A stretch of DNA of 64,000 bases from Aphrocallistes beatrix (taxonomy: Eukaryota > Porifera > Hexactinellida > Sceptrulophora > Aphrocallistidae): NCBI GenBank assembly GCA_963281255.1, contig OY725500.1, forward strand, positions 62,001 to 126,000, in the 5' to 3' direction. A model generated the notes under the pieces. That model was not told the DNA's origin and did not search any database. It saw only the letters and a program-made list of their open reading frames with translations. Shown in pieces: positions 1 to 64,000 of the stretch. Every line of letters begins with the position of its first letter. Position 1 is the stretch's first letter. Position numbers and translations under genes: made by a program.

Positions 1-1
1 T

Positions 2-3000
2 GACAAAGAGCTAGATTCGGTTGGCTTTATGCGGTCGAGAGTGAACACCACTGACTCGGTTACCCCATCTCCTCACAGAAACAAGAATAGACTGAGTATA
101 ATGGGGAGAAGTAGCACAGACGATTCTTCGTGTTCAGGCATGTCAGAGAATAACCTCCCCACTAAAGGGCAACCCAATTTTTTAATATCTCGTTTCAAGA
201 GTCGATTCGTATCTAGAAAGGTAGGAACAAACTGAGATAATATCGCGCGATAGGAATACTTGCATGAACTGTCTGGGTTTACTCCAGCAAAGCTCTGACC
301 TGAAATTATAATTGTTTGTAGCCTGAAACTCAGTCAGCAACTTTCAAGCAACTCAGCATCGATCCTCAGAAGGAGATAGAGGCGTACGCTAAGAGCGAAT
401 GGATGACCACTCTCCCCAACGCGATGAAGATGAAGCAAGTAAGTTCAGCTCTGTTAAGCCTATATTCCTAGATACCAGCCGTGTTACATTCCTGTGTTGC
501 TAGGGATACCGACGAGTGAAGGAAGAGGGGTACGAGTACATACGCAGGATCCGAGGAGACAACTACTGCGCTCTTCGCTCTGTCATGTTCCAAATCCTGA
601 CCTCCTGCGACGTCAAGAAGTCCGTCCTGAATTTGTTCCCTTCGGAAGAGGCGGCCTTGAAGCGCCTGGAAGAGCTGAAGGCAGAGCACGGGGCTCTCAT
701 AAACGAATGGAAGTTCGGGACGAACTCTTTCCTGAGGGAAGGCAAGTGCCGCAACAAATCTCTGCAAGCGTGCATCAAGACATTCTATGATATGGTGAGC
801 TCAATGACTGAACGGTTAACTAGCTAACTAACTAACTAACTCACTCACTCACTAACTAACTAACTAACTAACTAACTCACTCACTCACTCACTCACTCAC
901 TAACTAACTCACTCACTAACTAACTAACTCACTCACTCACTAACTAACTAACTAACTGAATGAATGAATGACTAGCTAGCACACGTTTAATTGTTGTATT
1001 CTAAACAGGTGAAGAAGCTAAGCGTGAAGAAGCATTGGCATGAGAAGAGGGATCTGCTGGTGGAGGAGATGAACAAAGAGGAAGCGCACTACTTCGCTAC
1101 GGACGCTAAGTTGGTGGAGTGCATCAAGTTCTTCATGTTCTCGTACGCAGAGAAGTTGTACAAGAAACTGGCGGAGGGAAAGGAAGTGCCGCTCTGGTTC
1201 ACACTCCTGACACTGCGAGGGAACTCCAGCTCCTTGCAGGAGTACTTCCAGGAGCAGCTGAACAAGGTGGGGGACTCCCTCGGCCTAGAACAGGTGAGTG
1301 TTACATTCCTTACTCCTTGCCTCGTATCCAGGTGCCTCGAAGTTGAGTCGCCCGCGCCCGCCCGCCGCCGCCGCCGCCCGCGCGGCAGGGTTGGAAAAAA
1401 ATCATGATTTTTTTAAAAAAATCAAAAATCATGATTTATTTGATTTAAATCAGATTTATTTGATTTAAATTAGATTTTTATATATTTTTATCTATAATCA
1501 TTTAGTCTTCTGTTTATTTTTATCTACTCATAATCAAGTAGAATTCTAGAATAAATTTAACATTATCTACGTATAATAGAATGTTTTAATGAAAGAAACG
1601 AAAATTAGAGTATGTATTAATGTACGTAGAATTAGAAGAAATTATTTATGAGTATTCAGCAGCTTGTATATAAATACTAATTTTCCTGCTTTAGCTATAC
1701 CTAATCTATTCCTAACTTTTGAATGTACAAAAGCCATCACACTTTTATCAAATAAGAAACATTGAAGAAATTTCTAAAAGGAAATATATTCCAAAAAAAT
1801 CAAATAACAGGATTTTGATTTTTTTAAGTGATTTAAATCATGATTTAAATCAAATGATTTAAATCAAAACAACCCTGCCTCGAACTGATGGAATCATTGC
1901 CTCGTACAAAGTCTGATTGTTACTTCTTAGAATTAGGCACAAAATATATATTCTGTCCAAAATTGCTGAACTATTGTCTGTGATTAGCACGGATGTCTTA
2001 ACCTGAAACTGAATAAGTTCTGCAGCCGTATTCACTAAGATCTTAAGCACTAAGATCGATCTTAAGTCTTAAGATCGATCTTAAGTCTTAAGATCGATCT
2101 TAGTTAAGATCGATCTTAAGATCGAACTTAGAGCTATTCACTAAGAATTAAGATCGATCTTAAGATCGATCTTAGTTAAGATCGATCTTAAGATAGAACT
2201 TAGAAATAACGTTAGGGTTAATATGATTAGAATATAGCATTATACTAATCAAATACAAAACTGAACTATAATATTTGTAATGGTAAGTGGTCATTTATTA
2301 TTGATCTAGTGAAAATAAACTATATTTCTTCTTTTTGTTCAAAATTGGGGCAATTAATGTCAATATTAGGAGCAAAGAAGATTGATTAACCCACTCCTGT
2401 AAGACATAGCTTCTATCTATGTAGTTGTACCGCCTGAAATGCCTGCTAGTGAGTCTCTTACATATCTGTGGTGAAATCTTTGTTTTAACTTTGAATTCTA
2501 TTATGAAAATTCAATGTTTTATGCATGTAATCTATAATTATTCTACACTAGTCAATATCAAAGGAAGAGCTATCAAAGAGCACAAGTTATACCTCATGGA
2601 TTCATAATATTATATTAAACAAAACATATAAACGACGTGTCTTTATATATTGTAACATGAAAACCTCTCTAAAACAAAGTATAAACACTGGATATGAGAA
2701 GTACAATAGATTGAACTCTATCGACGGTAAAATTTCTGCGTCATTTGGTGTTAAGAAAATAATTGGTGTCATTAGTGGTTATGGTAAGTCGGCGTCCTCC
2801 CGTGTATATAAATTGCTGCTGAGTACTTGCATTAACAATACCAGACCAAATGGACAAATCATGCAAAGCAAATTGGACCAGAGAAGTCTCATTAATGAAA
2901 TTGAATCAGCAGGTGAGATTTTGAGAGGCTCAGGAATTCTGCTGACAAAAACAGGAAGCCAGAAAGACTGGTGTGGGGTACAAACACTGCTGGACAGGTA

Positions 3001-4107
3001 GAAGACGAGGACATGTAATTATATCAGCAGATAGAAGTATTTCTGACTCTGCAGATCGGGTAACAGAGATGTTTCAAAACACCCTTGCTTTTAGCGGAAT
3101 TACAGGTGCTGCTGATCTTTTTCAAAGCACCAGCTGAGAACAATGAAATTCCAATAGCATCAACAGTATCAGCTGCAGGTCCTGTTGAATTTGAAGATAC
3201 TCCAATTTTAGAGTCTCCAGAAGTTGAAATCCCGACAATATATACTCGTAAGCCATCAAAGAAAAGTCGGAAGAGAAGGCGAACTGTTGATGAGCAAGAT
3301 GATTCGGTCAAACTCTTGAAGGCTGCAGACTTACTTCCATTACAGCAGGTTGATGAAGAGCAGAGGGACTATTATAGATTGAAACGTCAGAGACTGCTGA
3401 AAAAATCATTGTGAATAGGAAAATAGGATCAAAGTGATTATTATCAGTCATGTGAATCAATATATAAAGCCTCTCTCTATAATTGTGCATATTGGAATGA
3501 TTATATGATCAAAGAATGTATGTTTGTTTATTCATACAAATCCAAAAAGAATTTGCCACGAATATAGCATGTGATACATGTTGCGATGTTACACACAATA
3601 AGGAGAAATGTTTTTAAAATATTTAAATTTTATTTGAAGTCTAATATCAATCAAGTTAGATTAAATGTTCGATAGAAGTAAGTTTGAACAACATTTATGG
3701 AGTAATTAGTGAAAATCGAATCAATTACAATACTTAAGACACCTCCCTAGGTTGCTTAAAGTTCGGTCTTAAGTTCGGTCTTAAGATCGAACTTAAATCT
3801 TAGTGAATACCATTCTTAGTGAATACGACTTAAGATCGAACTTAAGACTTAAGCACTAAGATCGATCTTAAGATCGGTCTTAAGTTCTTAGTGAATACGG
3901 CCGCAGATATCAGCATTGTCATAGGTGGAGATGTGTTTGCTGAGCACTTCCCTCAACGCCAAGATTAAAGTCTTCCGACTCAGTTCTGTGGAAAAGGACG
4001 ACTTTCAGACGAAATACCCTTCAGAAGAGTTCGCGGTGGATAATCAGCTGCAGGAGATTGTGCTATGCGCCGAGGACGACAGGCATTACAACGTTGTGTA
4101 TAAATAA
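2..4107 (+). CDS. OTULIN: OTULIN-like linear-ubiquitin deubiquitinase (3' part of gene)
   Basis: Exons read at 2-220 (5' end beyond the window), 322-438, 504-794, 1009-1293 and 3925-4107, all with GT-AG borders and a continuous frame. Exon 3 has the catalytic cysteine in EEGYEYIRRIRGDNYCALR, the OTULIN/FAM105 hallmark. The last exon ends with DDRHYNV, which supplies the catalytic His and Asn of the OTU triad. Family members hydrolyse Met1-linked (linear) ubiquitin chains in the cytosol and restrain NF-kB and death-receptor signalling. The protein ends shortly after HYNV (HYNVVYK); the C-terminal PDZ-binding tail of human OTULIN is absent. All catalytic elements are present, so the gene looks functional. 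The last intron is 2.6 kb and carries two transposons. The first 28 bases before Met at 29 are open in frame, so the exon continues upstream of what is shown or begins near base 2. Confidence 0.88.
821..960. repeat. AACT/CACT tetranucleotide microsatellite
   Basis: Alternating runs of AACT and CACT units fill about 140 bp of the third OTULIN intron, just after the donor of the catalytic exon. It ends in a short GAAT run. Confidence 0.9.
1353..1385. repeat. CCG-rich simple repeat
   Basis: A short run of CCCGC/CCG units in the last OTULIN intron, directly before the AT-rich element at 1386. Confidence 0.7.
1386..1877. mobile_element. AT-rich non-autonomous element, hAT-like ends
   Basis: It starts CAGGGTTG and ends CAACCCTG. 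The inside is rich in ATTTGATTTAAATCA-type palindromes. Flanks (CCGCGCGG left, CCTCGAAC right) do not give a clear 8-bp duplication, so assignment to hAT is tentative. It lies in an intron of the OTULIN gene. Confidence 0.5.
2025..3903. mobile_element. DNA transposon with GGCCGTATTCACTAAG ends (PIF/Harbinger-like?)
   Basis: Terminal inverted repeats: the left end reads GCCGTATTCACTAAGA and the right end, reverse-complemented, GGCCGTATTCACTAAGAA. The trinucleotide GCA flanks both sides, a possible 3-bp target duplication. Subterminal regions on both sides are arrays of AAGATCGATCTTAAG-type palindromes. The interior carries two short + strand ORFs (2657-3001, 3085-3414). Three-base duplications suggest the PIF/Harbinger group, but no transposase is visible, so this copy would be non-autonomous. 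A reverse-oriented partial copy is at 24455-25213. Confidence 0.6.
3085..3414 (+). CDS. Transposon-borne basic protein, possible Myb-like accessory factor
   Basis: 109 codons inside the element at 2025-3903. The C-terminal half has a basic cluster KPSKKSRKRRR followed by DEQRDYYRLKRQRLLKK-like charged helix. This resembles the tail of the Myb/SANT-type DNA-binding protein encoded by Harbinger transposons, but no SANT core is visible. The first ATG is not preceded by a clear promoter, and the other ORF at 2657-3001 may be an upstream exon. The partial copy at 24455-25213 has lost the frame. Likely a relic; function is inferred only from position. Confidence 0.3.
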   Translation: MLLAELQVLLIFFKAPAENNEIPIASTVSAAGPVEFEDTPILESPEVEIPTIYTRKPSKKSRKRRRTVDEQDDSVKLLKAADLLPLQQVDEEQRDYYRLKRQRLLKKSL

Positions 4108-5796
4108 TGATGGCACTTACTTGATATATTATTAAACTCAATTACTATGTTCAACTCTATTCAAATAAATTCAATTCAGATTCAAAAGGAATTCCTGAAT
4201 CTCGTTAATACTAACCGGACTGATAGCATTCTAACTCGTGTGTTGCTTGGGAGTCAGTCTGGGCGACACAGCCATTTAACGTAAACAAAAATTTATCAAA
4301 AGTAAACAAAAATTTATCATATCGATCTGAAAATATGATATTCGAAATCTACACCCCTAAAAACCCCATGTCAACCGTTGGAAGCTAGTTTCTAGCATAA
4401 TTTTCAAAATTCGTCAAATCGTGTGAAAATATGTATATAAAGGTGTGAAAATATACAAATAACCTTTTTAACTGCCATACACTATAATATATAATTGAGA
4501 CATTTATATAAGTTATTGCTTTGAAGTATTAATTACAATTACAGCCTACAATATTGTCGTATAATGATTTCTATTGTGAGAGTGAAGCCGTACATAGTAT
4601 TGTATAGAAAAGGTGTGAAAAATTGTTTTCCATTTTTTTGCAGAGGTGTGAAAATTTCGCTTAGATCTTAGAACTTAATCGTAGATTCATCATTTGACAC
4701 CTACATGCCAATTTTCGTATCTCTACGACTTGCCAATTCTTCAATCAATTCGGACAAACAAACAAAGAAAAGTATATAAGATTTGGAATTTTTACATCAT
4801 TAAGATTCTGAAATAGTAAGAAAAAACGATAAGGATAAACCGGAGTGAGAAAAAACCGGTTTCGACTATGATTTGTTTACAATTGTGCCACTTGAAATGA
4901 CGGCAATAATTGCCACATGAATCCCCAGCCACTTCTCCCCCCTCCCTTCTCTCCTCTCCCGTATACCAGCGCAATCCAAAAGATTTTACTCGATTCAATA
5001 TTAGAAATGCACACCATATGACGACTAAGATATCGTCGGTAGTTCATATCTCTTCTTCAGTCTAAGATTAGGAATATTAATCTTAATCAGGAGTACTTGA
5101 GTCATATGAGTGCTCCGACGCCAGGGTACAATCTATTTATAGAAATGCTTATACCGGATATGTCGCTACAAAAGGTCGTAACCATTGAGCGAGAGTAGAA
5201 CAAACTATGATTTCTAAATAAATTGAACAGTCAATCATCTCCCTTTTCACTGGAAAAATATTTATAATCGAGTATTTAAGTTAAGCAATATTATAGGAAT
5301 ATATACATATATATATCACATGCTGGTAGAAATATTTTCAGATTACAGCGTACTGAGGTAATTATTCAGGTTTCAAAGAATCAGATAATATTTGCTGTGG
5401 AATTTCTATACATTTCTAAGCAGTCATTAGCATGTGACTGCTTCTGGAGTATCGACCAATTCTTTTGATTGAAATAGAAATACAGTTTGGAGATTGCCTT
5501 TTGAGGAAATAGCTTCATTGCATACCTCAGCTATTTCAGGATGATGCAAAGATATTACTTTTTTCTATTTATATACGCACTCTACGTACCCTAGTAACCA
5601 TATGACAAACGGGTATGTGTATATAACCACAGCAAATTATCCTAATTCAACAGAGATGACGCAGATACAATTCAGTTAATCACAGATGTGGTTGCGAACT
5701 ACGCAAATTTGCAACTGACGAGTCACTTATCCCAAATAATGATTCATCTCTTTAAACGATATTAGACAAAGTAATCTGGTCAAACGGAGATGACTA
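4108..5796. other. Intergenic DNA with an interspersed repeat fragment
   Basis: No gene recognised. Bases about 4590-4780 match two partial copies at 22985-23285. Shared landmarks are GGTGTGAAAATTTC, TTAGATCTT, CACCTACATG and CAATTCGGACAAACAAAC. The rest is AT-rich with no coding signal. Confidence 0.6.
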
Positions 5797-5945
5797 CAGT
5801 AAGTCTTCTCTAATTGTCCACTTCTCTAATTGTCCATTTGCCAAAATTGGAGTACTATGTGCATTTTGCACACACACTTCGAATTCTCTAATTGTTCACT
5901 TAGGATCCCATTGCCCAATGGTGGACAATTAGAGAGGACTTAGTG
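5797..5945. mobile_element. Foldback MITE, CAGTAAGTCYTCTCTAATTG ends
   Basis: Left end CAGTAAGTCTTCTCTAATTG and the right end inverted match over about 24 bases. TA lies on each side. CAGT...ACTG-like ends with TA duplication fit the pogo/Tc1-mariner group. The sequence TCTCTAATTGTCCA occurs repeatedly inside. Confidence 0.6.
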
Positions 5946-7740
5946 TATTCATACTTTGCTGCAGCCACCTCCAAACACGGCTAGGTTTGTCTTCACGGTT
6001 TGTCGCAATGGCGTTGAAGAATGCCTTTAACCTAAGACTACCGAAATGTACCACAGAGGTACAACTTTATGGCTTCTTTCACATTGAAAATGGCTGGAGA
6101 CATCCGCGATATCGCGACTTTTCGATAATCTAGGGTTAAAGCCACCACTCCATCGCACTGAGTGTCCGCCAATCAATTTGCAGCTCATAGCTCCAGAAGA
6201 TGGTTCCGTTTTGTCCAATGAAATTTATTTATTTATCTATTTCGCTATCATCTCTTGTCAGCAGAACGTGCACACATCATTATCTGCTCAGCAGTAAGCC
6301 AGTCATAAGAAATAGCATTAGCTGTACGACCTTATAGTAGCCAGTAACCACTGTGGCTAGAATAGTGGCTACTGGCTTATAAGTGCGTAACTAGGAGCAC
6401 ATTTTGGATATATTATTAGATTTTGTAAGGTGTAAAAATATCAAAATTACCACGTGGATAATGTAATGGCAAATGTTGAAAATTTTAATTTCAATTCAAA
6501 GGCTATCGATTGAAATTCAGAGAATGGAGCAGAGGTTCTTAAAGTTGAGGGAGGAGCAGCAAAGGAAGATAGACTATTCTGTCATTTTATATTATATCTA
6601 CGCATGAAGTAATCAATTTTAATTTGTATTACCAGGGTGCATACCCCTTAAGATTAGCAAGTGTGCTTGAGAATCACTCCTCCTAGCAACCCAATATTTC
6701 AAAGGAATTTGAACTCTGTAACTGGATATATTTGGAATAAAAAGTATATTTAGAAAGGGAAGAAGTGATATGTTAGTACAACTCCCTGTGCTTACTCCGA
6801 ACCACTCGTGACAAGGAATAAATAACTCATCGGAGAGATTAGCTGTTTAATCAGAGTTAGCTGATTTACAGTGACGAAGGGCAAAATTAAATATTTGGAT
6901 ACTTATTATGCAACCATATCCTGTGTCGTACTACGATTGATTAGTCTGTAGCATAGAAGATATTAGTCAATTTGGGTAAATTAAAATAATTACAACACTC
7001 GCAGTAATACAATGTAAGAACAACAAATAAGAATGAGAGGAAAGTTGGCAAAATTAAGATTAGTTTCCAATAGCAAGAACTCTATTAGACATCAGGGATT
7101 TCTTTTTAAACAGAGCTCAACTAATCAGATTATCAAGCGTTTAATCAATCATTCCCACTCTGTGCCATTTTATTTGAGCCAAGCTTGTCCCAGATATTCC
7201 AGACGAATTCCCGGGGATTTCCAGTATAGGCGCCTTTGATGCTCCAATGTCGATATACAGCTATTGTTGTTCCTAGGGAAAAGAAAATCTCGGACTATAG
7301 TGGAATAAATGTAATTGGGATATATATTTAGACTCAATTAACATAATTTTGGGGCTTAGTTGTAACCTATAAGTTTGTGTGGAGTCCTGCCATAAGTGAC
7401 AATATTCCAAGAATCGATTCGGATAAGTGACAATATTCCAAGAATCGATTCGGACAAATGCATGCGCCTCATACTCTAGCAAATCTTGCAACCATGGACG
7501 CAATAAGCAATATTATTTTCGTCATAATGTGTCAATTATATTAGCCGATCAGAATACAGGGACTAGCTGTATTTGTGTTGCATATTATTTTAACACCTTT
7601 AACATGAATTAAGAAATGAGATCTCAACGGTTGAAAAGTTGTATATTTTGATCAAATACTGAAAATTTTCCACTCGTAATTTTCAGGGTGATGCTGATAT
7701 TAGAACAGACATAGCGTCCATTTCAAATCAGATCTAAAAT
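5946..7740. other. Gene-free intergenic stretch
   Basis: Open frames are short and unlike any family I know. A small inverted repeat around 6282-6384 (AGTAAGCCAGT ... ACTGGCTTAT) looks like another foldback element. A 36-base direct repeat around 7394-7455 contains AGTGACAATATTCCAAG twice. Confidence 0.5.
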
Positions 7741-7781
7741 AGCTGCACTAATCCTTACTATTAAAACTCGATTAATATTTG

Positions 7782-7812
<31 letters not shown>

Positions 7813-8287
7813 CTGTTACGAATTGATTGAAGAAACTGCCGGGCGCAGAAGGCTGATTTTTGGCTATGGCTCCAGTAAGTTCTGAGTTCATAGCAAAATG
7901 TCAACTCATCATGGAATTATGACGTCATTGTCACATTTTTAAAAGTTAAGCAACACAGTTATTCCGGCATAACTCAGCCATTATAGGAGATAGAAAGCTG
8001 AAATTTTAATAGAATCTGTATACTAACATACCTCACATATGATGCGACTTTCATCAAAAGATGATGACTCATCACTTTGTTATGACGTCATCATTACGCA
8101 TCAAAAATTTTAAAATTGACAAATTTGGTGATTTTTCGAGTGAAATCGATTTTAACACTAAGAGGGACATATTTAGAGATGTTATCTCCCTTATAATTAG
8201 CCAATGTGAATCCAGGCGACCGAAGGGAGCCTCCAGCGGACACGAAGTGTCCGCCAGCCGCGCAGCGCAAGCAAGCGAAGCGCGCTT
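7741..8287 (+). mobile_element. Non-autonomous Helitron-like element, copy 1
   Basis: It begins near ATCCTTACTATTAAAACTCG, resembling TC...TACTATTA 5' ends of Helitron-like elements. An AT microsatellite (about 7783-7808) follows. The 3' part has a hairpin GGACACGAAGTGTCC and a GC-rich tail CAAGCAAGCGAAGCGCGCTT. Copy 2 at 21395-22260 shares order and sequence across its length. No Rep/helicase ORF. Confidence 0.5.
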
Positions 8288-8429
8288 ATCTAAGAGAAAT
8301 CGTAATTATATTCGGAGAAACGGACATTTCCCATCGAATTTCTTAAACCAGTCACAATGGATTAATAGCTTATCAAGCCTATGGTTGTATAGCATAGAGC
8401 TAGTAGAATGTGCAACATGGATATGAAGG

Positions 8430-9230
8430 AATCTTGATACTATTTATAGGAAAGTACTCTTATAGAATTGGATGCTACTATAAATAGGCTCTATTCGACT
8501 GGTTTAGCAGATAAGTACCAAGAAGAGATGGAGCTGACGTTCGCTAATTATACCACAGCTGATAAGTAACCAATCAAAATGGAGCTGCGCGCGCCGCGAA
8601 TGGAAAATAGGCCTAAAAAGCAAGAGATACGCGACCAGTATAAAAGCGCGAGATGTAATGAATGTCTCATTCTTCTCATAAGTTTGATTTCAATGATTCG
8701 TCGAGACAATAATTCTAGAATTTAGCTGATGTAATCTCATATACGCCTACTCCTATACTAGCATAATTACATGGATCTGATTGGTACACATAACACCACG
8801 TCCCTGTAAAAGATGATCCGATGTGAGATGGCGGAGGAAGAGATGTTGATGATGGAGTTCAAACCTGATTCTATATTTAGATATTCCAGTTCTCTTGATT
8901 TGTTAGAATGAGAATAAATGAAATTATTATTAATTGATAACGCTATTATCAGAAATGAGATTGAGCTGACATCATGTCAGGAACTTTCTGGAAGAACCAC
9001 AGAACAAATCATGCCAGGCAATTACATGATACATTTATTCTAATACCACAATAAAGGAAAATCAGGTGAAATCAACCAACAGGACTTCAGATGTTCCCAC
9101 TCGCATCGACAACACATAACCCAAGTATCTGCGCTAGATTTCATCCATTCTGAAAGTAAAACACATCTGGCTCCTTTACACAATTCTATCTTTAAGTCAC
9201 TGATAGTAATACCCTGGTAACCCGATAACC
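8430..9230. other. Upstream region of ZCCHC7, no gene seen
   Basis: About 800 bp without coding signal. A TATA-like run (GTATAAAAGCGCG) sits at 8638-8650 but no gene follows it directly. Confidence 0.5.
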
Positions 9231-9239
9231 TATAAATAC
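9231..9239 (+). promoter_or_regulatory. Probable TATA box of ZCCHC7
   Basis: TATAAATAC lies 40 bp before the ATG at 9271. The short distance implies a 5' leader of about 10 bases if the start site is 30 bp downstream, or use of a slightly different start. Position-based inference. Confidence 0.4.
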
Positions 9240-9270
9240 ACTGGACGCCGGCTACACCTATTCGTTCAAT

Positions 9271-12200
9271 ATGATTAATATTTCACCCAAGAAACGCATT
9301 CCAGAGCTGAAACTAACCAAGATAGAAGTGGCGGATGCGTACCCGAAGAAGTCTTTCAGCGCAGGCCGGTCGCCTGTCACGACCTTCATCGATGGAATCC
9401 CAATTGTGGAATACATTTGTAATCAGGAATTGGGGAAGAAAGAATTTTCTGACAAAACAGACCGATCTTCTGTTATTAGTGTGGACAGCTGTGATTCTCT
9501 CTCTAACTCGCCGCGGGGAGAAAAGCCGAGGAGTTTCGAGGGACACATCGTTGGTCCTGAGGAGTATTCCCTCCCTTCCTTCGACTTCTCAGATAACTCA
9601 TTCAGTCCTGAGCCTGTGGGCTTCTCGAGGTTCGACATTGCACCGAGTCAGTTCCAAACGGACGCAATGATTGCCAGGAAGAAACCGACCCGATGGGATT
9701 GTGAAACTCCCGCCTACCGGATAGACCCCGGGAAACAATTCGAGATTAGTCCAATGACAGAGATTGATATTCAACCACCAAGGATAGTCCCTCCCAGACC
9801 CAAGTTTGAGCTACAACCAAGGTAGAGTGAATTGTAGAGGAAATTGAGAATGCGGACCAGTAAAATAGACAAGAAAACTTTCTTCCTAGTTACTTCAGGG
9901 ATCATAATACTCTGCTTAGGAAATGGCCACTGTAATAAAGTGATCTGGAAACTGATATTGAAGATAGGACATCTTAGTTTCTTGGAAGATGAGGATACTC
10001 CAAAATGTGGCAGTTAGCATTAGTACCACCATGGCTGTGAGAAATAGCATCAGTGACATCAAATTATGAAAAGAAGAATCCATGTGTGTATGTGAATGTG
10101 TCGTGTTTCTTGAATCTAATCACCGGTGTCCTGTAGGGACCCACGAGTGAAAACATTCAAGAAGCACCACACTGTCCAGCCAGACCCAGAACCAGAGCCG
10201 GACCCCCCACCCCTCCCCACTGAGGCGCACCCCCAGTCCAGCTCTGTCACCTACGGCGAGAATCTGATGGACATCTCCAGTCCCGAGTACAACCCGCCGA
10301 GTCCCTTCGGCAGTCCCACCCCCACCCCCTCTCCCCCTCCTCTCCCCTCCCTCCTGCCCGCCCCTAAGAAGCGGACACGCGGATTCTTCGATTCTGATTC
10401 TGAGACTTCTGAATTGGTAATTTTATCAGGATTAGCGAGTTGAGTAGAGACAGTGTAATGAGGTGTCTGTAGGACTTCTCGATGGGCTCCAGCTACTTCG
10501 ACATCCTGAACAGAAGGTAAGGCAGTGCTTCCGTCCGTTTGTGGGGTTTATTGGCGTATCACTCAGTATAGAGGCCGTTGTCCCTGATACTCAGGAGAAG
10601 GTCTACGCGGGAGCGGAGAGGAAGGCTTACTTCTGGGACTCCTCGAGCCCCGACGAAGAAGTGAATCCCACGAGAGAGACGCTGGAAAATATTAAACTCA
10701 ACTCCAGCAAAGAAGGTAGGGAAGTACATCTGCTTAAATCTCAAGACTTTAGCCGAAGTTTATCCGTGAAGAAAGGATTATTTGTAAATGTTTGATTCTC
10801 ATCTCATATCAGTCAATTCAACTGTCCCTGTAGATCTGTAACTAAGATGTGTTCTGTATAGAATCCAAGCCGAAGAGGAGGAAGAAGGAAGGAACTAGGA
10901 AAGATAGAAGCTACTCTAGCGATGACCTGAACACCAAGTATAACGTAGCCTTTGAGGAGAGAAAACCCCCCAGATCCAAGTCCGCTTCTAATTTGAGAGA
11001 GAATGTGAGTTGAAACGAATCAGTTCCTTCTCCTCCTAACTCTTCTGATTTAGTCTCTATTCTATTTTTAGAGAGAAAAACATAAATCAAAATCTTCCAG
11101 AAGATCTCCCGTTAGTGTTAGAAGGGACAGAACTCCGAAGAAAAATGAGGTAAACAAACGTGCTGATAGTTCCAATAACAACTTGATAGTTCCACTTTAC
11201 ATCTCACTATCGGATTGGCCATCTTCAACCATCTTCGTCCCATTCATTTTAATAGTGAGACACGAGACTATAACTCAAAGTTCACAATCACTGTTCTGCA
11301 CATGCAATCACTCCTCAGTACAGACTATACGTATTCCATGGTTAATTAGCGAGTCAGTGTTTAACAAAATGGTGCAAGTAAACTGGCTATATAGTCACAT
11401 TCATATTGTTACGTTCAGCGTGTATGCACTGTTTATTGTTTGTATTATTGTTTACAGAATGAGCGCAGGCGCCCGCAGCACGTATGTATCTACTGCGGGG
11501 ACAGGGGCCATTACAGTAATGACGCGTGTCCCCTCAGAGTCTGCTCCATGTGCTTCAAGATAGGACACAACTTCAGGGTGAGTTCTACACACGTGATAGC
11601 ATCGTTCTATTTTTAGTACGGCCGTCCTGTTTAGGAATGCAAGCTGTGGGGCAAGGGAAGAACTCCTAAGTGCTCGAGGTGTCAAATCAGCTGTCATGAG
11701 AAAAGTGTAAGTTAGAGAGTCGCGTATTTGGATGTGTGAACTTGTGTGTACCTAAAAATAGAAAATATGAATAATTATATCGTATAAAAATGTTTCTAAT
11801 TTTAGACTTGCGGTGAGATTTGGCGCCAATGCCACAACACCACCTCTCTCCCCACAGACTACCCGGAAAGTTCCAAGAAGACTTCTTACACCCTCACGAA
11901 GGAAATCCAGACGTTCCGTGTCGACCAGATGAAGTCCAGTGTCTACTGCTGCAACTGTGCTAAATACGGACACACATTCTTTGTAAGTACGCGTTGCTAT
12001 GCAACAATTAGGAATATAATGGTATTGTAAGTATTTATAAATTAATGCGGAAAGAGTAGCCAGCGAATTTAAATAGTTTAAGCGAATCGCTAACATTTTG
12101 GGAGATTAATAAATCAGAGTTTTACACCGATTGCATAGTTTGCATTGCACAGCAATCAATTCAGATCGGTGAAGTGTTGAAGTATAATGAACAGAGTAGC

Positions 12201-14597
12201 ACTCTCATCATGTGCTATATTATTGCAATATGGAACCTCGGATAAGAACGGCTCTTCTAAGTTCTTGTTGTGCTTGTTGTTAAATAAATCTGACACCTAG
12301 CTCTGCTACACCTAAATTTAACCCGCGAGATGTCTCATTCATTTTTTTCGGGGTTGCAGCGAAATAGAAAGGAGAGAGAATACAACAGCTGTTAAGTGCG
12401 AACAGCTAAAGCTACTTCTGAATACCATTTGCAGGCCCGGCGGAAGCAACTTTTTATTGGTCCGGCTAAAGCGGAAGTTGGTCCGGCCAAAAGCAAATTT
12501 GCATATGAAAATAAGTCATAATGGCATAAAATTGGTCCGGCCAAAGCCGGACCAGTTCCGCCGGCCCTAATCTGTTACCATATGTTACCATGTACAACTG
12601 GACACGTATGGAGTCAGTACATTACTTAACTCCAGCAATAATTATAAGCGTCAGCAGATTATGGCTGACACTTCTATCATTGTTTGTAGCAATGCGACAA
12701 AGCGCGCCCGTCCCGCTACTTCTTCATCCCGCTGGTAGGACACCACGACATTCCGATGTCAGCTGGTTTCCAGGAGCTGCGCAGGAATGTGGACACGAAA
12801 CGGTGCATGCCTCAGTTGCTACCCAAGTCCTTCCAGGTGGTGAAGCAGCAGCGATTCTGGGGCGACGGGAACCAGAGCAGCAGCAGCGATGAGCATTCCG
12901 CAGCCGAGAACGGTAGTCAAGGAGATAAGAGCAAGTTCAAGGTGAGGTGGTAACTAGGCAACGAGTGGTGGGATAAGGAATGCTGTAACATCTCACGTCC
13001 TAGCTAATTAGCACTGCCTAACATCTGTTAAACTTAGAAGGTGTTCTCGGGCAGTCCAGTGAAAGGGGCCAAGGGGGGCAAGTGGGAGGAGGGCAAGGGG
13101 CGACACTCCAGCGACACAGGACACAGCGAGAGTCCGGACAGGACTCTGGACCTGCAGCAGCTGGAGTACCAGAAAGCGGCGCTGAACGCCTACCACCTCG
13201 CATTCGCCCGCGCGCACCGAGGCGAGTCCCTCTACGCCCGCGAAATCCTCAACAGCCGCGGCTTCATCACGGTCAGTGCCACTCAGTTCCTCTCTGCCAC
13301 TCATTCTGTCCTGTCAGGTTAACACAGGATAGAACGGACAGATGCCACATACAGTAGAACCATAGTAGAACATCGTTACCGTAAACTGGGGCGACTTTGG
13401 CTCTAAGAGGTGACTTTGTCCCACAATAGCAATTTTAATAAAATATACTCTTACGAATCAATATAACTTACGAATCAATATAATCACATTGCTAATATGT
13501 TGAATGAAACTCTCAATATATCTACAGGCATTTAAACCGCAATATTTCTAAGTTTGAGTATATTTTATTAAAATTGCTATTGTGGGACAAAGTAACCTCT
13601 TAGGGCCAAAGTCGCCACAGTTTACGGTAATACAACACCAAAGTCAGTCGAAATCTGTTCGTATTCTCAGAGTGATTTACATGTATTTCGTCTGTACATA
13701 GGAGATACGATATCTGTTCGTATTAACGAGGTTCTACTGTAGCTCTCTTGGCTGACATCTAATCTTAGAGCTACGAAGGTTTTACACTGCATAACCATGG
13801 ATAAGTTAACACCGTTGGTAAAACTGAATTTAACAGCACATCTATTTATAGGTGGGAGCATATCCAGTGTCGCTGTTGTCGGAGAGCAACAAGGTGTCGG
13901 TGGAGGAGAGGAGGCAGCTGACACCTGTGGTCTACCTCCCGGACAGGACCAACCTCCCCCAGCTGAGGACAGAGGAGACTGAGCGCACCCCTCCAGCCGC
14001 CCCCACCCCTGCGGTGCGGACGGAGGAGAGCTCACAGGTTAGTTTGAATGAGTCACTGCTCTGATGAAGCACAGGACTCTAGAGTTGAACTAACTGAGTG
14101 CTTAACAGGTGTGTGAGTCCCACGCTAGCTTCGCAAGACCGATCAAAACCCCGCCCAAGTTCTTCCCAGCGGCGAAGGTGCCCAAGTACCGGCGAGGGGA
14201 CAAGCAGGGCTTCAAGGGGAAGCAGTCCGTGCGGGCCCGGGAGCGGCGCGAGCGGGAGAAGAGAAAGTTCGAGAAGAAGCGTCCGGACAACAGCCGCATC
14301 CTGGACGCCAGGGAGTGCATCAACCGCAACCGCACCAAGAGACACGCCGAGAGGCAGGTCCGCCTCTCCGAGCGGGACCGGAGTCTGTCCCCCGCCCGGG
14401 ACAAGCGGAGTCCCGCCAATTCCAAGAAGGACCTCCCACCGGGATCCAAGCGAGGCCTCGGCAAGAAGGAGAGGACGGGGCCGGGGGAGGGGGACAGGGA
14501 GAGAGAGGTCCGCCTGGAGCGGGCGGGCTCGGGGGACGCGAGGACACAACTGGGCCAAGACAGCGACACATTCCTCTGTATCGACGAGGCGAACTGA
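9271..14597 (+). CDS. ZCCHC7: Zinc-knuckle protein ZCCHC7 (TRAMP complex, Air1/Air2 type)
   Basis: Thirteen exons: 9271-9821, 10137-10415, 10473-10516, 10595-10715, 10862-11004, 11072-11149, 11458-11577, 11635-11706, 11806-11982, 12690-12941, 13038-13271, 13852-14037, 14109-14597. Exons 7-10 encode four CCHC knuckles: CIYCGDRGHYSNDAC, CSMCFKIGHNFREC, CSRCQISCHEKSTC and CCNCAKYGHTFFQC, the last split by an intron. Spacing and the text between them (GEIWRQCH) match ZCCHC7/Air proteins. Those bridge the non-canonical poly(A) polymerase and MTR4 helicase in nuclear RNA surveillance. The N-terminal third is acidic and proline-rich; the C-terminal exon is strongly basic (RERREREKRKFEKK), suiting nucleolar RNA contact. 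The intron 9 holds a 12.4 kb repeat, intron 11 a nested foldback. Exons are far more GC-rich than introns. Confidence 0.88.
12433..12568. repeat. GGTCCGGC-rich inverted repeat element
   Basis: It begins GGCCCGGCGGAAGCAAC and ends GTTCCGCCGGCCCTA. GGTCCGGC(C/T)AAA recurs four times inside, once inverted. It sits in ZCCHC7 intron 9. Ends are roughly inverted, so probably a small DNA transposon; no clear target duplication. Confidence 0.5.
13352..13739. mobile_element. Nested foldback MITEs in ZCCHC7 intron 11
   Basis: Outer ends are CAGTAGAACCATAG and GAGGTTCTACTG with TA flanks (pogo-like). Inside, 13376-13630 is a second palindrome starting TTACCGTAAACTG and ending CAGTTTACGGTAA, with arms of about 90 bp containing GACTTTG(G)CYCTAAGAGGT and ATTTTAATAAAATATACTC. 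Confidence 0.75.
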
Positions 14598-14704
14598 GTA
14601 GAATAGACTTTATTTGTTTTATGCAATATGATTGGGTAAGAATTGTTCTATATTAAAGTACTCAGCACAGGTGGCAGACAATGAGGAAGGGACAGTTCTA
14701 GTTC

Positions 14705-14772
14705 GGTTGTTTGTTTGTTTGTTTGTTTGTTTGTTTGTTTGTTTGTTTGTTTGTTTGTTTGTTGTTGTTTAC
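14705..14772. repeat. GTTT microsatellite
   Basis: About 16 units of TTTG between the convergent 3' ends of ZCCHC7 and the ZDHHC gene. Confidence 0.95.
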
Positions 14773-14923
14773 CCTCCCACGAGCACAGACGCAATGCAAT
14801 ACAATATTCTGATTATAATTTAGCGAAGTACCATCTTAGATAAAATATTAAAACATCAAAGTTAAAAATAGCACAAGCGTTGCTGTGAAGTAACGCGAGT
14901 TAAGGACAGATCTGTGGTTGGTC

Positions 14924-16165
14924 TCATAGCGATGTGTTGAAGATGTGGTTGCGGTGGGTTTGCTGGCGAGAATCTGATTCGCCAGAAAGCATAATGGTAG
15001 AGATGTCTGAGGATTCTGGCGCCTCGTCCGACTGCACGAATTCGGGCGGGAGAACTTCCATCTGAATGGACTCGACGTGTCGCGACAGCTCACTCTCGCC
15101 TCTGATTGGCTGTTCCATGTTCAGCGCGTACTGGTGCGTGTAGATGTGGGAGGGGGTGTCGTCCCCTTCGTCGGGGGTCCGAGGGTGCGTGTCCATCCCG
15201 CGAGACCCGGTCTCCGAGTCCGAAGAGTCCCGGCGCACGCGGACTTCCTTAGCGGAGCTGGCGGACCGGATGGTGTTGCGGGAGGGCGGGCGGTTGGGTG
15301 TGCCTGCCCGGGACCCCTCCGAGTGCTTCTTGACCAGCTTCTCGTGCTGCATCTCGTCCTTGCGGTTCAGATAGTCGAACGTGGATAGGCCGAGCAGTCT
15401 GAGGTAGAGGTGAAAGAAGTACAGCTGCCCCAGGAGTCCGATGGCCACCACGGCCAGCACGAACTCCACGGCCATCAGCACGGGGAACAAGGGGTCAGGG
15501 ACCTCCCCGTGGAAGAGACGGATGCATACCGATGCGTTGGTCTGGTTGCTACAGGGGAACGCGCAGTCCCACCAACAGAGACGCGGTCTGGAGGCGAAGA
15601 AGAGGACGAAGAGACCCAGCGACCCCAGCAGGTTCAAAACTGAGCCCACGAAACCGGAACTGACACAGACGAAGAAGGCCCAGTAGTTCCGGTCCCCCAC
15701 GCAGTTGTTGAGCCACTTGCAGTGGTGGTCGAACTCAGAGACACATTTGTCGCAGGTCTTGCAGTGTTTGGTGGCGTGGCCCACTTCGCTCTGACAGAGG
15801 TTGCAGTAGAGATTCTCTATCACGTGCTTGTGCTGGCTGCGGTCGAAGATGGGTCTGATTCTATTTTTAGAAGAGCCCCCTGACACCAGTGGGTCCCCCG
15901 AGTCGATGGAGATCGCGATGACGTCACTGACTATGACGCAGCTAAAAATAGCCACTCCCACGCAGTAGAAGATGTAGCGAGGGACCGCCGGCAGGAACGG
16001 GAGCTGAGTGGCGAAGAAGAAAACGGAGAAGAGTCCGATGAACCCCCAGACGGAGACCATGTACAGGTTCCAGGGACAAGCCCACCCATTGGTCCGCGGC
16101 TGTGGCACATATGTTTCGGCGCCCGCGGTTTGTGTCGAGGTGTCAGGGTCACTTTTGCGACACAT
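14924..16165 (-). CDS. DHHC palmitoyltransferase, ZDHHC1/ZDHHC11 type
   Basis: Single-exon 413-residue protein. N-terminal PRTNGWACPWNLYMVSVWG is typical of ZDHHC1/11. Two membrane helices follow (about residues 35-60 and 63-88). The cysteine-rich domain reads CNLC..., HCKTCDKCVSEFDHHCKWLNN with the DHHC catalytic core at about residues 145-150, then NCVGDRNYWAF. Two more helices lie at about 163-190 and 228-255, then GLSTFDYL at the TTxE position. The cytosolic tail of about 140 residues is Ser/Arg-rich and looks disordered. The enzyme S-acylates cysteines of partner proteins at ER/Golgi/endosomal membranes; in vertebrates ZDHHC1 and 11 are linked to STING/MAVS signalling. Lack of introns in a neighbourhood of split genes suggests retroposition. 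Paralogue identity (1 or 11) cannot be resolved. Confidence 0.85.
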   Translation of the reverse strand: MCRKSDPDTSTQTAGAETYVPQPRTNGWACPWNLYMVSVWGFIGLFSVFFFATQLPFLPAVPRYIFYCVGVAIFSCVIVSDVIAISIDSGDPLVSGGSSKNRIRPIFDRSQHKHVIENLYCNLCQSEVGHATKHCKTCDKCVSEFDHHCKWLNNCVGDRNYWAFFVCVSSGFVGSVLNLLGSLGLFVLFFASRPRLCWWDCAFPCSNQTNASVCIRLFHGEVPDPLFPVLMAVEFVLAVVAIGLLGQLYFFHLYLRLLGLSTFDYLNRKDEMQHEKLVKKHSEGSRAGTPNRPPSRNTIRSASSAKEVRVRRDSSDSETGSRGMDTHPRTPDEGDDTPSHIYTHQYALNMEQPIRGESELSRHVESIQMEVLPPEFVQSDEAPESSDISTIMLSGESDSRQQTHRNHIFNTSL

Positions 16166-16249
16166 TTTACTGAGCTAAGCAAACAGAAAATTATCATTGA
16201 AAACAGGACACTAAAGTGAGTATAATCCGAAATTCTATAATTAGATATA

Positions 16250-16403
16250 CAGTCGACTCCGCTTAATAGGGTCATCGGTCAGAGGATATTTTGCCCCGAT
16301 TAAGCGGAGAACTCAATTAACCGAAAATATTTTTGTATTAGCTTCTATGTGTGAGAGCTATTCCGGTCCTGCCAAAAGTGGCCCGATTAAGCGGAGTCGA
16401 CTG
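16250..16403. mobile_element. Pogo-like MITE family A, copy 1
   Basis: Ends CAGTCGACTCCGCTTAAT and its inverse, flanked by TA. The interior contains ATTTTGCCCCGATTAAGCGG, CCGAAAATATTTT and GAGAGCTATTCCGGTCCTGC. Copies with the same order are at 41804, 48045, 50602 and 60530, with a truncated one at 26727. It lies upstream of the ZDHHC gene start. Confidence 0.85.
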
Positions 16404-16521
16404 TATATATATATATCTAGAATTTTCACACTTCAAAATGGGTGTGAATATCGCTTACTTATCTCAAATCTTATCAAAATATCAAAAGAAAGAATCCAGA
16501 AATAGAATCTAAAAATAGAAT

Positions 16522-18350
16522 TCAGTGCACAATGCGCTGCTCTAGAGGCAGCTCAGGGTGCCAGATGTCTAAGATCAGCACAGCTCTGAAATCGGCGCCT
16601 AAATTGACGACCTCATGCTCGAACGAGTCATCGAAAACGATGGCTTTCCCTTCGCGCCACGTGTGCCACTTGTCCACCACCCGGATCCTAGCCCCGCCCG
16701 TGTGGTAGACGCAGAGGTGGATCCGCAGCCGTTCATTGGAGGGACCGGTATGAGTCCGGATGTGAGTGCCGGCGCTGATGACAGAGAACTTCACGGAGGT
16801 GAAGGTGTCCTCGGGCAGGCGGGAAAGTGTCTCGAGTGTCCGCGGGAAGGAAGCGCTGGCCTTGGTGAATCCATTTCCGGAGGACTTGATCCTCACTTCC
16901 GTCCAGTCGCCCCCCAGGTGCAGACTCTCCTGCTCCGGCGTGAACAGCTGGTTGTTCTCTCTGAAGTTCCTCAGGAATTCCTCTCTGATGGCCGCGTATC
17001 CTAGCAACATAAACACCATTAAAACATTCACCGAGGATAAACTCAAGCATAACTATCCCCCCTTCTGGTAACCAGCCTACCTCCCTCCAGGGTGTCCACC
17101 AGAGGGTAGCGGGAGGGTTCGTGCCAGGGAGTGGCGGTGAGACCAGGGACGTACTTGGAGACGGGTCTCTGCATGTAGTTCCCCCAGATCCCCATCTCCA
17201 CGGCGTTGCGGTAGAGCCGGTACGCCTGGGTCCTGAGTCCGGCGTAGAGGAGAGAGAGGCCGAACTGGTCCAGCACGAAGAGGTTGGTGGGCAGCAGCAG
17301 GATGGCCTGCGTGTACAGAGACACTCTCTCCGAGTCCGTCAGCTCCACCTCTGTCCGCTGCTTGTTGAAGTCCGCCAGCGCCTGCCAACACAGCAACAAC
17401 ATCACCACTCAGGAATGCACTGCAACTGTCACTTTTTAGGCGGGATATCCCGCTTCTTCGGACATACAGTCAGGGTCGTTATTGTGGATCCGTTTAATAT
17501 GAACATTCGTTTATTATGAACTAACCTTCTGGACCCAATTATATCGCTTACGATTAGTATTAGTATTGTGAACAATTTTTTGATCCCCTGGTGGTTCAAT
17601 AAGCGACCCCGACTGTTTGTTGAAAGTAATGTCCCGCGAAAAGTTCCCAAAAGTGGAATTGTCCCGCTTTTCAGTGTATTGACTAATACAATATACTATG
17701 TCCCGCTAAATATCTCAACGTTCCTTCCCTTACAGAAGTTGGAATGTGTGGGAGTGAAGTACAGTCAGCTGAGCAGGAATGCATTCCTGTGTAACCAGGT
17801 AGCAAGAGGACAGTGCATTTTGAATCAAGTTGTTGTGGCAACAAAGTAAACAACAACTTGTAAACAAGCTAGTAAACTTGGAACGCTTCTAAACACAGCA
17901 GTAGAGTTCTATAAATAGTACCTTAGCGTCCCTCTTCATGGCTCTCCTGAGCAGAGAGAGTAGGCGGGAAACCACCTCGGTGGAGTTCCTAGCTGTGAAG
18001 TGGTCGGGTGGCACGTAGTCAGGGATGAAGTCTGAGTTGAAGGGAGACACGGAGCGCGCGTCGAGGTTCAACGGTTCACAGTCGATGAAGAACTCCGGCC
18101 CCAGCTTGAGCTGAGCGCTGATGGACTCCCAGGCCCGGGGCAGCTGTTTCAACAGCTGCGAGTGGATCTGGTGGCTGCAGGCCCCCGGGTCCACTCCTGG
18201 GAGGGAGTGGCAGTAGGTGTGAAGCACCTGGCACACATTCTGCGCGGGGAAGAACTCGAGTGGCCGCTGGCCCGATATCGGGAAGGAGAGGATGGGGGAG
18301 ACTGATTGGGTGAGAGGGAGGGTAGCTAGAACTAGGAGGAGTACCCACAT
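16522..18350 (-). CDS. Secreted aspartyl/asparaginyl beta-hydroxylase (ASPH-like)
   Basis: Three exons on the minus strand: 18350-17922, 17382-17081, 17000-16522, about 400 residues. The N-terminus MWVLLLVLATLPLTQSVS is a signal peptide. The middle is helical (TPR-like: LDQFGLSLLYAGLRTQAYRL). The last exon is the Asp_Arg_Hydrox domain: THIRTHTGPSNERLRIHL with the first iron ligand His and 2-oxoglutarate Arg, then VFDDSFEHEVVN with the second His, and DIWHPELPLEQR, all as in human ASPH. This enzyme class hydroxylates Asp/Asn in EGF-like domains in the ER using Fe(II) and 2-oxoglutarate. Human ASPH is a type II membrane protein; here a cleavable signal peptide suggests a soluble lumenal or secreted form. 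A family C MITE sits in intron 1. Confidence 0.88.
17467..17615. mobile_element. MITE family C, copy 1
   Basis: Begins CAGTCAGGGTCGTTATT, contains AACATTCGTTTATTATGAACT and ends AAGCGACCCCGACTG. Other copies: 34047, 48613 and 59677, and a truncated one at 22370-22465. TA-flanked, CAGT...ACTG ends, pogo-like. Confidence 0.75.
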
Positions 18351-18854
18351 TCTGAATTGGTTTAGGAGGAGTGTTACGTTATGAATATATAGCAGCGCAT
18401 GCGCATACTCACTGGACTGAAATGTATAACAACAGAACTGACACTGTTACTTACTGCGACAATAATTACCCTGCAGAATATCTCCAGTCCCGAATTAGAT
18501 AGCCAGGATAATCAGACGAATACACACAATATCATCCTAGGTACATTTCTATGTACAACTCAGTTATAAAATCATATATGTACTATTCAAATCTTTGAAC
18601 TTAGCAGTAGGGTTGCCATGGTTCTAACCAGTGGCGTAGCTAGGGGGGCGGGGGGGGGGCGGACCGCCCCGGGCGGCGCTTAATAGGGGGCGACAAAATA
18701 TGAAGGATATTTACTTACACTGATTCTAGTTATGTATTACAACAATATTAGTTAATGAATAAACAATGAAACAATTAAAAATATAAATGGGAAAAAAACA
18801 CCACAAATTAAGTAAATACACTTGCCAAGTTGAGGTAGAAATATGTGTTGAGAG

Positions 18855-19952
18855 CAGGGGCGGATACAGGGGGGGTCCAGGGGGCCATGCCCCCCCTGAA
18901 AATTTTACGAATTGATCTACGGGGGAGCTATTTGGGCCTAGCCCCCCAGATTTGTGAACTTTAGCCCTCAATTATATGAGTTTATTTTCTCAATTCCAAT
19001 GATATCTACTAAGATACTTCTTTCTTCAATTATTCCGTGTTTAATGATTTCATCAGATCTGATTTACATTAACCCATAAGTGTAACAATTATTCCTTTAT
19101 TTGAGACGAATACTCCAACATTAGCTTCGAGTTTCCATTTAGATTCGATTGAGGTGAAAACTTGAGTATGCTACTATTTCATAGACATCTACATAGTAAA
19201 ATCCGTACAGAATTATTTTTCATTAGAATGCCATGCATTGTATCATTATCACTATGTTGACTAAAACCTAAATATACTCGCAAAAACATTTTAATTATGC
19301 CGGGGTTTTCTTACTATCAATTTTTTCTTATTACCTCTTCATAAATTATTCCTTTCTTTATATAACATATTGATAATCTTACTGTGTACAGGAAGCTTAG
19401 ATCGTAGACGAGTGGTGACCGGCTCCATTTTGACTTATTTTAGCAGCCAATGTGGCTGTTTCATCATGTACTTCAGAGCGATCCTTCAGTGAACTCAGGC
19501 TTGTTAAAACGTACTTGAGGTCTACTATGGTTGAAGAGCGACTTTCTAGTCTTGCTCTCACTTTTTGTAATAAGGACATCCGTGTAAACATTGAAAACGT
19601 CATCTCAAAGTTTGCCCATAGTAGTCAAAGAAGGTTAGAATTTTTATTTTAGTCGTGTTCTTTTTATATTTCTAGTTGTACATATTTCAGTGCTTTCTTC
19701 ACTACTAAAATGAGTATTGAAATCCGGTTTAACGCTTGTGATGAATTGGCGCGAAGCACAAAGTGGTAATCAGGTTACAGGAAGGAAATTCAAATCCCGT
19801 ATGAGATTTGATAAGAATTGCTGTACATTGATATTTGACCACCTAAAGTTAAAAAAATTTTCTGGGGGGTTCCCCCCAGAACCCCCATTACCTTCGCTCG
19901 CTCCGCTCGCTTTTGCCCCCCCCCCTGAGTCTAAACCCTGTATCCGCCCCTG
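18855..19952 (+). mobile_element. hAT transposon relic nested inside the outer hAT
   Basis: Ends CAGGGGCGGATACAGGG and CCCTGTATCCGCCCCTG are inverted repeats. Flanks GTTGAGAG (18847-18854) and GTTGAGGG (19953-19960) are 8-bp duplications with one change. It contains the C-terminal end of a hAT transposase (19452-19652). Too short for a full transposase, so an internally deleted copy. Confidence 0.9.
19452..19652 (+). pseudogene. hAT transposase C-terminal dimerisation region, fragment
   Basis: The reading SERSFSELRLVKTYLRST followed by RLSSLALTF is the hAT dimerisation motif. The catalytic RNase H-like part is missing, so it cannot be active. Confidence 0.85.
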
Positions 19953-20149
19953 GTTGAGGGGCGGCATGAAATACATCCGCCCCGGGCGACATAGGTGTAA
20001 GCTACGCCTCTGGTTCTAACCATTCAAGTAAGGTATGTATTTACGAATCCCACCCTTACCCACTCTTATTCACATATTTCCACAAAGTTTAATTAAATTT
20101 TCGATAATAATAAAATAAAAGTGAACAACTAATTCTGTGCTTTGGTGAA

Positions 20150-20821
20150 TCATTGTTTCTTTGAGATTTGTTCCATGAATTTATCTCTAAACACTTGATC
20201 GCTCAAAGATGAAAATTTCTTTCGATAAGACTCAATAGTTTGAGCTAAACGATTTCTTTTGACATTTCCAAGGTTGATGATCAAAGTTTGGAGATCTTTC
20301 GTGATGATTTCTTCTCGGTATCCTGACAGAGATATCTTTTGAAAGTCGTACTCCTTACCAATTCCACAGCCATTCGTCTTAAAAATTAAACCCCATTCTG
20401 TATAGGTAATCTCATCTCTCAACTCTCTCACGAATCCATGCATAATCCTGCTAATCTCGTCTTTCTCTTCAGGAGGACGAGGTGGATTCATTAAGAAGTT
20501 GACTCTTTCAGCTAGAGAGACAAGATCAGGCCTTACTGCTTTCAAAGCATATAGGAACAATTCTGGATCGTACTTCTCCCATCTGTCTAGAGAAAGAATG
20601 AACTCTGCTGGTCTTATATACTCCTCTGATAATCTCTCAGGAAAATATATCGCACATTTCAGCAGCGCGACATCTGGCACTGTCAACCTTCCGATTAGAT
20701 CCATTCCCTCTGTCCCACTTGAGCAGTCATTCAAACGAGGCAGCGAACTCTCTGATTCTTCCCCAACGGCAACCGGGAGACTCATCGTTTTCGATTGTAA
20801 AGTTTTGTTAGAACTCGCCAT
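20150..20821 (-). CDS. Death-effector-domain-like protein
   Basis: Intronless frame; I prefer the Met of MASSNKTLQ (20821) because the upstream 25 codons (to 20896) have no conserved look. After a low-complexity start of about 55 residues comes a helical domain. It contains ILSLDRWEKYDPELFLYALK and then KAVRPDLVSLAERV, which matches the RxDLL motif of death effector domains (PEA15 has RRPDLL at the same point). The second half (FVRELRDEITYTEWGLIF ... LIINLGNVKRNRLAQTIESY) is helical and might be another death-fold domain, but this is guesswork. DED proteins act as adaptors in death-receptor and caspase signalling. No caspase or other catalytic region is present. Its 3' end is duplicated at 24380-24460. 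Confidence 0.5.
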   Translation of the reverse strand: MASSNKTLQSKTMSLPVAVGEESESSLPRLNDCSSGTEGMDLIGRLTVPDVALLKCAIYFPERLSEEYIRPAEFILSLDRWEKYDPELFLYALKAVRPDLVSLAERVNFLMNPPRPPEEKDEISRIMHGFVRELRDEITYTEWGLIFKTNGCGIGKEYDFQKISLSGYREEIITKDLQTLIINLGNVKRNRLAQTIESYRKKFSSLSDQVFRDKFMEQISKKQ

Positions 20822-20896
20822 TCTTGATGTTTTTCGATTCTGTTCAGTTTTATAGGAGATAATGGTTGCACAGGTCCTAAGGAAACGTACACCCAA

Positions 20897-21394
20897 ACAC
20901 TTGGCAGTTGGCCTAAGGATAAAGCGAGCAAGAATGTATAGGAATGCCAGGATTTCTATTTAGTTTTATAAAATCCATCATTGTATTTATACACTCTGAT
21001 CGATTTAGTTATTAGGTCGGCTGAAGCAATAAATGTTAGGTTATTTCCGATACCAAAGAATGTCAAGTCCTTTTACTGAAAGTCAATCTACACTCCAATA
21101 AGCATAAATGTATGAATCATAAAGAAAATCAACCATCATCGTATAAATTTGAATACTTAAAACCTTAGATTACCTGGGGTGATTTCTATTTATAGTAAAG
21201 ACCCCACGCTTCTAAGGTTTCCCCACTCAAAATGACTTAACGGGAAATGAGTTAGCAAAAATCTAGCACCATTTTTATATAATATCTATCTATCTATATA
21301 TATTATTAATTGATTAGTGTAAGTGAACTGCTTAATAATTCCAGGGTTTTTATTACAAGATAAGTTAATGCAACTCAATTAATGAATCCTTACT
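20897..21394. other. Upstream region of the DED-like gene with a repeat fragment
   Basis: No gene seen. Bases about 21172-21272 are a reverse copy of a repeat also at 32765-32865 and 46788-46885. Shared landmarks: TTGCTAACTCATTTCC, GTGGGGTC and ATAAATAGAAAT.ACCCCAGG. Confidence 0.55.
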
Positions 21395-21410
21395 ATTAAA
21401 ACTCGATTAT

Positions 21411-21417
<7 letters not shown>

Positions 21418-21486
<69 letters not shown>
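21418..21486. repeat. TA dinucleotide microsatellite
   Basis: About 34 uninterrupted TA units inside the Helitron-like element; a shorter run stands at the same place in copy 1. Confidence 0.95.
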
Positions 21487-21489
<3 letters not shown>

Positions 21490-21760
21490 TAGAACGTCAG
21501 TTATCCGAACCCCTTGGCTGACCAAATAAAATATGCTAAATTTATAAATGACGCATCCTTAAGTTGAGAATTGAAAGTACTACACTGCCATCATTTTATA
21601 TACCATTGATGATACTTACATAGATCAATATGTATTTTATCCATATTCATCATCATGACTACTAAGTACTACTGACCAACTTTTATATATAATTACATAA
21701 CAACTTCAGTTATCCGAACCCCCTCGGTCCCGACCCGTTCGGATAACTGACGTCCTACTG
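21487..21760. mobile_element. Pogo-like MITE, CAGTAGAACGTCAGTTATCC ends
   Basis: Left CAGTAGAACGTCAGTTATCC and right GGATAACTGACGTCCTACTG are inverted repeats with TA flanks. It is inserted in the TA microsatellite. Internal ATCCGAACCCC... also occurs inverted near the right end. Confidence 0.85.
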
Positions 21761-22282
21761 TATATCTGTAACGAAATGATTGAAGAAACTGCCAGGCGCA
21801 GAAAGCTGATTTTTGGCATGTGGGGGTCTTTTGGCTATGGCTCCAGGAAGTTCTGAGCTCAGAGCAAAATGTCGACTCATCATGAAATTATGACGTCATT
21901 GTCACATTTTAAAAGTTAAGCAACACAGTTATTCGGACATAACTCAGCCATTATACGAGATAGAAGGCTGAAAATTTAATAGAATCTGTATACTAACACG
22001 TCTCACATATGGTGCAACTATCATCAAAAATGATGACTCATCACTTTGTTATGACGTCATCATTACTCATCAAAATTTTAAAAATTGACAAATTTGGTGT
22101 TTTTTTGAGTGATATCAATTTTAAAACCAAGATAGACATATTTAGAGATTCTTTCTCCCTTATAATTAACCAATGTCACCTCTAGGCGACCGAAGGGAGC
22201 CTCTGGCGGACACGAAGTGTCCGCCAGCCGCGCAGCACAAGCAAGCGAAGCGCGCTTGTTATAATGAAGAGACAATAAATAA

Positions 22283-22365
22283 ACCATGATTGTATCTAAC
22301 ATCAGCTGTAGCTTTGGAGTTATTAATACTCCAATGCTACAGCTGATGTTAGATACAATCATGGT
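22283..22365. repeat. Near-perfect 38-bp hairpin, 7-base loop
   Basis: Left arm 22283-22320 begins ACCATGATTGTATCTAACAT; right arm 22328-22365 is its inverse with one mismatch. The loop is TATTAAT. It lies between the end of a Helitron-like copy and a truncated family C MITE. It could fold like a small-RNA precursor, or be a transposon end. Confidence 0.85.
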
Positions 22366-22566
22366 GCTTATTATGAACATTCGTTTATTATGAACTAAAT
22401 TCCCGGTCCTAATTTCATTTTTTAGATAGGATTTGTATTGAATTAAGTTCGCTTAATATGAAGTATCCTTACTATTAAAACTCTATTAATGTTTGTATAT
22501 AAACAAGCACGCTTCGCTTGCTTGTGCTGCGCGGCTTGCGGACACTGTGTCTGCAGATTTACCCAG

Positions 22567-22984
22567 TGGGCGCTTGGGGATATTAGAGAAACAATACGTC
22601 ACTTTCTTGTTTTATACTAAGTACGCTGGATTATCATTTGTCTACGGTTACATTAATGAAATCAGAACTGTAGCAGAAATTTTGTTTCGTGATAAATATA
22701 ATTTACTTCGTATTAAGTCAACTAATCCTGATTGTAAGCTCAATTTGAATACACAAAGTTCACATTGCTTAAATAATCAATTCCAGTCCATGTCGTTAAA
22801 AGTTATTTTATGATCGAATTGATTGATTGCAGCATATAACACACTTTAATTGCTGTTAACAATAAAATTATAGACTCAAAATAGCAGTATTCAATCATTT
22901 ATATGAATCGATGCATAAGTCACTACTATTTTATTCCAATGTATTTGCATTATAAAATAATCGAATTTGATTGGTCAGCACATT
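22567..22984. other. AT-rich stretch, no gene
   Basis: One open frame (22493-22813) starts in repeat sequence and shows no family resemblance; treated as chance. Confidence 0.4.
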
Positions 22985-23285
22985 TTGTCACCTATCTCGG
23001 CGAGGTGTGAACATTTCTCTTAGATCTTCGAACTTAATCCTAGATTCATCATTTGGCACCTACATGGCAATTTTTGTATCTCTACGACTTGCTAATTCTT
23101 CAATCAATTCGGACAAACAAACAAAAACAAAAAAAACAAAAAATCCTGGAGTGTTAAGCCGTACATAGTATAGTATAGAAAAGGTGTGAAAAATTGTTTT
23201 CCATTTTTTTGCAGAGGTATGAAAATTTCGCTTAGATCTTAAAACTTAATCGTAGTCATATCATTTGACACCTACATGCCAATTG
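22985..23285. repeat. Two partial copies of the 4.6 kb interspersed repeat
   Basis: Blocks at about 22998-23120 and 23170-23285 each match 4590-4780 over different portions; a run of CAAAAACAAAAAAAAC separates them. Confidence 0.65.
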
Positions 23286-23549
23286 TCTGTTGCGAGTCGT
23301 CGTACTCCCAGAAAACCTATCAATTATGCTGTGGTTTATAGAAGCCTCTTAAATGTTTGTTATTCATATATGGCAGAAGGAATTTACAATTGAGGAATGG
23401 ATGTCTCCTACCACAACAGAATGCATGCATTATAGTCCGTCTGCTTGGAAATTCTATTGGAACATATGGCTCGAGGATAGCGTGTGTTCTAATGGGAAAT
23501 TTGTATTAGCTAAGGATTAGCTAAAATACAAGGCATATAATGTAGAGCA

Positions 23550-23830
23550 CTGATGGACAGTGGGTCTCCAGTTAGTCTCATTGAGGATGCCGTTGTGAGG
23601 AGAATCAAGGGCATAGAACTACATCTGCAGGACAATCGTTATTAACCGCATCCGGGAATAGGATGCATCCTCTTGGCCAAGTAGAATTGGAAATTACTAT
23701 AGGGAACTTTCGAACAATACAAATGTTCATGGTAGCTTCTACACCGATTACAGATTGTATTCTTGGGTTGACTTCTTAGCAGCACATCGAATTAATCTTG
23801 ACTTCGCTAATAGAGTTGCGAGTGGACCGA
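23550..23830 (+). pseudogene. LTR-retroelement aspartic protease relic
   Basis: From 23550 the frame reads LMDSGSPVSLIEDAVV, the retropepsin active-site motif (D-S-G-S). After one stop the same region continues with VELEITIGNFRTIQMF and ITDCILGL, the typical second half of a gypsy-type protease, followed by a frameshift into DFLAAHRINLDFAN. Stops and the frameshift show it is dead. No LTRs or reverse transcriptase are nearby. Confidence 0.6.
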
Positions 23831-23984
23831 ATTTTGGTAGCATCTCATTGTCAGATTTCCGAAGTTCAGAGAGTAAAGCCCATTTGTGTCCAGTTCATAA
23901 ACATACATATCCTGAAACCTATGCAGCAATAAAGTCAACGGACTTGGTTGACGAGGAAGAGCGGGAATGTCGCTGATTGGCTGA

Positions 23985-24460
23985 GAGGGAGCTAGAGCTA
24001 GGGCACTCCTAAACCGATTCAGAATGTGAGGAGTACCCACATTCTGAATCGGTTTAGGAGTGTTACGTTATGAATATATAGCAGCGCATGCGCATACTCA
24101 CTGGACTGAAATGTATAACAACAGAACTGACACTTACTTACTATGGCAGTTAGAAAGCCAGGATAATCAGACGAATACACACAATATCATCTTAGGTACA
24201 TTTCTATGTTACAATTCATATCATTTGTACTATTCAATTCTTGAACTTAGAAGTAGGTTGCCATGGTTCTGACCATTCAAGTAAGATATTTACAAGGTTG
24301 AGTTGTTGGTCACTCCCTCTTATTCGCCATACTTCAGCAATTTTTTAATAAAATATTTTTTTAAAAATTTAAGTGATACTTAATTCTGTGCTTCGGTGCG
24401 CCATTATTTCTTTGATATTTCTTCCATGAATTTATCTCTAAACACTTGATCGCTCAATTT
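23985..24460. pseudogene. Duplicated fragment of the hydroxylase 5' end and DED gene 3' end
   Basis: Bases about 23985-24120 match 18290-18430 (signal-peptide codons and upstream region of the ASPH-like gene). Bases 24160-24460 match 18500-18630 and 20013-20190, the 3' end of the DED-like gene. Shared landmarks include GTGTTACGTTATGAATATAT, AGCAGCGCATGCGCATACTC and TCTAAACACTTGATCGCTCA. The nested hAT elements are absent here, so this copy predates or escaped them. Coding frames are broken. Near 24015-24055 the start region is itself partly inverted (CTAAACCGATTCAGAATGTG and its inverse). Confidence 0.85.
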
Positions 24461-25213
24461 CTGGAGACTCTAAAATTGGAGTATCTTCAAATTCGGGGCT
24501 TCGGGCTTGCAGCTGATACTGTTGATGCTATTGCTGGTGCTTGAAAAAGATCAGCAGCACCTTCCACTAAAAGCAGGAGTGTTTTGGGACATCTCTTTGA
24601 CATGTGTAGAATAATTATAGATACATACATAAAACATTGAATTTTCATAATAGAATTCGAAGTTAAAACAAAGATTTCACCACAGATATTGTAAGAGACT
24701 CACCAGCAGGCGTTCCAGGCGGTACAACTACACCAGGGGTGCTCAAACTTTTAAATCTACGGGTCAGTTTAAAAATTAGGCTCCGCCTTACGAGCCACAA
24801 ATCATAGATCGCTTCTGGCATTAGTTAAATTCTATATGGTGTTTAGAAAAAACAATTATTATCTGATTGAAGCACGTCAATCTACTGTATATATATGAAT
24901 AATGAAAACAAGAGAATTATCCGCGGGCCACCGTTTGAGCACCCTTGCTCTACACAGATAGAAGCTATGTCTTACAGGAGTGGGTTAATCAATCTTATTT
25001 GCTCCTAATATTGACATTAATTGCCTCAATTTCGTTCAAAAAGAAGAAATATAGTTTATTTTCACTAGATCAATAATAAATTACTACTTACCATTACCAA
25101 TATTATACTTCAGTTTTGTATTTGATTAGTATAATGCTATATTCTAATCATATTAACCTTAACGTTATTTCTAAGTTCGATCTTAAGATCTTATAAGATC
25201 TTAATGAATACGG
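24455..25213 (-). mobile_element. Partial reverse copy of the GGCCGTATTCACTAAG transposon
   Basis: Reverse complement of parts of 2150-3230, including GAGACTCTAAAATTGGAGTA, the TGACATTAATTGCC block and a terminal TTAATGAATACGGCT. The inner coding part is decayed. It is fused directly to the DED-gene fragment at about 24455 and interrupted by a hAT MITE. Confidence 0.75.
24734..24947. mobile_element. hAT MITE, CAGGGGTGCTCAAAC ends
   Basis: Left end CAGGGGTGCTCAAAC, right end GTTTGAGCACCCTTG (one mismatch when inverted). Flanks AACTACAC and CTCTACAC agree at six of eight bases. The uninterrupted sequence is visible at 2420-2440 in the related transposon. Confidence 0.85.
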
Positions 25214-25581
25214 CTACAGAATTTTCCGGTTTAATCTGAAAAATTCTAGAAAGTGAAAATATGGTTCTTACGAGCTCAATCAAAATCATGCTACGTACTA
25301 GAATGTTCTAGAGAAGCCTAGATGTTCTTATAACAAAATATGCTTATTCAGTTCTGAATTATGTAGTTAAAATACTAAAATTTTTTATTTTCTAAAAATA
25401 ACAATAAAAAGTTTGGAGCTAGCTCTATACTTAAAAGTAAAATTTGGAACCTTTTTTCATATTCATTTGTGTCTGGATAGCAATACATTTGAAAATATTG
25501 ATACAACTGTAATGGATGTAAACAACCTAAGATGTGAAAAGTAAAAAGCAGCAAAAAACAGAGATAACCAAACATTATTTT
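25214..25581. other. AT-rich spacer, no gene
   Basis: A 66-codon frame (25375-25575, minus) is Leu/Phe-rich but resembles chance AT-rich translation. Confidence 0.4.
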
Positions 25582-26217
25582 TCAGACAACATGAATGTAG
25601 GACGGTTCATTGTACATTCCACATCCGTTGCTATCCTTGATCAGGTTCTGAGCCACTAACACCGTCACCACGACATACCAGACGACACACACACACATGA
25701 ATGCGCAGTGGACACAGCACAGACTGAAGACACTGACCACAACTCGCTTGATGATTGGGTACACGTCTCTCAGCTGTACGTCCATCCTGAACACAACACA
25801 CCCGACTATGCAGTACACAGTGATTATGACGGGAATGGCGACCAGTGTTACAATGAATACCAGCAGCTGCAGGACACCTAGCGGCCATTTTCCCAAGTAG
25901 AAGTAGACCCCTCCCAGGAACCCGGCGTACTTGGCCAGGATGATCGTGATCCGCCAGTTCCTGCCCTCATAGGTGCAGCTGTCCATCCCGAACGAGTAGG
26001 AGTAGCAGTCCATGACTTTACACCTTCCAGAGGACGACTGGAAGCAGACTGGGTCGCAGAGACATTCCCCGTCCACGCAGGAGATAAATTTAGAATTCTC
26101 TGCTTCTGGTGAGATGCTGCAGTTGGCTCTGTTCTCGCATACGAAGCTGATCTGAGCTGTGACGGAAATAGCCACGAAGCATAAACATAAATAACAACAA
26201 ACACAAGAAAGGAACAT
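25582..26217 (-). CDS. Signal-peptide, cysteine-rich TM2-domain-like membrane protein
   Basis: Single exon of 211 residues. A signal peptide (CCYLCLCFVAISVTAQ) is followed by an ectodomain of about 70 residues with some ten cysteines (CENRANC, CVDGECLCDPVCF, CKVMDC). Then comes KYAGFLGGVYFYLGKWPLGV and LQLL, close to the TM2 pattern of glycine-rich turn, FYLG, and GxxQLL. At least three hydrophobic segments follow to about residue 190, so it has more membrane passes than the usual two. The C-terminus is short and polar. TM2 proteins are small membrane proteins, some linked to Notch and APP biology; nothing here fixes a role. An alternative is an unrelated four-pass protein with a chance TM2-like turn. 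Confidence 0.55.
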   Translation of the reverse strand: MFLSCVCCYLCLCFVAISVTAQISFVCENRANCSISPEAENSKFISCVDGECLCDPVCFQSSSGRCKVMDCYSYSFGMDSCTYEGRNWRITIILAKYAGFLGGVYFYLGKWPLGVLQLLVFIVTLVAIPVIITVYCIVGCVVFRMDVQLRDVYPIIKRVVVSVFSLCCVHCAFMCVCVVWYVVVTVLVAQNLIKDSNGCGMYNEPSYIHVV

Positions 26218-26469
26218 TCCTCAGTTGTGAAGAAGCAGCTGTTCTGCCTATATATACATACAGATATGCTCGTCACGAGCAAGTATATATATATTGAAAT
26301 ATTTCTTTTAAATTTTACATTCTTTTGTTTGATAATAAATGAACTCTTTGAAGTGGAATATCAAACCACCGAACTAATTCTGTTACAATGGGATTATTGT
26401 AGAAATCAGGATTCCATGAAGAACACTCATTTTTCTATAGTGACGTCATACTGCCAGTAGCCTTCATCC

Positions 26470-26720
26470 TCTCTCTACCCCTCTACCCCTCTACCCCTCT
26501 ACCCCTCTACCCCTCTACCCCTCTACCCCTCTACCCCTCTACCCCTCTACCCCTCTACCCCTCTACCTCTCTCTCCCCCTTTACCCCTCTACCCCTCTAC
26601 CTCTCTCTCCCCCTTTACCCCTCTACCCCTCTACCTCTCTCTCCCCCTCTACCCCTCTACCCATCTCCCCCTCTACCTCTCTCTCCCCCTTTACCCCTCT
26701 ACCTCTCTCTACCCCTCTAC
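26470..26720. repeat. CTCTACCCCT minisatellite
   Basis: About 25 head-to-tail 10-bp units, with later variants CTCTCTCCCC and CTTTACCCCT. It abuts a truncated family A MITE. Confidence 0.95.
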
Positions 26721-26726
26721 CCCCAA

Positions 26727-26852
26727 TTCCCCAATTAAGCGGAGAACCCTATTAACCGAAAATACTTTGTATTAGCTTCTATGTTTGAGAGCTATTCCGG
26801 TCCTGCCAAAAGTGTCCCGATTAACCAATGACCCCATTAAGCGGAGTCGACT
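26727..26852. mobile_element. MITE family A, 5'-truncated copy
   Basis: Starts in CCCAATTAAGCGGAGAACCC and runs to the intact right end GCGGAGTCGACTG. The missing left part is replaced by the minisatellite. Confidence 0.8.
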
Positions 26853-27019
26853 GTACTTACCTCCGATGGTTTATAAGGGCTGTTGAACCATTGAATAGAG
26901 AGGTGAGGTGTTATATAAATTTACTGGGAAAGAGGGGAGAGATGGGATATTTGGAAATCTGCATGACTTAACGTTAGAACTATAGTTACACTCATTAGCA
27001 ACCACACAGCTCATCAGGA

Positions 27020-27184
27020 ATGCAGTACTGGAGAATCGCGGGGCTTACCTACGTGCAGTACTCGAGAATTTGCGCTCAGCATCTGCAGAGAATCCTGAAG
27101 CCGGAGTTCAGGAAACTGGCGGAGAAGCGAGGAGAGCCGCTCAGCCGGATTCACAAGTGGAAGGATGGGAGCATGCTCAAATGA
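27020..27184 (+). CDS. ATP5F1E: Mitochondrial F1-ATP synthase epsilon subunit
   Basis: Intronless, 54 residues: begins MQYWRIAGLTYVQYSRICAQ and continues with ILKPEFRKLAEKRGE, ending KWKDGSMLK. Human ATP5F1E begins [20 protein letters not shown], so the match is near position for position, and the length is also right (51 in human). The subunit sits in the central stalk of F1 in the mitochondrial matrix and stabilises the gamma/delta foot. Like its relatives it has no cleavable presequence. It lies between the TM2-like gene and ARHGAP39 with no sign of joint regulation. Confidence 0.93.
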   Translation: MQYWRIAGLTYVQYSRICAQHLQRILKPEFRKLAEKRGEPLSRIHKWKDGSMLK

Positions 27185-27909
27185 TGACGTCATTCTATTT
27201 ATAGATTAGTGTTAGGTCTTATAGTTATGTTTCGAAAGGTCTGAGTTCTCTAATGAATGGGGCGGACCATGGATTATGTAATATTAAAGTAATTGACTAG
27301 AGTAAGATACGATTACATAAGATTACATATGATTACATAAGATTACACTCAGTTACAGCGAAATTGAGTTTGGTCCTGAAAATAGAGTTCCAATCGCTTC
27401 GATTACAACGCACGGTCGTTTCCACGGATTTGAAATGGTGCAAAGGAATTCTGATTGAATTCTCACCACTGAGAGGCTGAAGCATTTGAGAATGGACGAA
27501 AGGAGACATACTATGGAGATTATCTAAGAGCGTGAGACGCCCTGTTTATGGTTTAATAAGCTTGAAAGTGTTTTGAGTGTGAAAATCTGCTTACCTACTC
27601 TGTTTCAATGTTATTCATCGATTTAGGGGAGTATGAGAATTCGTGGAGTAAGATACATCCTACCTTGGCTTCCAGGTAGAATCGTATACTTGTACATATG
27701 CGCTATTAATTCTCCGTTACGAAAGTACTTAGCAATACTCCATCACAGATGATGTGTTATTCTTACAATTCTGGCTAGCCAATCAGATCTGTATCACAAC
27801 ACCATATATGGGCTTAGATTAACCTTATTTATTGAACTTGATGGTTATAAATAGATTGATAGTTTCAAAGTTAGAGAATATATAAAATCACTCAACTCAG
27901 GCCTTCACA
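27185..27909. other. Spacer before ARHGAP39
   Basis: No gene seen. A short tandem run of GATTACATAA units is at 27309-27345. Landmarks near 27600-27640 (ATTCATCGATTTAGG) recur near 41995-42015. Confidence 0.5.
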
Positions 27910-35371
<7,462 letters not shown>

Positions 35372-35924
35372 CACCTCTCTCCCTCTCAATCTCACCTTTG
35401 TATTTTAATCGGTTTTTACTCGCAAAGGTGACAACCCGGAAAAATTTGAGCTTATTTTTATTTGTGTTTATAATCCAATGTGTGACTCTTCTCTTCAGAT
35501 GTGCCTGTACCATATTGTCAGTGTATCGTGTCAATAATAGACCTGTGTTATCCTTGTTTACTTTGGTTTGTGTATTTTATTGATGTGAATTGTTTACCTA
35601 ATTTATTTAAAACAATGAGTATTCTACAGAAAATGTCGGTCACAATGGAAATTTGTTTATTTTCTTTCCTTCCAAATTGCGATAAACAGAAGTGTGATAT
35701 TAGTATTTTCGACACTATACTGATACACTATAGTACTGTATAGTGACACAAATTGTGTCGCTATACAGAGACACAATTATAATATTGCAATGGAGTAGGA
35801 TTGTTAATTTAACAATTCGTAACCTGATCTCTGCACTGGTGCACTGTTCCAATATAAAATAGCCTTACGAGACTCCTGTTCATTCACAATACTATCCTAT
35901 TAGCAATATTACGAGTTGAGTAGA
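35372..35924. other. ARHGAP39 3' region and NHL gene promoter region
   Basis: AT-rich, no further gene. The 44 bases before the NHL start (from GACTCCTGTTCATTCACAAT) are the left boundary of a duplicated unit repeated at 39338. Confidence 0.6.
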
Positions 35925-37169
35925 ATGGCCGTAGCGTTTCCCATCCCACAGCCCGTGGACCCAGTGGAGGTCCACATCAACCACTTCTTCGACCGCGTGG
36001 TCGCGTGTGCACAGCACAGAAGAGCGACACTCCTGAATGCCGCGCACGAGAAGAGACAGGAAATGGCAGCTAGAGTGACAGAGCGCGAACGAAGCGAGCA
36101 GCAACTTCTGTCCGCGAGAGCTGACATAGAGCGACACCTCAGAGAGAACTTCCTTCGAGAGACACAGGAGCGCCTCCTAGCAGAGATAGAGCAGAAACTG
36201 GAAGTGTTACGTGCTCCTGTCCCCGACACGTATCTGGTGTTTCGAGGCGAGTGTGAACAACTGGAGCAGCTGATTGAAGGTGTGGGAGAGATCTACGAGG
36301 AAGAGGTACCAGTTGTCCCCCGCTACCACGATATGAGACCCACAGTAGCAGTTGCGAAGAATGGTAAATCTCCTGGTCAACTCTGGGGTCCTCATGGTGT
36401 CGCTATAGACCCAGCCACTAACCACATATATGTCGCCGAGGGAGATTTTAATCCTAATTTCGCGAGAGTGTCTAAATTTTCAGAGTCGGGCGAGTACCTA
36501 AACAGCTACACTCACGAGCACATGGAAGCATTATGGGGTATCGCCATACAAGGAAACAACCTGTATTTAACGGACTGGGGAGTACACGCTGTGTTCCACT
36601 TGAATATAGAGACTGACTTCCGTCTGGTGGCTAGGCTAGGGAGCTTTGGGTCTGGTATCGGACAGTTTAATGCACCCCGCCAACTCTCCATCTCTACCAA
36701 TGGAGATGTGTACATAGCTGATAGACACAACCACAGAATCCAAATCCTGGATAGTTCCCTACACCCGATTAGAGAGGTAACACATCCATCCATGCACGAG
36801 CCTTATGACGTAAAGTTAACGACAGAAGAAATGTACGTACTTAGTTCAGAAGATTCTACTTGTGTGCATGTATTTACTCATACCGGACACAAGACACGCT
36901 CTCTAATCACATGTGGTTTAGGAATGCAGGTATATAAAACCTACTTCTTCTATCTCGATATCAAAAGGAATTTAATTATCAGCGATTACAATGCTGACCA
37001 GATCAGAATATTCTCAAATGAAGGAGATCTCCTCCACACGATAGGGGAACCTGGAAACCAAGTAGGAATGTTTCATTATCCTACTGGATTAGCTCTGACT
37101 TCAAATCTGAACTTAGTTACTGTGTCCCATAATAATGACTACAGATTTCAAATATTTTCTTCTCTATAA
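35925..37169 (+). CDS. TRIM-like NHL-repeat protein without RING or B-box, tandem copy 1
   Basis: Single exon, 414 residues from ATG 35925 (MAVAFPIPQPVDPVEVH). Residues about 15-135 form a charged coiled coil (HEKRQEMAARVTERERSEQQ ... RETQERLLAEIEQKLEVLR). From about 150 to the end there are NHL repeats: GQLWGPHGVAIDPATNHIYV, GNNLYLTDWG, QFNAPRQLSISTNGDVYIAD, and MFHYPTGLALTSNLNLVTV. The arrangement is the coiled-coil plus NHL half of TRIM2/3/32/71-type proteins. With no RING it has no visible ubiquitin-ligase domain, so it would be a binding scaffold via the NHL propeller. The nearly identical upstream 44 bp and N-terminus in copy 2 show recent tandem duplication. Confidence 0.85.
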   Translation: MAVAFPIPQPVDPVEVHINHFFDRVVACAQHRRATLLNAAHEKRQEMAARVTERERSEQQLLSARADIERHLRENFLRETQERLLAEIEQKLEVLRAPVPDTYLVFRGECEQLEQLIEGVGEIYEEEVPVVPRYHDMRPTVAVAKNGKSPGQLWGPHGVAIDPATNHIYVAEGDFNPNFARVSKFSESGEYLNSYTHEHMEALWGIAIQGNNLYLTDWGVHAVFHLNIETDFRLVARLGSFGSGIGQFNAPRQLSISTNGDVYIADRHNHRIQILDSSLHPIREVTHPSMHEPYDVKLTTEEMYVLSSEDSTCVHVFTHTGHKTRSLITCGLGMQVYKTYFFYLDIKRNLIISDYNADQIRIFSNEGDLLHTIGEPGNQVGMFHYPTGLALTSNLNLVTVSHNNDYRFQIFSSL

Positions 37170-37351
37170 GTGTTGTTTTATGTCATTATTTGTATTTTTC
37201 TATTTAGTTCCTAATTAAACTTATCTATTTATATTTAAACCTAATTACCATCCACTTCCATATGGAACTAAGGTTACATAACTACATCCCACTTCTATCA
37301 CTAGGAATGACATAGTGCAGCACTGATAGTATCGACTTCTCTATTCCTGGG

Positions 37352-38971
37352 GCCTTATTCACTAAACTTCTTAACTTAAGTAAATATTTGGTTTTTAACT
37401 TAAGTCTTAAAATTAAAATTTTTTATAAATCGTGTTTCGGTCTATAAATTAGTATAAAAGCTTGTAGGTTGTTTGATTTATTTCTGTTGTATGAATCATT
37501 GACGCGCTAGGGATAGCTATATAGTATTTTGTCAGTTCTATCATTGTGGTATTAAAATGAAAGTTGGTGAATAACTGCTAGAATATTATTAGTATACAAA
37601 TGTTTTCGAAGAGTGACTGAGATGCGTAAAGAATCTACTAATTGTCTAAATATATCCATGACGTATTATAATGATCTAAATGGAAGTTGGTGAATAACTG
37701 CTACGGCTTCACTCAGCTTGCAGCAATAGCGATAGGCTTCATACGTTTGATATAGTCCACAGCATTTCTCTTAATACTAAGGTCCTGCATTTTCCTCGCG
37801 ACTATAGCATCAATACAGTCACGGTGTTTATCGCAAAGCTTGAGTATTGTCGCCCAGTTATCCAGATAACTATGCAGACAATCCGCGAGAGTATTCCAAC
37901 GAACTTCAAGTGGTAGCACAAGATTCTTGCCCCAGCAACTTTGTACCATGCTGCAGGAAGACGGGTATTCCGAAAGTATTTTACAATCTGAATAATGTGT
38001 TCTTTCACGCCAGGTATCTCCACATCTTTCAGTTGCATATCTGCAGTTGCGCCAGATAGTGGGTAAGAAAACTTTCTCTTTCGACTGGGTAGTCCCGCCA
38101 GGTTGGGTTGCTCATCATCCGTTGAAAACAGAGGGCTTGTGACCATTTGATCAGAATCATAAGACACTTGGGAGTGAGTAGGTTCATTCGTGATGTCTAC
38201 CCAGAAGCGATGCCCTCAAATAATTGTTTCCCTTTGATGCTTTGGATTTTCTCCTCCAGTGGAGTTAGCTCACTTCCAGGGGGACCTCGGACAGTTTTTT
38301 TCATCGAAGCAATATTATCGGCAATTAGTGGTTTATGCTTGCTCAGGAGGTTGGACCACTTTTTGAGAACATCGTCTCGATTCCTTGTTGTGCCATGAAG
38401 TGTTGACAATCCAGACGCGACTTCATCCCAAACTGTGTTCTTCTTGAAGTCTGGAAAAGATTGAGCGAAGACATGGCCTCATCACAACCGTTGGTTGTTT
38501 CGCAGAAAGTGGAAAAACGCTCCAATCAGCACTCATCGCTGCACATTACTTAGCAAATATTTTGGATCCACGCTTCACGGGCAGAAACTTGTCAATTGAT
38601 CAGATCGATACAGCCCTACAATTCTGTAGCACGGATTACGAAACATGTTTGCCCACAGTTCTAAATTTCCGGGATCAAAATGGTCCATTATAGTCCTCAT
38701 GTTCAGGGATGAACTAGTAAAATCTGTATGTCCACTCACATGGCGAAAAAGATTTACTAGTCACATAGTGGGGATCTCAGAAGAGCCTTCTTGAAAGTGA
38801 TGTGATGAAGTTGTGCCGCCAGGTACTTGGTGCTATTTCATAGGGATTGAGAGAATTTTCTCAACATTCGGGTTTGTTCACTCTAAAGTGAGGAATAGGC
38901 TTGGAACTGGTAAAGCAGGAAAGCTTGTATTTATATACAAGCTGCTCAATACAACACATAATGAATAATCG
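37352..38971. mobile_element. Rearranged hAT transposon relic between the two NHL genes
   Basis: Transposase pieces on both strands. Minus strand: 38409-38197 (DDVLKKWSNLLSKHKPLIAD), 38167-37960 (VEIPGVKEHIIQIVKYFRNT), 37949-37713 (LPLEVRWNTLADCLHSYLDN, a hAT mid-region motif). Plus strand: about 38545-38620 (ANILDPRFTGRNLSIDQID) and 38850-38965 (ERIFSTFGFVHSKVRNRLG then KLVFIYKLLN, the dimerisation domain). The order needs an internal inversion near 38450. A TIR-like GGCCTTATTCACTAAACTTC at 37352 resembles the 2025 element and may belong to another insertion. Confidence 0.75.
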
Positions 38972-39391
38972 CATCATTTTAGATTGATGTACATTTATAT
39001 ACATTAGTTGATTATTTGTTGGTGTTTAATGTATTACCATCATTTTGTGATACGTTTTTAGCTTATTACCACGTTTAATATAAAAGAAAGATTCAAAACG
39101 CCGTGAACTACGTACAGATATATAATGCAAACGTTTTGAATACAATTAGTAAATGAATTTCAACAGGAAAAGTTGATTAATCAAATAAAATTAATATAAT
39201 AATAAAAATCTGATGTTAATCAAAAAATCTTTTCTGATTTTAAAAACCCCCATTATTTTTCCGGCGGGCGGCAGTGAGTTATACATTGTTTTAACTCTTT
39301 TAAAGCTACCCATAGTATTTATTATTTCACCATTTACGACTCCTGTTCATTCACAATACTATCCTATTAGCAATATTACGAGTTGAGTAGA
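38972..39391. other. Spacer up to NHL copy 2
   Basis: AT-rich, no gene. The duplicated upstream block of the NHL gene starts at about 39338. Confidence 0.6.
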
Positions 39392-40636
39392 ATGGCCGTA
39401 GCGTTTCCCGCCCCACAGCCCGTGGACCCAGTGGAGGTCCACATCAACCACTTCTTCGACCGCGTGGTCGCGTGTGCACAGCACAGAAGAGCGACACTCC
39501 TGAATGCCGCGCACGAGAAGAGACAGGAAATGGCAGTTAGAGTGCCAGAACGCGAACGCAGCGAGCAGCAACTTCTGTCCGCGAGAGCTGAGATAGAGCG
39601 ACACCTCAGAGAGAACTTCCTTCGAGAGACACAGGAGCAACTCCTAGCAGAGATAGAGCAGAAACTGGAAGTGTTACGTGCTCCTGTCCCCGACACGTAT
39701 CTGGTGTTTCTCGGCGAGTGTGAACAGCTGGAGCAGCTGATTGAAGGTGTGGGAGAGATCTACGAGGAAGAGGTACCAGTTGTCCCCCGCTACCGCGATA
39801 TGAGACCCACAGTAGCAGTTGCGAAGGAAGGTAAATATCCTGGTGAACTCTGGTGTCCTCGTGGTGTCGCTATAGACCCAGCCACCAACCACATATATGT
39901 CGCTGAGGGAGGTAGAGATCCTAATTTCGGGAGAGTGTCTATATTTTCAGAGTCGGGCGAGTTCCTAAACAGCTACACTCACGAGCACATGGAATCATTA
40001 TGGGGTATCGCCTTACAAGGAAACAACCTGTATGTAACAGACAGGGAGGTACACGCTGTGTTCCACTTGAAGATAGAGACTGACTTCCGTCTGGTGGCTA
40101 GACTAGGGAGCAGAGGGTCTGATGTCGGAAAGTTTGATGCACCACGCCAACTCTCCATCTCTACCAATGGAGATGTGTACATAGCTGATAGAGACAACGA
40201 CAGAATCCAAATCCTAGATAGCTCCCTACACCCGATTAGAGAGGTAGCACATCCATCCATGCACAAGCCTTGTGACGTAAAATTAACGACAGAAGAAATT
40301 TATGTACTTACTCCAGATGATTCTCCTTATGTGCATGAATTTACTTATACCGGACACAAGACACGTTCTCTAATCACACGTGGTGAAGGAATGCAGCCAA
40401 CTCTACCCCTCTTCTTCTGTCTCGACACCAAAAAGAATTTTATTATCAGCGATTACTTTGCTCACCAGATCAGAATATTCTCAAATGAAGGAGATCTCCT
40501 CCACACGATAGGAGAAGAAGGACACCAAGTAGGAATGTTTTATGGTCCTCCTGGAATAGCTCTGACTTCAAATCTAAACTTAGTTACTGTGTCCGATAAT
40601 AATAACTACGGACTTCAAATATTTTCTTCTCTATAA
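39392..40636 (+). CDS. TRIM-like NHL-repeat protein without RING or B-box, tandem copy 2
   Basis: Single exon, 414 residues, same length and layout as copy 1. The coiled-coil half differs from copy 1 at fewer than ten positions by eye. The NHL half has many substitutions, e.g. GELWCPRGVAI for GQLWGPHGVAI, GSRGSDVGKFDAPRQ for GSFGSGIGQFNAPRQ, YVLTPDDSPYVHEF for YVLSSEDSTCVHVF. The frame is intact. The 3' flank also matches copy 1 for about 150 bases (GTATTTATATTTAAACC, CACTTCCATATGGAAC), so the duplicated unit includes both flanks. Likely paralogous scaffolds with different ligands; partner unknown. Confidence 0.85.
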   Translation: MAVAFPAPQPVDPVEVHINHFFDRVVACAQHRRATLLNAAHEKRQEMAVRVPERERSEQQLLSARAEIERHLRENFLRETQEQLLAEIEQKLEVLRAPVPDTYLVFLGECEQLEQLIEGVGEIYEEEVPVVPRYRDMRPTVAVAKEGKYPGELWCPRGVAIDPATNHIYVAEGGRDPNFGRVSIFSESGEFLNSYTHEHMESLWGIALQGNNLYVTDREVHAVFHLKIETDFRLVARLGSRGSDVGKFDAPRQLSISTNGDVYIADRDNDRIQILDSSLHPIREVAHPSMHKPCDVKLTTEEIYVLTPDDSPYVHEFTYTGHKTRSLITRGEGMQPTLPLFFCLDTKKNFIISDYFAHQIRIFSNEGDLLHTIGEEGHQVGMFYGPPGIALTSNLNLVTVSDNNNYGLQIFSSL

Positions 40637-41803
40637 GTGTTGTTGTGTGTTTTTATTTGTTTGTTTCTATTTAATTCCTAATTAAGCTTTGATCTGTATC
40701 TATTTATATTTAAACCTAATTACCATCCACTTCCATATGGAACTAAGGTTACATAACTACATCCCACTTCTATCACTAGGAATGACAGAGTGTAGCACTG
40801 ATAGTGTGATTGCTACCCCAAAACGTGGTGATCCGAGAAGGATGAAGAGGGGAGGTGATGTGATGAGTTAGGTCACTGCAACTGCTATTAGAAAACCACA
40901 ACTGTAGTAACCATAGGACATTAGGTATACCAAACTCTAGTTAACTGTAGTATGCTATTGTGTAGTTTATTCTTGAATTTTATTTTCTTGACTTCAGTTT
41001 GCTTCTCTCAAGCATAAGTTCGGTCCCACAATAGTATCGACTTCTCTATTCCTGATCCTACAGCACTCACGAACCAATAGTCTCCTACTCTGTTACCGCG
41101 TCTACAGACCTGAGGATGCTCACGAGTAGTCTCTGACGTCATCAGAAGAGGAACATGTGTCACTGTATCAGCTGATCGTGGAGGAAAGAGTCATTTGCAA
41201 CTATGGAGAGTTCTATCAGAGGATTTTCAGACATTGTCAGTGATTTCATAGTCAGAATATTTCCCTGCAACTGTACCTGCTTACTAGGAATGAATTCTTG
41301 TAGAGTTTAGTTTGTTTCTATTTTGAAATGAAAACGTCAGTCATATCAATGTTATATTTAGATTTTCAATTCTAACACTTCCCATACATATATGCCTACT
41401 CGTCACGCATTTCTATATTTCCTCGTAATTTTGTTTTCAATATTTTCAATATTGATCGAATAAATTTTGTGTAAAACTAACTCGCGTTAGAGAGTTTGCC
41501 TTCTTGTCTCCTTCATTTCCACTTAATTGTTAATATTATGTGACAGCCAAATCTCTCTACCCAGTGGTTTAGCCAGGCTTGAGCTTATCATGTCCTATAT
41601 TTAACATGGTTATTTATCTCGGGATGTTTGTTGGTATAATACCTGCCTAGGCAAGGTCAAGCTTCACCCAGCGAGTTCCTAGCTAAGACACTGACTATTC
41701 CTCAATGGATTATCTAGGAGCGCGACGCTCTTTTAGGCGTAAAGAGTTTAACCCTCGAATTGTTTAGGAGCGTGAGAATCCATAATAATACCAATTTACA
41801 ATA
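40637..41803. other. Intergenic region, no gene seen
   Basis: The first about 190 bases are duplicated-unit flank. A second piece of flank (GTATCGACTTCTCTATTCCT) is at 41034, while in copy 1 it follows directly at 37329, so copy 2 has about 230 bases extra or copy 1 has lost them. Confidence 0.6.
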
Positions 41804-41981
41804 CAGTCGACTCCGCTTAATAGGGTCACTGTTTAATCGGGTCACTTTTGGCAGGACCGGAATAGCTCTCACACATAGAAGCTAATACAAAATATTTTCG
41901 GTTAATAGGGTTCTCCGCTTAATCGGGGCAAAATGTTCTCTGACCGATGTGGCCCTATTAATTAATAAGCGAAATCGACTG
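41804..41981. mobile_element. MITE family A, copy 2
   Basis: CAGTCGACTCCGCTTAATAG to GCGAAATCGACTG, TA-flanked. The interior is in the opposite direction to copy 1 (GGCAGGACCGGAATAGCTCT). Confidence 0.85.
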
Positions 41982-42557
41982 TATATTATAATGTTATTTG
42001 TCGATTTAGGCGTATGGAAATTTAGGGGTTTGAGATTAGGAGTTATCTCTAAAGGACTCTAGAATATACCCAATACTTAACTTCAGCAATATCCATGCAC
42101 TCACTCAGTAGCATCCAGTATACAGTAAAACTTATTGGAGCCCTTATAATGCTTGCTGGTTACTGAGTCTAGCTAATATATGATGGCAATCCATTCCAAG
42201 GATATGAACAGAATAGCTGTTATGTTATGTGAAGATAATTATTAATAGAAATCTGATGCGGGATTGTTATGTGGAGTGACGTATGACTAGTTTCTACTGC
42301 AATTTGTAAGCTCGTACTTCTAATACGACCTTATTCGTATTCCATTCCCCAGTAAGTAGATCTCCCTCATCCAACCTCACAGCACTTCCATTCAAATTCC
42401 ATACTGCACTAACTTACCTGTACTAACTGGTACTGAAACTGAAACTGAAACTGAAACTGAAACTAAGCTGTGCTAATTATAGAGCTGTATAGCGGGCTAG
42501 GCAGAGGTCTGATGCTGTTAGCTGTGATTAGCTGTGAGAACTGAACTGAGCAACAAG
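41982..42557. other. Upstream region of the Pur gene
   Basis: No gene. It includes a CTGAAA hexanucleotide repeat of five to six units at about 42427-42462, 100 bp before the start codon. Confidence 0.7.
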
Positions 42558-45301
42558 ATGAATAGTTACAACAGACCGCGTGGAGGAAGAGGAATCCCCA
42601 GACAAGGTGAGTGCCATTCTACCCTTTCCATCTCCATAGCGACCGTTTTATGCTGTTGTTATGTAGGCCCCCCGAATGATTACGATCCGCCGATGAGAGG
42701 ACCACCCAGGGGACCGCCTCCTCCCAGGAGGGAGTACATGTCCTACCCCAGGAGGAGACCCAACTATGACGGTATGCATTCCATAATGCCTCTTATGTTG
42801 CTATGAACTAGGTTGCATTTACTAACAGTAATTGCTATAGTTAGAGGGTATACCCGTTATGGTAATGCGGAAATGGTTCGACTTCTCGAAAAAAGAAATG
42901 GTTCGACTTTTTATCATTAGAATTAATGGTGGTTTCAAGTCAAGTATTTCCTTTTTTGGAAAGTCGAACTATTTCCGGTTTTTGTTCGAACTATTTCCAC
43001 CATACCCCTGTTATATGTGAGATTCTTACACTATATAACCATGGATGATCATGAAGTATTAGAATCTCACTGATCTATGTAAAGGTCCTGTCACACATAT
43101 TTATACTTCCGAAAAATAATCTGACTGTTCTATGAAATCTAAATATAGGACAAAACAGTATCCTTCATTTGTTATTTTTGACTAAATTCCGCCATTTTAA
43201 GACATTTATTGAAGAGAGCATTGAATCTTATTCGTTCATCTACACAAGTCGTACCATGGATATTCCATGTGGTGTACTCATACTGTGTTACTCGCTGTTT
43301 CCTAGATGAGCTGGTCAGCAAGACGCTGCATGTGGACCAGAAGAGATTCTACATAGACCTGAAGGAGAATAGCTATGGACAGTTCGTCAAGATAATCGAG
43401 GTGATGCACCATACATCCAATATCCATATCAGTAACTACAGCATTCCATGTAGTTACCATGGCAATGTGAGTTATGTGTCTGTCTCGTAGTCCAACTCTA
43501 ACAGAGGCACAGGGAAGCACAGGGTGATCATCCCTCAGGGGATGTTCAGAGATTTCCTCGCTGTGCTAGCCGAGTACGTGGAGCTCAACAGAACTACAGG
43601 TCTCTCCTATTTATAGAAATATCTGCATTTGGCTCAGTTCTATTTTTAGACCGTCCCTTCTAATGTCCTAAAATATCCTGCGATCTAATTTACATTACAA
43701 ATGTGCGCTAAATTTAGCTTTGAATTCCGCTTGTCTTTGCTAGGAAACGGAAGTGGAAGTTCGGAATCCTCTGAACGCATCCAGTCGTAAGTGTCGCTAT
43801 TTTTAGCTTAGAGGATCTAATAATAATATTGCGTTTATTCGTGACGTCGCAGGGAGGTGATCACTAACGACAGGAAGACGCTGTATGTGGATCTGAGACG
43901 TAACAGCAGAGGAAAGTTCTTGAAGGTAGATCCCATGCCATATCTCGATCTCATGCTGCATTCCATTGAGCCTTTATGTTGCTAGGTGACGGAGCAGAAT
44001 GGCAGGGAGGACGATGAGCGTCCTCAGGTGATCGTACCGTCCGAGGGCTTGGAGGTTCTGTGCGACGTGATCGCCGACATCCTCGGCATCCAGCCAGACC
44101 GCAGGGACAGAGGAGACCCCCGGGACAGGAGGGAAGGGAGGGAGCGGAGAGAGCCGAGGGACAGAGAAGTCCGTGAGAGGAGGGAACCCAGGGGGGAGAG
44201 GAGAGACCAGCGGGACCAGCCCAGGAATCCCCATGAACCCCGCCCCCCTAGGGAGCCCCGCAGGGAGCCGAGGGAAGGACGGAAGAAGGAGCAGAGACAG
44301 GAAGCAGAGAGCGGACCGGCCTCTGAAGGCGCCGAACAGACCAACTCCTCTGAAACGGATCCCAAGTCTAAGCCAGCGGGAGCCGGTCCTATCCCGAATG
44401 GAGAAGTTGCTGAAGAGAGTGAGTCTCTCCTTAGTTTCAGTTCCAATATGACATTCCTATGCCCATAAATGGTAACCACGTGTCTATTTATAGCCGACGA
44501 AGTGGACCCAGACCTCCCTCCCTCGGTGGAGGTGATCTCTGAGCGGAAGCGGTTCTACTTCGACGTGAAGAGGAACGACATGGGCGTGTTCCTGCAGATC
44601 AGCGAGGTAGCCGACTCCTTGGATTCCCATGTTGTTAGTGCTGCTTCTCTACTGCCGTCTTCTGCATGATACTCATACTAATAATCCGCATTCCATGCGC
44701 CACTCAGGGTTGCTATGCGACTGAGTTTGCTTATTTCCAAGTCGAACTTTCTAGAAATTCACCGCTAATTTTTCAGTCTTGTCATATAATTATAATGATA
44801 CGGTAGAACTCGGTTAACACGTTCTTCGGTTTAGTGCGTACTCATTTCTCTGAACCAAAATCCATCTATAATATAGATTTCAATGTCGTACAAACTCGGC
44901 TAGTACGAACTAATAATTCCTTCCCGAAGGGGTACGTCTTATCCGAGTTCTACTGTGTTCTATTTACGATATTCGCTTCTAATTTTAGACTTAAAGCAAC
45001 GTTTAGAATTTGATCCATTCCCGTTTAAGCTATCAGTTCTAAATTTAGACAGTTCGCTCTATTTATACTTTCCTCACAGGTGACAAGGCGTAGACGGCGT
45101 CACATCAACATCCCGCATTTGTCCTGGGGTTCGTGCCAGAAGGCGTTTGAGAAGGTGTTGGAAGACCTGCCCTACGAACCGCCCCCTGACCCCCCAGAGG
45201 AACCAGAGGTCCTGGTGGAGAACGGCGAGGTGTCGGACCCCCCTGACAAGCAGGAGACAGAACCTGAACCCCCTGCGGCAGTCACAGCCCCAGAGACCTA
45301 G
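42558..45301 (+). CDS. Pur-family single-stranded DNA/RNA-binding protein (PURA/PURB/PURG-like)
   Basis: Nine exons: 42558-42606, 42667-42771, 43306-43400, 43501-43599, 43744-43786, 43853-43925, 43986-44418, 44494-44626, 45080-45301. The start is Arg/Gly/Pro-rich (RPRGGRG, PPRGPPPPRREY). Three PUR repeats follow: KRFYIDLKENSYGQFVKI with IIPQGMFRDFLAVLAEY; KTLYVDLRRNSRGKFLKV with IVPSEGLEVLCDVIADIL; and KRFYFDVKRNDMGVFLQI with INIPHLSWGSCQKAFEKVLE. Repeats I and II form the nucleic-acid-binding unit, repeat III the dimer. A long Arg/Glu/Pro-rich insert (about 80 residues, RDRGDPRDRREGRERREPRD type) between repeats II and III is not present in vertebrate PURA. The tail is acidic (EPPPDPPEEPE). 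Pur proteins bind purine-rich strands and act in transcription and mRNA transport. Polyadenylation signal AATAAA at about 45487. Confidence 0.9.
42858..43010. mobile_element. GGAAATGGTTCGACTT repeat (family D), copy 1
   Basis: Inverted arrangement of GGAAATGGTTCGAC and GTCGAACTATTTCC around GATTAATGGTGGTTTTCA-like centre. Copy 2 is nested in a family C MITE at 48766-48914. Located in Pur intron 2. Confidence 0.7.
44808..44956. mobile_element. MITE family B, copy 1
   Basis: GGTAGAACTCGGTTAACACG ... GTACGTCTTATCCGAGTTCT then ACTG; interior CCAAAATCCATCTATAATAT. Copies at 46231-46379 and, in pieces, 50340-50845. Pur intron 8. Confidence 0.75.
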
Positions 45302-46061
45302 CCACTCCTGTAGCATTGTTAGATCTTAGCAGTAGAGACGTAGCGTAGATAGAGACAGTAGAGATTGTATAGATTGACTGTTCGGGTTGAATGCAGTGTT
45401 GAGTTATTAACTGACTTATGGCGTCACGGCCGTATTATTATACTGGCATGGGTTAATGTGTTGGATTCTATTATTAGATTTGTCTGAATAAAACGAAACA
45501 GACACAGAGTAGAAGTGTGTTTCTATCTACGAACTCCAACTGCATGATTGGTTGATTGACTGCTGTGTAGAGCTGCTATTAGAAAATGACTTGAAAAAAT
45601 TCTTAGGTGTGATTATTAGTTTTATGATCCAAGTTATTATGATATCATTGAGAGGTGTGAAATTATCAATATCTAAGTTTTCCTCAAAACAAAACGTCCT
45701 TAAACTTCATGGAAATACAATCTACATCACAATCTGGTTTATCTACCGAATTGATGTCATGCTGGCATGAATAGAGCACCACTCTATCTCTGTCATCTGA
45801 TACGTCAGCTCTTGCGCCTAACTCCTGTAGAATAAGCGTTTTCACCATTTCCAGAGAATCAATAACTAACACACTTAGCTGTACAACTCTCCATTATTCC
45901 TAGCCATGTGATAATTGCCCTCGGGCAACTCTAACACTGCTCTAACAAGAGTGTTTGTTCAGATCAATTCTGCAGTCTGGACGAAATATCGAGTTTCATT
46001 TGTATATATAAGCATTGGGTTAGACTGGAGCTAAATCTCTGCACAAGTATTCTGGAATAAA
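45302..46061. other. Pur 3' region and promoter region of the PX/SH3 gene
   Basis: After the AATAAA at 45487 there is no coding signal. GTATATATAAGCATT at 46002-46016 is TATA-like, about 50 bp before the ATG at 46062. Confidence 0.5.
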
Positions 46062-49000
46062 ATGGCTCTGAAATACGCGGCGCATAATCAGTTCGCTGCA
46101 GCTAAAGTGGAGAATATTCAGGTGAGACATGAGCTGTTGAGATTACACACCCAATCAAATTGATTGTTACTTCAACAGGGTTTAAGAGCAATCTTAATTA
46201 TTTGTTAAACTCCTTGCGTTTTAATATACAGTAGAACTCGGTTAGTACGGACTCATTTCTCTGAACCAAAATCCATCTATAATATAGATTTCTATGCAAT
46301 ACAAACTCGTACGTACTTACGGATAGTACGTACTAATAATTCCTTCATGAAGGGGTACGTCTTATCCTAGTTCTACTGTGTAGGATATTAGAAGATAAGA
46401 TGTCGCAGAGATTTAAAACTCGTCATGTTTGTGTATAAGACAAAATCATTGCCAATTTTCTATCCACGAACCAGGGATAATGTGAAACGAGCTAGTTGTG
46501 TCTATGGAGACCATAGTAGCTCGTCAGTGCTTACAACTCCCAGCGTCTATAGGTGACTGCGTACGTGAGAGACGAGAGAGAGAACGGGAAGAAGTTCAAG
46601 TACGAGATGATCGCTGAGTGGACGGATGACGTCAGATATCAGCTCTACAGACTCTACTCAGACTTCTACGAGTTCCAATCTGAACTGGAAGCTATGTTCC
46701 CTGTGCAGGCAGGTCAGATCTCAGAGAAGGTGAGAACTGTGACATCATGTTACATTATTATCTTAACAAGCCTTAAATGGAGCTAGATTTTTGCTAACTC
46801 ATTTCCGGTTGAATCATTTTGGGCGGGGAAACTTTAGAAGTGTGGGGTCTTTGCTATAAATAGAAATGACCCCAGGTAATTTAAGGGTTTAACACCTAAG
46901 AATAATGGAAGACCCAAGGGGGCCTTTGTGAATCCTAAGAAATGTTGTTTTTTGTTTAAAATCGGAGGTCTATCTAGTGATCCACGTACAGTCTAGTCTG
47001 CATAATCTGACTCATTTTTGGGAAGAATGAACTAGGATTATACAGTGAATTTCTACTGTCCAACGCAGTTAAAATTGTTGATTCATAGACGCCAAGAATA
47101 GGAATACAGTGGAATTCGCTTATTAGCAACTCTAGTTTTGCTCATAAAATGGTTACTAATTCGCGAAGTTGCTAATAAGGGAACAGAATTAACACAAAAT
47201 CTTCACCTGGGACCTGAAGATTGGTTGCTAATAGAGCAATATTGCTAATAAGCGAATTCCACTAACGATAGTTGAGAATCTAAGAATTTAAAATTTACAA
47301 TCTGGAGTGATCCTATCTCGATTTCTCTTCTGAGCTATCAGCTGATTCTCCTTAACACCTTAGGAGCGAACGCTACCTTGTCTTCCGAGCAAAAAGGCAG
47401 GGATTTTCCGTTCCAACCTGTCCCCCTCGGAGATGAAGGATAAGATGCAGGAGTATATTCAACAGCTGATTGGTTTGGACGATTTCATCCTCAGGTCTTC
47501 TGTCGTGAACTCCTTCTTCAAACCCAAAGATGATTTGGACAGTAAACTCAGAGGGAAAGGAAGGAACGCGTCCATGCACCCTCTAAGCATGCCAGGTACC
47601 CACTTGTGTTGCTAGGTTGAGTTAGTATTGCTATAAGAGTGTTCTTCCTTTAAAAGTTCTCCCTCACTGAATTAATCTTAGCCCATACAAATGTTGCCAT
47701 TAGAAAGTTGTATCTTCCTGGTTACGCTTATCTATGAAACTATGCGTGGTATGTAGGAGGAGTGCGGATCGAGGAGTATGTAGCGATAGCAGATTTCGAC
47801 GCTAAGCCCAAATCTAACCAGCTGAGTCTGAAGAAGGGACAGGTGCTGAGTGTGTTGGTACGGGAGGGAGGATGGTGGTTCTGTGAGACAGGAGGGAAGA
47901 GTGGCTGGGCGCCATCCACATTCCTATCGCCACTTGAGGAAACTGAGGTGGACAAGGATGGGGACGGGATGGTTCAACCAATCAGCGAGCAGAATGAGGG
48001 AAAGTGAGTTCCCGATTATACAACTGAATACTCACTTCTATGTACAGTCGACTCCGCTCAATAGAGTCACATCGGTCAGAGGCCATTTTGCCCCGATTAA
48101 GCGGAGAGCCCAATTAACCGAAAATATTTTGTATTAGCTTCTATGTGTGAGAGCTATTCCGGTCATAGGTGTAGCCAATGGGCCTGCAGAGCCTGCCCGC
48201 AGGCCCACTAAATATCCTGCAGGCCCAGTTAAGACGGACCGTAGCCCCTGGCAGGCCCTTGTCGGCGCCACTGGCTACGCCCCTAATTCCGGTCCTGCCA
48301 AAAGTGTCCTGATTAAGCGGTTGATCCGATTAAACAGTGACCTATTAAGCGGAGTCGACTGTATGGTAATAGACTGACAGAGCTTTGAATGTGTTCTATT
48401 TTTAGATATCGCGCCATCGCTTCGTTCGTGGGAGGAGAGGGCCAGCACAGCTGTCAGCCCGGAGACCTCTTCCTCGTGGTGGAGAGAGACCCGGACGGTT
48501 GGTGGTTGGCCCTGAAGCTAGGCATAGAGTCTGAAGGTAGGCTTATGGTGTTAGCGGACCAGGGATGGAGTGTGTAGGCTCGAATTGTTATAAAGTGTAC
48601 ATTATCATTATCAATAGTCTGGTCGCTTATTTTAAACATTCGTTTATTATGAACTAACCTCCTGGTCCCAATTTCATTTTTTAGATAGGATTTGTGTCGA
48701 ATCAAGCTAAATATGAAGTATCCCTATTATGAACAGATTTTTTGGTCCCCTGGTGGTTCACAGGGGTATGATGGAAATAGTTCGACTTTCCAAAAAGGAA
48801 ATAGTTCACATGAAAACCACCATTAATCCTAATGATAAAAAGTCAAACTATTTCCTAAATCTGCAATTCGAACCATTTCCTTTTTCGAAAAGTCGAACCA
48901 TTTCCGCATTCCCGTTCACAATATGCGACCCTGACTGTATCTCTTTCTAACATTAGTTTTGTTACAACCAATGCGGTTTGTGTTAACCTAGGACCAGACT

Positions 49001-51721
49001 GAATTCCATTTGTCAAAACCAGACATTTTCTCATATCAACTGGTAGCAACGACAGTGACTGTGTGGAATGTCTAACTTCTTCTGAGTTGAGATTTCTGTT
49101 TAGGAGAGCTGGTGGAGTCCTGGATTCCAGCGGCGTATCTTGAGTCGCTGGATGATGAAGCGGACGAGGAAGGGAAGGACTCGGACCCTGGGAAGTACTT
49201 GGTCTTAGAGAGGTACTCCGCCAAGAACGAGGACGAGTTGACCCTGGAAGAGTGCGCCATTGTAGAGGTCAGTCAGAGAGTAGCCAATCAAATCCAGTCC
49301 TACAGTCAATTCCTGGTGTCATCACCATGGATACGAGTTGTGACCATAGGTATTCGCTGTAGGTACTGAAGAAGAACCAGGACGGCTGGTGGTTTGTGAA
49401 GCAAGGAGAGAAGTCTGGATTTTTCCCAGCCTTTAACATCCAATACATTCCTGAAGAGAGGAAAGATTCAGTTTCCAGTATCACCGACTCAGTCGATAGC
49501 ACCAAACTCTCCAAGAGGAATGTTGCAGCTAGCACCACTGTCTTCAATAAGGTGAGAAGTGGCTCTCTCACTCAGACTCTGTTCCATACATGTCAACTCG
49601 AGCCATGATAAGAGACGCAATAGAACAGTATTGAACATGGAATCTTGCGGGCATAGTAGGGGAATTCTTGTATAAACGGGACACTCGTTAAAATTAGCTC
49701 AATAGAAGAAATGTCCCGCCAAAAACGAGACTGTTGTCAGGGTTAATCTATGTGCTCGGTCTGCACTTATAAGTACCAGTCTAGTATCGTCCGAGGAGCC
49801 AAGGTACTTGCAGTGTGATTCGATTTTGGTCCCGGGTTGCTATCACCCCTGGAATTACAAGATAAACCACTGTTTGGGTGCCAGGTAACTTTTATCACCG
49901 CCAAAAAAAGTGCCGGACTGGAAAATCCTAGATAAACCCATGACTGTTGGCACGTGTGTGTTCGACTGGCACGACTTGATTGGTCCACTAACCTCTTAGG
50001 TGAAGGACTTTGGCGCCTCAACTCGCCGAGACAAGAAGCGGACAGTCCGCTACCCTCCTCCCAGACAGAGCACCGTGGTGGTCTCCGACTCTATCTCAGA
50101 AATGAAACTGAACAACTACAGCCGCTCAATCAGGAGCTCTGTCTGTGAGTGTTTGTTGTTGTTATTTGATTTGTTGTTTGTTGTTTGAATTGTTTGTGTT
50201 TTCTTTCTAGCGTCTTTAGATAACCCATTCCCATCGGAAGGGCCTCAACCACCAATCATGACAATTACTGAGGTTTGTAAAATTCATTTTAACTAATATA
50301 ATGAACCATACCATTGAATGCCAATATACACTGAGCTTTAGTCGGTACTCGGGATAAGACGTACTTCGGATTAGTACGTACTTTCTCTGACCAAAATTCA
50401 TTTAATACAGTCAGCTCCGCTTAATAAGGACAACCGCTTAATCGGGAAAGTTTTTAGGAACGAAATGGTCCCCATATATAGAAGCTAATACTAACTTTCA
50501 TCGGTTAATTGGGAACTCCGCTTAATCGGGACCAAAGTATCCCGATTAAGCGGAGTCATCAGTACATAGATTCCTATGTAATATCAACTCGGATATATAT
50601 ACAGTCGACTCCGCTTAATAGGGTCACATCGGTCAAAGGACATTTTGCCCCGATTAATAAGCTGTAAAAACCCTATTAACGGAAAATATTTTGTATTATA
50701 TTCTATGTGTGAGAGCTATTCCAGTCCTGCCAAAAGTGGCCCTATTAAGCGGTTGACCCGATTAACCAGTGAACCTATTAAGCGGAGTCGACTGTACATA
50801 GATTCCCATGTAATATCAACTCAGTTAGTACGTACTGTATTCTGCTATGGGAGGTTACAAACTACTGAGTTCTCTGTAAGCTGAGGCTATATCGATCTAG
50901 GAAAGGTCACACTCTTTCAAGGATGATCTCCAAGTGGCCAATCCAGCTCCTTCCTCAGAGGTGCCCTGCTGTTCAGTGGACGAGACAGAGGTGAGCAATG
51001 TTAAGCACAAAGCCAGGAAGACCGCCTTGCTCCGGAAGAAGGACAGCCTCAGGAATGTGCAGCTGTTGGTCAAACAGGTGGAGCAGAAAAAACGCGCCAT
51101 CACCTTCAGTGAGTCTATAAATAGACTAGACTATTTGATTCCTGGTGACATTCTTTATAGCTAATCACTGTGCATCCTATCAAATTCAATCTTAGCTTGT
51201 TTGATTTCCTAACTGATCTTATCGTATCTTGTCTCGAACGAAACGAAATGTTTGCTGAACAAAAAACACATTCCATTCCAATTTTATATCACCAGGTTGT
51301 AGAAATTACTAAACACCACTGAAAAAAATTAGGTAGAAATCTACTCTGTCGCACTTAGAAATGATGGAGTATTACCATTCAATAATATCCTCATGATTAC
51401 TCTATGATTAATCATGATTACTTAACTCTGTAATCTGATTACTCTATGATTACTTATGATTACTCTGTGATTACTTATGATTACTTAATCTAATCAGATC
51501 CTGAGTCGGCTAGCACAGAGCCAGAGAGTCCCAGGCAAGAAAGGAGAGATACAGGAATTGGATTTGAATCCATACTGAAGAAACAAGATCTGAAGATAGA
51601 CGGACTCAAGACTCAGGTGTCAGATCTAAATTTGTCCGTCATCCAGATGAACTCGAATATGGGGAAGATGGAGCAACTCCTGGAATTAATCTCTAAGAAG
51701 TTAGAAGTTGATTCTAGCTAA
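46062..51721 (+). CDS. PX and triple-SH3 adaptor (SH3PXD2/TKS- or p47phox-like)
   Basis: Eleven exons: 46062-46121, 46553-46729, 47364-47595, 47757-48003, 48406-48536, 49104-49267, 49363-49551, 50000-50144, 50211-50272, 50901-51108, 51498-51721. Exons 2-3 encode a PX domain: YRLYSDFYEFQSEL and ERTLPCLPSKKAG, the phosphoinositide-binding and PxxP region. SH3-1 is VAIADFDAKPKSNQLSLKKG to GWAPSTFL. SH3-2 (YRAIASFVGGEGQH ... DGWWLALKLG | VESWIPAAYL) and SH3-3 (YLVLERYSAKNEDELT ... GWWFVKQGEKSGFFPAF) are each split by an intron. A basic/Pro stretch (RYPPPRQSTVVVSDS) and a C-terminal coiled coil (residues of exon 11, LKKQDLKIDGLKTQ) follow. In animals such proteins organise NADPH oxidase and invadopodia. 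p47phox has two SH3s and TKS5 five, so orthology is open. Confidence 0.87.
46231..46379. mobile_element. MITE family B, copy 2
   Basis: CAGTAGAACTCGGTTAGTAC ... TATCCTAGTTCTACTG with TA flanks; intron 1 of the PX/SH3 gene. Confidence 0.8.
47106..47264. mobile_element. Pogo-like MITE, CAGTGGAATTCGCTTATTAG ends
   Basis: Right end CTAATAAGCGAATTCCACT is the inverse of the left. Internal GTTGCTAATA repeats in both directions. Intron 2 of the PX/SH3 gene. Confidence 0.8.
48045..48361. mobile_element. MITE family A, copy 3, carrying a nested insertion
   Basis: Ends CAGTCGACTCCGCTCAAT and AAGCGGAGTCGACTG. Its GAGCTATTCCGGTCCTGC core is split at 48164 by a hAT-like element. Confidence 0.9.
48164..48285. 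mobile_element. hAT-like MITE nested in family A copy 3
   Basis: Perfect 8-bp duplication ATTCCGGT at 48156-48163 and 48286-48293. Ends CATAGGTGTAGCCA and TGGCTACGCCCCTA are imperfect inverted repeats. The interior is rich in GCAGGCCC. Confidence 0.88.
48613..48937. mobile_element. MITE family C, copy 3, with nested family D element
   Basis: Right end GCGACCCTGACTG; left end degraded. A family D copy (about 48768-48913, GGGTATGATGGAAATAGTTC to GAACCATTTCCGCATTCCC) interrupts GGTTCACAATA, with GTTCAC on both sides. Confidence 0.8.
49587..49734. mobile_element. Copy of the CATGCCAACTT element
   Basis: ACATGTCAACTCGAGCCATGA at left; AATGTCCCGCCAAAAACGAG near right. Related in reverse to the outer parts of 30212-31019. 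Confidence 0.5.
50335..50850. mobile_element. Family B MITE split by two family A-type insertions
   Basis: Family B pieces at about 50335-50405, 50563-50600 and 50795-50850. Insertions at 50408-50562 (CAGTCAGCTCCGCTTAATAA ends, diverged) and 50602-50794 (CAGTCGACTCCGCTTAAT ends). The pieces CATAGATTCCTATGTAAT and CATAGATTCCCATGTAAT flank the second insertion on both sides. It is in intron 9 of the PX/SH3 gene. Confidence 0.8.
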
Positions 51722-52080
51722 AATTATGTTGTTGTTGTTGTTATATTTTTTATTTTAATTGATGTATTCTTATTTTGAATTATATCCCTTTTAACACAAA
51801 CATATTTCAATTTTGTATATATTGCATCATCCCTATTTATAGAATTAAATGTATAAATATACTTGTTTAGATTAGTTTATGGACAAGTAACGACTATAAA
51901 TATCTCCCAATGGAATTAGCATCTTTATCTGGTTTTGTATCTATTTCCATTTAATAGCCTCAATGTCGATTCTAAGCATCTTCAAAAACATCACACCTCT
52001 CTTTCGGACACTCACACCCACTCAATGCAAGGCAAGTTTAATATATAGCTACATTCCAATCTAACAACACGGTATCCAGG
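51722..52080. other. Convergent 3' regions of the PX/SH3 gene and RPF2
   Basis: AT-rich spacer with a short GTT run after the stop at 51721; no other gene. Confidence 0.6.
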
Positions 52081-52971
52081 CTACTCGACCCTCTGTCTCT
52101 TCTTCCCTTCAGTCTTGAGCGCTTTTCTCTTCCGTGTTTGGAGGCGTGAAAATTCTTGTCGGTTCATATGTACCCTTCCCAACTTGCTGCCATGTGGGTT
52201 ATAACTCACATTCTTCGCGTGTCTGATCTGACCGACACTCGCCTGTCTCAAGGATTTCCTGAACACTTTCTCATCGGCTGACATCTGGCGCCTGATTGTG
52301 AAGCGGACCCTTGGACCCATCTCGACTATCCCAGACACATTTCTGCCCTCACGAGCCACTCTATACACCCTCATGTAGATACTCGTGACGTCATTCGTAC
52401 TGAATAGGAAGACGTGTTCCAACGTGTGAGGTGGTATTTTCTCGGTTTTCACACCTCTGAAGGTGTCTAGAAGTAGGTTTTTTATGCCACTCAACTCGGC
52501 TCCGAATTGGGGACCCAGGAACACCACAATAGGGTGTGAAGTGGCAGGGATCAGTTCCTTCCCGAATTCGGAAATGGATCGATAGCTCTCCACCCCCAAC
52601 TCGACCATGTCCAGCAACTTCTCGTCGAATATCCGTCCGATTGTGAGGTTGTTAGGTCGCTTTTTGGAATGGTTGGCCATGACGAATATCCCGCACTCCG
52701 CCCGCACACACAGCTTCTCAACGAGAGAGCTGTCCTGGAATGGATAGATCGGGTTCTTCCTCTGCAGTTTGGTGGAGGACAGCTTCTTCAGATTGTACAG
52801 GTCGTTCAAGATCTGAGTCACGAGTGTGCAGGTGTTGTTTCCTTTCAGGAATAACGTCTGTTTGTTCCCCTCGTGGAACTGAGGCTCTCTCGAGGCGAGC
52901 ACGCGTCTTCCTTTGTGAGTTTTGGCTGAGTGGAGGATTTTACTGATTGGAGATTTCACGTGTGAAGGCAT
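52081..52971 (-). CDS. RPF2: Ribosome production factor 2 (Brix domain)
   Basis: Single exon of 296 residues, the expected length (human 306). The start SAKTHKGRRVLASREPQFHE matches the RPF2 N-terminus. The Brix domain spans about residues 30-235: KQTLFLKGNNTC, LYNLKKLSS, FQDSSLVEKLCVRAECGIFV, NHSKKRPNNLTIGRIFD, then IVVFLGPQFG, LLLDTFRG and the end VEMGPRVRFTIRRQ. The tail is basic (LQTRKRKALKTEGKKRQR). RPF2 with RRS1 loads the 5S rRNA/uL5/uL18 particle onto pre-60S ribosomes in the nucleolus. The gene starts about 220 bp from the NDUFV3-like gene in head-to-head orientation, possibly sharing a promoter. Confidence 0.93.
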   Translation of the reverse strand: MPSHVKSPISKILHSAKTHKGRRVLASREPQFHEGNKQTLFLKGNNTCTLVTQILNDLYNLKKLSSTKLQRKNPIYPFQDSSLVEKLCVRAECGIFVMANHSKKRPNNLTIGRIFDEKLLDMVELGVESYRSISEFGKELIPATSHPIVVFLGPQFGAELSGIKNLLLDTFRGVKTEKIPPHTLEHVFLFSTNDVTSIYMRVYRVAREGRNVSGIVEMGPRVRFTIRRQMSADEKVFRKSLRQASVGQIRHAKNVSYNPHGSKLGRVHMNRQEFSRLQTRKRKALKTEGKKRQRVE

Positions 52972-53195
52972 GGCTGTGTGTATCTTCCTCGATCGCTGTT
53001 CAACGGTATAGTTCTATACTTCTTTTAACTGTAATGGGTCTATAAGAATGTATTAATAGTAGAATCCCGTTCACCTATTTCGTACCAATTTAATTGTCAG
53101 AAAACATGAATTTACCATTATTCAGGTACAGACTTTATGCTTCAGTGATGGACCAATCAAAACCACAGCTGACTCGAGTGTTGATAGGAAGAACA

Positions 53196-53385
53196 TGATC
53201 ACGAATAAAGGTGTGAAAATATAATACACATTTTATTATAGAATCATTTAGTTTACTACATTCTATTTATAGAACAGTCAGCTGAGTATAAGGTTCCTGA
53301 GTATTTTGGTTACAACCCTTACTCTTACTACGACATTGAGACTGAACTCATTCCTCACCGTCTGCCCCAACCCTCTCCTTACTAA
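53196..53385 (+). CDS. Probable complex I NDUFV3-type subunit, C-terminal module
   Basis: Two exons joined across a short intron: ...MITNK ending at 53210 or so, then about 53273-53385, with YKVPEYFGYNPYSYYDIETE and then IPHRLPQPSPY before the stop. The pattern Y.(N)...(Y)S.Y.(D)(I/L)..E(L)..(R)(L/M)PQPS is that of the last 35 residues of vertebrate NDUFV3, which bind the flavoprotein module of respiratory complex I in the mitochondrial matrix. The frame is open further upstream (about 53130) without an ATG, so a first exon with the mitochondrial presequence is probably missed, perhaps near 53000. Divergent from RPF2. A GTT microsatellite follows the stop directly. Confidence 0.45.
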
Positions 53386-53390
53386 CCAGC

Positions 53391-53441
<51 letters not shown>
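53391..53441. repeat. GTT trinucleotide microsatellite
   Basis: About 17 TGT units directly after the stop codon of the NDUFV3-like frame, i.e. within its 3' untranslated region. Confidence 0.95.
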
Positions 53442-53445
<4 letters not shown>

Positions 53446-53612
53446 TTGTGATCCAGTGAATGTTTACACGCTTGTTTACGACGTTTGAATACTAATGGAA
53501 AACTTAATTAATCACTTTAGGGAATGCTTGGAAGCTTGTGCTATTGCCTCAGAAAACCGGGCTGGGCATATGTTATGAGACTTATTAATATATGTGGAGT
53601 GAACAGCATTGT

Positions 53613-53711
53613 AATCAGAGTGGACCATCGGCCAATGGGTCATGAGTCACCCACGGTATGTGTCAGGATGGGTCATGGGTCTAAGTAAGTGACTCATGGT
53701 CCACTCTGATT
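53613..53711. repeat. Foldback repeat AATCAGAGTGGACCAT
   Basis: AATCAGAGTGGACCAT at left and ATGGTCCACTCTGATT at right are exact inverses. The interior holds GGGTCATG repeats. Probably a tiny MITE. Confidence 0.75.
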
Positions 53712-53928
53712 CTAACCTATATCTAGAAACGAATAGTATTCCCTTCAAAACTCTATTTCAGTGAATGCTATAAACATTAGCAATGCAGATCGATGTATTC
53801 CTTAGAGAATTCACAGCTGTGAGGTATATACACAATTGAGAATACTTATAAAATTGGCAATCCACAAAATACACATATACAAATAATATTACAGTCTGAA
53901 CTTTTCAAAAATTGTACTAAACTCGAGC

Positions 53929-54693
53929 TCATAGCTCTCTGTTAGTTTTCTTGTATTGCCTTTCAGCTGCTTGCAAAGCTTTGTTGATGAAGTAATCTTT
54001 CAGATTTTTTTCGATTTCTTTGGGTAGAACCATTTCTGTGCCCTCGGCATGCTCAAAGTTAATAAAGTACAAATCTAATTTTGACTTCTTTTCTGGATCA
54101 CTGGGCGCCAAATTGAATGTTACTAAGGTGCCAGAGAGAATGTAGTTCATTTCTTCGTCCTGCTTATCTATTGCAATCCTTATGTAACCGAATTTTCCCT
54201 CTTCCGAACCTCCAACATTCATTTCACGAATTACTTTTTTCGTTTCCGTCATTGCGTCTGCCTGTTTTAGAACTTCGAGTTCATCCAAAGGAATTTTATA
54301 AAACTTTCCCATCGCGTCTACGACTCCCTTCCAGTGTTCTACCTTGATCCCCTTTCCAGAATCGTGGAACACTTTCTCGTGGTACTTCCTGAATTTAATC
54401 TGGTTTATTTCATTCTGTATCGTTATTATTTTTTCGTAATCTGCTCTCTCATCCAGATTTAAGAATACCTCTACGAGTGATTCCGTGCTTTCTGGATCTG
54501 TAGCATTAGACTGAATATGGATGTCACCAGGTTCAATAGTTGCATCTCCAAACTTTAAACTCTCCTCAAACATATCTGAAAAACTTTGTGAGGACCTCGA
54601 GAAGAGTCCCACTTTAACGTTGTAGAATAAACTGACAGCTGTCAGTGCTAAGAGCACAGTTGTGAGTGATAAAAGCCCAATGTAGACTCGCAT
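53929..54693 (-). CDS. Unrecognised cysteine-free secreted/membrane-anchored family, copy 1
   Basis: I chose Met 54693 (MRVYIGLLSL) because all three copies begin M-R-V at the same place; the frame is open 20 codons further up to 54753. The N-terminus has a hydrophobic segment (LLSLTTVLLALTAVSLFY), either signal peptide or type II anchor. After a variable spacer of about 55 residues, longer than in the other copies, comes a conserved region of about 165 residues. It holds IKFRKYHEKVFHDSGKGI, GKFYKIP, GKFGYIRIAIDK, LDLYFINFE, and DYFINKALQAAERQY. There are no cysteines and no family I know. The alternation of short hydrophobic strands and polar turns suggests an alpha/beta fold. Function unknown. 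Confidence 0.75.
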   Translation of the reverse strand: MRVYIGLLSLTTVLLALTAVSLFYNVKVGLFSRSSQSFSDMFEESLKFGDATIEPGDIHIQSNATDPESTESLVEVFLNLDERADYEKIITIQNEINQIKFRKYHEKVFHDSGKGIKVEHWKGVVDAMGKFYKIPLDELEVLKQADAMTETKKVIREMNVGGSEEGKFGYIRIAIDKQDEEMNYILSGTLVTFNLAPSDPEKKSKLDLYFINFEHAEGTEMVLPKEIEKNLKDYFINKALQAAERQYKKTNREL

Positions 54694-54753
54694 TCTTTCC
54701 TGTGTTGATGTTTGATGATATTTTCTTTTAAACTCCTTATTAACTAGAATCAA

Positions 54754-55220
54754 AATTAAAAATACAAAGTATTTTAGAGAACTTCTAAAGCCACGAATTA
54801 TATGAGTTTTCTGAGGCGATTTTAATATTTCAACCCATTTTAGATTAATTTCGATAAAATATTTTGTGGCATCTATTTTTAAAGTTTAAATAATCTTAGA
54901 TATCAGAACCAAAATCGCCTGAATATTAATTTTAAATTGTAGCTGAAAAGCGACTTACACAAATGAAGATTTTATCCCGAAAATAATTTTGAATTTTCAC
55001 AAACATGTGAGGGCATATCCGTATAGTTTATTATCGCACCTTCCTATATCATTTCGATAGAGTACCTACGTGTACATAAATGAATCACACGAAAATCTTA
55101 TTTTTACTTGAAAAACCTAAATACCTCTAAGGTAGCACATCTAACATAGAAACATATACATTTGCAGGTAATTACTTTTGAGCAAATTAATCCTGTCAGG
55201 CTACAACTAGGTCGAATGTT
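54754..55220. other. Spacer between copies 1 and 2
   Basis: AT-rich, no gene or repeat recognised. Confidence 0.5.
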
Positions 55221-55862
55221 CTAGAATTCTTCATTGTGGGATCTCTGCAAGACTTTCCCGTATTTCTTCTCGGCTGCTACCAGGGCTTTGTTAATGAAGT
55301 ACTCCTTCAAGTTCTCTTCCATTTGCTTGGGAAGGATCGCTTCTGTCTCCTCAACACTTTCGAATTTCATGAAATAGAGGTCCAGAGTTGTCTTCTTGTC
55401 GGGCTGAGCTGGCGCGAGAGTGAATTTTATCTGCGTCCCAGCGAGAATGTAGCTCAGATCTCCTCTTTCATCTTTCTCGATCGCAATACGCATGTAGCCG
55501 AAGTTACCAGGCTCCTTGCCTCCGATCTCAATGGTGTGTACATTCTTTTCTGTTTCATCCATATCTTCTGCGGTTTTCAACAGCTCAACTCCAGTTTGAG
55601 GTATCTTATACAATCTCCCCATTACTTCTGCAATATTCCCCCATTTGCCTTCCTTAATTCCCTTCCCTGAATCATGGAACACATTTTCGCTATACTTTCG
55701 AAATTGAATTTCTTTAATTTTTTCCTGTGTCTCGATCAGTTTCTGTGAATCTGGAGAATCGACTAAATCGAAGAACTTTTTGATCAGCGTGCCTGCAAGG
55801 CCACCGTCCAAGGTAGGAATGAAGCTAATAGCTAGAATAACGAATGCTAGATTGACTCGCAT
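55221..55862 (-). CDS. Unrecognised cysteine-free secreted family, copy 2
   Basis: Single exon of 213 residues. The N-terminus MRVNLAFVILAISFIPTLDGG looks like a cleavable signal peptide. The conserved region has IKEIQFRKYSENVFHDSGKG, MGRLYKIPQTG, EDMDETEK, GGKEPGNFGYMRIAIEKD, LSYILAGTQIKFTLAP, LDLYFMKFE and EYFINKALVAAEKKYGK. It ends HNEEF. No cysteine. This copy keeps every conserved block and can serve as the reference of the family. It is closer to copy 3 than to copy 1. Role unknown. Confidence 0.78.
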   Translation of the reverse strand: MRVNLAFVILAISFIPTLDGGLAGTLIKKFFDLVDSPDSQKLIETQEKIKEIQFRKYSENVFHDSGKGIKEGKWGNIAEVMGRLYKIPQTGVELLKTAEDMDETEKNVHTIEIGGKEPGNFGYMRIAIEKDERGDLSYILAGTQIKFTLAPAQPDKKTTLDLYFMKFESVEETEAILPKQMEENLKEYFINKALVAAEKKYGKVLQRSHNEEF

Positions 55863-56827
55863 TTCTTTCTAAAATGAAGTTAAATCATAGTTTAATTAAA
55901 TCACTAAGTTGCGCTATATGGACTGGCAATGGCCGCCATTAACTACGTACATGATGGAGCATAATGTATGTTGATAACAGAGGAGTTGTATCGATTTGTA
56001 AATGTTAATACCAAGCATTTCCATAAAATTTCCTAGTCTTGCATAATTGTATTCGCGAATATGATACTTTCCTAAACAGCAGCCTAGCTTCCACAAGCTC
56101 TTAATAAATTGAGGAGAGAAGTGGAGAACTTATGGTCTAGTTACTCTAGTTATGGTATCAATGTTATTTTAAACAATTTCCTTAACGAGATCGATATAAA
56201 ACTACAAATTCGAGTAGGACACATTACCATCACTTTGCCATACAGTCTGCCTATATATCAGTTGTGTATGAGTAGATACCATGCAGTAAGACTCAGTGGA
56301 CTTTCATATTCTTACAATACACATGATTCTAACTCTCAAGCTATTAATAGAAGGGGTATGTTTTCAGAAGTTCTTGTTTGTGTATAAGGAGATTACAAAT
56401 ATGATATAATTATTAATTATTAATTAATAAGTTATCCCCAAAACAACATTGTATATTTGGGAAAGTATACAAATTATATTTTTTAAGAATCAGTGGTACG
56501 ATGTTGCATTTCAGTATTCATAAATCCACCTTGTAGAAATAGCAGTCACACAACAGGCTATTTGTTCTATCCTGTTATTGTTTACATTTACATATATGAG
56601 TCTCAAACGATCCTGAAATTGATCCTCAATTCTCTCCACATATGTATCTTTTTGCGTTGATTCTCCAATGTTTGCATCCTTTTCTGAATTGTTTACTACC
56701 ACTAAGAAACTCCCTTAATAGAATAACAAACTTGGCCCATACTTCATCTTACACAAACACACACACAAAATATACAATATAGCCTGACTGAGCTTATTAG
56801 GTTATTGACACATCAAGATTCAACACA
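55863..56827. other. Spacer between copies 2 and 3, upstream of copy 2
   Basis: Nearly 1 kb, AT-rich, no gene seen. An ORF at 56109-56387 (+) has no family resemblance. The HSE-like array at 56828 ends the region. Confidence 0.5.
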
Positions 56828-57003
56828 TATTCTAGAATGTTCTGGAATGTTCTAGAATGTTCTAGAATGTTCTAGAATATTCTAGAATGTTCTAGAATAT
56901 TCTAGAATGTTCTAGAATGTTCTAGAATGTTCTAGAATATTCTAGAATGTTCTAGAATGTTCTAGAATGTTCTAGAATGTTCTGGAATGTTCTAGAATAT
57001 TCT
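56828..57003. repeat. TTCTAGAATG tandem array, heat-shock-element-like
   Basis: About 17 units of the 10-mer TTCTAGAATG, with variants TTCTGGAATG and TTCTAGAATA. Each unit contains TTCnnGAA, and the junctions give GAATGTTC, so the array is a continuous series of alternating TTC/GAA triplets spaced by two bases, exactly the HSF recognition pattern. It begins directly after the stop codon of copy 3 and lies about 970 bp upstream of copy 2. Confidence 0.9.
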
Positions 57004-57633
57004 CTAAGGAATCCCTTTCGATTCCCCGTATCTCCTCTTAGCAGAGGACAGGGCTTTGTTGAGGAAGTACTCCTCCAGGTTCTGTTCCATCTCCTTGGAG
57101 AGGACGGCTTCTGTCTCGACCTTTCCATTCCTGTCAGGCGGCATTGGCGCCAAATTGAACTTAATTTGGGTTCCAGCTAGAATGTAGCTCAGATCTCCGT
57201 TTTCTTTCTCTATCGCGATACGCATGTACCCGAACCTTCCCGGCTCTCTACCTCCTATGTCGATGTTATAAACGGTTTTTTCAGTTTCAGCCATATCCTT
57301 TGCCTGTTCCAACATCTGAACTCCATCCCGAGGTATCCCGTACAGTTTCCCCATAGCAGTAACCACCCCCTTCCAGTTGTGCTCCTGAATTCCCGTCCCT
57401 GCGTCTTGAAATACATTCTCGCTGTACTTCTGAAATTGAATTTCCTTCACTGCATTTTCTGTTTTTAATAACTTCACTTTGTCTGCCTGGACTTCTAGAC
57501 TTAAGAACTTATTTATGAGTGTCTGAGACAGCATTTTATTCTTGTTGGGTGGTTTATAATGGTTTAGCAATATTCCTATAAGAATCGCCACCAAGCCAAC
57601 TACTATGATAGCTAAAAGAGGAAATACTCGCAT
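57004..57633 (-). CDS. Unrecognised cysteine-free secreted/membrane-anchored family, copy 3
   Basis: I prefer Met 57633 (MRVFPLLAIIVVGLVAILIG) by alignment to the other copies; the frame opens at 57645. The N-terminal hydrophobic stretch of about 20 residues is followed by HYKPPNKNK, so it may be a type II anchor. Conserved blocks: VKEIQFQKYSENVFQDAGTG, MGKLYGIPRDG, GREPGRFGYMRIAIEKE, LSYILAGTQIKFNLAP, EEYFLNKALSSAKRRYGE. An in-frame loss of about 11 residues removes the LDLYF.(K/N)FE block found in the other two. Whether this copy still folds is unclear. Its stop codon adjoins the HSE-like array. Confidence 0.72.
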   Translation of the reverse strand: MRVFPLLAIIVVGLVAILIGILLNHYKPPNKNKMLSQTLINKFLSLEVQADKVKLLKTENAVKEIQFQKYSENVFQDAGTGIQEHNWKGVVTAMGKLYGIPRDGVQMLEQAKDMAETEKTVYNIDIGGREPGRFGYMRIAIEKENGDLSYILAGTQIKFNLAPMPPDRNGKVETEAVLSKEMEQNLEEYFLNKALSSAKRRYGESKGIP

Positions 57634-57668
57634 CCTAACTACCAATGCTTACTTAAATATTTACCAAA

Positions 57669-57679
57669 TTTATATAAAC
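57669..57679 (-). promoter_or_regulatory. Possible TATA box of copy 3
   Basis: On the minus strand TTTATATAAAT stands about 36-46 bases before the Met at 57633. Position and sequence only. Confidence 0.35.
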
Positions 57680-57837
57680 TACTAGGCACCTAATTACCTT
57701 TTTATCAGATTCAGTCTGTTGAACCCTATCCTATACACGTCTATTATCAATCTTACTCATATACATCTATAAACCTTGTATTTATTATTTGAAATTAGCA
57801 GAATTATTTTAGGAATTAGCTCATAACTGCTATTAGC

Positions 57838-58335
57838 ATGTATCGCTTCTTCATTCTCCCAATCATCCTTCAATTTATATACTTTCACACCTTTTCACTT
57901 GCCAAGAAAGATAAATTCGACACAGCTTTCAACTGGCAACCCTACTCCAACTCCATAGAGACCGCCTCCTCCCTCCCTAGACCCATTCTCATCCTCTTCT
58001 ACGGGGAGAACTGCTTCGCTAGTAGCAGGTTCAAGAAGGAGATGGCGGGGTCCAAGGAGGTGGTGGAGCTCAGTGAGAGCTTCACTATGGTTAAGATCGA
58101 GAGGGGGGAGGACCCTGGGGTCCGGCGGTACAGGAAGGAAGGGATCTACTACCCCAGAGTCTACTTCATGTCCACAGAAGGGGCGCTCTTACAGGGAATT
58201 AACGGACAAGATCCAGAACACAAATTCTACTTCGCCACAGCTGAGGAACTTATTTCAGCGATGAGGAAGGTCTTAGAGTTCGTGGGCCTTCAAGGAAGCA
58301 AGGAAATGTTTGACATATACCGCGAGGAGTTCTAG
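57838..58335 (+). CDS. Thioredoxin-fold ER protein, AGR/TXNDC12-like
   Basis: Single exon, 165 residues. Signal peptide MYRFFILPIILQFIYFHTF plus SLA. The thioredoxin fold shows FNWQPYSNSIETA, PILILFYGENCFASSRFKKE, VELSESFTMVKIERGEDPG, IYYPRVYFMSTEGALLQGI and HKFYFATAEELISAMRKV. The layout and cis-Pro (YPRVYF) match AGR2/AGR3/TXNDC12. The active site is C-F-A-S, a CxxS form as in AGR2 rather than the CxxC of TXNDC12, so it could form mixed disulphides but not oxidise alone. It ends REEF, a KDEL-like ER-retention candidate with Phe for Leu. It is divergent from copy 3 of the unknown family, starts 205 bp apart. Confidence 0.8.
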   Translation: MYRFFILPIILQFIYFHTFSLAKKDKFDTAFNWQPYSNSIETASSLPRPILILFYGENCFASSRFKKEMAGSKEVVELSESFTMVKIERGEDPGVRRYRKEGIYYPRVYFMSTEGALLQGINGQDPEHKFYFATAEELISAMRKVLEFVGLQGSKEMFDIYREEF

Positions 58336-58610
58336 CTTGACTCTATCAGTTATTGGTTTCATTAATTCGTTAGGAATGTTGTATACTTTCACCCGTTCGG
58401 AATCGCAATGTATTACCTCACTCACTTATTATGCTTTCTAACTCAACTCCTTTTAACCCGAGATTCATTTCCCATAACGGATTATTGGGATTATGAAACA
58501 ACAGGTTTATAAACTGAAATTGTACTATTATAGAGTCAGTATATCTTATAAGCCAATGATAATAGCCGCACAAATGAATGTACAAATGGTCGGAGCGAAG
58601 AATTCACTGA
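58336..58610. other. 3' spacer of the AGR-like gene
   Basis: No gene recognised. AT-rich; short unrelated open frames only. Confidence 0.5.
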
Positions 58611-58619
58611 ACTTTATTT

Positions 58620-58731
58620 TAACTGTAGAATGCCGGGCATTTTATGGCTTCGGTGGCATAGAAAATGGCTGTGAGACATCGCGATATCGGGACACTGTGT
58701 CCCCAGTGGGCATTCTACGGTTAAATATTTG
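58620..58731. mobile_element. Foldback element, TTAACTGTAGAATGCC ends
   Basis: TTTTAACTGTAGAATGCC at left, GGGCATTCTACGGTTAAA at right. The interior (TTATGGCTTC, GAAAATGGCTG, ATCGCGATATCG) resembles 6067-6115, an older relative. Confidence 0.65.
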
Positions 58732-59043
58732 AGCACCCTTCTTGTAGTGAGAAGTTGAAGCGACTATTCGAGTATATATGATAATCCAATTCCCTAATCT
58801 AGAGAGAAAATTTCTGCTTTCTGACACGCTGATAGAAGAATGTGGAAGAGCTGATTGCTTAGAATAATATGGCTTCTTTGTACCATTCATTAGTGTGGTC
58901 TATTATAGCTGATGATTCTAATAATAGAACTTCACAGACTATAAGTATGAACTGACTCTATACAAACATTCATACATTTAAAATGGAGTTGAATCCCCCA
59001 TAGTGACACAGTGGACTCTATTATTTGTCTGATTAGTCTCAGC

Positions 59044-59308
59044 CATAGGCGTCGTAACACCCGGTTACCCGGCAATTGCCGGGCGGCCCAGAGTGAATGC
59101 CGGGTACTACCCGGTAAAAAGCTTAGTGCTATTATGTACTGGTAATTGGCTGTTACTAATTCCTCACGTAGATCAAGGGTTCACGGCCCATTTGGCTGAC
59201 GGTAACGCTGGATCAGCTGAAGATACGGCCCGATTAACTGACTGAACGGCCCTGGATTATTGTGGCCGGGCAGTCCAAGGGTAGGAAATAAAGTTTACGA
59301 CGCCTATG
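59044..59308. mobile_element. hAT MITE, CATAGGCGTCGTAA ends
   Basis: Left CATAGGCGTCGTAA, right TTACGACGCCTATG, exact inverses. Perfect 8-bp duplication GTCTCAGC at 59036-59043 and 59309-59316. The interior is rich in ACCCGG and GCCGGG. Confidence 0.92.
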
Positions 59309-59425
59309 GTCTCAGCTATATACTCCAGTATGAATAAATGCATAATAACGATTATTCTAATTTAGAAATCCGATTAATCGATTCTTTGAAGTTCAAATTA
59401 GATATTCTAACTCATTGGAATCTCA

Positions 59426-60489
59426 ATGCCGCCCAAATTCGATCCAAACGAAATCAAAATCAGTGAGTTATACCTAGCTAAGATAGATGAGTGTAGGTAG
59501 ATTAGTGTAGGTAGATAGCGTTGAGTGAAGGGACATAACTGAACTTTCTCTTTCTAGTATTCGTGAGAGCTGTGGGAGGAGAGTCTGGGAACAGTGCCAC
59601 TCTGGCGCCCAAGATAGGACCTCTGGGATTGGTGAGTGGACTTAGATCTGAAATTCAAGTTAGGATTCAGCACATGCAGTCAGGGTCGCTTGTTAAGAAC
59701 ATTCGTTTATTATGAACTAACCTCCTGATCCCAATTTCATTTTTTAGATAGGATTTGTATTGAATCAATTTCGCTTAATTTGAAGTATCTCTATTATGAA
59801 CACATTTTTTGGTTCACAATAAGCGACCCTGACTGTAGTTCTGTGTCAATCAGATTATGATAAGACACTACTCTGTTTCGTTGAATTATTTGTGCATCAA
59901 AGTTCAACTTTTCCATCAATGCACATAAACCTTCTCGATACCTCTTGAAACGAGATCTTATACGTCTTGCTCGTACGTGTAAAGATGTTAATCCTCAGAT
60001 AAAGAGGAGTCATCAATTCCTTTACAAGAAAATAAATCCCTTCTTTCCGATTCTACTCTATGAAACTAGCGATAGACTTCAGGACCGGCGCCACCGGGGG
60101 TGTCCTGGGTGTCCAGACACCCACTGCTTCCTATTTTATCATTTGTACAGGCCATGGACTATTCTGGCAAGAATTAATCGGCACAAGGAATTGCCGAATA
60201 GGAACTTCCACGGTCAAGTTCTGAGAAAACTTAAACGCTATCTCACACCTCTTGCCGTTAATATTGTTTACATTCAGCGCCTGTTATTCTATTTATATCC
60301 ATTATTAGGCGCCAAAAAAGGTCGGGGAAGACATTTCCAAAGCGACACAGGCGTACAAGGGACTGAGAGTGACTGTGAAGCTGACCATCCAGAACAGACA
60401 AGCCCAGGTAGAGGTGGAGCCCAGTGCCAGCACCTTGCTCATCCAGGCACTGAAAGAACCGCCCAGGGACAGGAAGAAAGTGAAGCACA
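59426..60489 (+). CDS. RPL12: 60S ribosomal protein L12 (uL11), first three exons
   Basis: Exons 59426-59462 ([11 protein letters not shown]), 59558-59631 ([20 protein letters not shown]) and 60309-60489 ([46 protein letters not shown]). They agree almost residue for residue with human RPL12 residues 1-97. The protein forms the base of the ribosomal P-stalk at the GTPase-associated centre. Exon 3 ends in phase 1 at a good donor (CACA|GTGAGT), but the expected last about 65 residues (SGNITFDE, SLARELSGTIKEILGTA) are not recognisable in the remaining 3.5 kb. Either the final exon lies beyond 64000, with two minus-strand NHL genes inside the intron, or this is a truncated copy. Intron 2 carries a MITE. 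Confidence 0.88.
59677..59835. mobile_element. MITE family C, copy 4
   Basis: CAGTCAGGGTCGCTTGTTAA to AATAAGCGACCCTGACTG. The cleanest family C copy, in RPL12 intron 2. Confidence 0.85.
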
Positions 60490-60529
60490 GTGAGTGCCTA
60501 TTCTCATTCCTTATTTGGCATAGGACATA

Positions 60530-60699
60530 CAGTCGACTCCGCTTAATAGGGTCACTGTTTAATCGGGCCACTTTTGGCAGGACCGGAATAGCTCTCACAC
60601 ATAGAAGCTAATACAAAATATTTTCGGTTAATAGGGTTCTCCGCTTAATCGGGCAAAATGTCCTCTGACCGATGTGACCCTATTAAGCGGAGTCGACTG
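60530..60699. mobile_element. MITE family A, copy 5
   Basis: CAGTCGACTCCGCTTAATAG to AAGCGGAGTCGACTG with TA flanks; nearly palindromic ends. It stands 40 bases after the RPL12 exon 3 donor. Confidence 0.9.
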
Positions 60700-61097
60700 T
60701 ACTAAACTATTCCGTGATCCCTGCATTCCACTGAATCCAGGATTTATGTGTGATGAGGATACGAATAATCTGATCTTTGAATCACAGGAATAAACCAGGA
60801 TTTAGGTATTAACCAATGAAATTGTAATAATGATTAGCATCCAGGGATTCCCGTTATAAAATCCAGAGATATTTTCAAAGGAGTTAACAAGAATGATTGG
60901 GTTAGAGAGATTAAACCATGGACGGATCTAGTTTTTAAAGGGGAAAAGAGCGAACCTAGATAGTTACCTTCTGTCCCCCTCCCTCTGCCAATACGTAATT
61001 GTTTCCATTTAGAAAGAAATTTAATGAAATTCAAATAAACAAAGCAGAGACACATGAATGTACAGTAATCTAAAATACAAGGAGAAACATATTTATA
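60700..61097. other. Spacer before the NHL gene 3' end
   Basis: No RPL12 exon and no other gene visible. AT-rich. Confidence 0.6.
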
Positions 61098-62276
61098 TTA
61101 ATAGAATTTAACTGAAGAATCAACAGCACACACAATAGTATTATTATTAGTTACTGCTATTCCATCAGGACATCCTCCACACTGAATGGAATGTATTAAC
61201 TGTCCTTCTGACGTAAATATTTGTATTGAGTTATCTTCTCTATCGCTAATTATAATATTACTAAACTGATCTAAACACAGAAACATTTGTGAAAACATTT
61301 CACTTTTCGCACTTATCACACTGTACAACAGATCAGCTGATTTAGAGAATACATACACATTATGAGAGCTATTTCCATCGAGTACAAATATTTTGTTTGA
61401 ATCAGTTTTTACATCACATGGAGATTCAAGCATTCCTTTTCCTATCTCTCTTAAATAGTGTAAATCTAAATTTAGAACTGCTATTCTATTATTCAAACAA
61501 TCTGCAACTAACACTTCATTCCTATCCACTGTTAGACCTCTAGGGCCACTAAGCACTCCTTCTACATTCTTATTCATAAACTTAAAATTGGATATTTGGA
61601 ATTTTAAGACTGAACCTGGTACCCAATCATTAACAAACGCCCATTTGTCACACAGTGCTATGTCATACGGATAAACTAGCTGTCCCTTACCGAATTCTGT
61701 TAAGAATTTGCCGTCTTTAGAGAATACTTGGACTCTGCTGTTGTCACTATCACAGACATAGATCTTCTCTCCCTCTACTCTGACACCATGAGGCAAATTG
61801 AACTCTCCTTTCTTGTTTCCTTCCTTCCCGATACTCCAAACAGGTTCCAGTTTGTCAAAGTAGAATCTTCTCACTTCCTGAACAGTTCTTATCCTCTCCA
61901 GCTGTTGCAGGAGAGATTGGAGATCTTCTGAGCTGAAGTGAGGGACAGGGATGGGAGTTGGTTGTTCAGCCTTTTTCAATTCTTCTTGTGTTCTGTGGAT
62001 ATTTTCTTCGTGGAATTTCAAATTTGGATTTTGATGGACATTCATACCTTCAAGCTGTTCGATCATCTGTTCCAACTCTTGGGCCTGTTTCTTCCTCAGA
62101 TCCTCCTTGCTCAGGTAGTCCTGCTTCAGATCGTTGAGTTGCTGGAGCAGCTCATCTCTTTTGACGGTCACTGCACTGATAATGGTGTCGAAGTATGTTC
62201 GGATTTCTTGTTCCACTCTTGAAAATGTGTCCAGTGGAATGTTGGTTGGATTTATTTGTGGGAATCTTGTCGCCAT
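61098..62276 (-). CDS. TRIM-like NHL-repeat protein, second tandem pair, copy 1
   Basis: Single exon of 392 residues starting MATRFPQINPTNIPLDTFSR. A coiled coil covers about residues 15-150 (VKRDELLQQLNDLKQDYLSK, RKKQAQELEQMIEQLEGMN, HRTQEELKKAEQ). NHL blades follow: GEFNLPHGVRVEGEKIYVCD, VYPYDIALCDKWAFV, LSGPRGLTVDRNEVLVADCL, LESPCDVKTDSNKIFVLD, and CPDGIAVTNNNTIVCAVD. No RING or B-box. Same plan as the 35.9-40.6 kb pair but only distantly similar, so the two pairs are old relatives. Presumably a non-ligase scaffold that binds RNA or protein through its propeller. TATA-like CATAAATACAAT (minus strand) stands 50 bp upstream. Confidence 0.85.
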   Translation of the reverse strand: MATRFPQINPTNIPLDTFSRVEQEIRTYFDTIISAVTVKRDELLQQLNDLKQDYLSKEDLRKKQAQELEQMIEQLEGMNVHQNPNLKFHEENIHRTQEELKKAEQPTPIPVPHFSSEDLQSLLQQLERIRTVQEVRRFYFDKLEPVWSIGKEGNKKGEFNLPHGVRVEGEKIYVCDSDNSRVQVFSKDGKFLTEFGKGQLVYPYDIALCDKWAFVNDWVPGSVLKFQISNFKFMNKNVEGVLSGPRGLTVDRNEVLVADCLNNRIAVLNLDLHYLREIGKGMLESPCDVKTDSNKIFVLDGNSSHNVYVFSKSADLLYSVISAKSEMFSQMFLCLDQFSNIIISDREDNSIQIFTSEGQLIHSIQCGGCPDGIAVTNNNTIVCAVDSSVKFY

Positions 62277-63415
62277 TTCGTGTTAGAATTGTGTCGTTTT
62301 GTTAGATAGAACACAAGTTGAAGAGATTGTATTTATGTGAGTTGAGATCTGGTTGTATGAGTATTGGAATGAGATGTGGCATTGGAAGTGAAAGTGTGAA
62401 GTGGTTAAGAGGCTGTGAGTATGGAATTGTTGTGTCTTGTGTTTCCTTGTTTCTGAGTAAAGTTTCAGTTTTAGAAAGGGAGAATGATTTAATTCGTATC
62501 TATTTTGGATACTTTCATAGGAACTCTAGTTTCTACTTAGAACCTGCAATCCCACTCCATTGAAATGATTCTATGTCTCTCAGTGCCATTCCAATCCTTC
62601 TACCAGATAATAGATTCATCTGTGTTAGACAATGATACGTATATAACACTCATGTTTGGATTTAGTTTTATTTACGGAGAAAGGAGTGAATGTAGTTAGT
62701 TATCTCCTCCCTGGATACGTATGTAGTTGTTTGGTATTTGGCATCAGTCTGCAGTGTAGAGGAACAATCTTAGCTACCTCTATGACAGTAGAGACTTATG
62801 TCTTGACTTTATGTTCATTGTGGAAGACAATATCTACACACGTGTGCTAGGATGTTCACGCATGAACGTTTCCAGAGGAAAGTACTTGAATTTTGTGACA
62901 TGAATAGTGCATTGGGGAAATAGGTTTATTGTTAGTTACGTAACGGATTGCATCATTTGAAATTTCATGAAATACTCCACTGATATTTAGTATTGAAGCA
63001 CACGGTCTTAATATAAATTCTTTTACGATTCTTTACAGAGTATGTCACGATTAAGTTGACTCATTTTAACATTTCAGATATTATTGTTTGTTGACACAAC
63101 GAATCTGTTTAAGGTATGAGTCATCCTGGAAGATGTTGGTTTGTGTTTCTGCGTTACGTACGTTTGAACTGCCCATTATACTGAACTGCATCTAATTTTG
63201 GAGTTTGTATAAATGTGCACTTGAAGTAGCGTTTTCACACATTCACTAATGGCGCCCATTTGGTATATCCTTCTATTCAATCCCTCAATTACTGACAGAA
63301 AATCTTTACCCACCATCGTTCAATTTGGAAAGAAATTTAATGAATTCAAATAGACAAACTGGAAACACAGTAATGTACAGAAATATATCAGTTGATACAA
63401 ACAAACATATTTATA
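62277..63415. other. Spacer between the two minus-strand NHL genes
   Basis: No gene seen. It includes the 5' region of the 61098 gene. The last about 100 bases (GAAAGAAATTTAATGAATTC ... ATATTTATATTAATAGAATT) match the 3' flank of that gene, showing that the tandem unit includes the 3' flank. Confidence 0.6.
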
Positions 63416-64000
63416 TTAATAGAATTTAATTGAATTATCAACAGCACACACAATAGTATTATTATTAGTTACTGCTATTCCCATAGGACATCCTCCACAC
63501 TGAATGGAATGTATTAACTGTCCTTCTGACGTAAATATTTGTATAGATTCATCTTCTCCGTTGCTAATTATAATATTACTAAACTGATCTAAACACAGAA
63601 ACTTTTGTGAGAATGTTTCTCTTTTCGCACTTATCATACTGTACAACAGATCAGCTGATTTAGAGAATACATACACATTATGAGAACTATTTTCATCAAC
63701 TACAAATATTTTGTTTGAATCAATTTTTACATCATGTGGATATTTAAGCACTCCTTTTCCTATCTCTCTTAAATAGTGTAAATCTAAATTTAGAACTGCT
63801 ATTCTGCGTCTATTACCATCTGCCACTAACACTTCATTCCTATCCACTGTCAGACCTCTAGGACTACTAAGCACTCCTTCTACACTCTTATTCATAAACT
63901 TAAAATTAGATATTTGGAATTTTAAGACTGTATTTGGTGCCCAATCACTTACAAACGCCCATTTATCACACAGTGCTATGTCATACGGATAAACTAGCTT
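63416..64000 (-). CDS. TRIM-like NHL-repeat protein, second tandem pair, copy 2 (5' end outside the window)
   Basis: The frame is open from the window edge to the stop at 63416, about 194 residues (KLVYPYDIALCDKWAFVSDW onward). It corresponds to the C-terminal half of the 61098 gene: LSSPRGLTVDRNEVLVADGN, LKYPHDVKIDSNKIFVVDEN, LDQFSNIIISNGEDESIQIF and CPMGIAVTNNNTIVCAVD. Substitutions are scattered, the reading frame is intact, and the last residues (KFY) are identical. The coiled-coil N-terminus lies beyond 64000. Confidence 0.83.
   Translation of the reverse strand, partial: KLVYPYDIALCDKWAFVSDWAPNTVLKFQISNFKFMNKSVEGVLSSPRGLTVDRNEVLVADGNRRRIAVLNLDLHYLREIGKGVLKYPHDVKIDSNKIFVVDENSSHNVYVFSKSADLLYSMISAKRETFSQKFLCLDQFSNIIISNGEDESIQIFTSEGQLIHSIQCGGCPMGIAVTNNNTIVCAVDNSIKFY

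Follow-up and report, generated by a model that had tools for sequence, protein, structure and literature searches.

The 64-kb window, by which we mean the whole stretch of Aphrocallistes beatrix DNA analysed (64,000 nucleotides), contains three tandem genes of one family next to a gene for a thioredoxin-fold enzyme of the endoplasmic reticulum (ER) type (Table 1). The first-pass annotation had described the three as minus-strand intronless reading frames, and they are present as claimed and homologous: copy 2 shares 53% identity with copy 3 and 45% with copy 1, and when used to search the whole genome it recovered both far beyond chance, copy 3 with an E-value of 2e-58 and copy 1 with one of 1e-56. 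A fourth copy is present elsewhere in the genome. The start given earlier for copy 3 (57645) corresponds to a TTG lying in frame ahead of the ATG; counted from the ATG, copy 3 spans 57004..57633. Its domain is about 10 residues shorter, the DLYFMKFE stretch being missing. The intronless state is ordinary here, because the paper on the Aphrocallistes vastus genome lists 12,409 transcripts with a single exon alongside 19,578 genes (PMC10282587).

Table 1. Features of the tandem-family locus, in window positions
Feature	Position	Strand	Description
Copy 1	53929..54693	minus	254 aa from the M-R-V start; hydrophobic N-terminus, stalk, conserved domain, C-terminal NREL
Copy 1 NREL codons	53932-53943		C-terminal tail
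3-unit GAA/TTC/GAA motif	55214..55226		overlaps the copy 2 stop codon
Copy 2	55221..55862	minus	213 aa; N-terminus resembling a signal peptide, then the conserved domain, ending in NEEF
Copy 2 NEEF codons	55224-55235		C-terminal tail
TTC/GAA array	56830..57003		10-bp unit repeated 17.4 times, giving 35 alternating TTC/GAA units; heat-shock-element pattern
Copy 3	57004..57633	minus	209 aa; strongly hydrophobic N-terminus (anchor), then the conserved domain, ending in KGIP
Intergenic stretch, copy 3 start to AGR-like start	57634..57837		204 bp; candidate two-way promoter
AGR2/TXNDC12-like ER thioredoxin-fold gene	57838..58335	plus	CFAS active-site motif, C-terminal REEF
AGR-like REEF codons	58321-58332		C-terminal tail

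Over the first residues, the maximal 19-residue hydropathy is 3.1 in copy 3, 2.2 in copy 1 and 1.9 in copy 2. Read against usual cut-off values, copy 3 is by hydropathy the clearest membrane anchor, copy 1 is ambiguous and copy 2 looks like a protein with a cleavable signal. The division into anchored and secreted copies proposed earlier agrees by this measure with the hydrophobic N-termini, the copy 3 anchor and the signal-like copy 2, but copy 1, then taken as anchored, is only ambiguous. The copy 1 stalk carries one N-glycosylation sequon, one of two present in its counterpart P0014. None of the three copies contains cysteine, and each has 2-5 histidines. The description of the family as cysteine-free stands for these copies but not for the whole family, since four relatives (P0004, P0007, P0009 and P0010, of which P0007 originates from a transcriptome) end in a two-cysteine TC....C tail.

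A search of 5.8 billion proteins brought up 14 relatives. The sole named one is the hypothetical protein LOD99_7555 (P0013) of the glass sponge Oopsacas minuta, a homologue 61% identical across 71% of copy 2, whose gene model has an extra N-terminus, a truncated C-terminus and no assigned function. Judged by these sequence searches, the tandem family is undescribed and, as far as named relatives go, restricted to glass sponges. Its copies are under purifying selection: the computable pairs gave dN/dS ratios of 0.15-0.28 (NG86) and 0.14-0.41 (YN00), while the pairings of copy 1 with copies 2 and 4 yielded no value by either method. The paralogues are also old, because dS involving copy 1 is undefined or about 3 and because near-identical counterparts of copies 1 and 3 (P0014, 97.2%; P0011, 95.2%) lie on equal-sized contigs in another assembly. 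More recent duplication was seen only in the copy-2 type (P0002/P0003 and the contig 9 copy), so that the earlier picture of a rapidly duplicating family is not supported.

That annotation had recognised no family, and neither did the Pfam, NCBIfam and PDB sequence searches. With 16 aligned family rows, nothing in Pfam or NCBIfam rose above the curated cut-off, the best matches below it being PF04869 (E 0.019, one row of 16) and NF006593 (E 0.013, eight of 16). The PDB sequences likewise gave nothing above cut-off, the only match being to a de novo designed protein (E 0.32). A small heat-shock protein (HSP20) was ruled out, with no PF00011 alpha-crystallin match in 16 of 16 rows. For a thioredoxin domain there was no Pfam match over cut-off in the tandem family, and the three copies hold no catalytic cysteine. 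AlphaFold models of copy 2 (pLDDT 71.8) and P0005 (pLDDT 75.2) share the order helix-helix-strand-helix-helix-strand-strand-strand-long helix. For both, the best Foldseek match was Bacillus subtilis YwmB (PDB 2fpn), weak at E 4e-4 and 8.5e-4; SCOP-type classification groups this protein with the helix-grip folds, and its TM-score of 0.26-0.27 and rmsd of 8.5-12 against the family models make it no confident fold match. A viral structure library returned six matches at E <= 0.001 to predicted models, including the uncharacterised A0A650DA38 and a Hyperionvirus protein (TM-score 0.44-0.49) and equally uncharacterised moumouvirus and Terrestrivirus proteins (TM-score 0.29-0.39, probability near 1); scanning viral contigs with the family alignment confirmed no relative, and we draw nothing from these matches. 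The PDB matches were weak, and the predicted fold of the 180-residue domain is, on these models, unmatched.

The C-termini bear on where the family resides. At position -3 of KDEL-like tails Asp or Glu is usual, and the Arg found there in copy 1 (NREL) counts against an ER reading. The pattern XX[DE][FLM], which Raykhel et al. applied to ER proteins of humans (cited in PMC8276033), stands at the exact C-terminus of 9 of the 17 family rows, namely copies 1 and 2 (NEEF) and 7 of the 14 database relatives, where variants such as RDEL, RSEL and NEEL occur. As background, 31 of the 1,962 frames of at least 20 aa in the window end in this way, and the resulting binomial value for enrichment (~1e-12) is overstated because the family rows are related. 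The tails are spread over three separate clades, and they persist although the stretch linking them to the conserved helix can be anywhere between 4 and 11 residues long (counted by eye). No such tail is present in 6 of the 15 readable rows, which are copy 3 (KGIP), P0011 and the four TC....C relatives; the ends of P0012, which runs past the family domain, and of P0013, a truncated model, are unreadable, and both are kept in the 17. KDEL variants with Phe at -1 are described as retained, if less efficiently than those with Leu, and have been crystallised on the receptor (PMC7617889). Known ER proteins end in KTEL (AGR2), QSEL (AGR3), KVEL (ERP27) and EDEL (TXNDC12), as listed in PMC3500226, and the calreticulin of the same genome ends in KEEL; of the protein disulfide isomerase tails intended as a control, 0 of 6 C-termini were readable. 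The earlier claim that the family is extracellular is, by these tails, probably wrong for most members. A lack of cysteine is also less surprising in a binding or folding factor of the ER lumen than in a protein destined for export.

The neighbouring gene, head-to-head with copy 3, bears the same kind of tag. Its product matches Pfam Thioredoxin_7 (E 3.5e-7) and the PDB sequences of TXNDC12 (E 9e-14) and AGR2 (E 6e-6), and a profile search gave 3e-14 and 3e-10, respectively. The CFAS motif is found in seven of eight AGR-like rows, the eighth (P0019) being a fragment, and the KDEL-like tail [RH]E[DE]F in all eight. The intergenic stretch contains one GACGTG, which was not counted as evidence. 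Four of the seven AGR-like relatives lie on contigs equal in size to family-member contigs (214,746; 421,663; 439,286; 2,021,315), each making up 0.3-3.3% of a glass-sponge genome, and the other three on contigs of other sizes. We infer that, gene spacing aside, the two kinds of gene share contigs in four of seven cases; their linkage is apparently old.

A role in protein folding is favoured by the KDEL-like tails of two copies together with a neighbouring folding-enzyme gene carrying the same kind of tag. We propose, with a probability of about 0.5, that this is a glass-sponge-restricted ER-luminal family, retrieved by its tails and acting with the linked AGR-type enzyme. Residence in the ER is likely, and a part in the folding of other proteins is more likely for the family than an extracellular role; chaperone action, partnership with the AGR-like enzyme and client binding are what we infer beyond that. 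According to this scenario, each protein would enter the secretory pathway via its hydrophobic N-terminus, and the KDEL receptor would recognise a variable xxE(L/F) tail on the soluble members (copy 2 and probably copy 1) and bring them back to the ER, while copy 3, its tail lost, would be held by its N-terminal anchor. Once in the ER, the cysteine-free alpha/beta domain might bind folding clients or a co-factor and would work beside the linked AGR2/TXNDC12-like single-cysteine enzyme, a partnership modelled on that of the redox-inactive ERp27 with disulfide isomerase.

Alternatively, these could be secreted or cell-surface defence or recognition proteins, with coincidental tails and with copies 3 and 1 on the plasma membrane. 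The hydrophobic N-termini, the tail-less copy 3, the four relatives with TC....C in place of the tail and the restriction of a tandem family to one lineage would all fit. However, coincidence does not sit well with tails that recur in three clades, behind variable linkers and in 9 of 17 rows, nor do purifying selection, with no rapid change seen, and the uniformly tagged AGR-like gene next door suit such proteins, and we consider this reading unlikely.

The array between copies 3 and 2 raises another alternative, in which a heat-shock-inducible chaperone family would be driven under stress (copy 2 and/or copy 3) by heat-shock factor (HSF) bound to the array. The HSF unit follows the rule nGAAn, and all 35 alternating units are perfect. 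Moreover, the array is unique in the 100.5-Mb genome with up to 2 mismatches allowed, and even a 5-unit pattern has just 11 further sites (a reversed control gave 0 forward and 1 reverse), one of them 214 bp upstream of an HSP70 gene start. Nevertheless, the array immediately follows the stop codon of copy 3 on its 3' side and lies 968 bp before the copy 2 start, no chaperone gene was recognised by eye among the reading frames at the other 10 places (two of which are within repeats), and no 3-unit motif is present in the 500 bp upstream of the contig 9 copy. Slippage is the simpler account: the array probably arose in this way from a stop-codon flank, because its unit TAGAACATTC is identical to the stop codon and flank of copy 2 and resembles those of copy 4 (TAGAACGTCC). 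The 3-unit motif at the copy 2 stop is likely the same kind of seed as that from which the array grew. Heat-shock control of the family is more doubtful still.

A matrix or scaffold protein of the glass-sponge skeleton (biosilica) would agree with a glass-sponge-restricted, secretory family, but is very improbable. The published silica proteins, likewise secretory and from glass sponges, are described as cysteine- or histidine-rich (hexaxilin with six conserved Cys, perisilin with 12 Cys and a CAP-like domain, glassin His-rich; PMC10772126, PMC10282587), unlike the tandem copies with 0 Cys and 2-5 His, and identity with them was rejected on composition. Least probable of all is a membrane-perturbing (pore-forming) protein, to which a helix-hairpin/sheet order reminiscent of the Cyt and volvatoxin A2 fold would point.

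Returning to the ER folding reading, we may tentatively extend it, although we doubt that it holds in full: an orphan cysteine-free client-binding domain might have evolved beside a single-cysteine AGR-type enzyme into a glass-sponge-specific ER folding module, with unusual Phe-ending KDEL retrieval, soluble, tethered and Cys-tailed forms, and clade-specific secretory cargo such as matrix or skeleton proteins. If so, the family would represent a new kind of ER chaperone, belonging to none of the fold classes known to serve that purpose; if the inference fails, an ordinary lineage-specific orphan family remains. The locus also illustrates that the last four residues can place an orphan "secreted" family in the ER. 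The ER folding enzymes that make up the AGR branch are specialised for particular secreted cargoes: AGR2 is described as a chaperone of mucins and, in addition, as a modulator of a stress sensor (PMC10907643). A conserved pair of AGR-like and orphan ER-tagged proteins, if real, would show an early animal lineage building its own cargo-specific folding machinery.

Among known systems, ERp27 is a working analogy only: it is an ER protein without CxxC, has a KVEL tail and works with a disulfide isomerase, PDIA3 (PMC3500226), but it consists of two thioredoxin-fold domains, whereas the tandem family has no thioredoxin match and a different predicted topology. The neighbour resembles the AGR2/AGR3/TXNDC12 (ERp18) branch of the PDI family, with about 165 aa, a signal-like N-terminus, Thioredoxin_7, a CxxS site (Cys-Phe-Ala-Ser, compared with Cys-Pro-His-Ser in AGR2 and Cys-Gln-Tyr-Ser in AGR3) and a KDEL-like tail; it differs from them in its Phe-ending tail, its single exon and its linkage to the tandem family.

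Three minus-strand ORFs in the window make up the tandem family; as the first-pass annotation had read, all three start with M-R-V and none contains a cysteine. They are homologous: a search of the genome (100.5 Mb, 28 contigs as searched) with copy 2 returned copy 3 at E 2e-58 and copy 1 at E 1e-56. This search also placed a fourth copy on contig 9, 88% identical to copy 2 and letter for letter the database protein P0001. It is followed by a fifth, strongly diverged relative, downstream of which more recognisable family pieces are broken up by stops; the fifth relative is therefore a pseudogene or an intron-bearing gene. Selection on the family is purifying, with dN/dS of 0.15-0.28 (NG86) and 0.14-0.41 (YN00) for the computable pairs, copy 1 against copies 2 and 4 giving no value.

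Features in the window and in stretches fetched from other contigs (L005, L043)
Feature	Position	Strand	Description
Copy 1	54693..53929	minus	ORF, 254 aa
Copy 2	55862..55221	minus	ORF, 213 aa
Copy 3	57633..57004	minus	ORF, 209 aa
TTC/GAA array	56830-57003		174 bp; 10-bp unit
AGR2/TXNDC12-like gene	57838..58335	plus	165 aa; Thioredoxin_7 match; TXNDC12 E 9e-14, AGR2 E 6e-6
NHL-repeat ORF	35916-37169		beta-propeller; single-exon, coiled-coil N-terminus
NHL-repeat ORF	39383-40636		as above
NHL-repeat ORF	61098-62276		as above; the only one with the repeat Pfam-confirmed
NHL-repeat ORF	63416-64000		as above
Fifth relative	L005:5570-6300 (contig 9)		117-aa ORF (E 3e-4 to copy 2) and later family pieces
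HSP70 gene	L043:2893-5003 (contig 16)		single-exon, cytosolic-type; Pfam E 2e-253

Among 5.8 billion proteins, 13 relatives were found with copy 2 as query and 14 with the alignment as query, the best 7,997 candidates being scored in the latter case. The only named one is from the glass sponge Oopsacas minuta, and P0007 comes from a transcriptome. In the tree, which has strong support for only 4 of 14 inner branches, copy 1 pairs with P0014 (97.2% identical), copy 3 with P0011 (95.2%) and copy 2 with P0001, P0002 and P0003, while the remaining nine relatives form one clade; the grouping of copies 1 and 3 with each other may reflect long-branch attraction. P0002, P0003, P0011 and P0014 apparently lie on one contig of 2,021,315 bases, and a near relative therefore has the same cluster. 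The family is old and under selection in glass sponges, and undescribed in the sources we searched (glass-sponge papers and text searches), a statement that concerns those sources and not print at large.

Copy 3 and P0011 are without about ten residues (the DLYFMKFE stretch) that the other full-sequence rows retain, a stretch that the model predicts with its lowest confidence. Against a viral library, the P0005 model matched several uncharacterised proteins of giant viruses (Hyperionvirus, moumouvirus, Terrestrivirus), some 190-270 aa long, with probability near 1 but TM-scores of 0.29-0.46. The four NHL-repeat ORFs form two similar pairs, another tandem expansion within the window.

The C-termini are the telling feature of the family. 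Chains end in XX[DE][FLM] in 9 of 17 rows, the 17 including two whose C-termini cannot be judged, P0012, which runs on past the family domain, and P0013, a truncated gene model; most readable members carry ER-type tails. Copy 1 ends in NREL and copy 2 in NEEF, and the relatives show IKEL, NEEL, TKEL, RDEL, RSEL, RTEF and NREL. The pattern was not found at the ends of copy 3 and P0011 (KGIP), nor in P0004, P0007, P0009 and P0010, which end TC....C. As background, 31 of 1,962 frames of at least 20 aa in the six frames of the window end in this way. Counted by eye in the alignment, 4 to 11 residues separate the conserved helix from the tail, so what is conserved is the chain end itself. XX(DE)(FLM) is the pattern used for human ER signals by Raykhel et al., as cited in PMC8276033, and human tails include KTEL (AGR2), QSEL (AGR3), KVEL (ERP27) and EDEL (TXNDC12) (PMC3500226). 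Reporters with Phe in the last position were retained, less efficiently than with Leu, and the receptor has been crystallised with a bound HDEF peptide (PMC7617889). In the sponge genome itself, calreticulin ends in KEEL (by eye, in the exon after the Pfam-matched exons), and none of the six thioredoxin-family stretches used for calibration reached a C-terminus.

The AGR-like gene stands head-to-head with copy 3, 204 bp apart, and its product has the site Cys-Phe-Ala-Ser and the tail REEF, the same kind of tail as the family. This companion is conserved: all seven relatives end in Phe, [RH]E[DE]F closes all eight rows with the window's own, and CFAS is present in seven of these, the eighth being a fragment. 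Judging from equal contig sizes, four of the seven relatives apparently share a contig with family members: P0017 with P0009, P0010 and P0012 (214,746 bases), P0018 with P0006 (421,663), P0021 with P0005 (439,286), and P0019 on the 2,021,315-base contig. The other three (119,988, 17,739 and 163,781 bases) match no family-member contig. Glass-sponge genomes measure 61-80 Mb, of which each shared contig makes up 0.3-3.3%, so four chance sharings are unlikely; linkage passed down from a common ancestor would, however, count as a single event.

The first-pass annotation had proposed, for an extracellular family, a role in defence, recognition or stress; a defence or recognition role appears unlikely. 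We favour an ER-luminal factor acting with the AGR-like enzyme, a statement to which, as a whole, we give a probability of about 0.5. Soluble members would stay in the ER lumen, returned via the KDEL receptor, and copy 3 would be held by an N-terminal anchor. The family domain might bind folding clients or a partner, and the AGR-like enzyme might act on the same cargo with its one reactive cysteine. That copies 1 and 2 reside in the ER is quite probable; functional pairing with the AGR-like enzyme falls just short of even odds, and chaperone-like action is more tentative still.

Directly 3' of the copy 3 stop codon begins an array of 35 perfect alternating TTC/GAA units. Such alternation is the textbook heat-shock-element pattern. 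A genome-wide search over 30 bases, allowing up to 2 mismatches, finds the array nowhere else; the 5-unit pattern has 11 further occurrences, against none on the forward and one on the reverse strand for the reversed pattern. One of the 11 is a perfect 5-unit TTCTAGAA-type element 214 bp upstream of an HSP70 start; among the ORFs read by eye at the remaining ten, two of which are in repeats, no chaperone was recognised. L034 and L041 (stretches of contigs 1 and 15) are near-identical by eye around a TTCTTGAAAGTTCTAGAA motif and look like a dispersed repeat with a heat-shock-element-like motif in it. Read in the direction of the genes, the array unit is TAGAACATTC, identical to the copy 2 stop codon and flank, and the contig 9 copy has the close TAGAACGTCC there. 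Because of this identity, the array most likely arose by slippage from a gene end, whatever it binds now, a good example of how the flank of a stop codon can expand into an array resembling heat-shock elements. A six-frame search of the genome for HSP20 (PF00011), with a tool whose positive controls were prokaryotes only, gave 0 candidates, and introns or divergence could hide members; a glass sponge without the small heat-shock family would be notable, if true.

The CxxS site of the neighbour is common to it and AGR2. Altogether, the kind of thing proposed here, a lineage-specific ER-resident factor beside a PDI-family gene, is a variant of something known.
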